Of a stretch of DNA of 64,000 nt, positions 1-64,000 are shown in pieces. Source of the DNA: Humibacillus sp. GTDB lineage: Bacteria; Actinomycetota; Actinomycetes; Actinomycetales; Dermatophilaceae. Every line of letters starts with the position of its first letter. Positions within the stretch are counted from its first letter, which is position 1. The stretch lies in assembly GCA_030452985.1 (NCBI GenBank), contig JAKDLG010000004.1:1-64000 (forward strand). The letters run 5' to 3'. The translations under genes and the position numbers were made by a program. The notes under the pieces were generated by a model. That model did no database searches. It was not told the DNA's origin and worked only from the letters and a program-made list of their open reading frames with translations.

Positions 1-122
1 CCGGCCGGGGGGCGCCCGGGAGGGGGGGGGGGGCGCCCGGGGGGGCGGGGGGGGCGGCCGCGGTGCCGGCGTTGTGGGCCCCGGCCGCGGGGCCCCGGGG
101 CGGGGCGGGGGGGGGGCGCCCC
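1..122. other. G/C homopolymer contig edge, probably low-quality sequence
   Basis: These bases are almost only G and C, with a run of about 13 G and several shorter G runs. The normal codon pattern of the neighbouring RNase gene starts only after about base 120. It looks like a sequencing or assembly artefact at a contig end rather than biology. The true N-terminus of the first gene cannot be read here. Confidence 0.6.
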
Positions 123-2735
123 CACGACGGTGACAACACCGGCAGCAGTGACACCGGCAGCAGCAGTGACGTCGGTGACAGTGACGACGCCGGTCAGTCC
201 GACGACACCGACAGCGAACCGGCCGACGACGACACGACGCCGCGCCGTTCACGGCGTCGGCGTGGGGGCAAGGGCCGGCGCGGCCGAGGCGGAAGCGACG
301 AGCTCGAGACCGAGTCGGCAGCAGCATCCGCGACCGGGTCTGCCACCCGCGACGGCTCCGACGATGCGGGGGACTCCCGCAGTGCCGGTGGTACCGGGGG
401 TACGCCTGGTTCGGGGTCGCGTTCCGCTGACGACGACCAGGGCGACGAGGAGAGCGCGTCGAGCCGGCGGCGTCGTCGGCGGCGTCGTTCGGGGGGCTCG
501 GCCGACGGGGGCGAGGAGTCGCCGCACGTCTCGACCCGGGTACGTCAACCGCGCGCCCAGAGCGACGAGCCGGTGGCCGTGCGTGGCTCGACCCGGCTCG
601 AGGCGAAGAAACAGCGTCGCCGTGAGGGTCGGGAGGCCGGGCGCCGGCGTACCGTCATCACGGAGGCCGAGTTCCTGGCCCGCCGTGAGGCGGTCGACCG
701 CGTCATGGTCGTGCGAAACAAGGACGACCGCACCCAGATGGGCGTGCTCGAGGACGGCGTGCTCGTCGAGCACTACATCGACCAGGCCACCAACGTCTCG
801 ATGGCCGGCAACATCTACCTCGGCCGGGTGCAGAACGTGCTCCCGTCGATGGAGGCGGCCTTCGTCGACATCGGCAAGGGCCGCAACGCGGTGCTCTACG
901 CCGGTGAGGTCAACTGGGACGCCGCCGGGCTCGAGGGCAACCAGCCCAAGCGCATCGAGAACGCCCTCAGCTCCGGCCAGGCAGTGCTCGTGCAGGTGAC
1001 CAAGGACCCGATCGGGCACAAGGGGGCGCGGCTCACCTCGCAGATCTCGCTGCCCGGTCGCTACCTCGTCTACGTGCCCAACAGCTCGATGACCGGCATC
1101 AGCCGCAAGCTGCCCGACACCGAACGGGCCCGTCTGAAGAAGATCCTGCGCGACGTCGTGCCCGAGTCGGCCGGGGTCATCGTGCGCACCGCGGCGGAGG
1201 GCGCCACGGAGGCCGAGCTGCGCGCCGACGTCGAGCGGCTGACCGCCACCTGGGAGACGATCTCGAGCCAGGCCGAGGCCGCCACGAGCGGTAAGGCAGG
1301 CAAGAGCAAGGGCCGGAAGAAGAACGGCGGAACGGGTTCCACCCCGATCGCGACCGCTCCGGCGCTGCTGCACGGCGAGCCCGACCTGACCGTGCGGGTC
1401 ATCCGCGACGTCTTCAACGAGGACTTCTCCTCTCTCGTCGTCTCTGGCGACCAGGCCTGGGACGAGATCCACCCGTACATCACCTCCGTGGCCCCCGACC
1501 TGGCCGAGCGGGTCACGAGGTGGACCGGCGAGGGTGACCTCTTCACGCACCACCGAGTCGACGAGCAGCTCGCCAAGGCCATGGACCGCAAGGTGTGGCT
1601 GCCCAGTGGCGGCTCCCTCGTGATCGACCGCACCGAGGCCATGACCGTCGTCGATGTCAACACCGGCAAGTTCGTCGGATCGGGCGGCAACCTCGAGGAG
1701 ACGGTCACCAAGAACAACATCGAGGCGGCCGAGGAGATCGTCCGCCAGCTGCGGCTGCGCGACATCGGCGGCATCATCGTCGTCGACTTCATCGACATGG
1801 TGCTCGAGAGCAACCGCGACCTCGTCGTGCGCCGGCTGCTCGAGTGCCTGGGACGCGACCGCACCAAGCATCAGGTGGCTGAGGTCACCTCCCTCGGCTT
1901 GGTGCAGATGACGCGCAAGCGGGTTGGCTCCGGCCTGATCGAGGTGTTCGGCGAGAGCTGCTCCCACTGCAACGGCCGCGGCTTCATCATCCACAGCGAC
2001 CCGGTCGACCGCGGTGCTGCCTCAAGCGGTTCCGAGAGCTCGGGCCGGTCCGGTGGCGGCGGAACGTCCGGCAGCGGTGGCAGCAGCAGCAACGGCGGTG
2101 GCAGCAGCAACAACAACAACGGCAATGGCAGGGGCCGTCGGGGAAACCGTGGCTCCGGCGACGGCGGTGGCGCCTCGAACGGCGCAGTCGCGCCGTCGGC
2201 CGCACCCGAGCCGCCGAAGCACACCGGCCCCACCGCAGCCCAGATCGCTGCTGCGGCCCACGCGGCGGCGCTCAAGACCACCGCTGCCCACCCGGTCGCG
2301 CAGGTGGCCGAGGCCGCTGTCAGCATCGCGGACGACCTCGCGGCCGAACTGGCGTCGGAGGCGAGCCCCACCGGTATCGACCGGGCCATCGAGGCAGAGA
2401 TCTCGAGCACGCCCGACACCGACACCGGCCCTGGCCTGATGGCCCCCACCGGCCTCCCCGCCGCCGGCACCGAAGGCAGCGCCGACCGCACGGACAACGC
2501 CGACCGCACCGACAACGCCGACCGCACCGACGATGCCGTCAGCACCGACAACGCCGTCAGCACCGACAACGCCGTCAGCACCGATGATGCGCCGGCGAGC
2601 GCCGACACCGGGACCGTCGCCACCGAGGTTGCTCCCGAAGCCGCGCCGCGCGCTCGCCGCCGTCGTGGCCGGGTGGTGGCCCCGGCGGGACCACCTCGTG
2701 CGGCGGGTCACGATGAGCAGCAACCGGCCGACTGA
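63..2735 (+). CDS. rne: Ribonuclease E/G family protein (5' end unreliable)
   Basis: Endoribonuclease that cleaves single-stranded RNA during rRNA maturation and mRNA turnover. The core is intact: an S1 RNA-binding domain (about residues 215-300, with NIYLGRVQNVLPSMEAAFVD), the RNase E/G catalytic region with VVDVNTGKFVGSGGNLEET and IIVVDFIDM (metal-binding Asp residues), and the CSHCNGRG zinc-link. Long flanks, acidic and basic at the N-terminus and Gly/Ser/Asn-rich then Ala-rich at the C-terminus, resemble the actinobacterial Rne/Rng form of about 900-1100 residues. The GTG at 63 lies in the doubtful G-run, so the real start is probably upstream. The C-terminal tail holds an 18-bp tandem repeat. 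rplU, rpmA and obg follow, as is usual in actinobacteria. Confidence 0.93.
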   Translation: MPALWAPAAGPRGGAGGGRPHDGDNTGSSDTGSSSDVGDSDDAGQSDDTDSEPADDDTTPRRSRRRRGGKGRRGRGGSDELETESAAASATGSATRDGSDDAGDSRSAGGTGGTPGSGSRSADDDQGDEESASSRRRRRRRRSGGSADGGEESPHVSTRVRQPRAQSDEPVAVRGSTRLEAKKQRRREGREAGRRRTVITEAEFLARREAVDRVMVVRNKDDRTQMGVLEDGVLVEHYIDQATNVSMAGNIYLGRVQNVLPSMEAAFVDIGKGRNAVLYAGEVNWDAAGLEGNQPKRIENALSSGQAVLVQVTKDPIGHKGARLTSQISLPGRYLVYVPNSSMTGISRKLPDTERARLKKILRDVVPESAGVIVRTAAEGATEAELRADVERLTATWETISSQAEAATSGKAGKSKGRKKNGGTGSTPIATAPALLHGEPDLTVRVIRDVFNEDFSSLVVSGDQAWDEIHPYITSVAPDLAERVTRWTGEGDLFTHHRVDEQLAKAMDRKVWLPSGGSLVIDRTEAMTVVDVNTGKFVGSGGNLEETVTKNNIEAAEEIVRQLRLRDIGGIIVVDFIDMVLESNRDLVVRRLLECLGRDRTKHQVAEVTSLGLVQMTRKRVGSGLIEVFGESCSHCNGRGFIIHSDPVDRGAASSGSESSGRSGGGGTSGSGGSSSNGGGSSNNNNGNGRGRRGNRGSGDGGGASNGAVAPSAAPEPPKHTGPTAAQIAAAAHAAALKTTAAHPVAQVAEAAVSIADDLAAELASEASPTGIDRAIEAEISSTPDTDTGPGLMAPTGLPAAGTEGSADRTDNADRTDNADRTDDAVSTDNAVSTDNAVSTDDAPASADTGTVATEVAPEAAPRARRRRGRVVAPAGPPRAAGHDEQQPAD
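2481..2588 (+). repeat. Six-unit 18-bp tandem repeat inside the RNase E/G tail
   Basis: Six 18-bp units start at 2481, 2499, 2517, 2535, 2553 and 2571. They encode DRTDNA, DRTDNA, DRTDDA, VSTDNA, VSTDNA and VSTDDA, so three units appear to have been copied as a 54-bp block and then diverged. The frame is preserved and the region is low-complexity and acidic. Such an array is prone to length variation between strains. Confidence 0.85.
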
Positions 2736-2817
2736 CCGGGGGTGGATGCGACCGGGCCTGCTCGGTTTGGTTCCCGAGCCTCCCAGCCGGTAATCTTGTC
2801 CCTCGGTGCGCCCACCG

Positions 2818-2835
2818 GGCCCGTGTTGACGGGCC
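2818..2835 (+). promoter_or_regulatory. Hairpin in the leader of rplU
   Basis: GGCCCGT and ACGGGCC form a perfect 7-bp stem with a GTTG loop, about 50 bases before rplU. There is no T-run, so it is not a clear terminator. It could be a leader structure for the L21-L27 transcript or an end signal for the RNase gene. The function is inferred only. Confidence 0.4.
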
Positions 2836-2883
2836 GGTACCGAAAGTGGCGACCCAACCCAGTAACGAGAAAGTGAGTTCGAC

Positions 2884-3198
2884 GTGTACGCGATTGTTCG
2901 CGCAGGTGGTCGCCAGGAGAAGGTTTCCGTGGGCGATGTACTGCTCATCGACAAGGTCAAAGGGTCGGGGCAGGCCGGCGACGCCATCGAGCTCACGCCA
3001 CTGCTGATCGTCGACGGCACCACGGTGACGTCAGACACCGACAAGCTGGCCACGGTGTCGGTCAAGGCCGAGGTCGTCAAGGCCGCCAAGGGCCCCAAGA
3101 TCGTCATCATGAAGTTCAAGAACAAGACCGGCTACCGCAAGCGTCAGGGCCATCGTCAGCCGCTGACCCAGGTCAAGATCACGTCCATCGACGCCTGA
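2884..3198 (+). CDS. rplU: 50S ribosomal protein L21
   Basis: Structural protein of the large ribosomal subunit, bound to 23S rRNA. The 104-residue product has the family opening [18 protein letters not shown] and the basic C-terminal signature with [14 protein letters not shown]. Length and sequence are typical for actinobacteria. The GTG start at 2884 reads directly into the conserved N-terminus. It is followed 40 bases later by rpmA, the universal L21-L27 pair. Confidence 0.98.
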
Positions 3199-3238
3199 TC
3201 CAACCCGGAACACAGAGACTCACGAGAGAAGGACTGAC

Positions 3239-3508
3239 ATGGCACACAAGAAGGGTGCGTCCTCGACCCGCAACGGTCGCGACTCGAACGCACAGTTCCT
3301 CGGCGTCAAGCGTTTCGGTGGTCAGACGGTCAACGCCGGCGAGATCATCGTCCGTCAGCGCGGCACGCACTTCCACCCCGGCGACGGCGTCGGCCGCGGC
3401 AAGGACGACACCCTGTTCGCCCTCGTCGCCGGTGCCGTCAAGTTCGGCACCAAGCGGGGTCGCAAGACGGTCAACATCGAGCAGCCGGAGGCTGTCGCCG
3501 CCGATTGA
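3239..3508 (+). CDS. rpmA: 50S ribosomal protein L27
   Basis: Large-subunit protein whose N-terminal tail reaches the peptidyl-transferase centre. The 89-residue product starts [19 protein letters not shown], the form that needs no N-terminal processing, and contains the conserved [22 protein letters not shown]. An AGAAGGA-like ribosome binding site precedes the ATG. A strong hairpin terminator follows within 20 bases of the stop. Confidence 0.98.
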
Positions 3509-3525
3509 CCACCACCTGCTTCATT

Positions 3526-3561
3526 CGTGAAGGGCGGGCCCGCAACGGCCCGCCCTTCACG
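3526..3561 (+). terminator. Intrinsic terminator after rpmA
   Basis: CGTGAAGGGCGGGCC at 3526-3540 pairs perfectly with the arm at 3547-3561 (15 bp), leaving a six-base loop. The following bases contain only a short TTT, as is common in high-GC genomes. It separates the L21-L27 transcript from obg. Confidence 0.8.
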
Positions 3562-3591
3562 CGTTTCACGCTGACCCGGCCCCTCTCAACG

Positions 3592-3615
3592 CGGCATCCA
3601 CACCATCGGATGCCG
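3592..3615. promoter_or_regulatory. CGGCATCC/GGATGCCG inverted repeat before obg
   Basis: Perfect 8-bp arms (3592-3599 and 3608-3615) flank an 8-base loop, 33 bases before the obg start. The arm is the same GGATGCC word that recurs across the chromosomal part of this window. It may be a leader hairpin for obg or simply two copies of that genome-wide word. Confidence 0.4.
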
Positions 3616-3648
3616 GGCAGCGCCCTTGATCTGAAAGAGTGACCTCTC

Positions 3649-5199
3649 ATGGCAGTGACCTTCGTCGACCGTGTTGTCCTGCACCTCAGCGCGGGCTCGG
3701 GCGGGCACGGGGTGGCCTCGGTCAAGCGCGAGAAGTTCAAGCCGCTCGGCGGCCCCGACGGCGGCAACGGCGGACGGGGCGGCTCGGTCATCCTGCGGGT
3801 CGACCCCCAGTCCACGACCCTGCTCGACTACCACCGCCACCCGCACCGCGGCGCCCCCAACGGCAAGCCCGGGGCGGGCGACGAGCGCAACGGCGCCGAC
3901 GGCGGAGACCTGGTGCTGCCCGTGCCGGAGGGCACTGTCGTCAAGGACGCCGACGGGGCGCTGATCGTCGACCTCGTCGGGATGGGTACTGAGCACGTCA
4001 TCGCAGCCGGCGGCCGTGGGGGCCTGGGCAACCGGGCCCTCAGCTCGGCCCGTCGGCGGGCCCCCGGATTCGCCCTGCTCGGCGAGCCGGGTGAGGACAT
4101 CGACGTCGTGCTCGAGCTGAAGTCGCTCGCCGACGTAGCCCTGATCGGCTTCCCGAGCGCCGGCAAGAGCTCGCTCGTCTCGGTGCTCTCGGCGGCCAAG
4201 CCGAAGATCGCCGACTACCCCTTCACCACGCTCGTGCCCAACCTCGGCGTCGTGACCGCCGGATCGAGCCGGTTCACCATCGCCGACGTGCCCGGCCTGA
4301 TCCCGGGCGCCCATGAAGGCAAGGGCCTGGGCCTGGAGTTCCTGCGCCACGTCGAGCGCTGCTCGGTTCTCGTGCACGTCATCGACTGCGCGACCCTCGA
4401 GCCGGGCCGCGACCCGATGACCGACCTCGACGTCATCGAGAAGGAGCTCTCGCTCTACGTTCCCGACGCCGACCTCGGGGGCCGTCCCCTCGCCGAGCGC
4501 ACCCGCATCGTCGTGCTGAACAAGGCCGACGTGCCGGAGGCGCGCGAGCTCGCCGAGATGGTCAAACCCGATCTGGAGGCCCGCGGCATCGAGGTGTTCG
4601 TCATCTCGGCTGTCGCCCACCAAGGCCTGCGCGAGCTGACGTTCGCCATGGCGCGCCACGTCGAGGCGGCCCGGGTGCAGCTCGAGCAGGCGGTGCCGCC
4701 ACGCGTCGTGCTGCGACCGCGTTCGGTCGACGACCACGGCTTCGAGGTCAAGCGCGAGAGTGGCTCTGGCGACATCGAGGGCGAGTTCTACCGCGTCACG
4801 GGGGTGCGACCCGTGCGATGGGTGCGCCAGACCGACTTCTCCAACGACGAGGCCGTCGGCTATCTCGCCGACCGGCTGGCCCGCCTCGGGGTCGAGGACC
4901 AGCTCTACAAGGTCGGCGCCGTGGCCGGAGACACGGTCGTCATCGGCACCGGCGACGACGCCGTCATCTTCGACTGGGAGCCGACCCTGCAGGCCGGCGC
5001 CGAGCTGCTCGGCAGCCGGGGCACCGACCTGCGCCTCGAGGAGCCGTCGCGGCCGACCCGCGACGAGAAGCGGGAGGCCCAGGCCAACCGGTACGCCGCC
5101 CGCGCCGCCACCCAGGAGGAGCTCGAGGCGGAGCGGCGCTCGGGGCTATGGCAGCTGCGCGAGCACGACGCCGAAGACGACGAATCTGACAGAGGGTAG
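3649..5199 (+). CDS. obgE: GTPase Obg/CgtA
   Basis: Ribosome-associated GTPase needed for 50S assembly and growth control. The 516-residue product has the Gly-rich Obg fold first (residues 1 to ~160, [16 protein letters not shown]). The G domain follows, with G1 GFPSAGKSS near residue 166, switch [11 protein letters not shown]3 [16 protein letters not shown] and G4 NKAD. The C-terminal OCT domain (about 350-435) carries [21 protein letters not shown]. Length and domain order fit the longer actinobacterial Obg. It follows the L21-L27 operon as in most bacteria. Confidence 0.97.
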
Positions 5200-5285
5200 A
5201 TTCCGTCCGAGCCGGCGCGATGTGCACGGTGACTGCAGTCGGCTCAGTGATGGGTCCGATACACCGAGCAAGCCAAGGAGACCGG

Positions 5286-5807
5286 ATGACCAGCAACGAG
5301 CAGGCCGACCCGCGCGTCCTGGGCCGCCTGAAGTCCGTGGACGGTCAAGGGACAGTGGTCATTCAGGACCGCTTCGCCGCAGCTGTCGACACGGTGTGGA
5401 AGGCGCTCACCGACAAGACCGAGCTGGCTCACTGGCTCGGCGACTTCACCGGTGACCTCACGGCCGGCCGCACGCACCACTCGCGCTTCCACGCCAGCGG
5501 GGCGGAGGGCGACAGCCGAATCGACGCGTGCGAGGCGCCGAACCACTTCCGGGTTACCCGGATCGAGGACACCGGCGAGGACGGCAACGTCATCGACGCC
5601 ACGCTCAAGGCCGACGGCGGTGACACGATTCTGGCCGTCACCCAGTCCCACCTCCCGGTGAGATGGATCGCCGCGTTCGGCGCCGGACTGCAGATCCACG
5701 TGGAGGATCTCGGCCTGCACCTCGCGGGCAAGGAGCGCAGCCAGTCCGACGCGCGCATGGACGCACTCGTGCCGCTGTACGAGGAGCAGGGCGTCACCGA
5801 GGGCTGA
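5286..5807 (+). CDS. SRPBCC / AHSA1-like START-fold protein
   Basis: 173-residue protein of the Bet v1-like (SRPBCC, Aha1-type) superfamily. Hallmarks are VVIQDRFAAAVDTVWKALTDKTELAHWLGDFTGDL near the N-terminus and a later YEEQ-ending helix. These proteins bind hydrophobic ligands or act as co-regulators, and the ligand here is unknown. I place the start at ATG 5286, preceded by AAGGAGACCGG; an in-frame GTG at 5220 would add 22 unlikely residues. The gene stands alone between obg and the convergent demethylase gene. Confidence 0.8.
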   Translation: MTSNEQADPRVLGRLKSVDGQGTVVIQDRFAAAVDTVWKALTDKTELAHWLGDFTGDLTAGRTHHSRFHASGAEGDSRIDACEAPNHFRVTRIEDTGEDGNVIDATLKADGGDTILAVTQSHLPVRWIAAFGAGLQIHVEDLGLHLAGKERSQSDARMDALVPLYEEQGVTEG

Positions 5808-5843
5808 CCGAACCGCGAGAGGGGTGGAGGCCTACCGCCCGTC

Positions 5844-8357
<2,514 letters not shown>

Positions 8358-8358
8358 T

Positions 8359-8391
8359 CAGGTGCGGGGCAGGTGCGGGGCAGGTGCGGGC
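8359..8391. repeat. Three tandem 11-bp repeats in a divergent promoter region
   Basis: CAGGTGCGGGG occurs at 8359 and 8370, and CAGGTGCGGGC at 8381. The 11-bp period is close to one helical turn, so a bound protein would contact one DNA face. It lies just upstream of the GcvT-type gene start, in the gap shared with the Rieske ferredoxin gene. Confidence 0.7.
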
Positions 8392-8419
8392 CGGTTCTCG
8401 AGTGCAAAAGGCCCAAAAA

Positions 8420-8455
8420 GTTGCGCAGGACGCATGCTAGCGCATGGAGCGCAAC
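8420..8455. promoter_or_regulatory. Candidate IclR operator in the divergent promoter
   Basis: GTTGCGC at 8420-8426 and GCGCAAC at 8449-8455 form an inverted repeat. The left 18 bases (GTTGCGCAGGACGCATGC) match 14 of 18 positions with a site at 11043-11060 upstream of the nearby iclR-family gene. A shared site in these two places is what an autoregulated local regulator would produce. Confidence 0.55.
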
Positions 8456-8580
8456 GCGAGATAGCCTAGTGCTAGGGCGGCGGCGAGGTCGCCCGCTGAA
8501 TCCTTTGAGGTGCTGAACCCTGTGATGGGCGGTGTCCTTGGGGGTCTCGAGAGTCATGAGTCCGTGGAGGTGCCAGCCCA

Positions 8581-9003
8581 ATGTTCGCTGCGTGTTCTCG
8601 GTCGGCCATCGAGCGCGGTGAAGGACTGCGCCTCGACGGTCCGCAGACCCAGGGTGTGCCCATCGTCGTGTTCCGTACCGACGACGACGAGTTCTTCGCC
8701 GTCGATGACACCTGTACGCATCAGGATGCGTCGTTGGCCGACGGCTGGCTGGAGGGCTGCCAGATCGAATGCCCGCTGCACGCCTCGCGCTTCGACCTGC
8801 GTACGGGTGCGGTCGATGCCCTGCCGGCCAAGGCGCCCATCCGCACCCACGCCGTCTCGGTCATCGGTGACGACGTGTTCGTGACCTTGTCCAGCGAGGC
8901 CCCGAACCTCCCCAACGGTTCTGCGCTGTCAGGGCTGTCAGGGCTGTCGACGCCGTCGGCGCTGCTCGTGAGCGCGATGCAACCCCAGGGAGACCCGGCT
9001 TGA
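8581..9003 (+). CDS. Rieske [2Fe-2S] ferredoxin component
   Basis: Small electron-transfer protein of Rieske non-haem iron oxygenase systems. The cluster ligands are visible as C45-T-H47 and C64-P-L-H67, with the usual 17-residue spacing. The 140-residue product is slightly longer than the ~105-residue family norm because of a Ser/Leu/Gly-rich tail with a short 9-bp repeat. Its stop overlaps the start of the oxygenase gene (TTGA), so the two are probably translated together. No dedicated ferredoxin reductase is visible nearby. Confidence 0.88.
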   Translation: MFAACSRSAIERGEGLRLDGPQTQGVPIVVFRTDDDEFFAVDDTCTHQDASLADGWLEGCQIECPLHASRFDLRTGAVDALPAKAPIRTHAVSVIGDDVFVTLSSEAPNLPNGSALSGLSGLSTPSALLVSAMQPQGDPA

Positions 9004-10169
9004 CCATCACCGACCGAGGCTCCTCGCCCGTACCGCCTGAACTTCAGTCTGCCGGGGCCTCGCTGTCGCAGAGCCTGGTGCGAACCCTGCCGGGACGGGC
9101 GTACTCGTCCCCGGAGACCTTTGCCAAGGAGCAGGAGCGGATCTTCGAGCAGCAGTGGTGCTGCGTGGCGCGTTCGAGCGACCTACCGAGACCGGGCGAC
9201 TTCCAGACCGTGCAGGTGGGCCGGGAGAGCATCATCGTCAGCCGCAACCGCGCCGGCGCCGCCCGCGCCTTCTTCAACGTCTGCCGGCACCGCGGTGCCC
9301 GGCTGTGCACGGCCGAGCGGGGCACGGGGAAGCGCTCGTTCCAGTGCCCGTACCACGCCTGGACGTACGACCTCGATGGGCGCCTGATGGCAGCGCCGAA
9401 CCTCACCAAGATGCCCGACGTGGGCCGTGACGAGTACGGCCTCCACCAGGCCCACGTGCGCGAGTGGCTCGGCTACGTCTGGGTGAGCGTGGCCGACGTT
9501 CCCTCCTCGTTCGAGGAGACCGTCATGGCCGCGGTGCGTACCCGCCTCGGTGACCTCGAGTCGATCGACCACTACGGCATCGACACGCTCGAGGTCGGTC
9601 GGCGCATCCGCTACGACGTGGGAGCCAACTGGAAGCTCATCGTCGAGAACTTCATGGAGTGCTACCACTGTGCGACGATCCATCCCGAGCTGACCGAGGT
9701 GCTGCCGGAGTTCGCGGAAGGGTTCGCAGCGCAGTACTTCGTGGGGCACGGGGCCGCGTTCGGCGAGGAGGTCGAAGGGTTCACGGTCGACGGCTCGGAG
9801 GGCCTGACCCGGATTCCGGGCATCTCCGACGGGCAGGACCGGCGCTACTACGCCGTCACGATCCGCCCGAACGTCTTCGTCAACCTGGTTCCCGACCACG
9901 TCATCGTGCACCGGATGACCCCGCTCGCGCCCGACCGCACGATCGTGGAGTGCGACTGGCTCTTTCTGCCAGAGGTGCTCACCTCGGGTGTCGACCTCGA
10001 GAAGTCCGTGCGGCTCTTCGACCTGGTCAACCAGCAGGACTTCGAGGCGTGTGAGCGGTGCCAGGCGGCCACCGACTCCAAGAAGTACGCGCAGGGCGGG
10101 GTGCTCGTGCCCAGCGAGCACCACCTCGCCGAGTTCCAGGCCTGGGCGACCGCCGCCATCGCCGACTGA
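9000..10169 (+). CDS. Rieske non-haem iron oxygenase, alpha subunit
   Basis: 389-residue oxygenase subunit. The N-terminal Rieske domain has C95-R-H97 and C116-P-Y-H119. The C-terminal catalytic domain has NWKLIVENFMECYHCATIHPEL, containing the two iron-binding His. The family includes ring hydroxylases and quaternary-amine demethylases such as GbcA and stachydrine demethylase. Pairing with a dimethylglycine/sarcosine-type GcvT flavoprotein favours N-demethylation of a betaine over ring hydroxylation; that substrate is inferred. The TTG start overlaps the ferredoxin stop. Confidence 0.88.
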   Translation: MTITDRGSSPVPPELQSAGASLSQSLVRTLPGRAYSSPETFAKEQERIFEQQWCCVARSSDLPRPGDFQTVQVGRESIIVSRNRAGAARAFFNVCRHRGARLCTAERGTGKRSFQCPYHAWTYDLDGRLMAAPNLTKMPDVGRDEYGLHQAHVREWLGYVWVSVADVPSSFEETVMAAVRTRLGDLESIDHYGIDTLEVGRRIRYDVGANWKLIVENFMECYHCATIHPELTEVLPEFAEGFAAQYFVGHGAAFGEEVEGFTVDGSEGLTRIPGISDGQDRRYYAVTIRPNVFVNLVPDHVIVHRMTPLAPDRTIVECDWLFLPEVLTSGVDLEKSVRLFDLVNQQDFEACERCQAATDSKKYAQGGVLVPSEHHLAEFQAWATAAIAD

Positions 10170-10190
10170 CCGGGCCGGTTCGTTCGTCGC

Positions 10191-10982
10191 TCAGTCGCCG
10201 CTCTCGGGCCAGAAGCCCATGCGCCGGCTCAGCTCGGCGGCGCCCGCCGCTAGCGGGCCCAGCTTCTCGGCCAGGCGGTCGGCGTCCAGCCGGTAGTCGG
10301 GGCCGGAGGCGCTGAGGGCCGCGATGACCTGGCCGTCCTCTCCCCGTACGGGAACGGCTACCGCGTTGAGCCCGAGCTCGAGCTCGCCGTGGCTTGACGC
10401 GTGCCCCTCTTCAGCGACGGTACGCAGCTCCGCGCGAAGCGCGTCCGGGTCGGTGTGCGTGTGCGTCGTGAAGCGCTCGAGCGGCCGCGCGAGCAGGGCA
10501 CTGCGCTCGCCGGGCTCGAGGTGGGCCAGCAGCACCTTGCCACTGGACGTGGCGTGGAGAGGGGTCAGCTGCCCGACCCAGTTCGAGGTGGCGACGGACG
10601 CCGCACCCCTCGACTGCACCACGTTGACGGCGAAGTGCTCCCTCAGCACGGCCACGTTGACCGACTCTCCCAGCGAACGGGCCAGGGCATCGGTGAGGGG
10701 CCGCGCCTGTTCGGCCAGGTCGAGGTGCACATCGACCCGACCGGCGAGGCGCACCAGCCCGAAGCCCAGCCGGTACTTGCCTCGCTCACCCGTCTGCTCG
10801 ACCAGCTCGCGGGCCTCCAGGGCGTTCAGCAGCCGGGAGGCCGTGGACTTGTGCACCCCCATCTCGTCGGCCAGCTCACTGACGCCGCCCTGACCCCAGC
10901 CCGCGAGCAGCTCGAGCACCTGCAGGGCGCGGTCGACCGACTGGAGGCTGCCGTTGCCGGGATCGGATCTGGTACTCGACAT
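10191..10982 (-). CDS. IclR family transcriptional regulator
   Basis: 263-residue regulator with an N-terminal winged helix (SLQSVDRALQVLELLAGW, then VSELADEMGVHKSTASRLLNAL) and a C-terminal effector domain (GKVLLAHLEPGE, GLNAVAVPVRGEDGQVIAALSASGP). It lies immediately after the Rieske genes in convergent orientation, so it probably controls the demethylase cluster in response to the substrate. A shared GTTGCGC-type site upstream of its own start and of the divergent Rieske/GcvT promoter supports this. Confidence 0.9.
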   Translation of the reverse strand: MSSTRSDPGNGSLQSVDRALQVLELLAGWGQGGVSELADEMGVHKSTASRLLNALEARELVEQTGERGKYRLGFGLVRLAGRVDVHLDLAEQARPLTDALARSLGESVNVAVLREHFAVNVVQSRGAASVATSNWVGQLTPLHATSSGKVLLAHLEPGERSALLARPLERFTTHTHTDPDALRAELRTVAEEGHASSHGELELGLNAVAVPVRGEDGQVIAALSASGPDYRLDADRLAEKLGPLAAGAAELSRRMGFWPESGD

Positions 10983-11042
10983 GATGCCCTTCGACGTCGG
11001 GGTGGGTGGGTGCGCTCACGACGGTTTCGCCTACCGGAACGA

Positions 11043-11060
11043 GTTGCGCCTGACGCACAC
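11043..11060. promoter_or_regulatory. Second candidate IclR operator, upstream of iclR gene
   Basis: GTTGCGCCTGACGCACAC lies about 60 bases upstream of the iclR-family start and matches 14 of 18 bases of the site at 8420-8437. The neighbouring TTGACA at 11063 may be part of a promoter. Confidence 0.5.
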
Positions 11061-11184
11061 ATTGACACATGGACGATCCGTGGCCGAAACCATCCGAACG
11101 GTGCAGGGCGTGTCAGCGGTTCGGGACCGCTCTGGCCTGCGCGGCCACGCCCGTGCGGTGGGTCGCCCGGCTAGGGTCACCCTC

Positions 11185-12309
11185 ATGAGCTCGTGGGGCG
11201 CACTGCTGCGCCGAGGACACCTCGGTACCGAGGCCGACCGGGCGACCTACCGCACGCTCCACACCGCGCTGCTCGCCTCACCACCGCTGCGTACCGGACT
11301 GCACGCCGCCTCGGCCGAGCGCGCTCTCAAGCACCTGCGCACCCTGCTCGGGGCGCCCGCCCTGGCGATGACCGACACGAGCACCCTGCTCGCCTGGGAG
11401 GGCGGCCGCGCCCACCACTCACCCCAGACCACCGTCATCGCGGCGCCCACGCTCGAGCACGGCCGCACCACGGTGCTCGACGGAGCCGACATCGCCTGCC
11501 CCGAGCCGTCGTGCACCGTGCGTCAAGCGGTGGTGGCCCCCCTCGACGTCGACGAGCTGGTGGTCGGCACCCTGCAGGTCTTCACCGACCGAGCCTCGGC
11601 CGGGCTCGTGCGGGCCACCAACGAGGTGGCTCGCTGGGTCTCGGGCCAGCTCGAGCTCGCCGAGCTCGACGCCTCCCGCACCCGGCTGATGGAGGCCGAG
11701 GTGCGCGCCCTGCGGGCCCAGATCAGCCCGCACTTCATCTACAACTCGCTGACGGCGATCGCCTCCTTCACCCGCACCGACCCCGAGCGGGCCCGCGAGC
11801 TGCTGCTCGACCTAGCCGAGTTCACCCGCTACTCCTTCCGGCGCCACGGCGAGTTCACCACGCTGGCCGAGGAGCTGCGCTCCATCGAGGCCTATCTGGT
11901 GATCGAGAAGGCCCGCTTCGGCGACCGGCTCACCGTGACCCTGCGGGTGGCGCCGGAGGTGCTGCCCGTCGTCGTGCCTTTCCTCTGCCTCCAGCCGATC
12001 GTCGAGAACGCCGTGCGGCACGGTCTCGAAGGCAAGACCGGGCCGGGCGAGATCAGCATCCTGGCTCATGACGTCGACCGCGACGCCGTTGTCATCATCG
12101 AGGACAACGGCGTCGGCGAGGACCCCGAGCGAGTGCGCCGGGTGCTGGCCGGTGATGACGGGGCTGACTCGGTGGGCCTGGCCAACGTCGACGAGCGGCT
12201 GCGCACCACCTTCGGCGACGACTACGGCCTCGTCGTCGAGACCGCACAGGGGGCCGGTACCCGCGTCGTCGTGCGGCTGCCCAAGTTCCGGCCGGGGGTC
12301 TACGTATGA
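11185..12309 (+). CDS. LytS-type sensor histidine kinase
   Basis: 374-residue kinase with a GAF-like N-terminal sensor (about 30-160) and no obvious membrane segment. The His_kinase H-box follows (QISPHFIYNSLTAIASF), then an HATPase domain (PIVENAVRHGLEGK, IIEDNGVGED, GLANVDERL). It overlaps the LytTR response regulator by four bases, forming a two-component pair. A run of symporter genes follows, so I infer control of solute (probably acetate or pyruvate) uptake, like BtsSR/YpdAB-type systems. ATG 11185 begins the conserved protein; upstream in-frame codons run back through the promoter. Confidence 0.88.
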   Translation: MSSWGALLRRGHLGTEADRATYRTLHTALLASPPLRTGLHAASAERALKHLRTLLGAPALAMTDTSTLLAWEGGRAHHSPQTTVIAAPTLEHGRTTVLDGADIACPEPSCTVRQAVVAPLDVDELVVGTLQVFTDRASAGLVRATNEVARWVSGQLELAELDASRTRLMEAEVRALRAQISPHFIYNSLTAIASFTRTDPERARELLLDLAEFTRYSFRRHGEFTTLAEELRSIEAYLVIEKARFGDRLTVTLRVAPEVLPVVVPFLCLQPIVENAVRHGLEGKTGPGEISILAHDVDRDAVVIIEDNGVGEDPERVRRVLAGDDGADSVGLANVDERLRTTFGDDYGLVVETAQGAGTRVVVRLPKFRPGVYV

Positions 12310-13145
12310 GCCTGCCGCCGACACCCGAGCCGCCCGAGCCGGGTGGCGGAGCCCTGCCACCCCTGCCCGCCCTGCGCGTGCTCGCGGTCGACGACGAGGC
12401 GCCGGCTCTCGACGAGCTGGTGTGGATGCTGGGCCGCCACCCCCAGGTGGGGCAGGTGCTGTCGGCGGGCTCCGGTGAGGCGGCGCTGCGGGTGCTGCAC
12501 GACCAGCAGGTCGACGCCATCTTCCTCGACGTGCAGATGCCCGGCCTCAACGGGCTCGACCTCGCCCGGGTGCTCTCGCGGTTCGCGGCCGCTCCGCCCG
12601 TGGTCTTCGTCACCGCCCACGAGCAGCACGCGGTCGACGCCTTCGAGCTCAACGTCGTCGACTACGTGCTGAAGCCCGTACGCGACGAACGGCTGTCGGA
12701 GGCGGTGCGCCGGGTCGTGCGCGCGGTCGAGGGCAGAGTGCATGGCGGGGCTGGGGGCGCTGGGAGCGCTGGAGGGTCGGCATCCACGAGCGACGACGAG
12801 ACGATCGTCGTCGAGCTCGGCGGCGTCAGTCGTCTGCTGGCCCGGGCCGACGTGATGTGGGTCGAGGCGCACGGCGACTACGCGAGGCTGCACACGGCAT
12901 CCGACAGCCATCTCGTTCGGATGCCGCTGACGACCCTCGCCGACGAGTGGCGCGACTCCGGCTTCGTGCGCATCCACCGCAGCTTTCTCGTCGCGCTCGG
13001 GCACATCGCCGAGTGGCGCACCGAGGCCGGGCGCACCACGGTGATGGTCGGCGGCCACGAGCTCGTGGTGAGCCGGCGACACACCCGCGCCCTGCGTGAC
13101 CTGCTCGTTCGGCGGGCCCAGCCGCGCACTCGAGGTGGCACGTGA
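12306..13145 (+). CDS. LytR/AlgR family response regulator (REC-LytTR)
   Basis: 279-residue response regulator. The receiver domain has the acidic pair at LAVDDEAP, phospho-acceptor Asp in IFLDVQMPG and conserved Lys in VLKPVRDER. A Gly/Ala linker of about 30 residues leads to a C-terminal LytTR DNA-binding domain (RADVMWVEAHGDYARLHT, FVRIHRSFLVAL, VSRRHTRALRDLL). It overlaps both the kinase upstream and the small membrane protein downstream by four bases, so the four genes behave as one operon with the symporter. Confidence 0.92.
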   Translation: MSLPPTPEPPEPGGGALPPLPALRVLAVDDEAPALDELVWMLGRHPQVGQVLSAGSGEAALRVLHDQQVDAIFLDVQMPGLNGLDLARVLSRFAAAPPVVFVTAHEQHAVDAFELNVVDYVLKPVRDERLSEAVRRVVRAVEGRVHGGAGGAGSAGGSASTSDDETIVVELGGVSRLLARADVMWVEAHGDYARLHTASDSHLVRMPLTTLADEWRDSGFVRIHRSFLVALGHIAEWRTEAGRTTVMVGGHELVVSRRHTRALRDLLVRRAQPRTRGGT

Positions 13146-13519
13146 GCTCTGACGAGGTGCGGGCCCGGGTGCGGGTGGTGAGCCCGCGCACGTCGGCGGC
13201 CCGCACCCGGGTCACGTCGATCGCCTCCGAGATCGATGACCAGACCAGGCTCGGCGAGGTCTACATCGTCTCGTTGATGCGCAGCCAGCTGCGCCTCGCG
13301 GTCGGGGTGCTCGCCGTGCTGGCGGTGACCCTCGGCGGGCTGCCGCTGCTCTTCCACCTGGTGCCGCAGATCGGGCGCATCGAGCTGTTCGGCGTGCCGC
13401 TGCCCTGGCTGCTGCTGTCGGTGTTCGCCTTCGCCGAGATCATCGTTCTCGGCTGGCTCTACGTGCGCCAGGCCGAGAAGAACGAAGACGACTTCAGCGA
13501 CCTGCTGGAGGGTCGGTGA
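13142..13519 (+). CDS. Small two-helix membrane protein, symporter partner
   Basis: 125-residue protein with a basic cytoplasmic N-terminal half and two membrane segments (about 52-75 and 84-107), ending in an acidic tail. It begins with GTGA overlapping the LytR-type stop and ends with GTGA overlapping the symporter start. It occupies the place held by DUF485 proteins beside acetate symporters, though the sequence is not an obvious DUF485 member. I infer an accessory or stability role for the transporter. Confidence 0.75.
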   Translation: MSSDEVRARVRVVSPRTSAARTRVTSIASEIDDQTRLGEVYIVSLMRSQLRLAVGVLAVLAVTLGGLPLLFHLVPQIGRIELFGVPLPWLLLSVFAFAEIIVLGWLYVRQAEKNEDDFSDLLEGR

Positions 13520-15084
13520 ACCCCGCCGCCACCATCGCGGCCATCGTCGCCGTGTCGATCGCCTCGCTCGCGGTCGGCGCCTTCGGGCTGCGGTTCTCGC
13601 GCACCGTGAGCGACTTCTACGTCGCCTCCCGCGGGGTCGGCCCGGTGCTCAACGCGTCGGCGATCAGTGGCGAGTACCTTTCTGCGGCATCGTTTCTCGG
13701 CGTCGCCGGCCTCATTCTCGCGCGCGGGGTCGACATGCTCTGGCTGCCCGTCGGCTGGACGGCCGGCTACCTGCTGCTGCTCGTGTTCGTGGCGGCGCCG
13801 CTGCGTCGCTCGGGGGCCTACACCCTGCCCGACTTCGCCGCGCTGCGCACCGAGTCGCAGACCGCCAGACGGGTCGCGAGCGCCCTCGTGGTCGCGATCG
13901 GCCTGCTCTACCTGATCCCGCAGTTCCAGGGCGCCGGGCTGACCCTGCGCACCCTCACCGGCGCTCCGTCGTGGGTCGGCCAGGTGGCCGTGGCCGTCGT
14001 CGTGTGCCTGGCGGTGCTGCCCGGCGGGATGCGCAGCGTCACGCTTGTGCAGGCCTTCCACTACTGGCTCAAGCTGCTGGCGCTGCTGACGCCCGTCTTC
14101 TTCCTGCTCGTGGCCCTCGCATCGCGGGACGGCGCCGACGCAGTGGGAACCCTCGGTGCCGTCGACGTCACCGACTGGGTCGAGCCGTTGGGCGGCGACC
14201 ACGCCCTCTACCTCACCTACTCGCTCGTGCTCGCCACCTTCCTCGGCGCGATGGGCCTGCCGCACGTCGTCGTGCGGTTCTACACCAACCCCGACGGGCG
14301 CGCCGCCCGGCGCACCACGCTGGTCGTGCTCGCGCTGCTCTCCGGGTTCTACCTGCTGCCGATCCTCTACGGCGTGCTGGGGCGGCTGCTGGCCTTCGAC
14401 CTCGTGGCCTCCGGGCGTACCGACTCGGTGGTGCTCGAACTGCCGAGCCGGGTGTTCGACGGGGTGCTCGGTCAGGCCCTGACCGCCTTGGTCGGGGCCG
14501 GTGCGTTCGCTGCCTTCCTGTCGACCTCCACGGGGCTGGTCGTCTCGGTGGCGGGAGTGCTGAGCCAGGACCTGCTGCGCTCGGGGCCCGGCCACCGGCA
14601 CGGCATCCGCACCTTCCGGCTGGCCACCGTCATCGCAGTCGCCGTGGGGGTGGTGCTCACCTTCTTGTCGGTCAACGTGCCCGTCGCGCACGCTGTCGAG
14701 CTCGCGTTCGCGGTGGCGGCCTCGACCTTCTGCCCCTTGCTCGTGCTCGGCATCTGGTGGCGGGGGCTGACCGCCGTCGGCGCGGTGGCCGGTCTCGTCG
14801 TCGGAGGGGGGCTGTCGGGGTCTGCCGTGCTCGCGACCACGTTCGGGGTCGACCGGGGCGACTGGCTGGGCGTGATCATCTCCCAGCCGGCTGCCGTGAC
14901 GGTGCCGACGACCTTCGCCACCATGGTGCTGGGCTCCTTGCTGACCCGCGGGCGGCGCCCCGAGCACGTGGCCCAGACCATGGTTCGACTCCACGCACCC
15001 GAGCATCTGGTGCTCAACCGCGGACCGTTCCACCCCGAACGCACGACCGTTCATCGCACTGAACCGACCGCTCGCCGCGGCTAG
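13516..15084 (+). CDS. Sodium:solute symporter family protein (acetate-type)
   Basis: 522-residue integral membrane transporter of the SSS family with about 13 hydrophobic segments. Family signatures include FYVASRGVGPVLNASAISGEYLSAASFLGVAGLI and the GLPHVVVRFYTNPDGRAARRT loop, which resemble ActP/MctC monocarboxylate symporters. It is the last gene of the LytS-LytR operon. A second, more typical ActP with DUF485 follows, so this could have a different substrate such as pyruvate or lactate. Confidence 0.85.
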   Translation: MNPAATIAAIVAVSIASLAVGAFGLRFSRTVSDFYVASRGVGPVLNASAISGEYLSAASFLGVAGLILARGVDMLWLPVGWTAGYLLLLVFVAAPLRRSGAYTLPDFAALRTESQTARRVASALVVAIGLLYLIPQFQGAGLTLRTLTGAPSWVGQVAVAVVVCLAVLPGGMRSVTLVQAFHYWLKLLALLTPVFFLLVALASRDGADAVGTLGAVDVTDWVEPLGGDHALYLTYSLVLATFLGAMGLPHVVVRFYTNPDGRAARRTTLVVLALLSGFYLLPILYGVLGRLLAFDLVASGRTDSVVLELPSRVFDGVLGQALTALVGAGAFAAFLSTSTGLVVSVAGVLSQDLLRSGPGHRHGIRTFRLATVIAVAVGVVLTFLSVNVPVAHAVELAFAVAASTFCPLLVLGIWWRGLTAVGAVAGLVVGGGLSGSAVLATTFGVDRGDWLGVIISQPAAVTVPTTFATMVLGSLLTRGRRPEHVAQTMVRLHAPEHLVLNRGPFHPERTTVHRTEPTARRG

Positions 15085-15282
15085 AAACGCATCCGGCGAC
15101 CCGTCGGCGCCGTTCGGCGACCGGGCCCTTCTGCCCCCTTACCCGGCCCACGATCCGGCTCCTACGGTGGCACCGCCGGGCGAGCACCGGTACCCGGAAG
15201 GTCCACGGCCGCAAGGTCCCCCGACGGCGAGACCGCCGTACCGACATCGCGACCCAACCCAGCGCCCCCGGAGGTGGCCTCA

Positions 15283-15627
15283 GTGAGCAAAGAAGCAGTG
15301 AGCAACGAAGCTCTCGAAATAGAAGACCCGAACATCGCCCTGCAGAACTCCGACGACTTCATCGAGCTGCGCACGAAGTTCCGCAAGTTCGTCTTCCCGA
15401 TGACCGCGGCCTTCCTGGCCTGGTACTTCTTCTACGTGCTGCTCGCGGTGTTCGCCCACGACTTCATGGGCACCAGGGTGATCGGCAACATCACCTGGGG
15501 CCTGTTCCTCGGGTTGATGCAGTTCGTGACGACCTTCGCCATCACGATCATCTACGTGCGCTGGGCCGGTCGCGAGTTCGACCCACGGGCCGAGGCGCTG
15601 GCGCAGAAGATGGGGGCGGTCAAGTGA
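15283..15627 (+). CDS. DUF485 membrane protein
   Basis: 114-residue YjcH-type protein with two membrane helices (FVFPMTAAFLAWYFFYVLLAVFA and a second at about 75-97) and the DUF485 hallmark of hydrophilic LRTKFRKF before helix one. DUF485 genes sit directly before actP in acetate-uptake operons and are thought to support the transporter. GTG 15283 has GGAGG eight bases upstream; GTG 15274 overlaps that site. The stop overlaps the symporter start by four bases. Confidence 0.88.
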   Translation: MSKEAVSNEALEIEDPNIALQNSDDFIELRTKFRKFVFPMTAAFLAWYFFYVLLAVFAHDFMGTRVIGNITWGLFLGLMQFVTTFAITIIYVRWAGREFDPRAEALAQKMGAVK

Positions 15628-17282
15628 GCTCCCTCAACGCTCTCGGCGCTCCCACGCTCGTTCCGGCCGCGACGACCGTCGGCAACCCGGCGATCAACAT
15701 CGGCATCTTCGCGCTCTTCGTCGTGGTCACCCTGGCCATCGTCATCCGCGTCTCCCGCAACAACAACACCGCGGCGGAGTACTACGCCGGCGGGCGCGCC
15801 TTCACCGGCCGCCAGAACGGCATCGCGATCGCCGGCGACTACCTCTCGGCCGCCTCGTTCCTCGGTATCGCCGGGGCGATCGCGATCAACGGCTACGACG
15901 GGTTCCTCTACTCCATCGGCTTCCTCGTCGCCTGGCTGGTCGCCCTGCTGCTCGTGGCCGAGCTGCTGCGCAACGTCGGCAAGTACACGATGGCCGACGT
16001 GCTGAGCTTCCGGCTTCGCCAGCGTCCCGTGCGCATCGCGGCCGCCATCTCCACGCTCGTCGTCTCGTTCTTCTACCTGCTCGCGCAGATGGCCGGGGCC
16101 GGTGGTCTGGTGGCCCTGCTTCTGGGAATCGAAGGCGACCTCGGGCAGCGGATGGTCATCGTCGTCGTCGGCATCATCATGCTCTTCTACGTCGTCTTCG
16201 GGGGCATGAAGGGCACCACGTGGGTGCAGATCATCAAGGCGGTGCTGCTCATCATCGGGGCGGTCGTCATGACGGTCTGGGTGCTGGCCCAGTTCGGCTT
16301 CAACATCTCGACCCTGCTCGGCGACGCCGCGGCGTCGGCGCCCGCCGCCGCCGACGGGACGGCCCGCGACCTGCTGTCGCCAGGGCTGCAGTACAAGAAC
16401 CCGGTCGACTTCATCTCGCTCGCCCTGGCCCTCGTGCTCGGCACGGCCGGCCTCCCGCACGTGCTGATGCGGTTCTACACGGTGCCGACCTCCCGCGAGG
16501 CTCGCCGCTCGGTGGAGTGGGCCATCTGGCTGATCGGCCTGTTCTACCTGCTCACCCTCGTGCTCGGCTTCGGTGCGGCCGAGCTCGTCGGGGCCGAGGA
16601 GATCAAGGCGGCTCCGGGCGGGGTCAACTCCGCGGCACCGCTGCTCGCGTTCCACCTCGGCGGTGAGATCCTCCTGGGGATCATCTCCGCGGTCGCCTTC
16701 GCGACGATCCTGGCCGTCGTCGCCGGGCTGACGATCACCGCGAGCGCGTCACTGTCGCACGACATCTACAACACGGTCGTCAAGGGCGGAAAGGCCACCC
16801 CGGAGCAGGAGGTGAAGGTCGCCCGCATGGCCGCCCTGGTGCTCGGTGCCGTCGCCATCGTCGGTGGCATCTTCGCCCTGGGCCAGAACATCGCCTTCCT
16901 GGTGGCCCTCGCCTTCGCCGTCGCGGCGAGCGCGAACCTGCCGACGATCCTGTACTCGCTCTTCTGGAAGCGGTTCAACACCCGCGGCGCGTTGTGGAGC
17001 ATCTACGGCGGTCTGATCAGTGCGATCACCCTCATCGCGTTCTCGCCCGTCGTCTCGGGCAAGGCCGTCGACAAGGTGACCGGCAAGAGCCCGTCGATGC
17101 TTCAGGACATCGACTTCCACTGGTTCCCGCTCGACAACCCCGGCATCGTCTCGATCCCGCTCGGGTTCATCCTCGGCTACATCGGCACGCTGACGAGCCG
17201 GGAGTACAACGCCGCGAAGTACGCGGAGATGGAGGTACGGTCGCTCACCGGCTACGGGGCCGAGGGCGCCAGCCAGCACTGA
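15624..17282 (+). CDS. actP: Cation/acetate symporter ActP-like
   Basis: 552-residue SSS-family transporter with about 14 membrane segments. It carries NNNTAAEYYAGGRAFTGRQNGIAIAGDYLSAASFLGIAG near the N-terminus and GLPHVLMRFYTVPTSREARRS in the central loop, both closely matching ActP. It is paired with DUF485 and follows the LytS/LytR-symporter operon. The probable role is uptake of acetate or other short monocarboxylates driven by a cation gradient. Confidence 0.9.
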   Translation: MSSLNALGAPTLVPAATTVGNPAINIGIFALFVVVTLAIVIRVSRNNNTAAEYYAGGRAFTGRQNGIAIAGDYLSAASFLGIAGAIAINGYDGFLYSIGFLVAWLVALLLVAELLRNVGKYTMADVLSFRLRQRPVRIAAAISTLVVSFFYLLAQMAGAGGLVALLLGIEGDLGQRMVIVVVGIIMLFYVVFGGMKGTTWVQIIKAVLLIIGAVVMTVWVLAQFGFNISTLLGDAAASAPAAADGTARDLLSPGLQYKNPVDFISLALALVLGTAGLPHVLMRFYTVPTSREARRSVEWAIWLIGLFYLLTLVLGFGAAELVGAEEIKAAPGGVNSAAPLLAFHLGGEILLGIISAVAFATILAVVAGLTITASASLSHDIYNTVVKGGKATPEQEVKVARMAALVLGAVAIVGGIFALGQNIAFLVALAFAVAASANLPTILYSLFWKRFNTRGALWSIYGGLISAITLIAFSPVVSGKAVDKVTGKSPSMLQDIDFHWFPLDNPGIVSIPLGFILGYIGTLTSREYNAAKYAEMEVRSLTGYGAEGASQH

Positions 17283-17323
17283 CGGCACTTGCCCCGCACC
17301 CACCTCGGGGACGACGGGCGGGC

Positions 17324-17369
17324 AGCACACGGCATCCAGGGCGACATCCTGCTCTGGATGCCGTGTGCT
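17324..17369. terminator. Long hairpin after the actP operon
   Basis: AGCACACGGCATCCAG at 17324-17339 pairs perfectly with the arm at 17354-17369, a 16-bp stem with a 14-base loop. It lies 42 bases after the symporter stop and 60 bases before proB. There is no strong T-run, but the stem fits a high-GC terminator. Confidence 0.75.
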
Positions 17370-17431
17370 TGCTGCTGTCTGCCAGCCGGCCGTCCCACAG
17401 TCGGGCCGCCCCGACTGCGTAGAGTGCACGG

Positions 17432-18544
17432 GTGTCAGCCCGAGCGGTCTTCAGCAGTGCGAGGCGCATCGTCGTCAAGGTGGGTTCGAGCTCGCTGACC
17501 GGTGCCGACGGTGGCATCGACCGCGCGCGGCTCGTGGCGCTCGCGAACGCGCTGGCACACCGACACGCCGCCGGTGGCCAGCTCGTGCTCGTCAGCTCGG
17601 GGGCCATCGCCGCCGGCCTCCATCCGCTCTCACTCAGCGCCCGCCCGCGGGACCTCGCGACCCAGCAGGCCGCCGCCTCCGTGGGCCAGGGCGCGTTGCT
17701 CGCGGCCTACACCCAGGCGTTCGCGGCGCACGAGGTCACGGTGGGGCAGGTGCTGCTGACGGCCGACGACGTGACACGGCGCTCGCACTACGCCAATGCG
17801 CGGCGCACGCTCGAGCGGCTGATCGACCTGCGGGTGCTGCCCATCGTCAACGAGAACGACACCGTGGCCACGAGCGAGATCCGGTTCGGTGACAACGACC
17901 GGCTCGCAGCGTTGGTGGCCCACCTCATCGACGCCGACGCGCTGGTGCTGCTCTCCGACGTCGACGCACTCTACGACGGTCCGCCGAGCCGGCCCGGAGC
18001 GAAGCGGATCCCGGTCGTGGCCGGCCCCGACGACATCGCCCACGTCGAGATCGGTGGCAGCCACTCCAAGGTCGGTACCGGCGGCATGACGACCAAGATC
18101 GAGGCGGCCCGCATCGCCACGGCTGCCGGGGTGGTCACGGTCGTGACGGCTGCCGACCGGCTCACCGAGGTGCTGACGGGCACTGATGTCGGAACCCTGT
18201 TCCTGCCCATCGGCGTTCGCGGCCGGTCACGACGCCTATGGTTGAAGCACGCCACGACCGCACGGGGGCGTCTCGTCGTCGACGCCGGTGCGGTTGCTGC
18301 CCTCGTGCAGCGACAGAAGTCGCTCCTGCCGGCGGGGATCATCGGCGTCGATGGCAGCTTCCTCAGCGGCGATCCGGTCGACGTCTGCGGACCCGACGGC
18401 ACGACCATCGCACGAGGGTTGGTCAACTACAGCTCGGCCGAGCTGCCTCCGCTGCTCGGCCGATCGACCAGGGAGCTTGCTGTGGCCCTCGGGCCCGAGT
18501 ACGAGCGAGAGGTCATCCACCGCGACCACCTCGTCATCCTCTGA
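17432..18544 (+). CDS. proB: Glutamate 5-kinase
   Basis: First enzyme of proline synthesis, making gamma-glutamyl phosphate. The 370-residue product has the amino-acid-kinase fold (IVVKVGSSSLTG, LVLVSSGAIAAG, IVNENDTVATSEIRFGDNDRLAALVA, KVGTGGMTTKIEAARIATAAGV) and a C-terminal PUA domain (about 285-360). PUA is typical of the long ProB form. A GTG start at 17432 begins the conserved region. proA follows 73 bases after the stop. Confidence 0.96.
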   Translation: MSARAVFSSARRIVVKVGSSSLTGADGGIDRARLVALANALAHRHAAGGQLVLVSSGAIAAGLHPLSLSARPRDLATQQAAASVGQGALLAAYTQAFAAHEVTVGQVLLTADDVTRRSHYANARRTLERLIDLRVLPIVNENDTVATSEIRFGDNDRLAALVAHLIDADALVLLSDVDALYDGPPSRPGAKRIPVVAGPDDIAHVEIGGSHSKVGTGGMTTKIEAARIATAAGVVTVVTAADRLTEVLTGTDVGTLFLPIGVRGRSRRLWLKHATTARGRLVVDAGAVAALVQRQKSLLPAGIIGVDGSFLSGDPVDVCGPDGTTIARGLVNYSSAELPPLLGRSTRELAVALGPEYEREVIHRDHLVIL

Positions 18545-18617
18545 GTCCTTCTCGCTCATGGGGCGTTGGGTGCTCTGACCGGTGAGTGTTCGGTTCGCGA
18601 CGGCCTACCCTTGGACC

Positions 18618-19901
18618 ATGTCGGATGCCGTTGACCCCGCAGTTGCCGCGTACGTGACTGGTCTCGCCGAGAACGCTCGAGAGGCCTCGCGCCGTCTCGC
18701 GCTGATGCCGCGTGCCGAGAAGGATGCCGCCCTGCTGGTGCTCGCCGACGCGGTCGACGCCGCGACGTCGCAGCTGCTGGAGGCCAACGCCGACGACCTC
18801 GAACGCGGACTCTCGGCCGGGATGCCCGAGAGCCTTCAGGACCGGCTGCGCCTCGACGCCGACCGGGTCGCCGCCGTGGCGCAGGCCCTGCGCGACGTGG
18901 CGGCCCTGCCCGACCCGGTGGGCGAGGTGGTGCGAGGGTCGACCCTGGCCAACGGCCTCCAGATCCGCCAGGTGCGGGTGCCGATGGGGGTCATCGGGAT
19001 GATCTACGAGGCCCGACCCAACGTGACCGTCGACGCGGCCGGCCTCTGCCTCAAGTCGGGCAACGCCGTCATCCTGCGCGGCGGTTCGGCGGCCGGCGCT
19101 ACCAACCACGCGCTCGTCACGGCCCTGCGCGACTCGCTTGCGGCGCAAGGCCTTCCGCCCGACGCCGTGGTGCTGCTCGAGGAGGGTGGCCGGGATGCGG
19201 CGCGGGCCCTGATGACGGCGCGCGGCTACGTCGACCTCGTCATCCCCCGCGGTGGCGCCGACCTGATCCAGACCGTCGTGCGTGAGTCGACCGTGCCGGT
19301 CATCGAGACGGGCATCGGCGTCTGCCACGTCTATGTCGACCGGGCGGCCGACCTGCAGATGGCGGAGGCCATCACGCTCAACGCCAAGACCCATCGTCCG
19401 AGCGTCTGCAACGCTGCCGAGTCACTGCTGGTCCACCGTGACGTGGCCGGCGACTTCCTGCCCAAGGTCATCGCCGCTCTCGCCGGCTCTGGGGTGCGGT
19501 TGCACGTTGCACCCGAGATCCAGGGTTACGCCGCGGCGGCCGGTGCCGCCTACGACCTGGCGAGCGAGACCGACTTCGCGACGGAGTGGCACGGCCTCGA
19601 GCTGAGCGTCGCCCTGGTCGCTGATCTCGACGACGCCCTCCGCCGCATCAGGCAGTTCGGTACCGGACACACCGAGGCCATCGTCACCGACGACCGGTCG
19701 GCTGCCCGCCGTTTCACGGCCGAGGTCGATGCGGCGGTGGTGATGGTCAACGCGAGCACCCGTTTCACCGACGGCGGCGAGTTCGGCTTCGGTGCCGAGA
19801 TCGGTATCTCGACCCAGAAGTTGCACGCCCGCGGGCCGATGGCCCTGCCCGAGCTGACCACGACCAAGTGGATCGTCGAGGGCGACGGCCACGTGCGCTG
19901 A
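18618..19901 (+). CDS. proA: Gamma-glutamyl phosphate reductase
   Basis: Second enzyme of proline synthesis, reducing gamma-glutamyl phosphate with NADPH. The 427-residue product is an aldehyde-dehydrogenase-fold protein with [40 protein letters not shown] and the active-site Cys in [15 protein letters not shown] 18618 gives the normal family length; GTG 18582 would add 12 residues. It directly follows proB, so both steps are together. Confidence 0.96.
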
Positions 19902-19933
19902 CCCACCCCGACCGGATGGCATGATTGCCGATC

Positions 19934-20638
19934 ATGGAAGGCACCGAGGTACGCAAGCTGGCCCTGCTCGAGGACCAGCACTGGTGGTACCGCGAGCGGC
20001 GGCACCTGCTGGCGAAAGCGATCGCGGGGCTCGCACCGGGAACAGCGCTCGACATCGGTGCGGCCGGCGGTGGCAACACCCGGGTCCTGCGTGACCACGG
20101 GTGGAGCGCCGTGGCCCTGGAGTACGGCGCCGAGGGGGCCGAGGTGGCCCGCGATCGGGGCCTGGCGACGGTTCGAGCCGACGCGACCCGGCTTCCCTTC
20201 GGCGACCACAGCCTCGACCTCGTGGTGGCCTTCGACCTGCTCGAGCACCTCCATGCGGACGACGTGGCCGTGAGCGAGGTGCTGCGGGTGCTGAAGCCGA
20301 GCGGTCACTACCTGATCGCGGTGCCGGCCGACCCCAGGCTGTGGTCAGACCACGACGAGGCCGTCGACCACGTGCGTCGTTACACCCGGCCTGAGCTCGT
20401 CGGTCTGCTCGAGGGCGGCGGCTTCGACGTCGTCGATGTCTCGTCGTGGAACGTGCTGCTGCGCCCCGTCGTGGCCATGCGTCGCAAGTCGAGCTCGGGA
20501 TCAGACCTTGACAAGGTGCATCCCGTCGTGAATCTCGGTCTGCGCACCATCATCACCGCCGAGCGCTATCTACCCGTGAAGAATCTGCCGGGCGTCAGCC
20601 TGCTCGTTCGGGCCACGCCCAGCGCGCACCGCGGCTGA
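19934..20638 (+). CDS. Class I SAM-dependent methyltransferase
   Basis: 234-residue methyltransferase with motif I ALDIGAAGGGNTRVLRDHGW, the acidic residue in ALEYG, and a post-I/II pattern LPFGDHSLDLVVAFDLLEHLHADD. The N-terminal HWWYRERRHLL is often seen in cell-envelope or polysaccharide methyltransferases. Its 3' end overlaps the convergent glycosyltransferase gene by 69 bases, and the pair may act on the same glycan or lipid-linked sugar. The substrate is unknown. Confidence 0.82.
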   Translation: MEGTEVRKLALLEDQHWWYRERRHLLAKAIAGLAPGTALDIGAAGGGNTRVLRDHGWSAVALEYGAEGAEVARDRGLATVRADATRLPFGDHSLDLVVAFDLLEHLHADDVAVSEVLRVLKPSGHYLIAVPADPRLWSDHDEAVDHVRRYTRPELVGLLEGGGFDVVDVSSWNVLLRPVVAMRRKSSSGSDLDKVHPVVNLGLRTIITAERYLPVKNLPGVSLLVRATPSAHRG

Positions 20639-21598
20639 CTCCCCGGCCGGCGGGTCGTCAGAGGGCCCGGCCGGCAAGGAGTCGTAGGCCACGAAGTAGG
20701 CCGGCCGGCCCTGCAGGTGGGTGTACATTCGCCCGATGTACTCGCCCAGGATGCCGACGCACAACAGCTGGATGGCTCCGAACCCCGAGACGATGGCGAC
20801 GGTGGAGGTCCAGCCGGCCACCGTGTGCCCGCTGACCTGCGCGATGAGGGTGTAAGCGACGAGCAGCACCGCGATGAGCGCGCCACCGAAGCCGGCGAAG
20901 GTCGCGACCCGCAGCGGCGCGGTCGAGAACCCGGTCATGGCGTCGATCGAGAGCGTGACCATCTTCAGCAGGGGGTACTTCGAGGCGCCGGCGGCCCGTT
21001 CGTCGCGGCGGTACTCGACCGCCTCGGAGGGAAAGCCCAGGGCGGGCACGATGAAGCGCAGCACGCGGTTGTGGTCGGGCAGGGAGTTGACCGCGTCGAC
21101 AGTGGCGCGAGACATCAGCCGGAAGTCACCGGCATCCGCATGGGCCGAGGTCGCCGAGATGACGCCGATCACCCGGTAGAACGCCCGGGCGGAGGTGCGT
21201 TTGAACATGCTGTCGCTCGAACGGTCGGCCCGCACGCCGTAGACCACGTCGACCCCGCGGTCGCGAGCGACGGCCAGCATCTGGGGGATGACCTCCGGCG
21301 GGTCCTGCAGGTCGGCGTCGAGCGTGACGACGTAGGCGCCGCGGGCAGCGACGAGGCCCGCCGACACGGCGGCCTGGTGCCCGGCGTTCGCGCGAAGCCG
21401 CAGAACCCGCAGGGCGGGCCAGTCACGCTGGTAGCGCTGCAGCAGCGCCGGTGTGAGGTCGGTGCTGCCGTCGTCGACGGCGACGACCTCGTAGGTGACC
21501 TCGAGGTCGTCGAGCAGCGGGCGCAGCCGTTCGACGAGCAGCGGTAGCACCTCCTGCTCGTTGTACATCGGGATCACCACCGACAGCTCGAGAACCAT
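20570..21598 (-). CDS. GT2 family glycosyltransferase, polyprenyl-phosphate type
   Basis: 342-residue membrane glycosyltransferase. The cytoplasmic GT-A domain has ELSVVIPMYNEQEVLPLL, VDDGSTDLT and the metal-binding TLDADLQDPPEVIPQM. The C-terminus has two long hydrophobic helices (about 232-257 and 268-292), as in GtrB/DPM1-like enzymes. These attach a sugar to polyprenyl phosphate for later transfer to envelope polymers. The start ATG 21598 leads straight into the first beta strand. It overlaps the methyltransferase gene tail-to-tail. Confidence 0.87.
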   Translation of the reverse strand: MVLELSVVIPMYNEQEVLPLLVERLRPLLDDLEVTYEVVAVDDGSTDLTPALLQRYQRDWPALRVLRLRANAGHQAAVSAGLVAARGAYVVTLDADLQDPPEVIPQMLAVARDRGVDVVYGVRADRSSDSMFKRTSARAFYRVIGVISATSAHADAGDFRLMSRATVDAVNSLPDHNRVLRFIVPALGFPSEAVEYRRDERAAGASKYPLLKMVTLSIDAMTGFSTAPLRVATFAGFGGALIAVLLVAYTLIAQVSGHTVAGWTSTVAIVSGFGAIQLLCVGILGEYIGRMYTHLQGRPAYFVAYDSLPAGPSDDPPAGESAAVRAGRGPNEQADARQILHG

Positions 21599-21694
21599 GC
21601 CCCCAGCGTACGGCCGCCGACGGGGATGCCCTGTCGCCTCGCTGTGTCGTCACGGCTCTGCTGCGGATGCCGCCGGGCCGGGTAGCGTGCGAGG

Positions 21695-22276
21695 GTGCTG
21701 CATCGCGTCGAACCCCCGTCATCGGAGACGGCGTCGCCACAGCGGGGAGACCAGGTGTTCGGTCGGTTCACCAAGTGGGGCGGGGGCGCGCACTGGCAGT
21801 GGCAGGGCCGCTACCTCGACGAGGACGAGTTCGGACGGTGGTTCGAGGCGCCCGCCGGCACCCGATGCTCGCGGCCCGGAGTCAGCTTTCTCGAGGCGGA
21901 CCCGTGGGTCTCCCTCGTGCCGCGCGACGCCGGGTGGGTGGCCGGCTTCTACCCCGCCACCAAGGACATCAGCCTGTATGTCGACATGACGACATACGCC
22001 AGTTGGCTACCCCTGGCGCCGGGGCGAGACGGACCCCGCTGGGAGGTGACCATGGTCGACCTCGATCTCGACGTCATCCTCACCCGCGAGGGTCACCTCT
22101 TCGTCGACGACGAGGACGAGTTCGCGGCGCACCGGGCTCTGCTGGCGTACCCGTCCGACGTCGTCACGCTCGCCGAACGAACATCGCGGGAGGTGGTCGA
22201 GGCTGTCTCAGCGGGGCGCGAGCCCTTCGCAACCGTCGGTTTCGAGAGACTGCGGCAGGTAACCTGCGCAGAATGA
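21695..22276 (+). CDS. DUF402 domain protein
   Basis: 193-residue protein with the DUF402 (FomD/YgaC-like) barrel: VSLVPRDAGWVAGFYPATKDISLYVDMTTYA and the acidic MVDLDLDVILTREGHLFVDDEDEF. Members are small phosphohydrolases or nucleotide-binding proteins, and the conserved Asp-rich strand fits metal binding. The GTG start gives the family length. Its stop overlaps the kinase start (ATGA), suggesting co-translation. Confidence 0.8.
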   Translation: MLHRVEPPSSETASPQRGDQVFGRFTKWGGGAHWQWQGRYLDEDEFGRWFEAPAGTRCSRPGVSFLEADPWVSLVPRDAGWVAGFYPATKDISLYVDMTTYASWLPLAPGRDGPRWEVTMVDLDLDVILTREGHLFVDDEDEFAAHRALLAYPSDVVTLAERTSREVVEAVSAGREPFATVGFERLRQVTCAE

Positions 22277-23754
22277 GCGCTGTCGGGAGGGCCGGTTCGG
22301 ATGACCTCTCGGGCGGCCTCGGTGGACTCGGTGGACTCGGTGGCGGCAGTGACGTCGTCGCCGGTCGCTACGCGCTCGTCGACCCGATCGCCTCGGGTGG
22401 CACCGGCACCGTGTGGCGCGCCTACGACCACGAGCGCGACCAGTGGTGCGCGGCGAAGGTGATGCGCCAGCGGCACGCGGGCGAGCTGCTGCGGTTCGCC
22501 CGCGAACAGTCGGTGCGCTTGCAGCACCCGCACATCGCGAGCCCCTACGCGTGGGCGGCCGACGACGGCACCGTGCTCATCGCGAGCGAGCTGGTCGACG
22601 GCGGCTCGCTGCACACGCTGATCGGCGACTACGGCCCGCTCGACGAACCGACCGTCGTGGTGCTGCTCGAGCAGGTCCTCTCGGCGCTCGCCGCCATGCA
22701 CGAGGCGAGGCTCGTGCACCGGGACGTCAAGCCGGGCAACGTCCTGCTCCGCGCCACCGGCGACGGCCCGTTGCACTGCATGCTCACCGACTTCGGGCTG
22801 ACGATCGGCGCCGACGACCCGCGCCTGACCCAGACCGGCATGGTCATCGGCACCCCCGGCTACCTCCCGCCCGAGGTGATGCTCGGCACCGCCCGACCGC
22901 ACCCCAGCCACGACGTGTACGCCGCCGGTCGGCTGGCCCTGACGATGGCCCTCGGCCTCGAGCCTCGAACGGCGGGCTGGCCGGCGCCCGGCCACGAACC
23001 GCTCGGCCCAAACAGCCAACTCGACGAGGAACGGCTCGCACGTGTGGTGGACCCCCAGCTGCAGGCCGCGCTGCGGCTCATGACCGAGGCCGAACCGGCC
23101 CGGCGACCCACCGACGCCCAGGCAGCGATCCTGCTGCTGGCCGGCATCCCGCGCTGCGCATCGTCGCGAACAGCCGACGGCGACCCGGTGACCGTGTTCA
23201 ACCAGCTACCCGCCACCACGACCACGCCAGGCCTGGTTGACCGTTCTGACGACGCCTCTGGCGTGGGCTCTGATGACGGGGCTGTCGACGCTGCTGCCGG
23301 CGTGGCTGTCGAAACCAGACAGGAGACGGATGCCAACGAGGAGGCCGACGGCGGCACGACGGTGCTACGGGTGCGGCCGACCGCGGCCCAGCGGGAGGGT
23401 GACCACGACCGGCCCGCCCCACCGACGGCGCCGTCGTCGCCTCCGGTAGAACCTCTTGAGTCGGCGGCTGCCGCGGAGGCGCCGAGACGCCCAGCTCGTC
23501 GACCCCGGCGGAGGTCGGTCGGCGCGGTGCTGGCGGTCGTGGTCGCGGCAGCCGGCACCGCGGTTGCGGCCGCCACCGGTTGGGGGCCGTTCGACGACTC
23601 ACCAGCCCCGTCGGTCGTCCCCACGGCCCCGATCGTGCACCCAGCCGCGATGGGCGAGGCGTGCGGGTGGCAGCAGCAGGGTGACGTGGTCAACGCTGCC
23701 CAGGGCCCGCTGACGTGTCGCCTCGTCGACGGGGCCTACGTCTGGGGTCCCTGA
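22273..23754 (+). CDS. Membrane-anchored Ser/Thr protein kinase
   Basis: 493-residue Hanks-type kinase. A Gly/Leu-rich start precedes the P-loop (VDPIASGGTGTVWRAYDH), catalytic Lys (CAAKVMRQ), HRD loop (LVHRDVKPGNVLL), DFG (LTDFGLTIG) and the APE-region equivalent (GYLPPEVMLG). After a Thr/Pro/Ala-rich linker there is a single membrane helix (SVGAVLAVVVAAAGTAVAAATGW) and a short extracellular tail with two Cys. Unlike PknB it has no PASTA repeats. It overlaps the DUF402 gene, which might be functionally linked. Confidence 0.9.
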   Translation: MSAVGRAGSDDLSGGLGGLGGLGGGSDVVAGRYALVDPIASGGTGTVWRAYDHERDQWCAAKVMRQRHAGELLRFAREQSVRLQHPHIASPYAWAADDGTVLIASELVDGGSLHTLIGDYGPLDEPTVVVLLEQVLSALAAMHEARLVHRDVKPGNVLLRATGDGPLHCMLTDFGLTIGADDPRLTQTGMVIGTPGYLPPEVMLGTARPHPSHDVYAAGRLALTMALGLEPRTAGWPAPGHEPLGPNSQLDEERLARVVDPQLQAALRLMTEAEPARRPTDAQAAILLLAGIPRCASSRTADGDPVTVFNQLPATTTTPGLVDRSDDASGVGSDDGAVDAAAGVAVETRQETDANEEADGGTTVLRVRPTAAQREGDHDRPAPPTAPSSPPVEPLESAAAAEAPRRPARRPRRRSVGAVLAVVVAAAGTAVAAATGWGPFDDSPAPSVVPTAPIVHPAAMGEACGWQQQGDVVNAAQGPLTCRLVDGAYVWGP

Positions 23755-23780
23755 GGCGACTGAGGCGACTGCCCCTGACG

Positions 23781-23924
23781 TCAGTCCGCTGGGGTGCGGC
23801 GCGACCTGGCCTGCATTGCCACCACGGCCAGCCCCGCGCCGCCCACCGCGGCCGCGAGGAGTAGCCAAACCGTCAGGGCATCGGCGCCCAGGATCCGGGG
23901 GTCTCCCGAGCTGAAGCTGCTCAT
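23781..23924 (-). CDS. Possible 47-residue single-helix membrane protein
   Basis: Short frame starting ATG 23924 with one membrane helix (LTVWLLLAAAVGGAGLAVVAMQ) followed by ARSRRTPAD. It begins 25 bases after the stop of the VWA gene on the same strand. Its helix-plus-RRTP ending resembles the C-terminus of that VWA protein (TRARRTPPDGTQA). It could be a companion of the VWA protein or a remnant of a duplicated C-terminus. The ribosome binding site is weak. Confidence 0.4.
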   Translation of the reverse strand: MSSFSSGDPRILGADALTVWLLLAAAVGGAGLAVVAMQARSRRTPAD

Positions 23925-23948
23925 CGTCGCAGGGTCGACGGCTGGCGT

Positions 23949-26000
23949 CTACGCCTGGGTGCCGTCGGGTGGAGTGCGGCGGGCTCGGGTCACGAGCACG
24001 GTGGCGCCGGCTCCGACGAGCGCGGCCAGCGCGGCGATGAGCACGAAGACGAGCACGCCGGGGCCGCCTGAGTCGGCCGACGACTGCTCGGCAGCGACCG
24101 TGGCGGCATCGCCGGGCGGTGGCGGTGTGGCAGCCGTGGTGGGTGCGACCGTCGCGTCGGTTGAGTCGGGACGCGTGGTAGGGCCAGTGGCATCGGTGGC
24201 CGGCTGATAGACCGGCCCCGCCTCCGGAGTGCCGACCACGACGGCGGTGATGAGGTAGCGGGTGCGCGACGGCGTCTTCTGCTTGAAGCGCGCCCCCAGC
24301 TCGATGTAATACGCACCGTCGAGCTGGAAGTGTTTGAGATCGAGGCTGGAGCTCGTGCGATTGGTCCAGCGCACCGGGTGCTTCGTGGTGGCTGAGAAGG
24401 CTCTTTTGTCAATGTCTTTGGTGAACCAGAACCGCCCGTTGGTGTCGCCCGTTCTGGCCGCCGGTTGGCGCAGCGGGTTATACAGGTTGGTTTCGATGAT
24501 GGCGGGTCTGTCGAGCGTGGGAGTGGCGGGGCCGACCTCCTTGATGACGTAGGCGAAGCGTTGGCCCCACAACAGGTCGACCTTGAAGAAGCGGTGCTCT
24601 CCCGTGGTGATCTCGTCGGTGTAGGTCACTCCGCTGGTGAGTCGGGGCGCATCGTTGAACCCGGTGCCGCCCTCGATAGACCGGGGGGGCCCGAAGCGCG
24701 GCTGGGCCACGGGCGGTAGCGCCTCGGTTTGCGCGGACGGCACGTTCGACGTGTCGGCCGGGGGCTCGAGGCGCACGACGAGCTCGAGCGGGAGGGCGTC
24801 CTGGAGGAACGCGTCCCCGACCCGGCTTACCTCGAGCACGGCCCGCCCGTCGACCGGACACCTTTTCGAGGCGTTCTTCGGGCCCAGCGAGCGCACGAGC
24901 ACCGCGCTGGGGACCCCTGACTTCTCCCCGTTGAAGATCTCCGTCTTGGACGCTCGCTCACAGGTCTCACCGGACGGCCCTCGCAGGATCAGCGACACCC
25001 CGAGAAATCGCGAGTCGAAGTAGTCGACCCCGCCCGGCCGGGCCGGAGGCACGAGGGTGCCAGCGACGTACAACGTGGCGTCCGGTTGGAGGTCGACGGT
25101 GTAGAACTTCGTGGTCCCCGTTCCGAGCCCCGGGCCACTGCTGTCCGCGCCCTTGGCCAAAGTGTCGAGGTACTGGCCGGGTTGCAACAGGGGGGCCTGC
25201 GTGGAGGCCTGGTCGGCGCCGGTGATCTTGGTGCCTCTGGCGGCGTAACCGGTGACGGCGTAGTCGACCTTGACCTTGAGGGCGCTGGTGAGCTGGTCGG
25301 CGTCGGTGGCGTCGCTGTAGGTGCCGCCCGTCGCGGTGGCGACGCAGGAGAGCTGGGCGCGGGCTTTGGCGTCGACCTTGAACCCGACGGTGTGCACGGT
25401 GAGGTCGACGCCTTGCTTCTTCAGTTCTTTGGCGACGTCGCAGGGGGCGGGGGGTGCGCAGGTGTCTTCGCCGTCGGAGACGAGCACGATCGAGCGGGGC
25501 CCTTCTTGGGGTAGGGCCTTGGCGGCGGCGCGTAGGGCGTTGCCGATGGGGGTGTAGCCGGAGGCCTTGACGCTGTTGACGGCGGCGGACATGGATGCCG
25601 GGTCGAGTGGTCCGACGGGTACGAGGGTGCGGATGTCTTGGCAGCCCTTGGCTTTGTCGGAGGCGCCCGAGCCGGTGGTGGCGCCGTAGACGGTGAGCCC
25701 GACCTTCGTGTCAGCCGGCAGCGCGGTCACCAGGGAGGTGACGGCCTTCTTGGCGGCGTCGATGCGGGGGCCGGGGGCGTCGGTCTCGTTCATCGAGCCG
25801 GACGCATCGAGTACGACCATGACCGGCACGCTCGCTGACGTCGGTGAGACAGCGGGCGAGAGCGCGGCCGCTGCGGAGGCTGGCGATGCCGTGACGACGC
25901 CGATCCCGGCCAGGGCCACGGCGACCAAAGCAGCGGCATACCGCAACCGGCCTGACCGCCCTCGAGACGACGACGCTGAGCTGGCGAGGTCTGGTGCCAC
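23949..26000 (-). CDS. Secreted, membrane-anchored von Willebrand factor A domain protein
   Basis: 683-residue protein with a signal peptide (RLRYAAALVAVALAGIGVVTASPASA), then a VWA domain carrying the MIDAS motif DASGSMNE and a conserved DGEDTCAPPAPCD segment. A large beta-rich region of ~350 residues and a C-terminal helix (VLVFVLIAALAALVGAGATVLV) with a basic tail follow. It probably binds a ligand or partner protein outside the membrane in a metal-dependent way. I chose GTG 26000, which has AGGGGG six bases upstream, over ATG 26054. It is divergent from an HTH regulator across a gap with two palindromes. Confidence 0.85.
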   Translation of the reverse strand: MAPDLASSASSSRGRSGRLRYAAALVAVALAGIGVVTASPASAAAALSPAVSPTSASVPVMVVLDASGSMNETDAPGPRIDAAKKAVTSLVTALPADTKVGLTVYGATTGSGASDKAKGCQDIRTLVPVGPLDPASMSAAVNSVKASGYTPIGNALRAAAKALPQEGPRSIVLVSDGEDTCAPPAPCDVAKELKKQGVDLTVHTVGFKVDAKARAQLSCVATATGGTYSDATDADQLTSALKVKVDYAVTGYAARGTKITGADQASTQAPLLQPGQYLDTLAKGADSSGPGLGTGTTKFYTVDLQPDATLYVAGTLVPPARPGGVDYFDSRFLGVSLILRGPSGETCERASKTEIFNGEKSGVPSAVLVRSLGPKNASKRCPVDGRAVLEVSRVGDAFLQDALPLELVVRLEPPADTSNVPSAQTEALPPVAQPRFGPPRSIEGGTGFNDAPRLTSGVTYTDEITTGEHRFFKVDLLWGQRFAYVIKEVGPATPTLDRPAIIETNLYNPLRQPAARTGDTNGRFWFTKDIDKRAFSATTKHPVRWTNRTSSSLDLKHFQLDGAYYIELGARFKQKTPSRTRYLITAVVVGTPEAGPVYQPATDATGPTTRPDSTDATVAPTTAATPPPPGDAATVAAEQSSADSGGPGVLVFVLIAALAALVGAGATVLVTRARRTPPDGTQA

Positions 26001-26018
26001 GGAGAACCCCCTGGTAGT

Positions 26019-26030
26019 TTGCAGGTGCAA
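26019..26030. promoter_or_regulatory. TTGCA-N2-TGCAA palindrome (site 1)
   Basis: TTGCAGGTGCAA is a perfect dyad with a two-base centre, 19 bases upstream of the VWA start. A second copy is centred 28 bases away. It is probably an operator for the divergent HTH protein. Confidence 0.6.
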
Positions 26031-26038
26031 TGATCGAA

Positions 26039-26058
26039 GCAAACATTTGCACATGCAA
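26039..26058. promoter_or_regulatory. TTGCA-N2-TGCAA palindrome (site 2) with overlapping dyad
   Basis: TTGCACATGCAA at 26047-26058 has the same arms as site 1. It overlaps another dyad, GCAAACATTTGC at 26039-26050. Two equal palindromes in one short divergent gap strongly suggest a cooperative regulator site. Confidence 0.6.
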
Positions 26059-26106
26059 TCGAAAAGCGCAAGCGTTCGTCGCTGTACTGACGACAGGAGA
26101 CCACAG

Positions 26107-26613
26107 GTGAGTGCCGACGTACCGGCGATTCCCGGACCTGGCGAAGAGCAGCAGCGTGCGCTCTACGGCGAGAGCTGGGCCGATCGTCTGGGCCGGTTGA
26201 TGATGGCCTACCGGCTGTCGCAGGCACGTCTGGCCGGTGTGATCGGCTTGAGCGCGCCGATGCTGAGCCAGCTGGTCACCGGCCACCGGGTCAAGATCAG
26301 CAACCCGGCGGTCTTCGGGCGCATCGTGCGCCTCGAGGAGCTGAAGGCCGACCCCCGCGTGACCTCCGCCGACCCGGCATCCATCGCGGCGGTTCTCGAG
26401 GAGGTGGCGGCCTCGAGCCCGGTGCTGACGACGATGACAGCCCGGGTCGCGGGCCCCCGTCAGCAGCCGGGAGCGGCGAAGGATGCCGGTGGTGATCTCA
26501 GGCGTCACCTCGCCACCCTCGCCGAGCCGGCTCAGCTCGCTGCGGCAGCGGCTGCTGCTGAGGCGGCCGGCGCCACCGCCCTGGCCGAGGTGCTGCGCGA
26601 GGCGGCCGGCTGA
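26107..26613 (+). CDS. XRE-like helix-turn-helix regulator
   Basis: 168-residue DNA-binding protein. The HTH lies at about residues 24-65 (WADRLGRLMMAYRLSQARLAGVIGLSAPMLSQLVTGHRVKISNP), which fits an XRE-type fold. The C-terminal half is Ala-rich and probably helical. GTG 26107 follows ACAGGAGACCACAG. It is divergent from the VWA gene with two TTGCA-N2-TGCAA palindromes between them, so it likely regulates both. The signal it senses is not evident. Confidence 0.8.
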   Translation: MSADVPAIPGPGEEQQRALYGESWADRLGRLMMAYRLSQARLAGVIGLSAPMLSQLVTGHRVKISNPAVFGRIVRLEELKADPRVTSADPASIAAVLEEVAASSPVLTTMTARVAGPRQQPGAAKDAGGDLRRHLATLAEPAQLAAAAAAAEAAGATALAEVLREAAG

Positions 26614-26665
26614 CCGGCATCGACCGTCGTGTGCTGTTGCCACGGTTGGGCGCTAGGCTGACCCC

Positions 26666-26896
26666 ATGTCTGACCGAGTGCAGAGCGTCCTGAGCCTGGT
26701 CCCCGCAGAGGCCACCAACGAGCTCCCCATGCCGGTGATCGCTTATTTCCTGATCACCTTCGCGCTCTTCCTGCTGTTGCTCGGCGTGACGTGGAGCTTC
26801 CGCAACACCGCGTACAAGGTGCAGTCGCCCCGGCCCGCGCCCGAGCCGCACGACGCACCGGGCAGTGCCGTGTCGTCAGACGGGTCGCAACACTGA
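26666..26896 (+). CDS. Small single-helix membrane protein
   Basis: 76-residue protein with one central membrane helix ([22 protein letters not shown]) followed by a basic then Pro/Ser-rich cytoplasmic tail. It starts 50 bases after the HTH gene and ends two bases before nadD. Comparable small membrane proteins precede nadD in many actinobacteria, but no function is known to me. Confidence 0.75.
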
Positions 26897-26898
26897 GC

Positions 26899-27591
26899 AT
26901 GCGCCTTGGCGTCATGGGTGGGACGTTCGACCCGATCCACCATGGGCACCTCGTCGCTGCCAGTGAGGTGCAGGCGCTCTTCGACCTCGACGAGGTCGTC
27001 TTCGTTCCGACCGGAAAACCGTGGCAGAAGGCCGACAAGCATGTCTCGCCGGCCGAGCACCGCTACCTGATGACGGTCATCGCCACCGCCAGCAACCCGA
27101 GGTTCACGGTGAGCCGGGTCGACATCGACCGCCCCGGGCCGACCTACACGATCGACACCCTGCGCGACATCTCGGCCGAGCGTCCCGGTGACGAGTTGTT
27201 CTTCATCACCGGCGCCGACGCCCTGGCCGAGATCCTGTCGTGGAAGGACGCCGACCACATCTGGGATCTCGCCCACTTCGTGGGGGTCACCCGACCCGGG
27301 CACGTGCTGTCTGACAAGGGCCTACCCGAGCATCGCGTCACCCTGCAGGAGGTGCCGGCCATGGCGATCAGCTCGACCGGATGCCGTGAGCGCGTGGCCG
27401 ACGGTGAGCCCGTCTGGTACCTGGTACCCGATGGCGTCGTCCAGTACATCAACAAGTACGGCCTCTACACCGGGCCACGGGTGGCTTCTCGCCCCGCGGT
27501 CGCCCCGAGAAGCGAACCCGGGCCGGCTGCGCACCCGGCCGCCTCACTGACAGAACACACCAAGGCACTCTTGCCGCAAGGAGATTCGTGA
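26899..27591 (+). CDS. nadD: Nicotinate-nucleotide adenylyltransferase
   Basis: Adenylates nicotinate mononucleotide in NAD synthesis. The 230-residue product has the nucleotidyltransferase motifs [15 protein letters not shown] and [14 protein letters not shown] (the ISST/R element), plus [13 protein letters not shown] 26899 starts the conserved domain. The last ~35 residues are a variable Pro/Ala-rich tail. The stop overlaps rsfS (GTGA), the standard nadD-rsfS operon. Confidence 0.96.
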
Positions 27592-28007
27592 CCGCAACAG
27601 AACGTTCGCTTCAGCTCGCCAAGGTGGCGGCCGTGGCCGCTGAGGAGAAGATCGCCGAGAAGGTCATGGCCATCGACGTCAGCGACCAGATGCCGCTCAC
27701 CGACGTGTTCGTGATCGCCTCGGCTGCCTCCGAGCGCCAGGTCGGTTCCATCGTCGACGAGGTCGAGGACCGCCTGCGTGAGCTGGGCTGCAAGCCCCTG
27801 CGTCGTGAGGGTCAGCGTGAGGGCCGTTGGGTGCTCATCGACTTCGGCGACATCATCGTGCACGTCCAACACGAGGAGGAGCGCGAGTACTACGCGCTCG
27901 AGCGGCTGTGGAAGGACTGCCCGGAGGTCGACCTGAGCGCGATCGAGCCGCTGCCACGACCGGTGCCGGTCGACGCGGACGACCTTGACGAGGTCGACGA
28001 GGCGTGA
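27588..28007 (+). CDS. rsfS: Ribosome silencing factor RsfS
   Basis: Binds L14 on the 50S subunit and blocks subunit joining when nutrients are short. The 139-residue DUF143 protein has the core [38 protein letters not shown] and [28 protein letters not shown]. The C-terminal acidic tail is typical of actinobacteria. It overlaps nadD upstream and the phosphatase downstream. Confidence 0.96.
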
Positions 28008-28660
28008 GCCCCGCAGAGGGGGCGGCTCCGCGACGCATCGTGGTGATGCGTCATGCGGAGACGGTCGACAACGCGGCCCGGGTCTGGCAGGGCCACAAGG
28101 ACTCCGCGCTCTCGGCCGTGGGTCGCGAACAGGTCGCGGCGGCCGCACCGCACGTGGCCGCCTACCGACCGGCGTTGCTCGTCTCGAGCGACCTGCAGCG
28201 CGCTGCTGCCACGGCCGACGCCATCGCCGGGCTCACCGGCCTGGAGCTGCGGCTCGACTCTCGTCTTCGCGAGGTGCATGTCGGCCAGTGGCAGGGCCTG
28301 CGGGTCGAGGACGTGCGCGAACGTTTCCCCGACGACATCGCGGCGCTCGAGCGGGGCGACGACGTGCCCAGGGGCGTCACGGGAGAGACCCGAGAGCAGG
28401 TGGCCGCACGGGCGGGCGCCGCGATCCGGGAGGTCGAGCGTGAGCTGCTACCCGGCGAGACGGCTGTCATCGTGGCGCACGGGGTGTCGGGCAGCCTGGC
28501 CGCAACCGAGCTGGTGGGCCTGCACCGTGATGTGGCGGATGCCGTGCTGCGTGGGGTCGACAACTGCCACTGGATCGACCTCGTCGAGACGGGCAAGAGC
28601 TACTCGGAAGCGTCACGTTGGAGAATCGCCGGTTGGAACCTCGGCCCCTGGAAGACCTGA
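28004..28660 (+). CDS. Histidine phosphatase family protein
   Basis: 218-residue phosphoglycerate-mutase-like phosphatase. The catalytic motif is VVMRHAETVDN, with the second His in VIVAHGVSGSLAA and a proton donor in LREVHVGQWQGL. In actinobacteria a phosphatase of this kind regularly follows rsfS and is sometimes linked to phosphosugar metabolism. The GTG start overlaps the rsfS stop. It is the last chromosomal gene before tRNA-Ala. Confidence 0.9.
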   Translation: MSPAEGAAPRRIVVMRHAETVDNAARVWQGHKDSALSAVGREQVAAAAPHVAAYRPALLVSSDLQRAAATADAIAGLTGLELRLDSRLREVHVGQWQGLRVEDVRERFPDDIAALERGDDVPRGVTGETREQVAARAGAAIREVERELLPGETAVIVAHGVSGSLAATELVGLHRDVADAVLRGVDNCHWIDLVETGKSYSEASRWRIAGWNLGPWKT

Positions 28661-28704
28661 CCCCCCATGGGCCCCGCCCGGACGTGACTCCGGTGCGATC
28701 CGAT

Positions 28705-28734
28705 TTGGGATCAGACCTGTTCTTTGGCTAGAGT
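28705..28734 (+). promoter_or_regulatory. Promoter of tRNA-Ala
   Basis: TTGGGA (28705-28710), an 18-base spacer and TAGAGT (28729-28734) form a plausible housekeeping promoter. The expected start is about 40 bases before the tRNA. It overlaps the 3' end of the recombinase frame on the other strand. Confidence 0.55.
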
Positions 28735-30512
28735 GACGCAGTCGCCTCAGCGAGCATGATCTTGAGGTGGCACCCGTACGGGGCTGTGGCGCAGCTGGTA
28801 GCGCACCTGCATGGCATGCAGGGGGTCAGGGGTTCGAGTCCCCTCAGCTCCACCAGAAGGTCGTTGTTCAAACCAACGACATCACCGGTTTGAGTTCCAG
28901 ATTCCGCCGTCCGTCCCTGTTGGCGGACGGCGAGGGTCTGGACGTCGCGGTCGAGGAACACGTTGAACGGGACGCCGGGTTCGCCGTGGATGGCGTCGTC
29001 ATCAGTGACGATGAGCTTGTCGAAGAAGGCTTGGTTGGCGATCCTGCGGAGCGAATCGTCGATGCTCATGTAGATGGCGTGCATGTCCCCGGCGAGGGCG
29101 AGGCAGTCGTCCAGGTGGGCTTTGGCTTGGTCGTACTCGATGTCGCCGGCGTTGATCTGCGCGTCGAGGAACGCGAGCCGCCGCGCGATGCGGTCCTGCT
29201 CGGTGCCGAGCAGGTCGAGGGGCACGGCTCCGGCGTAATGAGCCTGCATGAGCTTGGTGCGCTCGTCACGGAGCGCGTCGCGTTCTGCCTTGTACCCCTG
29301 GGCCTCGTGCTTGGCGACCTGGTGCAGTCGGTCGAACTCACTGGTGACCAGCTCGCGCAGCGCGGTGACGACGTGTTCGGGTATCTGGACGTGGCGGTAG
29401 TAGTCCTCGACGGCGGCTTCGATGTCGGGCACGAACATGGACTTGCGTTCGCAGTTGGTGCGGCGGGCGTGCCGGCCGGTGCACATGAAGTACGGGTAGA
29501 TGACGCCGCGGCGGCTCTTGGCGTTGGTCAGCGTCAGCCGGGACCCGCACTGCCCGCAGTACAGGCTGCCTTTCAGGTAGTGGTCATGGGACTGGGTCTT
29601 CTCCCCGGAGGTCTGGTGCGCGGTGAGCACCGCCTGGACGCGGTACCAGACCTCGGGCGCGACCAGCGGTTCGTGCAGGCCGTCGTAGCTGGCACCGCGG
29701 AAGCGGACGCTGCCCTTGTAGTAGGGGTTGGTGAGCATCTTGTGGATCGTGGACAGCACCGGCGGCTTGGAGGGCCGCTTCGGGGTCGGCACGGTGGTCA
29801 GGCCCCGGTCGATGAGTTCCTCGCGCAGGCTGATCGTGGAGTAGTTCCCGGTGGCGTAGGCCTCGAAGGCCCACGTGATCAGTGGTGCCCGGTCGGGGTC
29901 GACTTCGACGGTGCGGACCTCGCGGCCGAGTTCGTCACGCTTGGTGACGTTGAGGTAGCCCATCGGGGCCTTGCCGTTGGTCCCGCCACCCTGGGCTTTC
30001 TGGTTCATGCCCTTGGAGACCTCGCCGGCGAGGTTCCGGGAGTAGAACTCCGCGATGGTGGACATGATGCCGTGCAGCAGCATCCCGGACGGGGTCTCGT
30101 CGATGTTCTCGGTCGCGGAGACGAGCATGACCCCGGCCTCTTTGAGGGCGAGGTGGATGGTCACGTCGTCGGCGCGGTTGCGGGCGAGCCGGTCGACCTT
30201 GTGAACAATGCAGTAGGCGACCTGGTGGGTCTTGACGTACTCGATCATCCGCATCAGCTCGGGCCGGTCGGCCTTGCGGGCGGACTCGCCGGCGTCGACG
30301 AACTCCTCGGTGATGATCGCGTTCAGCTCGCGGGCCTTGCGCAGGTTCGCCTCGCGCTGAGCGGGGATCGAGAAGCCCTCGTCCCGTCCGCCCTTGGAGG
30401 CCTGCTCTTTGGTTGACACGCGCAGGTAGGAGACGGCGAGTGTGGTGGTCTCGCCGATGCGATCGAGCGCGGTGGCGGCGGGTGGCTGCTGTGCAGTGGT
30501 CGTGGCGGTCAT
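28728..30512 (-). CDS. Large serine recombinase (integrase) of the element
   Basis: 594-residue site-specific recombinase. It has the resolvase domain with catalytic Ser33 (SYLRVSTKEQ), conserved Arg residues (HKVDRLARNRADD), a recombinase domain (about 190-290), a zinc ribbon (CGQCGSRLTLTNAKSRRG through CERKSMF) and a coiled coil near 400-450. ATG 30512 has GGAAGGGAA upstream. The final ~40 residues (LRGLEPLTPCMPCRCATSCATAP onward) are the antisense of tRNA-Ala plus chromosome, so the native C-terminus is changed by integration. Confidence 0.93.
   Translation of the reverse strand: MTATTTAQQPPAATALDRIGETTTLAVSYLRVSTKEQASKGGRDEGFSIPAQREANLRKARELNAIITEEFVDAGESARKADRPELMRMIEYVKTHQVAYCIVHKVDRLARNRADDVTIHLALKEAGVMLVSATENIDETPSGMLLHGIMSTIAEFYSRNLAGEVSKGMNQKAQGGGTNGKAPMGYLNVTKRDELGREVRTVEVDPDRAPLITWAFEAYATGNYSTISLREELIDRGLTTVPTPKRPSKPPVLSTIHKMLTNPYYKGSVRFRGASYDGLHEPLVAPEVWYRVQAVLTAHQTSGEKTQSHDHYLKGSLYCGQCGSRLTLTNAKSRRGVIYPYFMCTGRHARRTNCERKSMFVPDIEAAVEDYYRHVQIPEHVVTALRELVTSEFDRLHQVAKHEAQGYKAERDALRDERTKLMQAHYAGAVPLDLLGTEQDRIARRLAFLDAQINAGDIEYDQAKAHLDDCLALAGDMHAIYMSIDDSLRRIANQAFFDKLIVTDDDAIHGEPGVPFNVFLDRDVQTLAVRQQGRTAESGTQTGDVVGLNNDLLVELRGLEPLTPCMPCRCATSCATAPYGCHLKIMLAEATASL
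28780..28855 (+). tRNA. tRNA-Ala (GGC)
   Basis: The cloverleaf folds by eye. Acceptor stem GGGGCTG pairs with CAGCTCC (one G-U), the D arm is GCGC-AGCTGGTA-GCGC, the anticodon stem CCTGC/GCAGG encloses loop ATGGCAT with anticodon GGC, and the T arm is AGGGG-TTCGAGT-CCCCT. The CCA end is encoded. Its 3' end marks the left border of the integrated element. Confidence 0.95.
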
Positions 30513-30601
30513 GGGTCGTGTTCCCTTCCCCGGTGGTCGGGGCCAGCACGAGCGGCGGCTACCGCTGGTGCGGTGCGACTCGTAATGGGGAAACACGACC
30601 C
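30513..30601 (-). promoter_or_regulatory. Long-range stem covering the recombinase ribosome binding site
   Basis: GGGTCGTGTTCCC at 30513-30525 is complementary to GGGGAAACACGACCC at 30587-30601. In the minus-strand mRNA the upstream arm would pair with the bases directly before the ATG, including the GGGAA ribosome binding site. This could hold recombinase translation low, or the arms could be a protein-binding inverted repeat. Confidence 0.55.
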
Positions 30602-30627
30602 GGCAGCTCCGAAGGAGCCGGCCGGGT
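30600..30627 (-). terminator. UUCG-type hairpin between the 82-residue ORF and the recombinase
   Basis: On the minus strand CCCGGC...GCTCC-TTC-GGAGC...GCCGGG makes a two-part hairpin with a TTCG-like loop. It lies 50 bases after the upstream gene and could end that transcript or be part of the recombinase leader. There is no T-run. Confidence 0.4.
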
Positions 30628-30676
30628 AAGCCACGAAGGCCAAACAGGACTGCGCACCACGACCAAGCCCGAAAGC

Positions 30677-30925
30677 TCAGCCGTTGGCTTCTTGCGCTTC
30701 TGATTCTACCTCGCCGTCCCGACATTGCTCTGAGGCCGGCAGGACGGTGTCGGCGTCCGTCGCGGGCGTGGTGCGGTCCTGCTCGGCGCGGGAGCGGGCC
30801 ATGCCGATGAACAGTTGGACGAGCTTGTGCAGGTCTGGGCTCTGCCGCGGCTCGGCCTCGATCCGGTAATCCCGCATCCTCTCCGGCAGCCGCTCATCCC
30901 TGTCGCGGGAAGCCCGGCCGGTCAC
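30677..30925 (-). CDS. Small conserved-looking protein of the element
   Basis: 82-residue hydrophilic protein with a charged helical middle (SPDLHKLVQLFIGMARSRAEQD) and acidic tail. Its GTG start overlaps the stop of the DUF4913 gene (GTGA), indicating coupled translation, and codon use matches the other element genes. I do not recognise a family. Position just before the integrase suggests a role in element maintenance, but this is not supported by sequence. Confidence 0.65.
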   Translation of the reverse strand: MTGRASRDRDERLPERMRDYRIEAEPRQSPDLHKLVQLFIGMARSRAEQDRTTPATDADTVLPASEQCRDGEVESEAQEANG

Positions 30926-31494
30926 GGGACTTCTCCGGTGCGCTCATCGAGGCTGCGGAAGAACGCCTCCTCGGCCTCGCGGCGGGCTTCGACCTGATCG
31001 AAGACGAACTGTACGAAGTCCTCCCCGCGGTCGGCGATGATCACGTCCTCCACAGGCGGTGCGGGGTCTTCGCCGGGCCAGGTGGTCTGGCGGGTGGGTC
31101 GGTCGCGGTCCAGGCGGGTGCCGGAGGCGGCGACCCATTCGCGGAGCCGGTTCCGGGCGTCGGCGAAGTCACGATGCCAGCCGAACGGCGCGGACCCGGC
31201 CTGCTCGGGGTCATAGGCGCCCAGCCAATGCAGATGCAGAGCCGACAGCTCCCACACCAGCTCGGGGTGGCGGTGCCAGAACGGAGGCACCACGCTGGCG
31301 GGTAGTCCGTAGGTGCGGCGCAGCCACGCCACCCAGTCGTTGAGCGCGAGCCACTCGACTTCCAGATCGTCGGCGGACAGCAGGTTCCAGTTCACCGGGT
31401 GCGGCGGCTCGGCCACATCGTCCGCTCCGGCGTCGGGCCCGTCGTCCGGGTCGAAGTGGTCGGGCTCGTCAGGCTCAGGGGTGTACTCATCCAT
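30922..31494 (-). CDS. DUF4913 domain protein
   Basis: 190-residue protein with an acidic N-terminus and the DUF4913 signature LNDWVAWLRRTYGLPASVVPPFWHRHPELVWELSALHLHWLGAYD. These proteins are common on actinobacterial conjugative elements and plasmids. The role is unknown. It lies between ssb and the small gene, overlapping the latter. Confidence 0.8.
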   Translation of the reverse strand: MDEYTPEPDEPDHFDPDDGPDAGADDVAEPPHPVNWNLLSADDLEVEWLALNDWVAWLRRTYGLPASVVPPFWHRHPELVWELSALHLHWLGAYDPEQAGSAPFGWHRDFADARNRLREWVAASGTRLDRDRPTRQTTWPGEDPAPPVEDVIIADRGEDFVQFVFDQVEARREAEEAFFRSLDERTGEVP

Positions 31495-31513
31495 CGTCGT
31501 CAGCCCCTTCCGG

Positions 31514-31960
31514 TCACAGGCTCACGGCCGCGGGCGATGCGGTGGCCGGGCGGTGCTCAGGTGCGGTGAACGCGGTCGCGTCGCGCTCGGGCGGGCTGCG
31601 GCGGGGTGTGCGGTCGACGTCGTAACGGGTGCGGGCCATGTCGTGGCCGAGGCGGCGGGCGACGAACTCCTCACCTTCGACGTTCTGCCCGTCGCGCTGA
31701 TAGCTGTACTCGCGGACATAGCCGTCGGCAATGACCTTGTCGCCCTTGGCCAGTCGTTCGTGGCCCTGCTCAGCGGCGGCCTTGAACGCGACCAGGTTGT
31801 GGAAGGTGGTCTCCAACTGCGTGAACGACCCGTCCTGCTCTTGCCGGTAGTGCTCCTTGCCGACCTTCATATACAGCCGGGCATCACCGTTCTCCGTGCG
31901 ACTGAGCTGCGGGTCGGACGCGACAAACCCCGAGAACGACTGCTGAGTCTGGATAGCCAT
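31514..31960 (-). CDS. ssb: Single-stranded DNA-binding protein
   Basis: 148-residue OB-fold protein with family features FSGFVASDPQLSRTENGDARLYMKVG, ETTFHNLVAFKAAAEQGHERLAKGDKVIADGYVREYSYQRDGQ. The C-terminus lacks the acidic DDDIPF-type tip of chromosomal SSB, which is usual for element-borne copies. It probably protects transferred single-stranded DNA. ATG 31960 is preceded by AGGAGGAGA. Confidence 0.92.
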   Translation of the reverse strand: MAIQTQQSFSGFVASDPQLSRTENGDARLYMKVGKEHYRQEQDGSFTQLETTFHNLVAFKAAAEQGHERLAKGDKVIADGYVREYSYQRDGQNVEGEEFVARRLGHDMARTRYDVDRTPRRSPPERDATAFTAPEHRPATASPAAVSL

Positions 31961-32014
31961 CGGACTCTCCTCCTGACACTCACGCGACCCCCGTTAGGAA
32001 CCGCTCGTGTCAGG

Positions 32015-32026
32015 CAGGTGCACCCA
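32015..32026. repeat. CAGGTGC motif copy 1 (ssb-virD4 gap)
   Basis: CAGGTGCACCCA lies in the 91-base gap before ssb. Related copies occur in three other gaps of the element (37171, 41020, 43815). Confidence 0.5.
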
Positions 32027-32051
32027 CGCGCCCCACAGATGACAAGGGAGG

Positions 32052-33839
32052 TCAGGTGTCGGCGGGGCGACGCAGCAGCGCCTCGATGGCCGCGCCGTCC
32101 GTGCCGAGCTGGGCGGAGTTGGGGCGTGTCGGCCAGGGCCGCAGGCCGGTCACGATCGGCGGGGCGGACCGCAGCAGGGTGACGCCGGTGCCAAAGGGCA
32201 GGGTGCGGATGCGGTCGGGCGGGAGGATCGGCACCCTTCTGATGGAGCGTTGGTTCGATCTGGTGCCGTGGTCGCCGAGGGTCACCGAATCGGTGTACTC
32301 GTCCCGTTCGCCGATCAGCGAGGAGAGGTCTTGGAGGTCGCGGGAGTTGGAGGCGCCGCCGAGGATGATCTTGACGATGGAGGCATCCCAGATCGCGCCG
32401 GCGGCGTTGTCGCCCCACTTCTCCCGCGCTTGTGCGAGGGACTGCAAGACGGGGAGGCAGGTGATGCCGGTGCCGCCGCCCTCGGCCATCAGCGTCGGCA
32501 GCGACGGCAACGGGCTGAGGTTGCCGATCTCGTCCAGGGCGAGCAGCAGGGGCGGGTCGAGCCGGGCACCCGGTGAGCGGGCGGCGAGGCGGCGGGCGGC
32601 TTCCACGAGGTCTTCCACGAACGCGGCCACGAGGGACGCGGACGCCCCGGCACCCGCACCCGTCGCCAAGAGAAACAGGGTCCCGCGCTGTTGGAGGAAG
32701 GCTTCGGGGTCGAAGTCCTCGCCCTCGCGAGCAGTCACCGCGTCGAGGACGCGCGGGTCGGCCAATGCTGAGAGGGCGAGGGAGACGCCTTGCCAGATGG
32801 AGTCGCGCGTCTTGGGGTCGGAGTCGATCATCGCGCCGAGGGAGTCGGCCCATCCGGTGGCTGCGCCGGGGTGGTTCGTGAGGACGGCGACGGCTTCGGC
32901 CGCGATGGAGGGGTCCAGGGTCCACCGGAACAGCTCGGCCGGCGGCCGGCCGTCCAGAGCGGCGGCGTGCAGCAGGGCTTGGAGAGCGGTGCGGGTCTTG
33001 CCTTCCCAGAACCCGCCCGACTCGACACCGCCGTAAGACAGGCCGGTGGAGGCGGCGAGGCCGGTGGCGCGGATCATCGCCGTCAACGGGTCCTCACACC
33101 CCCGCACCGGGGACCACCGCAGGCCGGCGGGGACGCCTTCGGCGAGGTGCTGGGGGTCGAACACTCCCACCGGCCGCCCGTCCCGCGCTCGGGCTTTCAG
33201 GGTGGCGGTGAGGTTGTCCGGCCGCGTTGACGTGGTCACGACCGCTCCCGGCGCATCCAAGATGGCATTGATGACCACGTGCAGGCCCTTGCCTGACCGG
33301 GGTGGGCCGAGCAGCAGGATCGAGTCCTCCACCGATGCCCACACCTGTTTGCCGTGGCTGGTGCCGAGCAGGTACCCGACATCGCCTGGTGAGGGTTGCT
33401 CCACGGAGGGGCGCAGTGTGCCGGCGCGGCGCAGCAGTGCCTTGCCGGAGGCGGTTTGACTGACTTCGTGGCCGGTGGCGGTGCCGGCCAGGCGGCGGGG
33501 GTCGGTCTCGGTCTTGCGGGTGTGACGGCGCAGCCACACCCACACCCACCCGCCACCGACGCACAGGCCCGCGAGCAGGAGGCCGGTGACGATCCAGTAG
33601 ACGACCGGGTTCAACCCTGCGGCGTCGAGCGCGGCGGCGGGGTCGGCGGGGTTGAACAGCACCCCGAGCCCCGACGCCGGTCCCGCGGCGGGCTGGTTGG
33701 TGCCGGTGAGGAACGCGGCCACGCTGCCTGATGCGCGCAGGATGAGCGCGACGCCGAACATGCCGACCAGCCCGATCAGGGCGGCGTTGGTCAGCTCGTC
33801 CCCGAACGACCCGGCCTGCCGGCCCTGCGGGCTGCTCAC
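32052..33839 (-). CDS. VirD4/TraG-type coupling protein
   Basis: 595-residue ATPase that links the DNA-processing complex to the secretion channel. It has two N-terminal membrane helices (about 10-35 and 80-105), Walker A LGPPRSGKGLHVV near residue 180 and Walker B LLLALDEIGNLSPLPSLPTLMAEG near 430. A TraG-like C-terminal motif (GDNAAGAIWDASIVKIILGGASNSRDLQDLS) follows. The GTG start overlaps the upstream gene's stop. This protein defines the element as using type-IV-secretion conjugation. Confidence 0.92.
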   Translation of the reverse strand: MSSPQGRQAGSFGDELTNAALIGLVGMFGVALILRASGSVAAFLTGTNQPAAGPASGLGVLFNPADPAAALDAAGLNPVVYWIVTGLLLAGLCVGGGWVWVWLRRHTRKTETDPRRLAGTATGHEVSQTASGKALLRRAGTLRPSVEQPSPGDVGYLLGTSHGKQVWASVEDSILLLGPPRSGKGLHVVINAILDAPGAVVTTSTRPDNLTATLKARARDGRPVGVFDPQHLAEGVPAGLRWSPVRGCEDPLTAMIRATGLAASTGLSYGGVESGGFWEGKTRTALQALLHAAALDGRPPAELFRWTLDPSIAAEAVAVLTNHPGAATGWADSLGAMIDSDPKTRDSIWQGVSLALSALADPRVLDAVTAREGEDFDPEAFLQQRGTLFLLATGAGAGASASLVAAFVEDLVEAARRLAARSPGARLDPPLLLALDEIGNLSPLPSLPTLMAEGGGTGITCLPVLQSLAQAREKWGDNAAGAIWDASIVKIILGGASNSRDLQDLSSLIGERDEYTDSVTLGDHGTRSNQRSIRRVPILPPDRIRTLPFGTGVTLLRSAPPIVTGLRPWPTRPNSAQLGTDGAAIEALLRRPADT

Positions 33840-34420
33840 GGCACCCGCCTGACCACGATCGTGCCGGAGATACGCCCGTAGAGCACCGCCTCGCCCGCGT
33901 CGTCGCCCTCAGGCAGCGCGGCGTCGAGCTGTTGCTGGTCGAGCAGGGCTCGGGCGGCCCCGGTGCCGGTGGCGTCGGTGTGGGCGACGATCACGGCGAC
34001 GGCGATGTCCTCACCGGGCACGAACCCGTCCCCGGTGACCTCAATCAGCACCGGAGGCTCGTGCTGCGTGGTGTGCTTGGCGCGGCGTGAACGCTGCGTC
34101 CCCGGCCCGGCCGGTTCGTCGTCGGGTGGTGGTGGGGTGGGTTTGCGGGCGCGGATGAGGTCGGTGAACACGGTCCCGTCGACCTCGCGGACCTCGATCC
34201 GCACCGCTACGGTGCGATCGTGGGTTACCGCGTCCAGCAGCGGCCCGAAGGTGCCCCGTGTCCACTCCGAACCCGCGGAAGGTGACGGGAACGGCGTGCC
34301 GTCGACGGTGACGTTCAGGGCGCCGTTCTCAGTGACAGTGATGACGACGTGTGGCAGCGCCACCGGTGTCTCGTCGGGCTGCTGGGACGGGGTGTGGTGC
34401 AGCGGGTTGCGGCCCTTCAT
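33836..34420 (-). CDS. Conserved element protein of unknown function
   Basis: 194-residue protein starting MKGRNPLHHTPSQQ at ATG 34420. The N-terminal half reads as beta strands (VVITVTENGALNVTVDG) and a TFGPLLDAVTHDRTVAVRIEVREVDGTVFTDLI motif. A Pro-rich linker and a second beta-rich segment (PPVLIEVTGDGFVPGEDIAVAVIVAHTDATGTG) follow. It overlaps both the VirB4-like gene (ATGA) and the coupling-protein gene, so it belongs to the transfer operon. The region further upstream in this frame is the shadow of the VirB4-like gene. Confidence 0.75.
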   Translation of the reverse strand: MKGRNPLHHTPSQQPDETPVALPHVVITVTENGALNVTVDGTPFPSPSAGSEWTRGTFGPLLDAVTHDRTVAVRIEVREVDGTVFTDLIRARKPTPPPPDDEPAGPGTQRSRRAKHTTQHEPPVLIEVTGDGFVPGEDIAVAVIVAHTDATGTGAARALLDQQQLDAALPEGDDAGEAVLYGRISGTIVVRRVP

Positions 34421-35904
34421 GACTGACCGCCCAGGTAGCGGGCATCGGTCCGGAACAGTTCCAGCTCGACGGGATGGAGCTGGTGCTGCGAGATGAAGCT
34501 TCTGGACTTGATCTTCCACAGCCCCTGTCCGACGCCGAGGGTGGGGAGGAGCTTCTGCTCGGTCCCGGTCAGCCCGAGCGCGGCGGCGGTCGGGCCGAGC
34601 TGGTCGGACTCCTGCCGGTAGACGATCCGGGTCTCGGCGTTCGCCAACAAGGAGTTGGCGAGGGACCGCATCGCGGAACCTTGGTCGCCGACGTTGTCGA
34701 GGTCGGTGAGCTTGTGGAAGATCAGCATGTTCGCGATCCCGTAATGGCGCGCCAGCCGCCAGTGCGCGTCCATCCGCCGCAGCAGCGCGGGGTGGGACAT
34801 GAGCCGCCAGGCCTCGTCGTAGATCACCCACCGTTGCCCGCCGGCCGGGTCCAGGAGCGCGGACTCCATCCATGCGCTGGAGCACGTCATCAGCACCGAG
34901 ATGAGGGTGGAGTTCTCCGTCACCCGCGACAGGTCGAGGCTGATCATCGGCAGCGACGGATCGAACGCCACAGTGGAGGGGCCGTCGAAGAGCCCGCCGA
35001 GGTCCCCGGCAACCAGGCGACGCAGGGCATGCCCGACGAGCCGGCCATCCTCCCCGAGGCGCCCATCGTTGTCTTGGGATGGGGACAGGATGCGGTCCAC
35101 GACCATCGGCAGGATCGGCACCGTGTTCTCCCGCACCGTCGCGGTCAAGGCGAGGTCGATGGCGGTGTGCTCCAGCGGCGTCAGCCCGCGCGCCAGCACG
35201 GTTTCGGCGAGGGCGCCGATCAGATCGCGACGCCGGGAGGCGACCGTGGAGGCCCACTGCTCATCCGACAGGCCGGAGGGCCGGTGGCCTTCATCGAGCG
35301 GGTTCAGTCTCGTGTGCAGCCCGTGACCGAGGACGATCGCCCTGCCGCCGACCGCTTCGGCGACCGCGGTGTGCTCGCCCTTGGGGTCGCCAGGCACGTA
35401 GACGCGGCGGCCGAACGGCAGGGACCGGGTGTAGAGGCTCTTGGCGAGGGATGACTTGCCGGAGCCGACGATCCCGGCCAGGACGATGTTGGGCGCGGTG
35501 ATGATGCCGCGGGCATACAACACCCAGGGGTCGTACACGAATGACCCGCCGGAGTAGAGGTCTTGCCCGACGAACACGCCATCGGAGCCGAGGCCGCCTT
35601 CGGCGACGAACGGATACGCCCCCGCCAACGTCGCGGACGTGTCCTGATGGCGGGGCAGCCGGAACCGGCCCGGCGACCTCAGCGCAGCGGGTCCGGGTTC
35701 GCCGACGGCAGGCAGGTAGGTCGTCGCCCGGCGCTCGGCCTTCTCAGCTTCGGCCTTCGCCCGCGCCGCCTGCTTCTCGGCCCGACGTTGCTCGGCCTGG
35801 AGGCGGGCGGCGGCCTGGCGGCGTTGCTTGCGCAGCCGGCGTCGCTCGGCGGCAGGAGCGACCAAGACCGAGGTGTGCAGCCGCTCGGGCTCACTCGCGC
35901 TCAC
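34417..35904 (-). CDS. VirB4/TraE-like conjugation ATPase
   Basis: 495-residue ATPase that energises pilus or channel assembly. A basic helical N-terminus (RRRLRKQRRQAAARLQAEQRRAEKQAARAK) precedes Walker A GIVGSGKSSLAKSL near residue 130. A VirB4-like C-terminal region carries Walker B WVIYDEAWRLMSHPALLRRMDAHWRLARHYG and an FHKLTDLDNVGDQGS motif. Start GTG 35904 overlaps the preceding stop. The N-terminal VirB4 portion is missing and is probably supplied by the separate SCO6880 protein. Confidence 0.88.
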   Translation of the reverse strand: MSASEPERLHTSVLVAPAAERRRLRKQRRQAAARLQAEQRRAEKQAARAKAEAEKAERRATTYLPAVGEPGPAALRSPGRFRLPRHQDTSATLAGAYPFVAEGGLGSDGVFVGQDLYSGGSFVYDPWVLYARGIITAPNIVLAGIVGSGKSSLAKSLYTRSLPFGRRVYVPGDPKGEHTAVAEAVGGRAIVLGHGLHTRLNPLDEGHRPSGLSDEQWASTVASRRRDLIGALAETVLARGLTPLEHTAIDLALTATVRENTVPILPMVVDRILSPSQDNDGRLGEDGRLVGHALRRLVAGDLGGLFDGPSTVAFDPSLPMISLDLSRVTENSTLISVLMTCSSAWMESALLDPAGGQRWVIYDEAWRLMSHPALLRRMDAHWRLARHYGIANMLIFHKLTDLDNVGDQGSAMRSLANSLLANAETRIVYRQESDQLGPTAAALGLTGTEQKLLPTLGVGQGLWKIKSRSFISQHQLHPVELELFRTDARYLGGQS

Positions 35905-37133
35905 AGCGAGAGTCCTCGGGACTGCTTCACCGCAGCCACACCGGGATGCTCGAACCACGACGGATCGGGCGCCCTCCGCGACGGCACGGACGCCGCCTGT
36001 CTCGCTTCCGGCTCGGGGGCGCCGATCCCGGCGATTGCCTCCCGCGCCGGCACCACACCAGAGTCTTCGAGGACGTCGGCGGGCGGGGTGTGGTGTTCGC
36101 GGAGAAGGCTGACGTGGCCGGCGAACGGGTTGTAGGTGAGGGTGTAGCCGTCCTCGCCAGTGATCACCCGGTCCAGCGGCCCGGTCGGGGGCTTGTCGTA
36201 GACGTAGCCGTTCTCCAGTGCGGCCTGGGTGGTCTCGTCCCCGTAGTCATAGCCAGCGAGGTGTTCGAGCGCCGCGGCGGTGCCGTCCCGGTCGATCACG
36301 TCGAGTACCTGGTCGGCTTCCTCGCCTTGGAGGAACACCACGCTGATCCACTGCCGGCCCGTCCCGGACGCTTCGCTTGCCGGGGCCGGCTCGGCGGGCT
36401 CGGTCAGCTCGGTGAGCGCGTCGGCGTTGGTGCGGGCTGCCTCGGCCACCCATTCCGGGAACAACCCTGTGTGCTCGGGCGTGCTGTCGGGATGGTCGAG
36501 GGCGTACTGGCGGGCCTCGCCGGCGGCGCCAAGGAACGTGGCGAGGTCGCGGATCGCATGGTCGGGGTCGACGGGCTGGCCGGCGCCGGTGAACAGGTCC
36601 CGACCCTCCAGCTCCCGCCCCGTAGTGGTGTCGATGATCCGGTAGGCATAGCGCTGATGCTCACCCGCCGGCGTATCGGGCCACACCGTCAACGTGAGTG
36701 TCCCGGCCTGCACGGTCGTGGTCGCGGGGTCGCCATCGAGGCGCGCGGCCAGTCGTTCACGGGCAGCGTCTCGATCCACGACTGGCTCGGGGTGCCACGC
36801 GATTCGCCCGGAGTGGGAGAACGCGGTGTTGAGGTGGTCGTGGGCCTGGTCGAGCAGGGTCCCGGCTCGGTGCAGCTCGTCGGCGGCAGCGAGCGCGGAG
36901 CGGTCCCCGGCGAGGTGGTCGCCGTCATCGTGCTGTGCCCGGTCCCGGTGGGCGAGGTGAGTATTGGCGAGCTGGTCTAGCACCTGCCGCAGCGATCGCA
37001 TGGTCGCGGTGAGGTCACCGAACACGGTGTAGGTGTCGGCCGGGTCATCGAACACACGGGAGGCGTGGGCGAGACCCCGCATCGCTTCGGACGCCTCGGC
37101 GGCATCGGTGAGCGGGTCGCGGAACGTCGGCAT
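35901..37133 (-). CDS. Hypothetical transfer-operon protein
   Basis: 410-residue soluble, acidic protein. The N-terminus is helical (PLTDAAEASEAMRGLAHASRVFDD, RSLRQVLDQLANTHLAHRDRAQHD). The middle includes TLTVWPDTPAGEHQRYAYRIIDTTTGRELEGRDLFTGAGQ and AIRDLATFLGAAGEARQYALDHPD, and GYDYGDETTQAALENGYVYDKP follows. Similar long helical proteins occur beside VirB4-like genes in actinobacterial elements. I know no function. It overlaps the VirB4-like gene and is divergent from a DUF3052 gene. Confidence 0.75.
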   Translation of the reverse strand: MPTFRDPLTDAAEASEAMRGLAHASRVFDDPADTYTVFGDLTATMRSLRQVLDQLANTHLAHRDRAQHDDGDHLAGDRSALAAADELHRAGTLLDQAHDHLNTAFSHSGRIAWHPEPVVDRDAARERLAARLDGDPATTTVQAGTLTLTVWPDTPAGEHQRYAYRIIDTTTGRELEGRDLFTGAGQPVDPDHAIRDLATFLGAAGEARQYALDHPDSTPEHTGLFPEWVAEAARTNADALTELTEPAEPAPASEASGTGRQWISVVFLQGEEADQVLDVIDRDGTAAALEHLAGYDYGDETTQAALENGYVYDKPPTGPLDRVITGEDGYTLTYNPFAGHVSLLREHHTPPADVLEDSGVVPAREAIAGIGAPEPEARQAASVPSRRAPDPSWFEHPGVAAVKQSRGLSL

Positions 37134-37170
37134 GATGGGGTCTCCCAGACTGATTGAGGGCGTGTGCTCT

Positions 37171-37182
37171 CAGGTGCGCGGG
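37171..37182. repeat. CAGGTGC motif copy 2 (divergent gap)
   Basis: CAGGTGCGCGGG lies in the 98-base gap between the minus-strand transfer gene and the plus-strand DUF3052 gene. It shares the CAGGTGCRC core with copies at 32015, 41020 and 43815. Confidence 0.45.
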
Positions 37183-37231
37183 GTGTCCCTTATCGACGGA
37201 AGCCACTGATAGCGGACAGGAGGTGTCCGTG

Positions 37232-37693
37232 GTGGCGTCTACGGTCGATGACATGACGAGCATTCAGCAGACGCGGACTGTCGCGCAGAAGATGGGCGTC
37301 AAGCCCGGCCTGCGTGCGTATCTGCGCGACGCGCCGGCGACGGCTGTCACGGCGATGGGCCTTCCTGACCTCGACGTTCCTGAGACGTTGACGGGCGAGT
37401 TGGACTACCTGCATCTGTTCGTCGTTACCCAGGACCGGCTGCGTGAGCAGTTCGGCGAGCTGCGTGACCGACTCCGTCCGGGCGGGATGCTGTGGGTTTC
37501 GTGGCCCAAGGGCGGCAAGCTCGGCACCGACCTGACCATCAAGTCGGTGATCGCGATCGGTTACGAACTGAACATGGTCGAGAGCACCTGCCTGCGTATC
37601 GACGAGGTCTGGTCGGGACTGAAGTTCACCCACCCCAAGCCCGGCAAGACCTACGCCAACAGCTACGGCACCCTCCCAGACCAGCGGACCTGA
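37232..37693 (+). CDS. DUF3052-like protein inserted in the transfer operon
   Basis: 153-residue protein resembling DUF3052: QKMGVKPGLRAYLRDAPATAV, DYLHLFVVTQDRLREQFGELRDRLRPGGMLWVSWPKGGKLGTDLTIKSVIAIG and a final VESTCLRIDEVWSGLKF. Members look like small Rossmann proteins without a known reaction. GTG 37232 has AGGAGG eight bases upstream; ATG 37253 is the alternative. It is the only plus-strand gene in this 20-kb minus-strand backbone, so it has its own promoter and looks like a carried-in accessory gene. Confidence 0.8.
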   Translation: MASTVDDMTSIQQTRTVAQKMGVKPGLRAYLRDAPATAVTAMGLPDLDVPETLTGELDYLHLFVVTQDRLREQFGELRDRLRPGGMLWVSWPKGGKLGTDLTIKSVIAIGYELNMVESTCLRIDEVWSGLKFTHPKPGKTYANSYGTLPDQRT

Positions 37694-37705
37694 CTGCGGG
37701 CGTGC

Positions 37706-39178
37706 TCATACGCGGCGGCAGAGTGGAAGGGCGGCGGCGGTGAACGCGGCGGCCTGCTGCCCGACCAGGAGGCGGGTCTCGCAGGAGGCTTGGATCGCGG
37801 CCTGCTCGATCGCCGCCACCCCGGCGTCCAGCTCCTCGACGGTGGGTGCGGAGACGGCGATGAGGCCGGTGTAGCGGAGGATGCCGTGGCCGGCGGTGAG
37901 GTCGGCTTCCTGTTGGAGCACGTCGTGGTACTCCGCGGTCTGCGCCGCGTCCTCGATCTGCCCGATCTTCGCCCGTTGAGCCTGGTCGGAGATGTGCTCG
38001 ACCTTCTTCTTCCGGATGTCGCGGGCCGCGGCATCGGAGCGCAGCGGCGTGCACAGCAACGAGAAGCTCCGCTGAATCCCGGTCGAGAGCAGCACCGGGG
38101 ACAGGAAGCCGGGATAGACCAGCGAGCGGGGCCACTCCGAGACCCACAGCACCGCGTGGTGCGCCGAGTCGGTGCGCAGCCGCGACCAGGACTCGTTGAC
38201 CGCGACCGGCCCGGCGGTGGCGAGGGACTGGCCGAGCTGTCCGTGGCGTTCGAGGGTGGCGGCGATCGCCGGGTCATAGGCCGAGCGGAGGATCACTGCG
38301 ATCTGTCCTGGGGTGAGCCATCCCGAGGGTGCCAGGTCGGCCGAGCGCAGCGCCGCGACGAGGGTGTTCATCTCTTGGCGCAGGACCGCGGCCGCGCCGC
38401 GCAGGCCGCCGCCGGCGGTCCTGATCTGCCGCGCGGCCGTGTTCATGTCCAACGCCAGCGACAGCGTCGTCGCGTGCCTCTCGCCTGCGGGACCTGCGCG
38501 GTCGATCAGCTCGGCGTACGTCTGTGCGGCCCAGGTGTCGTCGGCGGTGCCGTGCGCTTCCCACCATTCCGCGAGGCCGGTACCGGAGTCCGGCAGGGTG
38601 CGTTCCAGGACTTGCAGGGTGGCGATGCGGCCGGAGCGGCACACGGTCGCCAGGACACGGCCCCAGGAGGTGACGCGCCGTTCCTGCTCGCCCGGATCGA
38701 GGAGCACGAACGCCGGATGCGTGACCTCGCAGACCACCGTCAGCGTGGCGGCGGTGGGGTCGTGGATCATCCCCGCGTTCGTTTCGGGGTCGGTGTACTC
38801 GCGGAGTCGCGCCATGTCGCCGGGCAACGCGAGTGTTCCCACTGGTCGGGGCTTGACGACGTGGCGGCGGTAGAGGAGTTGGCCGCCGGTGGTGCGCCAG
38901 AGCCACCAGCACGCGACCGGCAGCCATTCCACCGCCGGCCGTCCGGCGACCGGTATCCAGGTCAGGGCGGCGGCGATGACCCAGATGGGGGCGGTGTAGG
39001 CGAGCAGGATGCCACCCCCGGCGTAGAGGGCACCGACGACCGAGAGGACGCCGGTGGCGAGGGTGATGAGCTGCGCCAACGACAGTCCCAACAACACGCC
39101 GCGGCGGGTGAGGCGGGAGAACTTCACCGGCACCAGCTCACCCGACGACCCAGCGGGCTCGGTCTGCTTCGCGGACAT
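37706..39178 (-). CDS. SCO6880 family conjugation protein (PrgI/VirB4 N-terminal-like)
   Basis: 490-residue protein with two N-terminal membrane helices (about 26-75), followed by a soluble domain resembling the N-terminal part of VirB4. Markers include WLPVACWWLWRTTGGQLLYRR, LLDPGEQERRVTSWGRVLATVCRSGRIATLQVLERTLPD and AYDPAIAATLERHGQL. In actinobacterial elements an SCO6880 protein accompanies a short VirB4-like ATPase. I infer it is the membrane half of a split VirB3/VirB4 unit. Six bases separate it from the TrbL-like gene. Confidence 0.85.
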   Translation of the reverse strand: MSAKQTEPAGSSGELVPVKFSRLTRRGVLLGLSLAQLITLATGVLSVVGALYAGGGILLAYTAPIWVIAAALTWIPVAGRPAVEWLPVACWWLWRTTGGQLLYRRHVVKPRPVGTLALPGDMARLREYTDPETNAGMIHDPTAATLTVVCEVTHPAFVLLDPGEQERRVTSWGRVLATVCRSGRIATLQVLERTLPDSGTGLAEWWEAHGTADDTWAAQTYAELIDRAGPAGERHATTLSLALDMNTAARQIRTAGGGLRGAAAVLRQEMNTLVAALRSADLAPSGWLTPGQIAVILRSAYDPAIAATLERHGQLGQSLATAGPVAVNESWSRLRTDSAHHAVLWVSEWPRSLVYPGFLSPVLLSTGIQRSFSLLCTPLRSDAAARDIRKKKVEHISDQAQRAKIGQIEDAAQTAEYHDVLQQEADLTAGHGILRYTGLIAVSAPTVEELDAGVAAIEQAAIQASCETRLLVGQQAAAFTAAALPLCRRV

Positions 39179-39184
39179 GGCGGC

Positions 39185-40597
39185 TCACTCCTTCCCGGTC
39201 GGCTTCGGCGCCGGCGGCGGGGGCTGCTTCGGCGGACGTGCCTCCGGCTGGGACGGCCCCGCCGTGGGTCCCGCGCCGGGCGTCTTGGGTGCCGGGGTCG
39301 ACGGCGGGGGCGCCTGCGCGGGCGGCGGGGTGGTGCCCGTCTGGCCCGCGGAGTCGGCGGTGGAGTCGGCTTGGTTGCCGATGGCCTCGCCCGCCTTGGG
39401 TCCGGCGGTGGCGGCGTCCTTGGCGACCTTCGCCGCCACGACAGCGGCTGCGGCCGGACCAGCCGCCGCACCCGCGCCAGCCCCACCGCCCGCACCTGCT
39501 CCTGCGGAGCTGCTGGCGGCCGCCTTGCTGCCCGCGCCAGCGGTGCCGCTGGAAGAGGCTGGTGTGGGGTTCTTCGGCTCCGGCGGCTTCTTCCCACCGC
39601 CACCACCGCCACCGTCGTTGTCGTCGAGGACCTTCTTCGGCTCACCGCCGCCGTTGCCGCCGGGCTTGGAGGGGACCGGGACGGGACTGTTGAGGGCGTT
39701 CTTTGCGTCCTGTTCGGAGCCGATGGCGTGGTACATGTCGAACCCGACGAACGCGATGAACTTGTAGGTCAGATACGGGGCGAACGCGGCCATCGCCATC
39801 AGCACGATCCCGGCGATCGGATCGGCCACCGAGGCCAGGTCGCCGTCGATGGGTGCGCTGACTTGGGTGATGGCGACGAGGAACATCACGACCAGGACGA
39901 GCTTGGAGCAGATCAGTGCGATGACGAACATCGCCCACTTGCTGATCCATCCCCGACTGGCATCCCACGACGCCCCGGAGAAGGCGAGGGGTGCGAACAC
40001 GATGGCCACCAGCAGCAGCGCCTTCCTGACCAGCAGGGAGAGCCAGACGATGGCGGCGGCGGCGATCGCGAGGCCGGCGAGGAAGATGGTGATGATCGCG
40101 CCCACGCCGGGGGCGGCGATGTTGATGCCGACCAGGCCGGCGGCGAGCAGGGCGATCTTGTCGCCCATGCTCTCGGTGGTCTCCCCGGCGGCCTGGATGA
40201 TCCCGATGCAGAGCTGGTCGACGATCTCCAGCAGCAATGCGGTCAGGGTGATGACGACGAAGCTGCCGAGCACGCTCTTGGCGAGCCCGAGTGCGGCACG
40301 GGACAAGGCGGTGGGGTCGCGTCGGATGAGGCCGGTGATGAGCTGGAGGCAGAAGAAGATCAGCATCACGAACACCGCGATGCCGAACAGGATGTTGTAG
40401 ACGCTCACGTACTCCGGGCTGGTGACGTCCACGAGCGTGGTGGTGTCGAACACCGCCCAGACGGCCTCGAACAGCCACCCGGCGGCGGCGCCCATCGCAC
40501 CGGCGAGCCAGTCGAACGGCGCCGACACCAGACTGGCAGCGGCCTCACCGGCGGTGTCGCAGACGGTCGAGACGAGGGGGATATCGCACACACCCAC
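39185..40597 (-). CDS. TrbL/VirB6-like channel protein
   Basis: 470-residue polytopic membrane protein with about six to seven helices between residues 70 and 310 (ILFGIAVFVMLIFFCLQLITGLI, SFVVITLTALLLEIV, ALLLVAIVFAPLAFS and others). A ~160-residue Pro/Ala/Gly/Lys-rich cytoplasmic tail follows, with a GGGGGGKKPPEPKNP run. The topology and the conserved AFAPYLTYKFIAFVGFDMYH segment fit the TrbL/VirB6 inner-membrane channel component. Confidence 0.85.
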   Translation of the reverse strand: MGVCDIPLVSTVCDTAGEAAASLVSAPFDWLAGAMGAAAGWLFEAVWAVFDTTTLVDVTSPEYVSVYNILFGIAVFVMLIFFCLQLITGLIRRDPTALSRAALGLAKSVLGSFVVITLTALLLEIVDQLCIGIIQAAGETTESMGDKIALLAAGLVGINIAAPGVGAIITIFLAGLAIAAAAIVWLSLLVRKALLLVAIVFAPLAFSGASWDASRGWISKWAMFVIALICSKLVLVVMFLVAITQVSAPIDGDLASVADPIAGIVLMAMAAFAPYLTYKFIAFVGFDMYHAIGSEQDAKNALNSPVPVPSKPGGNGGGEPKKVLDDNDGGGGGGGKKPPEPKNPTPASSSGTAGAGSKAAASSSAGAGAGGGAGAGAAAGPAAAAVVAAKVAKDAATAGPKAGEAIGNQADSTADSAGQTGTTPPPAQAPPPSTPAPKTPGAGPTAGPSQPEARPPKQPPPPAPKPTGKE

Positions 40598-40635
40598 CGC
40601 AGATCACTCCTTCACGCCAGGGTCGAGTAGGGCGG

Positions 40636-40956
40636 TCAGACCTGCTGGCCGACGTTCCAGAAGAAGTTGATGAGCGTGACCGACGCCCCGCAGATCACCG
40701 CGGCGCCGCAGGAGACGAGGACGCCGATCTTGCCCCTGCCCGCGAGGTGGGGGTTGGAGGAGTTGGCGCCGAAGCCCCACACGATCGCGCTGATGATGAG
40801 TGCCAGGACGGAGAGGATCAGGCCGACGGTCATGACGGCGCCGACGATGGTGCGCAGCTGCGCGATGCCGGGCAGGCCGTCGCTGTTGGGGTCGATGTTG
40901 ATGTCCATCGGCACCACGAGCGGTGCGGCGAGGACGGTGGTGGCGAGGTCGAACAC
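40636..40956 (-). CDS. DUF6112-type small membrane protein (copy 1)
   Basis: 106-residue protein with two membrane helices (IVGAVMTVGLILSVLALIISAIVWGFGA and IGVLVSCGAAVICGASVTLINFF). Its layout resembles VirB2/VirB3-like small conjugation proteins. GTG 40956 follows AGGAG with six-base spacing. It is clearly related to the 88-residue protein at 41151-41417 (shared PGIAQLRTIVGA / GGIGDLRAVIGA and IVSAIVWxxxANxxxxxAxxGxxGVLV). Confidence 0.82.
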   Translation of the reverse strand: MFDLATTVLAAPLVVPMDINIDPNSDGLPGIAQLRTIVGAVMTVGLILSVLALIISAIVWGFGANSSNPHLAGRGKIGVLVSCGAAVICGASVTLINFFWNVGQQV

Positions 40957-41019
40957 GATGGGCTCCTGACAGGAACAGCCCGCCAGAGACGGCGGGGAAC
41001 ACGGACGGGGTTCACGCAT

Positions 41020-41031
41020 CAGGTGCGCCCC
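41020..41031. repeat. CAGGTGC motif copy 3 (between DUF6112 genes)
   Basis: CAGGTGCGCCCC in the 194-base gap between the two DUF6112 genes. That gap otherwise contains no gene; it also has GGATGCCG and CGGCATCC words about 30 bases apart. Confidence 0.5.
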
Positions 41032-41150
41032 ACCTCCACGTGTCCGAGTCCGACCACCGAGAGGCGCAACAGACGGATGCCGCCCCACCCCGGCAGGGCG
41101 AGACGGCATCCGTGGCGCGACGATGGATGACGGCGGCGGCGTGCGGGGTG

Positions 41151-41417
41151 TCAGAGCTGGTCGCCGAGGGCGATGAGCCAGTTCATCCACGCGACCCCGC
41201 CGCCGGCCAGTACCGCGGCGCCCAGGGCGACGAGGACACCGGTGCGGCCCTTGCTCGCGATGGCGTGGTTGCCGTTTGCGGCGGCGATCGCCCACACGAT
41301 CGCGGACACGATCAGCATGAGCACCGCGACGATCAGCACGAACGTCAACAGCGCACCGATCACCGCACGGAGGTCACCGATGCCGCCGAGCCCGTCGAAG
41401 TCCGGGAACACGTCCAT
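41151..41417 (-). CDS. DUF6112-type small membrane protein (copy 2)
   Basis: 88-residue paralogue of the preceding protein, with two helices (LLTFVLIVAVLMLIVSAIVWAIAAA and GVLVALGAAVLAGGGVAWMNWLIAL). It begins six bases after the stop of the M23 hydrolase gene. Tandem copies with diverged sequence suggest hetero-oligomeric pilin-like or channel components. Confidence 0.8.
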   Translation of the reverse strand: MDVFPDFDGLGGIGDLRAVIGALLTFVLIVAVLMLIVSAIVWAIAAANGNHAIASKGRTGVLVALGAAVLAGGGVAWMNWLIALGDQL

Positions 41418-41423
41418 GACCGC

Positions 41424-43082
41424 TCAGCTCCCGGCTCGTACGGAGACATGGACGTGGTCGGCGTGCGATCCGGTGATGCTGTCGGGGTCGTGCATGCCGC
41501 CGCCGTCGTAGGGACGCCAGCCCTCGGCGTCGCGGGCGAGAGACCAGATTTTTCCGTCCCAGATCAGGTACTCCACGCCCAGGGCTTCGGCATGGGTCTT
41601 CATCCAGTTCGTCACGTCCCAGCCGAGCTCGCGCTGCGCCGGGGTCGGGCGCTGGCCGATGGCGTTGCCGAACGTGCCGTCACAGGCGCGGCCGAGGGGG
41701 TGTTCGGAGACGGAGCCGGGGCGGGGTGAGTAGCAGGCCCAGCTCGTGTCGGGGAACGCGACGATCGTCTGCTGATACAGGTGCAGCATCCGCGCGGTGA
41801 TCTGCCCATCCGACGTGGGGTCGTCGACCATGCGGTTCGGGTCGCCCTCGAACGGCTCCGGCGACCCACCGGGAGCGCTGCCATTCTCAGGGTCGCAGTC
41901 CTCGCCGGGGGTGCCGGGGCCGGTCTCAGGTTCGGGCAGGTCGGCCGCGTCATGGGAGTTGAGCCAGGCGGCGGGGTCGGTGTGCTCACCGTTCGTGCCG
42001 CCGATGCGGACCTCGAAATGCAAGTGCGGACCCGTGGAGTTGCCGGAACTGCCGATGTCGCCGATGTGCTGCCCGGCGACCACCTGGTCTCCGGGCGCGA
42101 CGTGGATGCCGTGCTCCCACATGTGCGCATACGCGGTCGCGACCGTCTGACCGCCGATGGTGTGCTCGATGACGATGAGCCCGCCGTAGCCGCCGGAGAA
42201 CTCCGCCACCGTGACGGCGCCATCGGCTGCCGCGAGCAGCGGGGTGCCGTCCGGGGCGGCGAAGTCGGTCCCGGTGTGGAAGGAGTCCTCGCCGGTGATC
42301 GGGTGCACCCGCGGCCCGTACTCGGAGGTGAGGACCCAGGTGCCCTCCGGGACCGGGAACACCACCCGCGAGGACTCCGGCCGGGCAGCCTGTACGACCG
42401 GAACCGCGTCGCCACCCGCGGCCGTCGTGGTGGTGAGGGTGGACAGGATGGCCTCCGCGACCGGCTCGTAGTTGCGGTACCGGTCGGGGTAGGCGGAGAC
42501 TTCGACGGCTTGGGCGGCCTCGCCCTTGTCCATGTCCTCCCAGCCGGGAATGTCCAACAGGCCCCGCGGCGAGGGGTGGTTCGGACCGGTGGGTCCGCCG
42601 AAGAACGCCTCCGCCTGATAGACGGGGTCCATCAGCTCGGCGACGGTTCCCCACCCGGACTGTGGCCGCATCTGGAACAGGCCCAACGAGTCGTGGTCTC
42701 CGCCGTCGCCGTCGTTGGGGTAGTTCGCGCTCTCGGGGTAGGCGCTGGTGTTGGAGAGCATCCGCAGGGTGGATTCGGTGAGTGCGGCCATCAACGCGAT
42801 GACCAGCCCGTCGCGACTCACGCCGTCGATCCCGGAGCCGGTCTCGATGATCGTCGCGGCGTGGGTGAGCTGGGTCCGGTTCAGGGTGAAGGTCTCACCG
42901 TTCGCGGTGGTGACCTCCAGCTCGTCGGGGACGTCGCCAACGGTGAGGTTCGTCCCGCCGGGGACGACGCAGGCGCCGGTGGCGGTGAGGGCGGGGTTCA
43001 TCACCACGCCGATCCCGACCAGGATCAGGGAGGGGGCGAGGAAGAGCACCGCGAGGGTGGCGATGGCGAGCTTCTTCAACAC
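41424..43082 (-). CDS. Membrane-anchored M23 peptidoglycan hydrolase of the transfer apparatus
   Basis: 552-residue protein. An N-terminal helix (LAIATLAVLFLAPSLILVGIGVVM) is followed by a lysozyme-like domain (about 75-190, with ALTESTLRMLSNT and DSLGLFQMRPQSGWGT). The M23 (LytM) domain has zinc ligands in FHTGTDFAAPDGTP and GPHLHFEVRIGG. A C-terminal domain of ~120 residues ends HADHVHVSVRAGS. It opens the cell wall locally for conjugation. The GTG start at 43082 gives the anchor helix. Confidence 0.9.
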   Translation of the reverse strand: MLKKLAIATLAVLFLAPSLILVGIGVVMNPALTATGACVVPGGTNLTVGDVPDELEVTTANGETFTLNRTQLTHAATIIETGSGIDGVSRDGLVIALMAALTESTLRMLSNTSAYPESANYPNDGDGGDHDSLGLFQMRPQSGWGTVAELMDPVYQAEAFFGGPTGPNHPSPRGLLDIPGWEDMDKGEAAQAVEVSAYPDRYRNYEPVAEAILSTLTTTTAAGGDAVPVVQAARPESSRVVFPVPEGTWVLTSEYGPRVHPITGEDSFHTGTDFAAPDGTPLLAAADGAVTVAEFSGGYGGLIVIEHTIGGQTVATAYAHMWEHGIHVAPGDQVVAGQHIGDIGSSGNSTGPHLHFEVRIGGTNGEHTDPAAWLNSHDAADLPEPETGPGTPGEDCDPENGSAPGGSPEPFEGDPNRMVDDPTSDGQITARMLHLYQQTIVAFPDTSWACYSPRPGSVSEHPLGRACDGTFGNAIGQRPTPAQRELGWDVTNWMKTHAEALGVEYLIWDGKIWSLARDAEGWRPYDGGGMHDPDSITGSHADHVHVSVRAGS

Positions 43083-43100
43083 GACCGATCAACCCCCTGG

Positions 43101-43808
43101 CTACTGGAGGGGGTTGTCGAGCTGGGACAGCCGCAGCAGGTGGCAGGTGTCGTAGGTCGGTGCGCAGACGATGAACACCGTGAACGCCACCGCATGCTCC
43201 GAGGCGACTTGCTCGTCGTTCCAGACCCCGGTGCGGTGGCGGGTGCCCTCGATCGTGTACGCGATGGTGCCGGGCGCGAGCTGGCCCGGCTGGGCCTGCT
43301 CGACCGCCTCACCCCACGCCTCCGGCACATAGGCGTCCTCGATGGTCAGGTGCTGGGCGGTGGTGTACTGACGAAGCTCCAGCCAGGCTTCCCGCGACGG
43401 GAGGTATGCGGCGACGTCGGAGGCGAGCCCGGCCTGCTCCGCACCCGAGGGGTCGCCCACGGCGAGGATCACCGAGCTGTAGTCCAGCGGCATCAACCCG
43501 CTGCCGGTGTCCCAGGCGAACAACGCCTCGGCGACGTTGCCGGCGAAGGTCTCCGGGTCATCGGACGCCTCGACCTCCGGCAGCGCAGGCAGAGTCGGTG
43601 TTCCGGTCGGGCCGGGTTCGCCAGGTGAGGTGACCACCGGCCCCGGCCGCGTCCCGCTGTCCCCGCCGGGTGTATCGGGCTTCGGTCGCCCGGCCAGCAG
43701 GCCGTAGACCCCGATCCCGGCGAGCACCACGATCGCCACGAGCGCGGCGATGAGTGCGATGAGTCGGTGACGGGAACGAGGATCAGACGAGGCGAATGGG
43801 GTCTTCAT
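43101..43808 (-). CDS. Membrane-anchored protein, VirB8/TcpC-like
   Basis: 235-residue protein with a basic N-terminus, one membrane helix (LIALIAALVAIVVLAGIGVYGLL), a Pro/Gly/Thr linker and a ~140-residue extracellular domain (EVEASDDPETFAGNVAEALFAWDT, EAWLELRQYTTAQHLTIEDAYVPEAW). Size, topology and neighbourhood fit the NTF2-like VirB8/TcpC assembly factors; the assignment rests on layout rather than a clear motif. Confidence 0.65.
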   Translation of the reverse strand: MKTPFASSDPRSRHRLIALIAALVAIVVLAGIGVYGLLAGRPKPDTPGGDSGTRPGPVVTSPGEPGPTGTPTLPALPEVEASDDPETFAGNVAEALFAWDTGSGLMPLDYSSVILAVGDPSGAEQAGLASDVAAYLPSREAWLELRQYTTAQHLTIEDAYVPEAWGEAVEQAQPGQLAPGTIAYTIEGTRHRTGVWNDEQVASEHAVAFTVFIVCAPTYDTCHLLRLSQLDNPLQ

Positions 43809-43814
43809 ACCCGG

Positions 43815-43826
43815 CAGGTGCGCCCA
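43815..43826. repeat. CAGGTGC motif copy 4 (upstream of VirB8-like gene)
   Basis: CAGGTGCGCCCA sits seven bases upstream of the ATG at 43808 on the minus strand, in the 66-base gap before it. It closely matches the copies at 41020 and 32015. Confidence 0.5.
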
Positions 43827-43874
43827 CCCTGACCAGACGGAGGAACCCGAGGACGGCGATGGCGCACGGCCCGG

Positions 43875-44894
43875 TCAGAGGGCGCGCAGATGCCCCCGCG
43901 CCGCGGGGGCATCGTCGGCTGCCCGGCGGTCGCGGGCGGCGCGCAGCTCCTCGGCGAACCGGCTGGTGCCTTCGGCGGTGTCCAGGAAGCCCGCGATCTG
44001 CTCGTCGGTGAGTTCGGCGGCGAGCTGGTCGGGGTCGTAGTGGGTCCACCACTCGGTCAGCTCGCCCCAGGTGTGGATGAACGCCCGCACCGGATACCGC
44101 ACCGGCTCCCCATCGACACCGGTCAGCGGCACCGGGCGCGGCACCGGCTGCTTGCCCTTCTGCTTCTTGGCGGCAGTGGCGCGGGCGACGGCCTCGTCGG
44201 CCATCTGATGTAGATCGGCCTCCCGCGCGCCCTGCGCAGCGATCGCCGCGTCGCGAACCGCCAGGTAGATGGGATGCACCGGGGCTCCGGCCTCGATCCG
44301 CTCCAGCCCCGCCTGTGCCTCAGCGCGCAGGCTCTCGGGTTGGGCGGGGTCGGCGGCGAGATGTTCGAGGTAGCCGATCTTCTCTAGGGTCGTGTGCGAG
44401 GCGCCGCCGGGGACCATCGCCGCCGCCTGTTCACGCGAGTCCCCCAAAGCGGTTGACGGTCCCGCAAAATTTGCGGGACCGTCACTCCCCGGCTGGTAGT
44501 CGCTGCTGAACTGCGTGGAGACCTTGCGGCGGGCGGCGTCTTCGGCCATGACCTGCTTCAGCTCCCGGTACAGGGCGGCGGCCTCGCGCTGGGTGAGCGG
44601 TTTGTGGAGCATGTTGTCGTCCTGTTCGGCCAGGAGCTGTCCGAGTCGGTCGGAGAGTCCGGAACGGACCCACACGTTGACCTTCTTCTCCCCAAGCCGC
44701 TTGATCGCCGCGAGCCGACGCGCTCCGCAGACGAGCACGCCGTCCGGGGTGACGGTGATGGGTTGCAGCAGTCCGTCGCGTTCGATGGAGGCGGCGAGTT
44801 CGTCGATGTCGCCCAGCTCGGTGCGGTGCCGCCGGCCGACCCGGATGGACTCGACCGTCCACTCCAGCTCGATGTGTCCCGGATCGAAACTCAC
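43875..44894 (-). CDS. ParB-like nuclease-domain protein
   Basis: 339-residue protein with the ParB/Srx N-terminal fold: ESIRVGRRHRTELGDIDELAASIERDGLLQPITVTPDGVLVCGARRLAAIKRLGEKKVNVWV, then an HTH-like helical region (QREAAALYRELKQVMAEDAARRK, HTTLEKIGYLEHLAAD). The C-terminal half is helical and charged. No ParA gene is seen, so it may regulate the element or bind the origin rather than partition DNA. ATGA overlap with the upstream gene. Confidence 0.85.
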   Translation of the reverse strand: MSFDPGHIELEWTVESIRVGRRHRTELGDIDELAASIERDGLLQPITVTPDGVLVCGARRLAAIKRLGEKKVNVWVRSGLSDRLGQLLAEQDDNMLHKPLTQREAAALYRELKQVMAEDAARRKVSTQFSSDYQPGSDGPANFAGPSTALGDSREQAAAMVPGGASHTTLEKIGYLEHLAADPAQPESLRAEAQAGLERIEAGAPVHPIYLAVRDAAIAAQGAREADLHQMADEAVARATAAKKQKGKQPVPRPVPLTGVDGEPVRYPVRAFIHTWGELTEWWTHYDPDQLAAELTDEQIAGFLDTAEGTSRFAEELRAARDRRAADDAPAARGHLRAL

Positions 44895-45784
44895 TGCGCC
44901 TCACCCCCGGCGGGACGGCGCCGTGGGGCGGCCAGGGAGAGGGAGAGCACGAGGTCGTCGTCGCGCAGCAGCACCGGCAGCGTCTCGCCGATCAGCAGCC
45001 GCAACAGCACCCCCTTGCCGGCACTGGTGGCGGCGTAGGCGGGGTGGGGGTTGCCGAGCAGTGCCCGTAGCAGCACGGTCCACGAGGCGCGGGGCAGGTC
45101 GAGTAGGGCGCGGGCGTGCCGGTCTCGCCGCAACGCCTCGTAAGCGCTCTGCCGGGTACCGGCCCGCATCAGCGCCCCACAGACATGCTCCACCGACGCC
45201 CGCGCGGTCTCCGGTGCCCAGCCCAGCAGGCACAGCAACCCGATCGCGTCCTCGCTCGCCGACGCAGCGGACATGCACGCCTGATCCGAACCGCCGGAAC
45301 CACTATCGCCCGCATCGGCGCTGGTGTCGGTCTCGGTGTCTACGGCACTGGGGTCGGTGACGTGGAAGGCCGGGTCATAGTCCATCAAGGCGTTGTCGCG
45401 ATCGCCGAACCGCTCCGGGTCATGGAACGCGGACACGTGGGGGCGGCGGGCCTGGTGGACCGAGCAGAGCAGTCCTTGGGCGCGTTCCTCGAAGATGCAG
45501 GTGATCCGCACCCCGTGAGTGACCATCGCCCACGGATCGTCCGCGCGCCGGGTGGAGGCGTACTGCATCGCGTCGAACGCCGCCGACGCGGCTTCCCAAG
45601 GGTCCAGGCCGTGCTTGCGCGCTAATGGGGTGTACTTCTGCGCGGCGTAGGCCATCAGCTCCCGCGCCACGGGGTCGGAGGTCCATGCTCCCTCGCCTGC
45701 CTCGTGCAGTCGAGTCAGCAGGGTGCGCAAGCCCTCACCGGTGGTGAAGTCTGCCTCGTCGTGGTGGTCGGTTGTGGTGGTCAT
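44891..45784 (-). CDS. Hypothetical element protein with sigma-like helices
   Basis: 297-residue soluble protein. The N-terminal part (YAAQKYTPLARKHGLDPWEAASAAFDAMQYASTRRADDPWAMVTHGVRITCIFEERAQ) has the look of a sigma-70 region 2-like helical bundle, common in proteins of actinobacterial elements. A Ser/Asp/Gly linker and a helical C-terminus follow. The function is unknown. It overlaps the ParB-like gene and is six bases from the next gene. Confidence 0.7.
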   Translation of the reverse strand: MTTTTDHHDEADFTTGEGLRTLLTRLHEAGEGAWTSDPVARELMAYAAQKYTPLARKHGLDPWEAASAAFDAMQYASTRRADDPWAMVTHGVRITCIFEERAQGLLCSVHQARRPHVSAFHDPERFGDRDNALMDYDPAFHVTDPSAVDTETDTSADAGDSGSGGSDQACMSAASASEDAIGLLCLLGWAPETARASVEHVCGALMRAGTRQSAYEALRRDRHARALLDLPRASWTVLLRALLGNPHPAYAATSAGKGVLLRLLIGETLPVLLRDDDLVLSLSLAAPRRRPAGGEAQ

Positions 45785-45790
45785 GGTCGG

Positions 45791-46189
45791 TCACCTGTTC
45801 ATCCCGACACCCGAGCGCACCGGAGACTCGTGAGTAGCACCGCTGCGGCCGAAGGCGGACAGCGGCGGCAACCGGCGCGCCCGGTCGGCGAGGTCGTGCA
45901 TCCGGTTCGCGATCGGGGCGCGGGCGCGGCGGGCCAGCTCTGCCTCGAAGTCGATACCCCGCCCCGACAGCGACGCGGAGTGCCGAGCGATCAAATCGGT
46001 GGGTCGCACCCACTCCACACCCCGCGCCCGCCTTCTGGCGATGGGCGTGCCCAGGTCGCCGTCGCGGCGGACGTGGGCGGCCTCCACCGCATCCGGCGTG
46101 CCGGTCTTCTCGACCGGCTCCGACTGCTCATGCCGCCGGTCGGGTGTCTCGTGCTGCTTCTCGTGCTGATCGTGCGGGTTCCCGTTCAT
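45791..46189 (-). CDS. Hypothetical small basic protein of the element
   Basis: 132-residue hydrophilic protein, His/Gln/Glu-rich at the N-terminus (MNGNPHDQHEKQHETPDRRHEQSEPVEK). A possible folded part follows (GVEWVRPTDLIARHSASLSGRGIDFEAELARRARAPIANRMHDLADRARRLPPLSAF). It overlaps the DUF2637 gene stop by four bases, which supports translation. The VRPTDLIARHSA stretch resembles a short DNA-binding helix pair, but I cannot assign a family. Confidence 0.65.
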   Translation of the reverse strand: MNGNPHDQHEKQHETPDRRHEQSEPVEKTGTPDAVEAAHVRRDGDLGTPIARRRARGVEWVRPTDLIARHSASLSGRGIDFEAELARRARAPIANRMHDLADRARRLPPLSAFGRSGATHESPVRSGVGMNR

Positions 46190-46947
46190 CGGGTCGCCTC
46201 CTCACCATCGGTCATCTCAGGGGTGCTCGTGTCAGGAAGGTGCGCACGGGCGAACCAGCGGCCGACCGTGGACGGATGCACACCGAGTTCGCGGGCGATC
46301 CGCTTGTTCGACCACCCCGCGCCCCGCAGGTCCGCCGCCCGGTCCCTGCGCTCCAGTGCCGGTGCGGACGTAGACGTGTCGGGCACGTTCCTGCCCGCCC
46401 GATGGGCTGGCTCGCCCGCGGTGCGCGGCGTGGTCAGCTCTCGCGGCTGTGACGTTGACGGTGCGTCGAGGACCGCGGGGGACGAGGCCGTGGGGTCGGA
46501 GACCGCGGCCTCGGGACCGGCGGTGCCGGGTGCGGGACGGGTGAGAATGACGGTCAGGTGGGTGATCGCCAGCAGCACCACCGGCGGCACCGCCGCCACG
46601 CTGGCGGCCAGCACGCCGGGCACGTCGGCATCGGCGGCGACCACAGCGTGGATCGCGTTGGCGGCCACCGAGACCGCGGCGCCGCCGATCAGCAGCGCCC
46701 ACGGATACCACGCCGTCTTCTGCCCAGCGAGAGCAACGACGGCGACGGTGGCGACGACGATGATGCCGTCCACGATCAGCGGCCACGCCCACGCCTGCCC
46801 CGCACCCACCCCGGACCTGGCGGCCAGGTCCACCAGTGCGGTGAAGGAGAGCCAGAACGCGCCGGCGGCGATGAACACCGTCCCGGACACCGCCGTCACC
46901 ACCGCCCACCGGCGACCCGCTGCCCTGCTCGCGATCGGGGTGGTCAT
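46186..46947 (-). CDS. DUF2637 membrane protein with C-terminal helix-turn-helix
   Basis: 253-residue protein with four hydrophobic helices in the first ~140 residues (VVTAVSGTVFIAAGAFWLSF, WPLIVDGIIVVATVAVVALAG, AVSVAANAIHAVVAA, LAASVAAVPPVVLLAITHLTVIL). It resembles DUF2637/SpdA spread proteins of actinobacterial plasmids. A Pro/Ala linker leads to a resolvase-type HTH (DLRGAGWSNKRIARELGVHPSTVGRWFARA). ATG 46947 overlaps the preceding stop by one base. Confidence 0.85.
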   Translation of the reverse strand: MTTPIASRAAGRRWAVVTAVSGTVFIAAGAFWLSFTALVDLAARSGVGAGQAWAWPLIVDGIIVVATVAVVALAGQKTAWYPWALLIGGAAVSVAANAIHAVVAADADVPGVLAASVAAVPPVVLLAITHLTVILTRPAPGTAGPEAAVSDPTASSPAVLDAPSTSQPRELTTPRTAGEPAHRAGRNVPDTSTSAPALERRDRAADLRGAGWSNKRIARELGVHPSTVGRWFARAHLPDTSTPEMTDGEEATR

Positions 46948-47918
46948 CACAACCCCCACACCCTTGATGACTCGGTTGACGGGCGAGCGGGATCACGGTT
47001 GAACCAGCCGTCCGCGGCCAGCGGCGACGAACCCCGCACCGGTGACGACCCATCGCGCGCGCCACGCCGGGCAGGTGCGGGGTGGACGGTGCGGTAGGCG
47101 GAACGGACCGTGGTGACGATCTCGCGCTCGGCGAGCCCAGCGTGACTGGCGGCCGCGGTCAGCACATCCAGCGCATCCGAGGCGGGGAGCCCGTTCTCCG
47201 CGAGGCGGCACGCGGCCCAGAACAGGCCACGGTTCCGCTCACCTTCACCACGGGCGGCGACCCACGCCGCCAACCGGGACACGTCCACATCGGCGTCCCG
47301 ATCCACACCGCCAGACGCAGGACGGCTCGGTGTGGGGTGGGGGTCGAGGAAGTCCCGCAGCCGCTGCGCGTCTAGGACGCGGGCGGGGCCGGTGTTGACC
47401 TGCTCGACCTGGTACCCGCTTGTGGTGCCCTCGATGGAGCAGGTCGAGGGCGGGACGATGATGTAGCCGCCGTCGCCGCGGAAGTCGATCCCCGCGCGAG
47501 CCGCCTGCCACGACCGCTGCTCCGAGCCGGGCGTGGCCGGGTAGTAGGCGTGCATCCCGCCGGTGGGCGTGCGCACCAGCAGCTCCCACCCGTGCACCAG
47601 CCCGGCGCGGTGGGCACGGTCGAAGCTGGCGCGACCATCGACCGGGCCGTGCACATCGACATCCACCACGACCGCGCCCGAGGCGGCGCCGGTCGGGACG
47701 CCGATGTTCGCCCCCGGCGACTGCCGCCACCACGCCTCAATCTGATCCAGGTTGGTGGTGGCGTCGTGGAAGCCGTGCTCGGTCGCCGGCCGCTTCCCAT
47801 ACGAGGTGCATGGGAAGACCGGCACGCCCGCAGCCGCGAACTCGCGCGCGGCTGCCGACAGCGGCCATGACCCGTTCATCCGAAGCAGGACCGAGGAGAC
47901 GGCGCCGTGCTCGGCCAT
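46947..47918 (-). CDS. Bifunctional DNA primase/polymerase
   Basis: 323-residue Prim-Pol (AEP superfamily) protein. Key features are AAREFAAAGVPVFPCTSYGKRPATEHGFHDATTNLDQIEAWW, the catalytic acidic motif VVVDVDVHG, LVRTPTGGMHAYY with the conserved His, and GIDFRGDGGYIIVPPS. The C-terminus holds a primase-associated helical region (GERNRGLFWAACRLAENG). It probably starts second-strand synthesis of transferred DNA or element replication. The start overlaps the ArdC stop. Confidence 0.9.
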   Translation of the reverse strand: MAEHGAVSSVLLRMNGSWPLSAAAREFAAAGVPVFPCTSYGKRPATEHGFHDATTNLDQIEAWWRQSPGANIGVPTGAASGAVVVDVDVHGPVDGRASFDRAHRAGLVHGWELLVRTPTGGMHAYYPATPGSEQRSWQAARAGIDFRGDGGYIIVPPSTCSIEGTTSGYQVEQVNTGPARVLDAQRLRDFLDPHPTPSRPASGGVDRDADVDVSRLAAWVAARGEGERNRGLFWAACRLAENGLPASDALDVLTAAASHAGLAEREIVTTVRSAYRTVHPAPARRGARDGSSPVRGSSPLAADGWFNRDPARPSTESSRVWGL

Positions 47919-49033
47919 CACAGCCCCCGCGCCTCGAACGCCGGCACCGGTACGGAGCGTGCACCTGGTTCAGGCAACGACGCCACCCGCCGCGGCGAAG
48001 TCGGCTCGGCTGCCGGTCGCGCATGTACGGCTACCTCGCGGTGGGCCGTGTCCCGCTCCAAGCCAGGTGGAGTGCCGTCACCGACCTGCGCGGTGTCGAG
48101 TCGGTCCAGGATCGCCAGGGCGGTCTTGCGGACCCGCTCCCCGGTGGCCTTGACCACCTCCACCGGCTCCTTGCCATCCACCCGAGCGGCCCAGGTGGAG
48201 ACGTACGGGATCGTGTAACCGGAGGTGTCCATCCCGTGGGCGGCGCCGACCATCAAAGCGACGGACTCGGCCTCGACCTCACCGATCCCGCGATGCTGCC
48301 GCGCCTCCTCCTGGTCGGGACCGTGGAGCAGGACATGGCCGAGTTCATGAGCGAGGGTCTTGACCTGCGCGGCGGGGTCCATGTCCTCCCGCACCGCGAC
48401 CGTGTTCGCGGAGTAGTCGGTCATCCCGTTCGCACCGTCGATCATCCCCGCATGCGGCACCCGCAGCACCGCGAACCCGGCCGCCTCCACCTGCTCAGAG
48501 AGGCCGTCCCACAACCCCGCGGGCGCCTCGCCTTCCAGCAAGTTTGGTGCTGGGGGCTCGGGGATCGGGTCACCAGAGGTCTGCGAGGCGTCCCACACAT
48601 AGGCCGGGCGGACGCCCACCATCTTGGAGCGCACCACCTCACCGGCACGCGGCTTCTCACCCTTCCCAAGACGCCGCCAAGACTCCGCATCCGCAGGGTT
48701 CGCCGAGGCAAACCGGCCCGTCACGGGAGCGAGAATCTGATAGCCGGGCTGGCCCTTCTCCACCTGCCGGCCGAGTGTCTGCCACTGCTTGTAGCCGGCC
48801 ACATACGACGGGAACGGCCCCGGAACCCGACCCTGCTCGTAGGCACCCTGATGTTGGTCCCAGATCAGCAGGGTGTTTGAGAACGATCTGGCCCTGAACT
48901 GTGCCGCGAATGCGAGCGCGCGCGACCAGTCCTCACCGGAGACGAGGTGTTCGACCGCCCCGGTCAGGCGCTTGTGCAGCTCATCGAGCTTCGCCTCCCG
49001 CGCCGCCTGCGCTCGCTCTCGTGTCGTCGCCAT
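47918..49033 (-). CDS. ardC: ArdC-like antirestriction protein with metallopeptidase domain
   Basis: 371-residue protein. The N-terminal ArdC ssDNA-binding domain (LTGAVEHLVSGEDWSRALAFAAQFRARSFSNTLLIWDQ, GYKQWQTLGRQVEKGQPGYQILAPV) is followed by a zincin domain with KTLAHELGHVLLHG and the downstream Glu in GEVEAESVALMVG. ArdC proteins protect incoming DNA from restriction. As first gene of the minus-strand backbone it would be expressed early. GGGAGGA precedes the ATG. Confidence 0.9.
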   Translation of the reverse strand: MATTRERAQAAREAKLDELHKRLTGAVEHLVSGEDWSRALAFAAQFRARSFSNTLLIWDQHQGAYEQGRVPGPFPSYVAGYKQWQTLGRQVEKGQPGYQILAPVTGRFASANPADAESWRRLGKGEKPRAGEVVRSKMVGVRPAYVWDASQTSGDPIPEPPAPNLLEGEAPAGLWDGLSEQVEAAGFAVLRVPHAGMIDGANGMTDYSANTVAVREDMDPAAQVKTLAHELGHVLLHGPDQEEARQHRGIGEVEAESVALMVGAAHGMDTSGYTIPYVSTWAARVDGKEPVEVVKATGERVRKTALAILDRLDTAQVGDGTPPGLERDTAHREVAVHARPAAEPTSPRRVASLPEPGARSVPVPAFEARGL

Positions 49034-49078
49034 CGGCGTGTCCTCCCGATACTCTGAGCACCCGGCCGACCAGGCCCG

Positions 49079-49156
49079 GTGACCATTAGGTACGCCGCGA
49101 AAACCAGCAACGACAGACGGACAACGAAACAGGCGATGTGACCGTCAGGTACGGCG
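49079..49156. promoter_or_regulatory. Pair of 19-bp direct repeats upstream of ardC
   Basis: GTGACCATTAGGTACGCCG (49079-49097) and GTGACCGTCAGGTACGGCG (49138-49156) agree at 16 of 19 positions and are 59 bases apart. Read on the minus strand, the near copy overlaps a possible -10 (TACCTA/TAATGG) with a TTGCTG -35. The adjacent AraC-family regulator is the obvious candidate binder. The rest of the 49034-49267 gap shows no gene. Confidence 0.55.
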
Positions 49157-49267
49157 GTCAACCCGACGAGTCCCCACCGGACTACCAGCACTTGACGCCT
49201 TCCGTACCGGGAGGCGGGAAGGCTGCGGTGATCCGTATCGTCGATGCCGCGATCTGTACCTTCAGGA

Positions 49268-50176
49268 TCAGGCGGCAGCTCTCTTCCGGATCATCATCCG
49301 ATAGCGAGTTGGTGTCACACCTACGGCGTGACGAAACATCCGTGCAGCATGGCCGCGACTGCACCACCCCACTTCGCGCATCGCTGCCTCAATCGGCAGG
49401 TCTGTCTCGCGCAGCAGCCGAGCCAGATGCTCGGCTCGTACGGTCGTGAGGTACGTCATGGGGGTCTTGCCGTAAGCGTCCACGAAGATCCGCCCGAGCT
49501 GCGAGGGCGATAGATTTATTGCGGCCGCGAGTCGACCAAGTGTCCAGTCGTCGGCCGGCGCGTCGCGAAGCAGGTGGAGCGCTTCGCGAGCCTCGTCCCG
49601 TAGAGGCGTGAACCGCCGGTGGCGTGGCGTACCAGGGCGACCCGTCCTCCGCAGGTTCGAAGTCCGTCGCACCGGCGACGTCTTCACGTATGGGCTTACG
49701 ATATCGAGCACGCCAAAGAGCAGCGCCTGCATCCGATAGAAACTCTCGGTGCACGGCCCATCGACACTGAGCGCGACCAACTCGTCCAGGAGTGGTGTAA
49801 ATATCCGAGCGCGGTCCTCTCCAAGGCGGAGTATCTGGGCCGACTCGGAGTAGAGCTCGTCGGTGAAGTCATGCGCCTCGAACCGGTCTGCAAGCAGCTC
49901 GGCATGCTGCCAGAAGATCTGGTCGACGACGTAGTCTTGGTCCAGGCAGAGCGTGGTGACGGTGACTAGATCCTCAGGTTCGCTTCCGCACAGGGTGTTG
50001 GCGCCCAGGGCCACGACGTCACCGGCGCATACTGGCCTCTCGCCGAACTCGCTGAGTACGATCGCGGACCCTGCGCGGACGAAGATCAGCTTGACGCAGT
50101 CATGCGCCACGGGCGCGATAGGCACACGGATGCTGCGAGTACGAGCGACGATCGGTTGAAAGCGCACTGAAGGCAT
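49268..50176 (-). CDS. AraC family transcriptional regulator
   Basis: 302-residue regulator. The N-terminal cupin-like half (HDCVKLIFVRAGSAIVLSEFGERPVCAGDVVALGANTLCG) precedes the C-terminal double HTH (WTLGRLAAAINLSPSQLGRIFVDAYGKTPMTYLTTVRAEHLARLLRETDLPIEAAMREVGWCSRGHAARMFRHAVGVTPTRYR). It lies directly upstream of the conjugation operon and similar genes accompany actinobacterial elements, so I infer control of transfer genes. Confidence 0.88.
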   Translation of the reverse strand: MPSVRFQPIVARTRSIRVPIAPVAHDCVKLIFVRAGSAIVLSEFGERPVCAGDVVALGANTLCGSEPEDLVTVTTLCLDQDYVVDQIFWQHAELLADRFEAHDFTDELYSESAQILRLGEDRARIFTPLLDELVALSVDGPCTESFYRMQALLFGVLDIVSPYVKTSPVRRTSNLRRTGRPGTPRHRRFTPLRDEAREALHLLRDAPADDWTLGRLAAAINLSPSQLGRIFVDAYGKTPMTYLTTVRAEHLARLLRETDLPIEAAMREVGWCSRGHAARMFRHAVGVTPTRYRMMIRKRAAA

Positions 50177-50499
50177 ACACGCCCGCTACTGCCGACCCGC
50201 GCCAGGTATGGACTGGGTCATGACGTGCGCCCCTCTCATCGCGAACGCTGGTGGGGCGCCCCGAGGTCTATGGACATCGACGTCCGGCCGACCTCTAGGC
50301 GGGTGTGAGTCGCGAGGCCCTACCCCAGCGTGTTGCGGCGCGCAGCCCTCTGGCCGAGAGGTCGCACAGTGGTGAGGTCGGGCAGTCATGGTCGGCGTTC
50401 TTGGTCCTCTCGCACGGCGGCAAGGCGCTCGCATCCCCGCCCCGAGGGCTTGATCTGGCTTCCGCCGCAGCGGTGCTGACTCGCGGCGCGTGTAAAAAT

Positions 50500-50523
50500 G
50501 TAGCAGATAGTACAATCTACTAC
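50500..50523. promoter_or_regulatory. 24-base imperfect palindrome centred on GTAC
   Basis: Arms GTAGCAGAT and ATCTACTAC flank a GTAC centre; 20 of 24 bases agree with the reverse complement. TACAAT at 50511-50516 within it could serve as a -10 element. It is a likely operator in the AraC/RraA divergent gap. Confidence 0.5.
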
Positions 50524-50731
50524 CACGGATTGGTCCGCGTCGACCGCGTCGGTGTCAGCCTCGGGCGAAGGGAACGTGACTGTCCCGAACCGCTGCAGGT
50601 GGACACTCCGTGGTCAAGAGTGCTGTTCACGCGTATTGGGACGTGTCCTGACCTCCGCCGTGAACACGTCCGGCGGTATTGCAGGCTTCGAGACCCCGGA
50701 GTCCCTGGGTGCATCAGCGCACCAGTATTTC

Positions 50732-50745
50732 GTACTTGACAGTAC
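50732..50745. promoter_or_regulatory. GTACT-TGAC-AGTAC palindrome before the RraA-like gene
   Basis: GTACTTGACAGTAC has perfect 5-bp arms and contains TTGACA, followed by TACATA. It lies 28 bases before the GTG start at 50774, where a repressor would block transcription. Confidence 0.5.
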
Positions 50746-50773
50746 ATAAAAGGCTCTGGCATCGTGATGTCCT

Positions 50774-51472
50774 GTGAGTGGAGAACCTCGTGCGACCAAC
50801 CGCGCAAGCGCCAAGGACCGGCGGGCGCAGGCCGAGCAGATCGGTTGTGCCGACATAGTCGATGCGTTGGGTCGTCGCCACCGCCACGGCGCGCACATCC
50901 TGGGGCTGGAGAGCCCCACCCCCGGCAGGGTCCTCTTCGGACCAGCCGTGACGATCGCCTTCTTCCCCAGTTGCGCTGCAAGCGTCGACCCCGCAGTGCA
51001 CGATTTCCGATCGCTGTTCCGTGAGGCAGTTGGGGACGACTCTGAGGGAAAAGTTCTTGTGCTCGCGACCAATGGCCATCCAGGCGTCTCGGTAGGCGGT
51101 GGAACGAAGCTGGGTCGCGTGCACCACTACGGGCTCGACGGAGTGCTGACAGATGGCCGACTCCGGGACTTCACTGAGCTCCGAACGTACGGGTTCACCT
51201 CGTACTGCGCTGGTGAGGCGGTGGAGGCTGGCGGTGCGCTGATCACTCCACACCGGGCGAATGTTCCCGTGGTGCTGCGCGGTGTCGGCGTCATGCCGGG
51301 CGACTATGTTTTCGCCGACGGGTCGGGTGCGGTCATCATCCCCGCTGCAGAGATCGACGAGATCCTGCTCGGTGCCATAGCGGTCAAGCAGGAGGACGCG
51401 CACTTCCGCGAGCAGATCGCGCAGGAACGCGCCAGTGCCGGGGAGAGCACCCGGGGAGAGCGAGAGCGATGA
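50774..51472 (+). CDS. RraA-like family protein
   Basis: 232-residue member of the RraA/demethylmenaquinone-methyltransferase-like family, which includes HMG/CHA aldolases and RNase E inhibitors. Conserved elements are CADIVDALGRRHRHGAHILGL, RVLFGPAVTIAFFP, SVGGGTKLGRVHHYGLDGVLTDGRLRDFTEL and GVGVMPGDYVFADGSGAVIIPA, with the GG...DG.RD active-site residues kept. The exact activity is unknown. It opens a plus-strand group with DUF1003 and TetR genes; the DUF1003 start overlaps its stop. Confidence 0.85.
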   Translation: MSGEPRATNRASAKDRRAQAEQIGCADIVDALGRRHRHGAHILGLESPTPGRVLFGPAVTIAFFPSCAASVDPAVHDFRSLFREAVGDDSEGKVLVLATNGHPGVSVGGGTKLGRVHHYGLDGVLTDGRLRDFTELRTYGFTSYCAGEAVEAGGALITPHRANVPVVLRGVGVMPGDYVFADGSGAVIIPAAEIDEILLGAIAVKQEDAHFREQIAQERASAGESTRGERER

Positions 51473-52092
51473 CCAAGCCGGAGCGCGACGAGCAAACAGA
51501 GCAGTCACCAGAGTCTGGAAAGGGAAGTGGCGCCGGTTTGCACCGCGCTTCTCGACACCATTCCGAGCCCGAGATGGACGGCCACTTCAGCGACATCGTA
51601 GGCCGCGAGATGTTCGCTTGCCCGCACTGCGGGCACCAACTCAGCATGTTCAGAGAAGCGCGGTCGAGCCCTGGAGACAAGGCCGCTGCCTGGGTGGCGA
51701 GCGTCGCGGGCTCATGGCCGTTCCTGCTGATCCTGGTGGTGGCGATTCTCGCGTGGTTTGTCGTGAACACCATCTTGCCGCTCTTCTATCCCCACCCGAC
51801 GGCCATGCTGGACTATCTAGGAACGGCTCTGGCGATCGTCGCTGCTCTGCAGGGACCGCTGATTCTGCTCACTCAGCGACGGGAGTCCGACCGGGACCGT
51901 GCGCGAGACATCGAGACGTTCCACATCTCTCAGAACACCGAAGCCGATCTGCACTCGATCAGTCATGCCATCAACTCGGTTCTTGAGCAGTGGGAACGCG
52001 ACCGGTCGTCAGGTGCCGTTGACGCACCGGGAGGTAGCGGTGCGCCTGAGAAACCACGGACGGGAGCGACTCGATCGCAGGACTCATCGTGA
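51469..52092 (+). CDS. DUF1003 membrane protein
   Basis: 207-residue protein with a hydrophilic N-terminus containing a CPHCGHQ zinc-knuckle-like motif. Two membrane helices follow (WPFLLILVVAILAWFVVNTILPLFY and MLDYLGTALAIVAALQGPLILL), then QRRESDRDRARDIETFHISQNTEADLHSISHAI, the DUF1003 signature. The family is of unknown function and is linked to stress in several bacteria. ATG overlaps the RraA-like stop. The extra CxxC is unusual and could be redox-active. Confidence 0.82.
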   Translation: MTKPERDEQTEQSPESGKGSGAGLHRASRHHSEPEMDGHFSDIVGREMFACPHCGHQLSMFREARSSPGDKAAAWVASVAGSWPFLLILVVAILAWFVVNTILPLFYPHPTAMLDYLGTALAIVAALQGPLILLTQRRESDRDRARDIETFHISQNTEADLHSISHAINSVLEQWERDRSSGAVDAPGGSGAPEKPRTGATRSQDSS

Positions 52093-52131
52093 CCCCCGAG
52101 GCTGGCGGCTCCAGTCCAGATTGGGGGCACG

Positions 52132-52755
52132 GTGAGTGAGAAGAAGCCGCGACGGCTGACCGCCAAGGGCGAGGCCACCCGTCTGCGTATCGTCGCGGCA
52201 GCCGCCGATCTCATGTACACGCAGGGCGTTGAGGCCACCAGCGTTGACGATGTCATAGAGGCCAGCGGAACGGGCAAGTCTCAGGTTTACCACTACTTCT
52301 CGGACAAGACCGAGTTGGTTGAGGCAGTCGTGAGGGCCCAGATTGAACGGGTGCTTGGCGAGCAGGCACCATTCCTCGACGACCTGCGCACGATGCGCGG
52401 CTTCGAGCGTTGGCGGGATGCGATCGTGGTAGGAGTGCGTGGTTGGCGAGGTGCTCACGGCTGTCCGATGGGGTCGCTGGCGGGCGAGATCGCTGGCCGG
52501 TGTGAAACTGCGCGTGAGAATCTCCAACGAGGATTCAGCGTCTGGCAGCACTGGTTCCGTCTCGGACTGGAGCGCATGCAGGACTCAGGCGAGCTACGGC
52601 CGGACGCAGACCCTGAAGAGCTAGCCGTCGGTCTGATGGCCGCTGTCCAAGGCGGGTACCTCCTCGTCAAGACCACACGGGACGAGCGCAGCATGGCGAT
52701 CGCGCTCGACATGGCTCTCGATTCCATCCGCGTCGCGCTGAGCGCCGCAGAGTGA
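52132..52755 (+). CDS. TetR family regulator 1 (LmrA/YxaF type)
   Basis: 207-residue repressor. The HTH is RIVAAAADLMYTQGVEATSVDDVIEASGTGKSQVYHYFSDKTELVEAVV. The C-terminal domain has the LmrA/YxaF-type GCPMGSLAGEIAG motif with a conserved Cys, and LAVGLMAAVQGGYLLVKTTRD. It is clearly paralogous to the TetR at 61441-62082. It probably controls the redox cargo genes around it, and the conserved Cys could sense oxidants or electrophiles. Confidence 0.88.
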   Translation: MSEKKPRRLTAKGEATRLRIVAAAADLMYTQGVEATSVDDVIEASGTGKSQVYHYFSDKTELVEAVVRAQIERVLGEQAPFLDDLRTMRGFERWRDAIVVGVRGWRGAHGCPMGSLAGEIAGRCETARENLQRGFSVWQHWFRLGLERMQDSGELRPDADPEELAVGLMAAVQGGYLLVKTTRDERSMAIALDMALDSIRVALSAAE

Positions 52756-52772
52756 ACTGCGGGGGAGGGCAC

Positions 52773-53165
52773 ATGCCTTCTGAAGCACGAGTTCCAGAGC
52801 TCGCGCGCGATTCCACGAGCCATGCCATGGTGAGGAGTTGTGCCCCCGACTCTCACAGTTCGAGCTCTATCCACTCGATGCCTCCCGAGCATGATGGTGC
52901 GAGTCAGGCCACAGCCAGCTTGCAGGCAATGGTCGATCGGGTTCCTGAAGGCTGGACCGTCGTCGCATACGAAGGTCGCTCATACGGATTGACCCGTACC
53001 ACGCGAGTGCATGGCCAGAGCATCAGCATCTCGGCCGAGGAGCTAGGAGGGGACGACCTGATCAGCGCCAACGTGTACCGCACTCGCAAAGCAGAGCACC
53101 TACGGCCCTGTGAGGTATCCGAAGCCAAGGTGCTGGCATTCCTGCGCGGATGGACGCCCGCATGA
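52773..53165 (+). CDS. Small conserved protein of unknown function
   Basis: 130 residues from ATG 52773 (GGGGAGGG upstream); a GTG at 52752 overlaps the TetR stop. The first ~50 residues look unstructured. The C-terminal ~80 ([71 protein letters not shown]) form a compact conserved-looking domain with one Cys. I recall similar actinobacterial proteins filed loosely with methionine sulfoxide reductases, but there is no Msr active site, so I give no function. Confidence 0.65.
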
Positions 53166-53194
53166 GCCCTCGCGACACTCTGTCAGCAGGATCA

Positions 53195-53219
53195 GGAATC
53201 CACGCCGAATCCTCTGGTG
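53195..53219 (+). promoter_or_regulatory. Possible SigR-type promoter of mshC
   Basis: GGAAT (53195-53199) is followed after 17 bases by GTG (53217-53219), 28 bases before the mshC start. This is one base short and one base off the GGAAT-N18-GTT consensus for actinobacterial SigR-type disulfide-stress promoters. Confidence 0.4.
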
Positions 53220-53247
53220 TGGCTTCATCGACTACGAGGACCACGAC

Positions 53248-54486
53248 ATGTTGGCATGGCCCCGTCTAGAGATTCCACGCTTGGATGTACACGGGCCCGC
53301 AGTCTCGGTCTATGACACTGAGAACCGATCCTTGGTGACGTTGCCGCCGAATGACGCCGCGCGGATGTACGTCTGCGGCATCACACCCTACGACTCCACT
53401 CATCTCGGCCATGCGGCAACCTACGTCGGCTTTGACCTACTCAACCGCGCCCTTCGAAACGCCGGGCACGATGTCATCTATGTTCAGAACGTCACCGACA
53501 TCGATGACCCGCTGCTGGAACGCGCCCACGCGCGAGGCATTCCCTGGAGTGATCTCGCACAACGCGAGACCGAGCGATTCCGACAGGACATGACAGCCTT
53601 ACGCGTCCTGCCACCCGCACACTTCGTCGGAGTCTCCGAGGCCGTCACCAAGATCATCTCTCGCATCGAGATGTTGAAGGAGCGCGGCTCTATCTACCGA
53701 GTGGGAACCGACCTCTACTTCGAGGTGTCTGCCGACCCATCCTTCGGCCGCGTATCGTCACTCGACCGCGATGTGATGTTGAAGGACTTCGCCGAGCGTG
53801 GCGGTGACCCCGATCGGAGAGGCAAGCGCGACCCGCTCGACTGCCTGGTTTGGCGCGGCGAGCGGCAAGGGGAGCCGTCCTGGCCCAGTCCGTGGGGGCC
53901 GGGACGACCCGGTTGGCACATCGGATGCACCACAATCGCCCAGGAACATCTGGGATCATCCTTCGACGTACAGGGCGGAGGACGAGACCTGGCATTCCCG
54001 CACCACGAGATGTCCGCAGGACTCGGTCATGTCATTCATCCACAGCATCGGTTCGCGCAGACCTTCGTCCATGCCGGGATGGTTGCGTACGACGGCGAGA
54101 AGATGTCGAAGTCGCGCGGAAACCTGGTCTTCGTCTCCTCTCTGCGAAAGCAAGGAGTGGACCCTGCGGCCATCCGCCTCGCCCTCATGCGGCACCACTA
54201 TCGATCAAGCTGGGAGTGGACAGACGCCGAAATCTCGGCCGCACTCGACACATTGAAGCAGTGGCGTCGTGCCCTGGCTCTCGGTAGCGGGGCGCCGGCA
54301 GCACCGGTCGAGCAGGCCGTGCTCTCGGCACTAGCCGCCGACCTTGACGCTCCGGCCGCAGTCACCATTTTGCAGGAGTGGGTTGACGCCTCGCTTGGTA
54401 CCGACACAGTGGCAGACAAGCGAGACAGCTCTGCCCCTATGACGGTTCGACGTCTGGCGGACGCCTCACTCGGTCTCTTGCTCTGA
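53248..54486 (+). CDS. mshC: L-cysteine:1D-myo-inositol 2-amino-2-deoxy-alpha-D-glucopyranoside ligase MshC
   Basis: Joins cysteine to GlcN-inositol, the penultimate step of mycothiol synthesis. The 412-residue product has the cysteinyl-tRNA-synthetase-like fold with [20 protein letters not shown] (HIGH equivalent and zinc Cys), [28 protein letters not shown] (zinc Cys), FPHHE and the EKMSKSRGN loop. The MLAWPR start and [34 protein letters not shown] separate MshC from CysS. Length is exactly typical. Actinobacteria normally keep mshC in the core genome, so this is probably an extra copy carried as cargo. Confidence 0.93.
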
Positions 54487-54533
54487 TCGGATCACCCCGG
54501 AACGGAAGTATTCGACCATCGTGCACGAGTTGG

Positions 54534-55931
54534 CTACGCCTGCGTCCAGGTGGTGCCTGAGGTGTGGTCCTGGATGGCGATCCCAGCGCTAGCCAGTTCG
54601 TTCCGGATGCGGTCGGCGGTGGAGAAATCTCCTGCGTCCCGCGCATGAGAGCGATTCGCGAGTAGAACCTCGACGAGGGTAGAGATCGTGCTGCCATGAA
54701 CGTCGGCTCGCGGGGCGGTCGTGAAGCCGCCGGGCTCGATCCCTAACACTTCGGTCATCGCGAGCACCGATTCGTACGTAGACATGGCGGCAGCTGGATC
54801 GCCGTTATCCAGAGCGATGTTGCCCGCGCGCACGTGGTCGTGCAGGACTGCGAGCGCCGCTGGGACATTCAGGTCGTCGTCGAGCGCGGCCGCGAAGGCA
54901 ATGGGCGGCGTCGGGGCGTCGGATGCTGTGTTCGCGAGTCGTGTGCGTGCTCGGTGCTGGAACGTCGCGATTCTCGTGACTGCAGCCTCGGTGTGCGTGA
55001 GATCCTTCTCCTGATAGTCCAAGGCACTGCGGTAGTGCGCGCTGAGCAGGTAGTAACGCAGCGTCGCCGGGCCGACACGGCGGAGGAGTTCATCGGCATA
55101 CAGAGAGTTGTTCAGCGACTTGGCCATCTTCTGCCCGTCGATCGTGACGAGGCCGTTGTGTATCCAGTACTTGGCGAACTCGTCGCCTGCTGCGGTGGAC
55201 TGGGCAAGCTCGTTCTCATGGTGCGGGAATCGCAGGTCGAGGCCGCCTCCGTGGATGTCGAACGCACGTCCGAGGTAGTGCTGGGACATCGCTGAGCACT
55301 GTATGTGCCATCCCGGCCTGCCGGTTCCCCACGGTGAGCGCCAACGCGCGGATTCTGGGTCGCTGGGCTTGGCTCCCTTCCAAAGCGCGAAGTCGCGGGG
55401 ATCGATCTTTGCCCCGCCAGGCCCTTTATCAGGGTCCGCTACGGCGCCGGGGGTCTGCCTGGTGAGCTTGCCGTATGCCCGCCAGCTGCTGACATCGAAG
55501 TAGACGTCGCCGGAGCCGTCGCTGGCGACGTAGGCGTGTCCGCGGCGAAGGAGTCGTTCGATCAGGGTCAGTGCCTGCGGGATGTGACCGGAAGTTCGGG
55601 GCTCATGGGTTGGCGGGAGAACACCCAGCGCGGCGTACGAGCGCGCGAACTCCGTCTCGACACGGTAGGCGCGTGCCCACCATGGTTCAGTCTCGGTTGC
55701 CAGGTCCAGAACCTTGTCGTCGACGTCGGTGACGTTGCGAACGAGGGTGACCGCGTAGCCGCGGTGGGTGAGCCAGCGTCGCCAGAGATCGTAGACGAGG
55801 GCGCTACGAAGGTGCCCGATGTGAGGCGCGGACTGCACGGTTGGCCCGCACACATAGATTGAGACTCGTCCTGGGTTCAGCGGGACGAAGTTGCGTAGCT
55901 TCCGGACAGCACTGTCGTAGATGCGAAGCAT
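54534..55931 (-). CDS. cysS: Cysteinyl-tRNA synthetase (element-borne)
   Basis: Charges tRNA-Cys. The 465-residue product has YVCGPTVQSAPHIGHLRSAL, RNVTDVDDKVL, GRPGWHIQCSAMSQHYLGRAFDIHGGGLDLRFPHHENE (zinc Cys/His) and KMAKSLNNS in place of KMSKS. An anticodon-binding helical domain ends the protein. It is convergent with mshC and is the last gene of the DUF6510-reductase-molybdoenzyme run. A second cysS beside mshC suggests an oxidation-resistant back-up or extra draw on the cysteine pool. An AhpD- and Msr-rich context supports stress use. Confidence 0.92.
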   Translation of the reverse strand: MLRIYDSAVRKLRNFVPLNPGRVSIYVCGPTVQSAPHIGHLRSALVYDLWRRWLTHRGYAVTLVRNVTDVDDKVLDLATETEPWWARAYRVETEFARSYAALGVLPPTHEPRTSGHIPQALTLIERLLRRGHAYVASDGSGDVYFDVSSWRAYGKLTRQTPGAVADPDKGPGGAKIDPRDFALWKGAKPSDPESARWRSPWGTGRPGWHIQCSAMSQHYLGRAFDIHGGGLDLRFPHHENELAQSTAAGDEFAKYWIHNGLVTIDGQKMAKSLNNSLYADELLRRVGPATLRYYLLSAHYRSALDYQEKDLTHTEAAVTRIATFQHRARTRLANTASDAPTPPIAFAAALDDDLNVPAALAVLHDHVRAGNIALDNGDPAAAMSTYESVLAMTEVLGIEPGGFTTAPRADVHGSTISTLVEVLLANRSHARDAGDFSTADRIRNELASAGIAIQDHTSGTTWTQA

Positions 55932-55983
55932 CAGTCCGCAGCCCCCTGCCTGGTAGAAGCCGCGATCGCGGCGAGCGGACCAG

Positions 55984-56241
55984 TCATAGGTGGGGCACCC
56001 TGATGTAGTCCAGGCCCGAGAGGTTCACTAGCGTCTCTCGGAAACCGCGGACGATGACGCCCAGCACCGCCTGACAATGGCCGCACCGCATGACTGCACC
56101 CATGGCTGTGATGAAGACATGCGCGCAAGCGAGGTTGAAAGAGCTGCCGCAGCTCCGGCACCTACCGACCGTCACAGTGATCTCGATACCGAGAGTAGTC
56201 GCGAAGGCACCTGCGAGGGCGTTTCCGTCGACGTGCGTCAT
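55984..56241 (-). CDS. DUF6510 family zinc-ribbon protein
   Basis: 85-residue protein starting MTHVDGNALAGAF, with two CxxC pairs (GRCRSCG and MRCGHCQA) that form a zinc ribbon. DUF6510 genes usually sit beside flavin reductases and sulfite-oxidase-type molybdoenzymes, as here. The function is unknown; the pairing suggests an assembly or electron-transfer accessory. ATG 56241 overlaps the reductase stop. Confidence 0.85.
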   Translation of the reverse strand: MTHVDGNALAGAFATTLGIEITVTVGRCRSCGSSFNLACAHVFITAMGAVMRCGHCQAVLGVIVRGFRETLVNLSGLDYIRVPHL

Positions 56242-56969
56242 GGACTGCCTCCGAATCGTTCCGTACGAATCTGTGCGGGGTCGTGACCGAGTTCGACAAG
56301 CCAACCCGCGACGGCCTCGACGAACGGCGTTGGTCCGCAGACGAAGATGCGTGGCGACAACGATGCGGGAAAGGTCGACGCGGCGAGCGCCTCGCGCGTC
56401 AATCGTCTAGGTGGCCGGCCCGCTCCGGGCGCTGATTCGCGCGTGTGGACAATCTCGACGATGGTTCGTGAGAGTTCTGCCAGTTCGTCAGCGAAGAACT
56501 CATCGCGCGGACTGCGGACCGAGTACAGCAGCCGAAAGTCAGCGCCTTTCGGCTCACGTTCACGTGCTGAGGCCATTGAGAACAACGGCACAACCCCCGA
56601 TCCGCCTGCGATGAGCTGAACCGGTGACTGCTCGGGCTCAGCGGGGATCCAGACGAAGAAGCGTCCGAGCGGTCCTTGTACTTCGACTTCTTCACCTTCT
56701 GCGAGTTGGCGCACGAGAAAGGGCGACACCTCGCCCCCGGGCAGCTCCTGGATCACCAGTACAACCCGTGTCGACTCACCCGAGGACGCCAGCGAGTAAG
56801 ACCGGGACGCCTGGTACCCGTCCGGTGCCGTGAGCCGGATGTCGAGATGAGCTCCGGCGACGTTTCCAGGCCAGGTCGGAACATCCAGCTCAAGGCGGAT
56901 GGCCGCCTCGGTCTCAAACTGCCGACTGAGCACCCGCCCGAGGTGCCACCGGACTCGGCTAGGAGTCAT
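56238..56969 (-). CDS. Ferredoxin-reductase-type flavoprotein
   Basis: 243-residue FAD/NAD(P)H oxidoreductase. The FAD domain has RSYSLASSGE (RxYS-type) and GGEVSPFLVRQLAEGEEVEVQGPLGRFF. The NAD domain has LIAGGSGVVPLFSMASAR and the C-terminal FVCGPTPFVEAVAGWL. No 2Fe-2S domain is fused. It probably feeds electrons to, or from, the molybdoenzyme encoded next to it. ATG 56969 overlaps that gene's stop by one base; longer in-frame starts run through the neighbour. Confidence 0.88.
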   Translation of the reverse strand: MTPSRVRWHLGRVLSRQFETEAAIRLELDVPTWPGNVAGAHLDIRLTAPDGYQASRSYSLASSGESTRVVLVIQELPGGEVSPFLVRQLAEGEEVEVQGPLGRFFVWIPAEPEQSPVQLIAGGSGVVPLFSMASAREREPKGADFRLLYSVRSPRDEFFADELAELSRTIVEIVHTRESAPGAGRPPRRLTREALAASTFPASLSPRIFVCGPTPFVEAVAGWLVELGHDPAQIRTERFGGSP

Positions 56970-57562
56970 CACCAGTAGCGTTCCTCTCGCCATGGGTCGC
57001 CACGGAGGTGGTAGCCGTTCTGTTCCCAGAACCCCGGGTCGTCCGAGGGCATCATTTCCATTCCTCGAACCCACTTCGCGCTCTTCCAGAAGTAGAGGTG
57101 GGGCACGAGGAGCCGGGCCGGACCTCCGTGCTCGGGAGTAAGGGGTTCGCCCTCCGCCTCGGTGGCTAGCCATGCCTGCCCATCGAGGAGGTCTTCGAGT
57201 GGGAGGTTGGTGGTGTATCCGCCGTAGCTACGGACCATCACGTAGTCGTAACTGGTCTCGACATCCTCGAACAGCCGGTCCATGGGCACGCCACGCCAAG
57301 CCATGTCCAGTTTCGACCAGTGGGTGACGCAGTGGATATCGGTGACGACGTCTTCGACGCCTACCTCCTGAAGCTCACCCCAGTTCCACCGGTGCGTGAC
57401 CTCGTCTTCGGTCGTGATCGTGAAGCTCCATCGGCCCTCGTCGACATTGGGCGTGGGTCCCGTCGAGAGCACCGGCCAGTCGTAGACGTGGGTCTGCCCA
57501 GGAGGCAGTCGCGGGTCGCTGGAGCCATGCCGTCCTCCGAACCCGCCGTTGATCACTCCCAT
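56969..57562 (-). CDS. Sulfite-oxidase-fold molybdopterin oxidoreductase
   Basis: 197-residue protein with the oxidoreductase molybdopterin-binding domain. DIHCVTHWSKLDMAWRGVPM contains the molybdenum-ligand Cys, and YGGYTTNLPLEDLL and HGGPARLLVPHLYFWKSAKWVRGMEMM follow, as in YuiH/YedY-type proteins. It has no Tat signal, unlike MsrP, so it is probably cytoplasmic. In an operon with MsrA/B-region genes it could reduce oxidised sulfur compounds; the substrate is not known. Confidence 0.88.
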   Translation of the reverse strand: MGVINGGFGGRHGSSDPRLPPGQTHVYDWPVLSTGPTPNVDEGRWSFTITTEDEVTHRWNWGELQEVGVEDVVTDIHCVTHWSKLDMAWRGVPMDRLFEDVETSYDYVMVRSYGGYTTNLPLEDLLDGQAWLATEAEGEPLTPEHGGPARLLVPHLYFWKSAKWVRGMEMMPSDDPGFWEQNGYHLRGDPWREERYW

Positions 57563-57954
57563 GACTGCCCCTCCTGCGGGAACTCGCTACTGTGGCCTGC
57601 GCGAACGGTCGGCGTCGCTGACGAGGGAGCGATGCTGGGTAGGTGTTCCGGACGAACATCGCTCTTGACATGGCGTTCGACGACTTCGCGGACTGCGACG
57701 TCGTAACTCGTGAACACGTACCGCTTGCCCGACGCCTTGGCGATCCTGTGGTCGGGGTTTTCGCCCCATTCTTCAAGGCTCTGCAGGTCGTCGAACTCGA
57801 CGACCAGTGCCGACTCCCCGTCCTCAGCGGTGAACATCTTGTGCTCGATGTGGTTAGGACTCTGTTGGATGAGGATGTGCATCTGGTTGTAGAGCCGGTC
57901 GTGTTCGGCCCGCTGCTCGGGCGCGACGTAGCACCGGAAGACGGCGAGGGTCAT
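57553..57954 (-). CDS. ABM-fold (dimeric alpha-beta barrel) protein
   Basis: 133-residue protein with an antibiotic-biosynthesis-monooxygenase-like fold: MTLAVFRCYVAPEQRAEHDRLYNQMHILIQQSPNHIEHKMF, ALVVEFDDLQSLEEWGENPDHRIAK. A ~35-residue unstructured tail extends the usual ~100-residue domain. Such proteins act on quinones or act as stress dimers; the function here is unknown. ATG 57954 starts the fold; its 3' end overlaps the molybdoenzyme gene by ten bases. The 179-base gap upstream shows no clear promoter to me. Confidence 0.78.
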   Translation of the reverse strand: MTLAVFRCYVAPEQRAEHDRLYNQMHILIQQSPNHIEHKMFTAEDGESALVVEFDDLQSLEEWGENPDHRIAKASGKRYVFTSYDVAVREVVERHVKSDVRPEHLPSIAPSSATPTVRAGHSSEFPQEGQSWE

Positions 57955-58133
57955 TGTGAAACCTCCCGTTTCTTGGTGTCGATGGTCTTGAGCCACTGCC
58001 GGCAGTTCGTCGCCGGAGTGTCCTGGCAGAGAGCCGACCGAGCGGCGTGGCCACCGGCGCGTGATCCGCTGGACATAGGTGCCAGTCACCACGCCAGTGC
58101 CCTCGATACGGCGGCTGGATCGGCAGGACGCAG

Positions 58134-58985
58134 TCACGCTCTGACAGCCATGTACTCGTTGACGACGCCGCGGAGGTGTATCCGAGCGCGATGCAGAGCG
58201 TCGACGGCATCGACCTTGTCGAGGCGAAGCACGTAGGCCGCGTCCGCCAGTGATACGTCATCGATGTCGACGAGTTGTACCAACTGGCCGAGCGGATCGG
58301 CCAAACGTGCGACGGCGCCGTCCACCACTCGATACAGATCGGTGGTGAACACCTCGTCGTCCGGGCTCAGGGTATTGGTCTGGCCCCAGCGGTTCGGTGC
58401 GTCAATGTGGCGTCCAGCATCGGGTCCAATGTCGTAGAAGTCGGGGTAGAAGAACTCCGCAGTATCAGCGTCGGGATCCAGCTCGGCGGTCTGGTTCTCG
58501 GCTCTTGTTCGATAGTCGTCGAGGCTCCGTACCGTTGGCTCAGGCTCAGCGAATGCTCGATCGGCTAGGTCCCGGGCGAGCGCCAGAGGGTCCAACCCCC
58601 TTGGGCTTTCCTCGAATGCTGAGAGCAGAGTCTCTTGGACCAGGTCTTCCGCAACGTGTGGGGCGAGACTCCGGGCGAGTCCAAAGAGGAGGCGAGTGAT
58701 CTCACTGGGATCGCTGGGCCTCTCGGTCTCGCCGTCGACGATGTCGTGAAGTAGGAGCGAGACACTGTCGGGCAGATGGGGCAGATCATGCGGTTCGGCA
58801 TCAGCCACGAGATCAGTGACGGTCTCGACCTGGTGCGTGAACAGCCGGCAGTCCGGGCATGCGTAGAGATGCTGCTGGGCTACCTCGGCGTCGGCTTCAT
58901 CCAGAAGACCCATTCGGAACTGGGTGAGTTCCTCGGTGTACTCGGCGCATGACAGCTCGGTCGCGTTGACTGGTGCGTGGCTCAT
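58134..58985 (-). CDS. Zinc anti-sigma (ZAS)-sigma factor-like fusion protein
   Basis: 283-residue protein of unusual design. The N-terminus has C13 and H39-LYA-C43-PD-C46, the HxxxCxxC zinc anti-sigma motif. The C-to-H spacing of 26 matches that of RsrA (C11, H37, C41, C44). Sigma region 2-like helices follow (LARSLAPHVAEDLVQETLLSAFE, about 102-124), then an acidic linker and a region 4-like segment (LADPLGQLVQLVDIDDVSLADAAYVLRLDKVDAVDALHRARIHLRG, about 230-275). The -10-binding part of region 2 is poorly preserved. It may be a redox-switched sigma factor in one chain, or a degenerate regulator. It overlaps the AhpD gene. Confidence 0.72.
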   Translation of the reverse strand: MSHAPVNATELSCAEYTEELTQFRMGLLDEADAEVAQQHLYACPDCRLFTHQVETVTDLVADAEPHDLPHLPDSVSLLLHDIVDGETERPSDPSEITRLLFGLARSLAPHVAEDLVQETLLSAFEESPRGLDPLALARDLADRAFAEPEPTVRSLDDYRTRAENQTAELDPDADTAEFFYPDFYDIGPDAGRHIDAPNRWGQTNTLSPDDEVFTTDLYRVVDGAVARLADPLGQLVQLVDIDDVSLADAAYVLRLDKVDAVDALHRARIHLRGVVNEYMAVRA

Positions 58986-59494
58986 GGCGACTCCTTTGAC
59001 GCCAGGCTCGGAGTGGCACCCTGAGCCAGCTTCAGGCGGGTCCACACGTTCATGTTGATGACGACCGCGGCGATCTCTGCGACTTCGCGCTCCGTGAAGT
59101 GAAGCCGCAGTTCTTCGTGCAGGGCCGGAATCTCCTCGTGACGGAACGAGGTGAGACCTTCGCAGTAGGCGAGCGCGGCTCTCTGCCTGGGCGAGTACAT
59201 GGTGCTCTCACGCCACGACGCCAGGTGTGCGGCTTGTTCGGGCCGGATCCCGATCCTGGCCGCCACCTCGGCGTGGAGAATCAGGCAGTACGAGCAGGGG
59301 TTGAGCTGTGCGACGCGCAGACGGAGGAGCTGTAGCAGGACACGGTCTCCCGACAGCTCTGCGGCGTAGCCGAACTGCGTGGCCATGTCTTTGGCGAGTT
59401 CGTGGAACGGCGTGAGGTCTGGGTCGAAGCGAGTGTTCTCGAACCGGAGACTCCCGAGTACCGGCTTCGGGTTTTCGGTGCCGGGCTCAGACAT
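58982..59494 (-). CDS. AhpD/carboxymuconolactone decarboxylase family peroxidase-like protein
   Basis: 170-residue protein with the AhpD-type active site LNPCSYCLILHAEVAARIG (CxxC followed by His) and the helical core RQRAALAYCEGLTSF. AhpD-like proteins reduce peroxides with thiol partners or act as disulfide reductants. It starts inside the end of the GNAT gene and overlaps the ZAS-sigma gene by four bases. Such CMD proteins are often partners of ECF sigma factors, which fits this neighbour. Confidence 0.88.
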   Translation of the reverse strand: MSEPGTENPKPVLGSLRFENTRFDPDLTPFHELAKDMATQFGYAAELSGDRVLLQLLRLRVAQLNPCSYCLILHAEVAARIGIRPEQAAHLASWRESTMYSPRQRAALAYCEGLTSFRHEEIPALHEELRLHFTEREVAEIAAVVINMNVWTRLKLAQGATPSLASKESP

Positions 59495-59939
59495 CGCCCC
59501 GACCGTCCCGTCCAACGCCCGGAATGTCCACCATGGCGGCGTACTCGGGGTTGCGCTCGATGAAGGACCGGAACACGGGACACCTCACGGTCGCGCTCTT
59601 GCCCTCCGCGCGGATGCTGTCCAGCACCCTGCGGGTGAGTTCGGTCGCCAAGCCCTGTCCTCGGTAGTCCGGCAGGATCGAGGTCGCCAGCAGCGTCACT
59701 CTGCCGTTCTTCTCCGCGAACGGGACGGCTCCGAACTCGACACCATCCTTGATTGCGACGAAGGTGCTGGCCTGAGCATCCACCGCGATCGAGAACGACG
59801 AGCCGTTCTCGAGGTTCGTCGACCTGGCACCGGGCTCGTGATGCCGTTCGCCTGCGTCCGTGAAGGCGCCACCAGCCTGATTCTGGTCCTGTGAGTCCAC
59901 AGTTTCTGTCACCTGACCCAGGTCCTCGGGTTCGTTCAT
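59487..59939 (-). CDS. GNAT family acetyltransferase (YjdJ-like)
   Basis: 150-residue N-acetyltransferase-like protein. After a ~45-residue variable N-terminus it has [86 protein letters not shown]. That is the short acetyl-CoA-binding GNAT form with the RGQGLA loop. The substrate is unknown. It heads the minus-strand operon running to cysS and is divergent from msrB. Confidence 0.82.
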
Positions 59940-60101
59940 GTCGCTTCCTCTCCGACCTCTGTCGCCGGAACTGCATCGCCGAAGAGTCTTGTTTCAGCCC
60001 TTGATAGCCTGGTTACATCGGTCTTGTCGGTCGTCGCGAGACCAGCCGCCCCGCCTCGGGGGCGACGCATCGTCTGGCCTCGACTCTACCGCAGGACATG
60101 T

Positions 60102-60127
60102 GGAATAGTTGGACCGCCGGGTCCGTT
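60102..60127 (+). promoter_or_regulatory. SigR-type promoter of msrBA
   Basis: GGAAT at 60102-60106, exactly 18 bases, then GTT at 60125-60127. This matches the GGAAT-N18-GTT consensus known for actinobacterial SigR-family disulfide-stress promoters. The transcription start would fall about 35 bases before the msrB GTG. Confidence 0.7.
60111..60124. promoter_or_regulatory. GGACC-N4-GGTCC operator in the msrBA promoter spacer
   Basis: GGACCGCCGGGTCC fills the gap between the -35 and -10 elements. The same half-site arrangement recurs upstream of trx at 62145 and 62287. A repressor bound here would block the promoter directly; the two TetR proteins nearby are candidates. Confidence 0.6.
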
Positions 60128-60173
60128 ACAGCATGTGATGGCGCGGCCGCGTCACCTGCTAGGAGGAGCCAAA

Positions 60174-60650
60174 GTGACCACCAACGACTACCGCAAGACC
60201 CCTGAGTCGCTCAGCCGCCTGAGCGACGAGCAGCATCGGGTGACGCAACAGGACGGCACAGAGCCGGCCTATCGGAACGAGTACTGGGACAACCACGAGC
60301 CTGGCATCTACGTCGACATCGTCTCGGGTCAGCCGCTGTTCTCGTCCACCGACAAGTACGACAGCGGCACGGGATGGCCGAGTTTCACGGCGCCCATCGC
60401 CGCCGACGCTGTCGCGACCAAGGCGGATCGGACGCACGGCATGATCCGCACAGAGGTGCGCTCGGCGGGCGCCGACAGTCATCTCGGGCACCTGTTCCAC
60501 GACGGACCCGCCGCCGGGGGCCAGAGGTACTGCATGAACTCGGCCGCGATGCGCTTCGTTCCTGCCTCCAAGCTCGTCGAGGAGGGCTACGGCCAATTCA
60601 GTGCACTGTTCGACACCGACCAGGACTCTACGAAGGGAGCCACCGCATGA
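60174..60650 (+). CDS. msrB: Peptide methionine-(R)-S-oxide reductase
   Basis: Repairs R-methionine sulfoxide in proteins. The 158-residue product has the MsrB fold with [35 protein letters not shown] and the catalytic Cys in [13 protein letters not shown]. The two CxxC zinc pairs of many MsrBs are absent, so this is the zinc-free type. GTG 60174 follows AGGAGGAG. The stop overlaps msrA (ATGA). Confidence 0.95.
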
Positions 60651-61207
60651 CCAGCGGGACCAACGACAGCGGGGAGATCACGCAAGTCTCGGGAGCGGAG
60701 ACAGCCGTTCTGGCGGGCGGGTGCTTCTGGGGCATGCAGGACCTGATCCGCCGCCGGCCCGGCGTCCTCGAAACCCGCGTCGGGTACACGGGCGGGCAGA
60801 ACGAACACCCGACCTACCGCGACCACCCAGGCCATGCGGAGGCGATCGAGGTCGTCTTCGACCCTTCGAGGACGAGCTATCGCGACATCCTGGCGCTGTT
60901 CTTCCAGATCCATGATCCCTCGACGTTGAATCGTCAGGGGAACGACCGGGGCACGAGTTACCGGTCCGCGATCTTCCCGGTCACGCCGGAGCAGGAGCGG
61001 ATCGCCCACGACACGATCGCGGATGTCAACGCGTCGGGTCTGTGGCCGGGCAAGGCAGCCACCAGTATCGAGCCTGTCGGTCCGTTCTGGGAGGCGGAGC
61101 CCGAGCACCAGGACTACCTGGAGAAGTATCCGAACGGCTACACCTGCCACTTCCCCCGCGACGGCTGGGTGCTGCCTGAGCGGCGTTCGCCCAGCGTGGC
61201 GACGTAG
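60647..61207 (+). CDS. msrA: Peptide methionine-(S)-S-oxide reductase
   Basis: Repairs S-methionine sulfoxide. The 186-residue product has the catalytic [42 protein letters not shown] and [22 protein letters not shown] Cys may act in recycling. It overlaps msrB by four bases so both isomers are reduced by one transcript. Thioredoxin or mycothiol systems encoded nearby could regenerate it. Confidence 0.96.
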
Positions 61208-61440
61208 CAAGGTTCTGCGGTTGGGCCCGGGCATCTGGGGTCGAGATCCACCTCTCCACTCCCGACGGGCCGCGACGGGAGTCGCCTGGGCAGCCTGGCC
61301 CAACCGTGAGAAGCCCTGGTCCTTGACGTACGGCATGAGGCTCTCGTCGACTGCTCGCGAGGGTGGTCCACATGGATGGTCGTTGGCATCTGAGTGCCGG
61401 CGAGAGCGCCCGACCAATCCGAGACGATTAGCCCTGGGGC

Positions 61441-62082
61441 ATGACCGACAGCGCCAGCGGCCCCCGTCCGCGCCGCTTGACGGCTCGCGGCGCCGCAACG
61501 AAGGCACGGATTATCGAGGCGGCCGATCAGTTGATGTACGAGCGCGGCGTTGCCTCGACGACTCTGGCGGACGTCCGTGCGTCGAGTGGGACGTCGAAGT
61601 CGCAGCTCTATCAGCACTTCGCCGAGAAGGACGCACTGGTGAAGGAAGTCATTGAGGCACGCGCGGAGGCTCTGCTGTCGCAGCAACGTCGTCGCCTTAC
61701 GAGGGTCGAGTCGCTGCGCGGACTCGAACTCTGGCGCGATGAGCTAGTTGAGCGCAATGGTCTCCGGAACGGCGCCTTTGGGTGCCCACTCGGAGCGCTG
61801 GCGAATGAGATCGCTGATCATGACGAAGACACACGAAAGGTCATTGCTGCTCATTTTGACGTCTGGCTCCAACTCTTGACCGACGCGATTGAAGAGTTGA
61901 AGAAGCGCGGCGTGCTAACCGCGAGCGCCGATGCGCACGCGTTGGCTACCGGGCTGCTGGCTGCTCTGCAGGGAGGGTATCTACTCGCCAAGACGGCCCG
62001 AGACGTCCGTCCCATGCGGGTGGTCCTCGACATGGCCATCGCACAGGTGCGTGCGTACTCGACGGAGAGTGGCTCTGTGTGA
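61441..62082 (+). CDS. TetR family regulator 2 (LmrA/YxaF type)
   Basis: 213-residue repressor with HTH KARIIEAADQLMYERGVASTTLADVRASSGTSKSQLYQHFAEKDALVKEVI and a C-terminal domain with GCPLGALANEIAD and LATGLLAALQGGYLLAKTARDVRPMRVVLDMAIAQV. It closely mirrors TetR 1 at 52132 along its whole length, including the conserved Cys. It lies between msrA and trx, each of which has a GGACC-N4-GGTCC site, so it is the best candidate repressor of both. Confidence 0.88.
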   Translation: MTDSASGPRPRRLTARGAATKARIIEAADQLMYERGVASTTLADVRASSGTSKSQLYQHFAEKDALVKEVIEARAEALLSQQRRRLTRVESLRGLELWRDELVERNGLRNGAFGCPLGALANEIADHDEDTRKVIAAHFDVWLQLLTDAIEELKKRGVLTASADAHALATGLLAALQGGYLLAKTARDVRPMRVVLDMAIAQVRAYSTESGSV

Positions 62083-62144
62083 CTGTGCCGCGGCTCGCTC
62101 GGCTGCTGTGAGCCTGAGCCTCGTCCGGGGTCGGTAGATTTTCT

Positions 62145-62158
62145 GGACTCTCAGGTCC
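62145..62158. promoter_or_regulatory. GGACT-N4-GGTCC site downstream of tetR2
   Basis: GGACTCTCAGGTCC matches the GGACC-N4-GGTCC palindrome at all but one arm base. It lies 62 bases after tetR2, just upstream of a TTCACG-N18-TACTGT promoter-like pair (62170-62199) that could drive trx. Confidence 0.5.
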
Positions 62159-62284
62159 TAGAATCGTTCACGACCCTACGCGCGGGGACGTACTGTATTG
62201 TCTCCGCTTGCCCCATGAAGCCAGCCATAGCTACTGCGGGAGTCATGCAGGTTGCGCAGCTCGGAGCGAGCAACCATCATATGG

Positions 62285-62302
62285 ATGGACCCTTGGGTCC
62301 AT
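62285..62302. promoter_or_regulatory. Perfect 18-bp palindrome upstream of trx
   Basis: ATGGACCCTTGGGTCCAT is a perfect dyad containing the GGACC-N4-GGTCC core also found in the msrBA promoter. It sits 30 bases before the thioredoxin start, where a TetR-type repressor would act. Confidence 0.65.
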
Positions 62303-62331
62303 TTAGGAGTCGCCGAGCGATTGGACGGAAG

Positions 62332-62700
62332 ATGGCAACGGTTGATGTGACAGACAAGAACTTCCGCGAAGTGACCGAGCGGGATGGGATCGCGATCCTC
62401 GACTTCTGGGCCACCTGGTGCGGTGCGTGCAAGGCGTTTGCACCAGTCTACGAGGCAGCCTCTGAGAACCACCCGGATATCCTCTTCGGCAAGGTCGACA
62501 CCGAGGCGGCGCACCAGTTGTCTGAGTCACTCGGAATCCGCGCGCTACCAACAATCGCGGTCTACCGCGACTCGATCAGGGTGTTCTTCCAGGCCGGGGC
62601 GCTCCCGAGGCCCGCGCTTGACGACCTGATCACGCAGGTACGGGCCCTCGATATGGTGCAAGTGCGAGCCGAGATCGAGAGCCATGCCCACGTCCACTAG
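62332..62700 (+). CDS. Thioredoxin with WCGAC active site
   Basis: 122-residue thioredoxin-fold protein: VTDKNFREVTERDGIAILDFWATWCGACKAFAPVYEAASE, FGKVDTEAAHQLSESLGIRALPTIAVYRDS. The active site is WCGAC rather than the standard WCGPC, which should make it more oxidising than classic thioredoxin. It can reduce MsrA/MsrB or mycothiol-linked disulfides. ATG 62332 starts the fold after AGGAG-like bases. No thioredoxin reductase gene is in the window. Confidence 0.92.
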   Translation: MATVDVTDKNFREVTERDGIAILDFWATWCGACKAFAPVYEAASENHPDILFGKVDTEAAHQLSESLGIRALPTIAVYRDSIRVFFQAGALPRPALDDLITQVRALDMVQVRAEIESHAHVH

Positions 62701-62711
62701 TAGTTGCTGTG

Positions 62712-62750
62712 CGCTGGACGATCGAGTCTCAGGCGAGGTTTCGTCCAGCG
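62712..62750 (+). terminator. Hairpin terminator after thioredoxin
   Basis: CGCTGGACGA (62712-62721) pairs perfectly with TCGTCCAGCG (62741-62750) across a 19-base loop, 11 bases after the trx stop. There is no T-run. Confidence 0.6.
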
Positions 62751-63182
62751 GACTCCGGAGATGGGCAGGCCATGAAGAACGGCGATGTATTCCTGCCCTG
62801 AGGATATCCGCTACGCGGTGACCAGAGGGTCGCGAGGATCGCTCAAAGCAGACCTTCATATGGCAGGCAAGACCACGTATCCGGAGAACAGGGACCCGAC
62901 CCGCAGACGGCGCCTGCCAGCAGGGGTGTGGTCGCGCATGGTGGCTCCGGCGGCTCGGTGACCCCGGACCCGAACTTCTCGTGGAGCCCTTCGCCGGGCT
63001 GGTCACTCGCCAGGTGCACGACCTTGCTCAACCGCCGCTGACGCCTCGCCGAACGACACAACGAGACGCACCCATTCCCGGCGATCAGGCCGCCGCCGAT
63101 CCGTCTCTCGCTCAGCCCGCCATCGGAGTTGCCACGCGTCTTGCAGGTCGAGGTAGAGTGTCGCGAATCGCTCACGTCGGAC
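62751..63182. other. Gap without a convincing gene
   Basis: The ~430 bases between the trx terminator and the restriction-endonuclease-like gene contain only short frames with poor codon bias. I see no RNA gene or repeat here. Confidence 0.5.
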
Positions 63183-64000
63183 TTACGAGCGGAGGCCGTA
63201 GCTCGCGATCAAGTCCGGTCGTTGCGACAACTGCGTTTCGAGGCGGCTATCTGCCCAAAGCTCGATGAACGGAAGTTTCCCATCGACGTTGTGCTTCTCG
63301 ACGATCGCCACCGCGTCGGTGGTGAAGCGACCGCTCGTCGCGATCACCAAAGTCCGAACGACCGGCGGCTCCCAGAGCGACAGCGCCGCCAAGGTATTCG
63401 TGATGTCGGCAGGTGCGACAGATTTGGACGTCCAGTGCTTGGCCTGCACGATGACCCGCTCGGTTCGCGTCGTCCCGCCGTCGTCCCTTATGACGCGTTC
63501 AGCGGACAGATCGCGGCCCCGATCGGGCGCGCGCGTCTTCATCAACCACTCGACGTTCTGGTAACTGGGAAAGCCGCGTAAAAGGTCAAACAGCAGTCGC
63601 TCGAAGCCGTCGTCATCAAGAGCACCCCAATCGAGCCCGATGCTTGCACCACCTGCGGGTTTCGCGGAAGCAGCTACGCCGAGGTCGACCGCTGGCACCG
63701 GCAAAGGGTCGGATTCGGAGAGACTCGCGGCCTCAATGTCAGCCCGGACAGACGGCCAATCCATCTCGGCGATGTCGTGCCAATCGTGCCCCTGACTGAA
63801 ACGGAGATGCCGGTGAAGATCGCCCCATCGTCCCTTTCGGTCAGTGGTGTCGCCGAGCAACCGCTCGATCTCGCTGATCGACTCCTCCACCGCCTTCGTT
63901 CTGAGATCGTCCACGCGATCGGACGAGTCCCGCGCAACGGAATCAGTGATCTGACCAAGGGTCGCGTTGATCGTCGACACGAGATCGTCGAGGCGCTCGT
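63183..64000 (-). CDS. Restriction-endonuclease-fold protein (5' end cut by window)
   Basis: At least 272 residues. A helical N-terminal region (DRVDDLRTKAVEESISEIERLLGDTTDRKGRWGDLHRHLRF) precedes a PD-(D/E)xK domain of the Mrr_cat type: LDDDGFERLLFDLLRGFPSYQNVEWLMKTRAPDRGRDL, then ERVIVQAKHW. The catalytic D...QxK pattern is intact. The frame stays open from the GTG at 63980 to the window edge, so the start is outside. It may be a DNA-defence or DNA-processing nuclease of the element. Confidence 0.78.
   Translation of the reverse strand, partial: ERLDDLVSTINATLGQITDSVARDSSDRVDDLRTKAVEESISEIERLLGDTTDRKGRWGDLHRHLRFSQGHDWHDIAEMDWPSVRADIEAASLSESDPLPVPAVDLGVAASAKPAGGASIGLDWGALDDDGFERLLFDLLRGFPSYQNVEWLMKTRAPDRGRDLSAERVIRDDGGTTRTERVIVQAKHWTSKSVAPADITNTLAALSLWEPPVVRTLVIATSGRFTTDAVAIVEKHNVDGKLPFIELWADSRLETQLSQRPDLIASYGLRS

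What the first reader, a model, noticed from the sequence alone, without database searches (positions are those of the whole stretch)
26019..26058. Twin TTGCA-N2-TGCAA palindromes between a VWA protein and its HTH regulator
Two perfect palindromes with identical arms, plus an overlapping GCAAA-CA-TTTGC dyad, lie in the divergent gap. A secreted VWA protein with its own repressor is not a system I recognise.
Basis: partly seen in the sequence, partly recalled or inferred. Interest (0 to 1): 0.5.

Follow-up and report, generated by a model that had tools for sequence, protein, structure and literature searches.

The report
Operators of a kinase-linked surface-protein switch
Two matching DNA palindromes are very probably the landing sites of a small gene switch that, in many actinobacteria, travels with genes for a membrane kinase and a secreted surface protein, forming what looks like an undescribed signalling module.

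Summary
In detail: TTGCA-N2-TGCAA lies at 26019-26030 and 26047-26058 and nowhere else in the 5.5-Mb assembly.

The palindromes are copies of a wider operator, TTTGC-N4-GCAAA. Sites with at least 9 of 10 matches lie upstream of the HTH or VWA gene in 51 of 64 VWA-bearing actinomycete loci, 160 times denser than elsewhere; six control palindromes reach at most 2 loci. Where the two genes are apart, the sites mostly stay with the VWA gene, some within its promoter. One HTH clade with Gln-to-His in the recognition helix (5 of 5, one event) has a changed operator. EspR of M. tuberculosis shares that helix, and its published half-site is TTTGC.

Best reading: a kinase-linked HTH repressor controlling a secreted VWA/beta-sandwich protein. 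Operator and gene linkage are well supported by comparison; repression and kinase input are inferred. Nothing was tested at the bench.

The parts
   Evidence: arms identical in L030 and L031
   Evidence: arms identical in L030 and L031
26001..26106 (.). divergent gap between the VWA and HTH genes
   Evidence: start codons read; alignment with L030 and L031
26107..26613 (+). HTH protein, 168 aa (P0001), lambda-repressor-like DNA-binding domain, helix SAPMLSQL
   Evidence: Pfam HTH_31 16.6 bits, below its cut-off of 27
23949..26000 (-). secreted, probably membrane-anchored VWA protein, 683 aa (P0002), with beta-strand domains after the VWA domain
   Evidence: Pfam VWA_2 53.7 bits; model; Foldseek
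22273..23754 (+). Ser/Thr kinase, 493 aa, kinase domain plus a C-terminal hydrophobic segment
   Evidence: Pfam Pkinase 112.1 bits; sequence; linkage

Best explanation
The palindromes are a pair of operators for the neighbouring HTH protein. A dimer reads TTTGC half-sites with its SAPMLSQL helix and binds palindromes of the TTTGC-N4-GCAAA kind, probably two side by side, to repress the VWA gene and, where the gap is shared, probably its own gene. The Ser/Thr kinase encoded in the locus supplies the input, most likely by phosphorylating the HTH protein and changing its hold on DNA. The product is a secreted, membrane-anchored VWA plus beta-sandwich protein. Supported by comparative sequence evidence: the operator, its tie to this HTH family, its attachment to the VWA gene, and the HTH-kinase-VWA linkage. 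Inferred: repression, cooperativity, phosphorylation, and what the VWA protein does.
For: Only two places in the genome. Arms and spacing conserved in L030 and L031. At 9 of 10 matches, 51 of 64 VWA-bearing loci have a site in the HTH- or VWA-upstream region: 86 sites in 41,591 bp against 12 in 932,504 bp outside; control palindromes 0-2 loci. In 29 loci where VWA is not next to HTH, 22 have such a site by VWA and 3 by HTH (my count). In 11 loci two sites start 5-7 and 27-28 bases from the first base of a TTG[AC][CT]N-N16-18-TANNNT match. Gln-to-His helix goes with TTTCCG[AT]TCGTCAA in 5 of 5. EspR: same helix, TTTGC consensus. Kinase hit in 61 of 64.
Against: 13 of 64 loci have no site at 9 or more: 4 are the His clade, 4 reach 8, and L042, L048, L053, L055 and L127 have none even at 8. 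The His change is a single clade, so one event. The window has no sigma-70-like promoter match, and its 28-bp spacing is not the commonest one (21-22). At 9 of 10 the own genome has 17 sites against 18 for the control. The HTH protein has no Pfam or NCBIfam match above cut-off. No evidence that the kinase acts on it; the linker Thr/Ser are loosely conserved and occur in HTHs without a linked kinase.
Confidence: 0.68

Rival explanations
1. The HTH protein binds the palindromes but activates, or acts in both directions, for instance by bridging sites as described for EspR, instead of repressing the VWA gene.
For: The window gap shows no sigma-70-like promoter, as might suit an activated promoter. 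EspR controls espACD positively and lowers its own expression (PMC3315491, abstract start, passages).
Against: In 11 loci the sites sit in the spacer and over the end of the -10 of a promoter-like match, a place where bound protein usually blocks polymerase (general knowledge).
Confidence: 0.17
2. Another regulator binds the palindromes; the HTH gene is only a neighbour.
For: In some loci the sites are several kilobases from the HTH gene, and no binding was measured.
Against: Linkage of HTH with kinase and VWA in several gene orders; helix and operator change together; EspR shares helix and half-site; 21 of 27 loci with HTH but neither partner found lack sites at 8 or more.
Confidence: 0.1
3. 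The HTH-operator-VWA circuit is real, but the kinase is an unrelated or independent neighbour.
For: No substrate evidence. In 3 loci a VWA gene lies beside HTH with no kinase hit (L048, L057, L092), two of them on stretches that end close by. Kinase genes are common in actinomycetes (general knowledge).
Against: Kinase in 61 of 64 VWA-bearing loci. HTH and kinase are close and in tandem in 36 of 107 loci (26+5+4+1).
Confidence: 0.3
4. Chance dyads in an AT-richer gap, without function.
For: Single sites at 9 of 10 are at background in the own genome (17 against 18). One perfect site at C100:1873 lies before a gene that looks like aconitase.
Against: The enrichment and controls; conservation of arms with varying centres.
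Confidence: 0.02

Closest known systems
EspR (M. tuberculosis regulator and nucleoid-associated protein)
   Same: Recognition helix SAPYLSQLRSG against SAPMLSQL; consensus TTTGC[TC][GA]; [quoted passage not shown] HTH plus C-terminal dimerisation domain (PMC3315491, passages).
   Different: EspR binds hundreds of sites and shapes the nucleoid; here the strict palindrome occurs at one locus only. Overall similarity is weak (E 0.26). No linked kinase or VWA gene is mentioned in the passages I saw.
PknL / Rv2175c kinase and DNA-binding substrate
   Same: A DNA-binding protein whose DNA binding is altered by its kinase: phosphomimetic Thr9 abolishes binding (PMC4601284, passages).
   Different: Rv2175c is a winged HTH; no VWA partner is described there; phosphorylation is not shown here.
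Kinase + PP2C + standalone vWA in GAP1-N2 neighbourhoods
   Same: Actinobacterial active kinase gene, in some cases with TM helices, beside a vWA gene (PMC7159879, passages).
   Different: There the vWA is standalone and linked with PP2C and GTPase genes; here it is secreted, has further domains, and is linked with an HTH.
ArnA-ArnB of Sulfolobus
   Same: A vWA protein in phosphorylation-dependent control of gene expression (PMC6509490, start of abstract in a search listing).
   Different: Archaeal FHA/vWA pair; here the VWA protein is probably the controlled product and outside the cell.

Membership tests
XRE / lambda-repressor-like HTH | lambda-repressor-like fold of the DNA-binding part | tested here: met
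   Model pLDDT 89.1; structural matches to this fold over residues of about 13-101, Z up to 6.6, which is middling for a helical protein
XRE / lambda-repressor-like HTH | Pfam HTH profile above its curated cut-off | tested here: not met
   HTH_31 16.6 bits against a cut-off of 27; HTH_3 14.4 against 23
EspR | recognition helix SAPxLSQL | tested here: met
   Alignment
EspR | TTTGC half-site | tested here: met
   Operators against the published consensus; binding itself not tested
EspR | overall sequence similarity | tested here: inconclusive
   Profile E-value 0.26-0.35 for EspR chains
EspR | many binding sites across the genome | tested here: inconclusive
   Palindromes at 9 of 10 are at background, 17 against 18; single half-sites were not counted
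Hanks-type Ser/Thr kinase | Pfam Pkinase above cut-off, with catalytic motifs | tested here: met
   112.1 bits against 31.7; AAKVM, HRDVKPGN and DFG read from the sequence
VWA domain proteins | VWA profile above cut-off, and DxSxS metal motif | tested here: met
   VWA_2 53.7 against 27 bits, VWA 43.9 against 23.8; DASGS in the sequence
PknL/Rv2175c-type kinase-substrate pair | kinase phosphorylates the HTH protein and alters its DNA binding | not testable with these tools
   Only gene linkage was seen
GAP1-N2-linked kinase/PP2C/vWA systems | standalone vWA protein | tested here: not met
   Further beta-strand regions and a C-terminal helix 650-673 follow the VWA domain
GAP1-N2-linked kinase/PP2C/vWA systems | linked PP2C phosphatase and GAP1-N2 GTPase genes | not tested
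   Neither was searched for

The most novel reading that the evidence does not exclude
A three-part signalling module of Actinomycetes: an extracellular VWA/beta-sandwich protein senses an envelope ligand, a membrane Ser/Thr kinase carries the signal in, and an EspR-like HTH protein with dedicated TTTGC-N4-GCAAA operators closes a feedback loop on the surface protein. It would be a Hanks-kinase counterpart of a two-component system with its own hard-wired operator.
Probability: 0.35. Interest if true: 0.75.

Novelty: new variant of a known kind. Interest (0 to 1): 0.58.

Why it matters
If true, many actinomycetes, Streptomyces included, hold a kinase-to-promoter circuit with a known target gene and DNA site, so that the signal of a Hanks-type kinase could be read with one reporter. 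The family also offers a natural case in which an EspR-like recognition helix and its half-site have changed together.

Tried and rejected
Chance: rejected. At 8 of 10 matches the control palindromes reach 1-8 of 64 loci against 56 for the operator; at 9 of 10, 0-2 against 51.

A wider regulon in the own genome: not supported. At 9 of 10 there are 17 sites against 18 for the reversed control. One perfect extra site (C100:1873) lies before a gene that looks like aconitase (name recalled) beside another dyad; not pursued.

Operator as a property of every HTH copy: rejected. Of 27 loci with neither kinase nor VWA found, 21 have no site at 8 or more. Looked at directly, L074 (Kocuria) and L066 (Pseudonocardiales) sit among genes that look like dacB/tilS and truB/ribF (names recalled, no profile search).

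VWA as the invariant part: rejected. In alignment A3, 4 of 23 rows (L116, L120, L131, L132) lack the VWA domain; Pfam finds none in the three of these that I scanned (L116, L120, L132). In Actinomadura L102 an OmpA-family gene lies between kinase and HTH; only this Actinomadura locus was looked at.

L038 and L110 seem to be the same contig (both 52,916 bases), so 64 and 107 hold one duplicate. In one search, loci with identical upstream stretches were merged, L001, L002, L003 and L138 (copies of the window) were left out, and loci in which the helix pattern was not found dropped out.

Literature: searches listed nothing that describes the module. They cover open-access PMC papers and those terms only. 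I saw listings, plus passages of PMC4601284, PMC7159879 and PMC3315491; no paper was read whole. EspR is not among the 50 rows, which excludes nothing.

Full report
THE OBSERVATION. TTGCAGGTGCAA (26019-26030) and TTGCACATGCAA (26047-26058) are there as described. They are the only exact matches in the window (shuffle mean 0.01) and the only two places in the 5.5-Mb assembly, where the backwards control has one place. With one mismatch allowed no further site appears in the window, and 8 of 100 shuffles hold two or more. The gap lies between a VWA gene on the minus strand (GTG 26000) and an HTH gene on the plus strand (GTG 26107).

CLOSE RELATIVES. In L030 (same genus, HTH 86% identical) and L031 (another genus of the family, 65%) both palindromes occur at the same 28-bp spacing (L004 and L005 are the same places). 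All 20 arm bases are identical in the three gaps, while the centres read GG, TG, GG and CA, TA, CA.

A THIRD GENE. In the family, 27 of 149 genomes had the HTH gene, own genome included. In larger stretches from the 26 others, a Ser/Thr kinase gene and a VWA-protein gene mostly lie with it, in several orders. In the window the kinase is at 22273-23754 (+), Pfam Pkinase 112.1 bits. Over 107 loci (window, 26 family loci, the 80 named loci), 64 have a VWA-protein hit, 77 a kinase hit and 61 both. Arrangements: kinase upstream on the HTH strand with divergent VWA, 27; HTH then kinase in tandem with VWA on the other strand downstream, 26; HTH then kinase with divergent VWA, 5; HTH then kinase without VWA, 4; kinase upstream without VWA (all Actinomadura), 12; divergent VWA without kinase, 3; three single arrangements, 1 each; neither found, 27. 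Named genera with all three include Streptomyces, Kribbella, Nesterenkonia, Glutamicibacter, Micrococcus, Citricoccus, Knoellia, Nakamurella and Tessaracoccus. Class-wide, 60 of 394 sampled genomes have an HTH match at E 1e-8; in the order sample, 13 of 297.

THE OPERATOR. The window palindromes are variants (9 of 10) of TTTGC-N4-GCAAA. I counted sites in stretches upstream of HTH (260 bp) and VWA (about 500 bp, some of it coding) in the 64 VWA-bearing loci. At 9 of 10 or better, 51 loci have a site: 86 sites in 41,591 bp against 12 in 932,504 bp outside, 160-fold. Six control palindromes of the same make-up reach 2 loci (one of them) or none. Without such a site are 13 loci: L040, L043, L045 and L054 (the His clade, below); L041, L051, L083 and L121 (8 of 10 only); L042, L048, L053, L055 and L127 (none at 8). 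L054 also has an 8-of-10 site. Related loci are not independent, but the gaps are too diverged to align beyond near relatives, by eye.

IT GOES WITH THE VWA GENE. In 29 loci VWA is not next to HTH. By my count from the list, 22 of these have a site of 9 or more by VWA and 3 (L090, L112, L116) by HTH; weaker sites (8) by HTH are common in Streptomyces-type loci. In 16 of 64 loci a TTG[AC][CT]N-N16-18-TANNNT match on the VWA strand is overlapped by sites. In 11 of them (L033, L036, L039, L044, L046, L051, L052, L119, L122, L123, L130) one site starts 5-7 and another 27-28 bases from its first base, that is, in the spacer and over the end of the second hexamer. The match has a background of 0.016 per kb and strand. 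This suggests repression. The window's own gap has no sigma-70-like match, and its spacing of 28 is less common than 21-22, so its promoter stays unknown.

WHO BINDS IT. The helix SAPMLSQL is nearly invariant in the family. Among 142 loci with distinct upstream stretches, 5 have His for Gln55. All 5 have TTTCCG[AT]TCGTCAA (12 of 12) and none a TTTGC-type site of 9 or more (one has 8). Of 137 with Gln, 51 have a TTTGC-type site of 9 or more (96 at 8 or more) in the HTH-upstream stretch alone; 4 have a TTTCCG-type site of 10 or more, and those 4, listed there, score 10. The 5 His proteins are one clade (100/100), so this counts as one event. Independently, EspR's helix reads SAPYLSQLRSG and its consensus from ChIP-Seq is TTTGC[TC][GA] (PMC3315491, passages). 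The overall match to EspR is weak (E 0.26), so EspR is an analogue here, not a family assignment.

THE PROTEINS. HTH model: pLDDT 89.1, HTH domain, a weakly predicted linker at about 103-126, three C-terminal helices; the fold is lambda-repressor-like. The linker holds Thr and Ser in many members, is loosely conserved, and is similar in HTHs without a linked kinase, so a phosphosite there is a guess. VWA protein model: pLDDT 75.5, VWA domain about 60-250, beta-strand regions about 275-412 and 439-589, helix 650-673. Foldseek's best match is BatB (3ibs, E 2e-11); tandem beta-sandwich entries such as ColG collagen-binding domains also appear (5iku, E 1.8e-8, low TM-scores). 'Secreted' and 'membrane-anchored' rest on hydrophobic segments seen in the sequence and the model; no signal-peptide program was run. 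The kinase is likewise called membrane-bound from a hydrophobic segment; family kinases such as L040 and L043 end near that segment, while others carry a short outer tail with two Cys.

WITHOUT THE PARTNERS. In the tree, 13 Kocuria rows and 7 rows of Pseudonocardiales type form clades without a linked kinase. Of 27 loci with neither partner found, 21 have no site at 8 or more; the six with sites are L064, L085, L097, L103, L104 and L124, of which L097, L103, L104 and L124 fall in clades that mostly hold the kinase. L050, a His-type locus, has the TTTCCG operator (as L024) although no kinase or VWA was found near it.

KNOWN OR NEW. The parts are known kinds. For the combination, the searches listed nothing that describes it; that covers open-access PMC papers and those terms only. 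Nearest precedents: PknL/Rv2175c (PMC4601284, passages) and kinase/PP2C/vWA neighbourhoods (PMC7159879, passages).

VERDICT. The operator reading and the HTH-kinase-VWA linkage are strong. Repression is likely. Kinase input through phosphorylation of the HTH protein, and an envelope-sensing role of the VWA protein, are hypotheses.

Noticed in passing
window 28728-30725 (-) and 28780-28855 (+): A frame that looks like a serine recombinase (name recalled) ends over a tRNA-Ala gene, as in an element integrated at a tRNA; not part of this finding.
   Followed up: no
L116 9697-10938, L120 10838-12103, L131 10554-11942, L132 10350-11738 (all -): Streptomyces-type homologues of the VWA protein that lack the VWA domain but keep the rest, with operator-like sites upstream.
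   Followed up: partly
L102 6696-7295 (-): In Actinomadura an OmpA-family secreted protein lies between kinase and HTH, where other genera have the VWA protein; HTH-upstream sites are kept.
   Followed up: partly
L074 and L066: HTH homologues of Kocuria and Pseudonocardiales without linked kinase, VWA or operator, among genes that look like dacB/tilS and truB/ribF (names recalled).
   Followed up: partly
L177 1501-1514 (own genome C100:1873-1886): A perfect TTTGC-N4-GCAAA site before a gene that looks like aconitase, next to another dyad.
   Followed up: partly
window 21695-22276 (+): A gene that looks like DUF402 (name recalled) overlaps the kinase start and also precedes the kinase in L030 and L031; possibly a further member in this lineage.
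   Followed up: no
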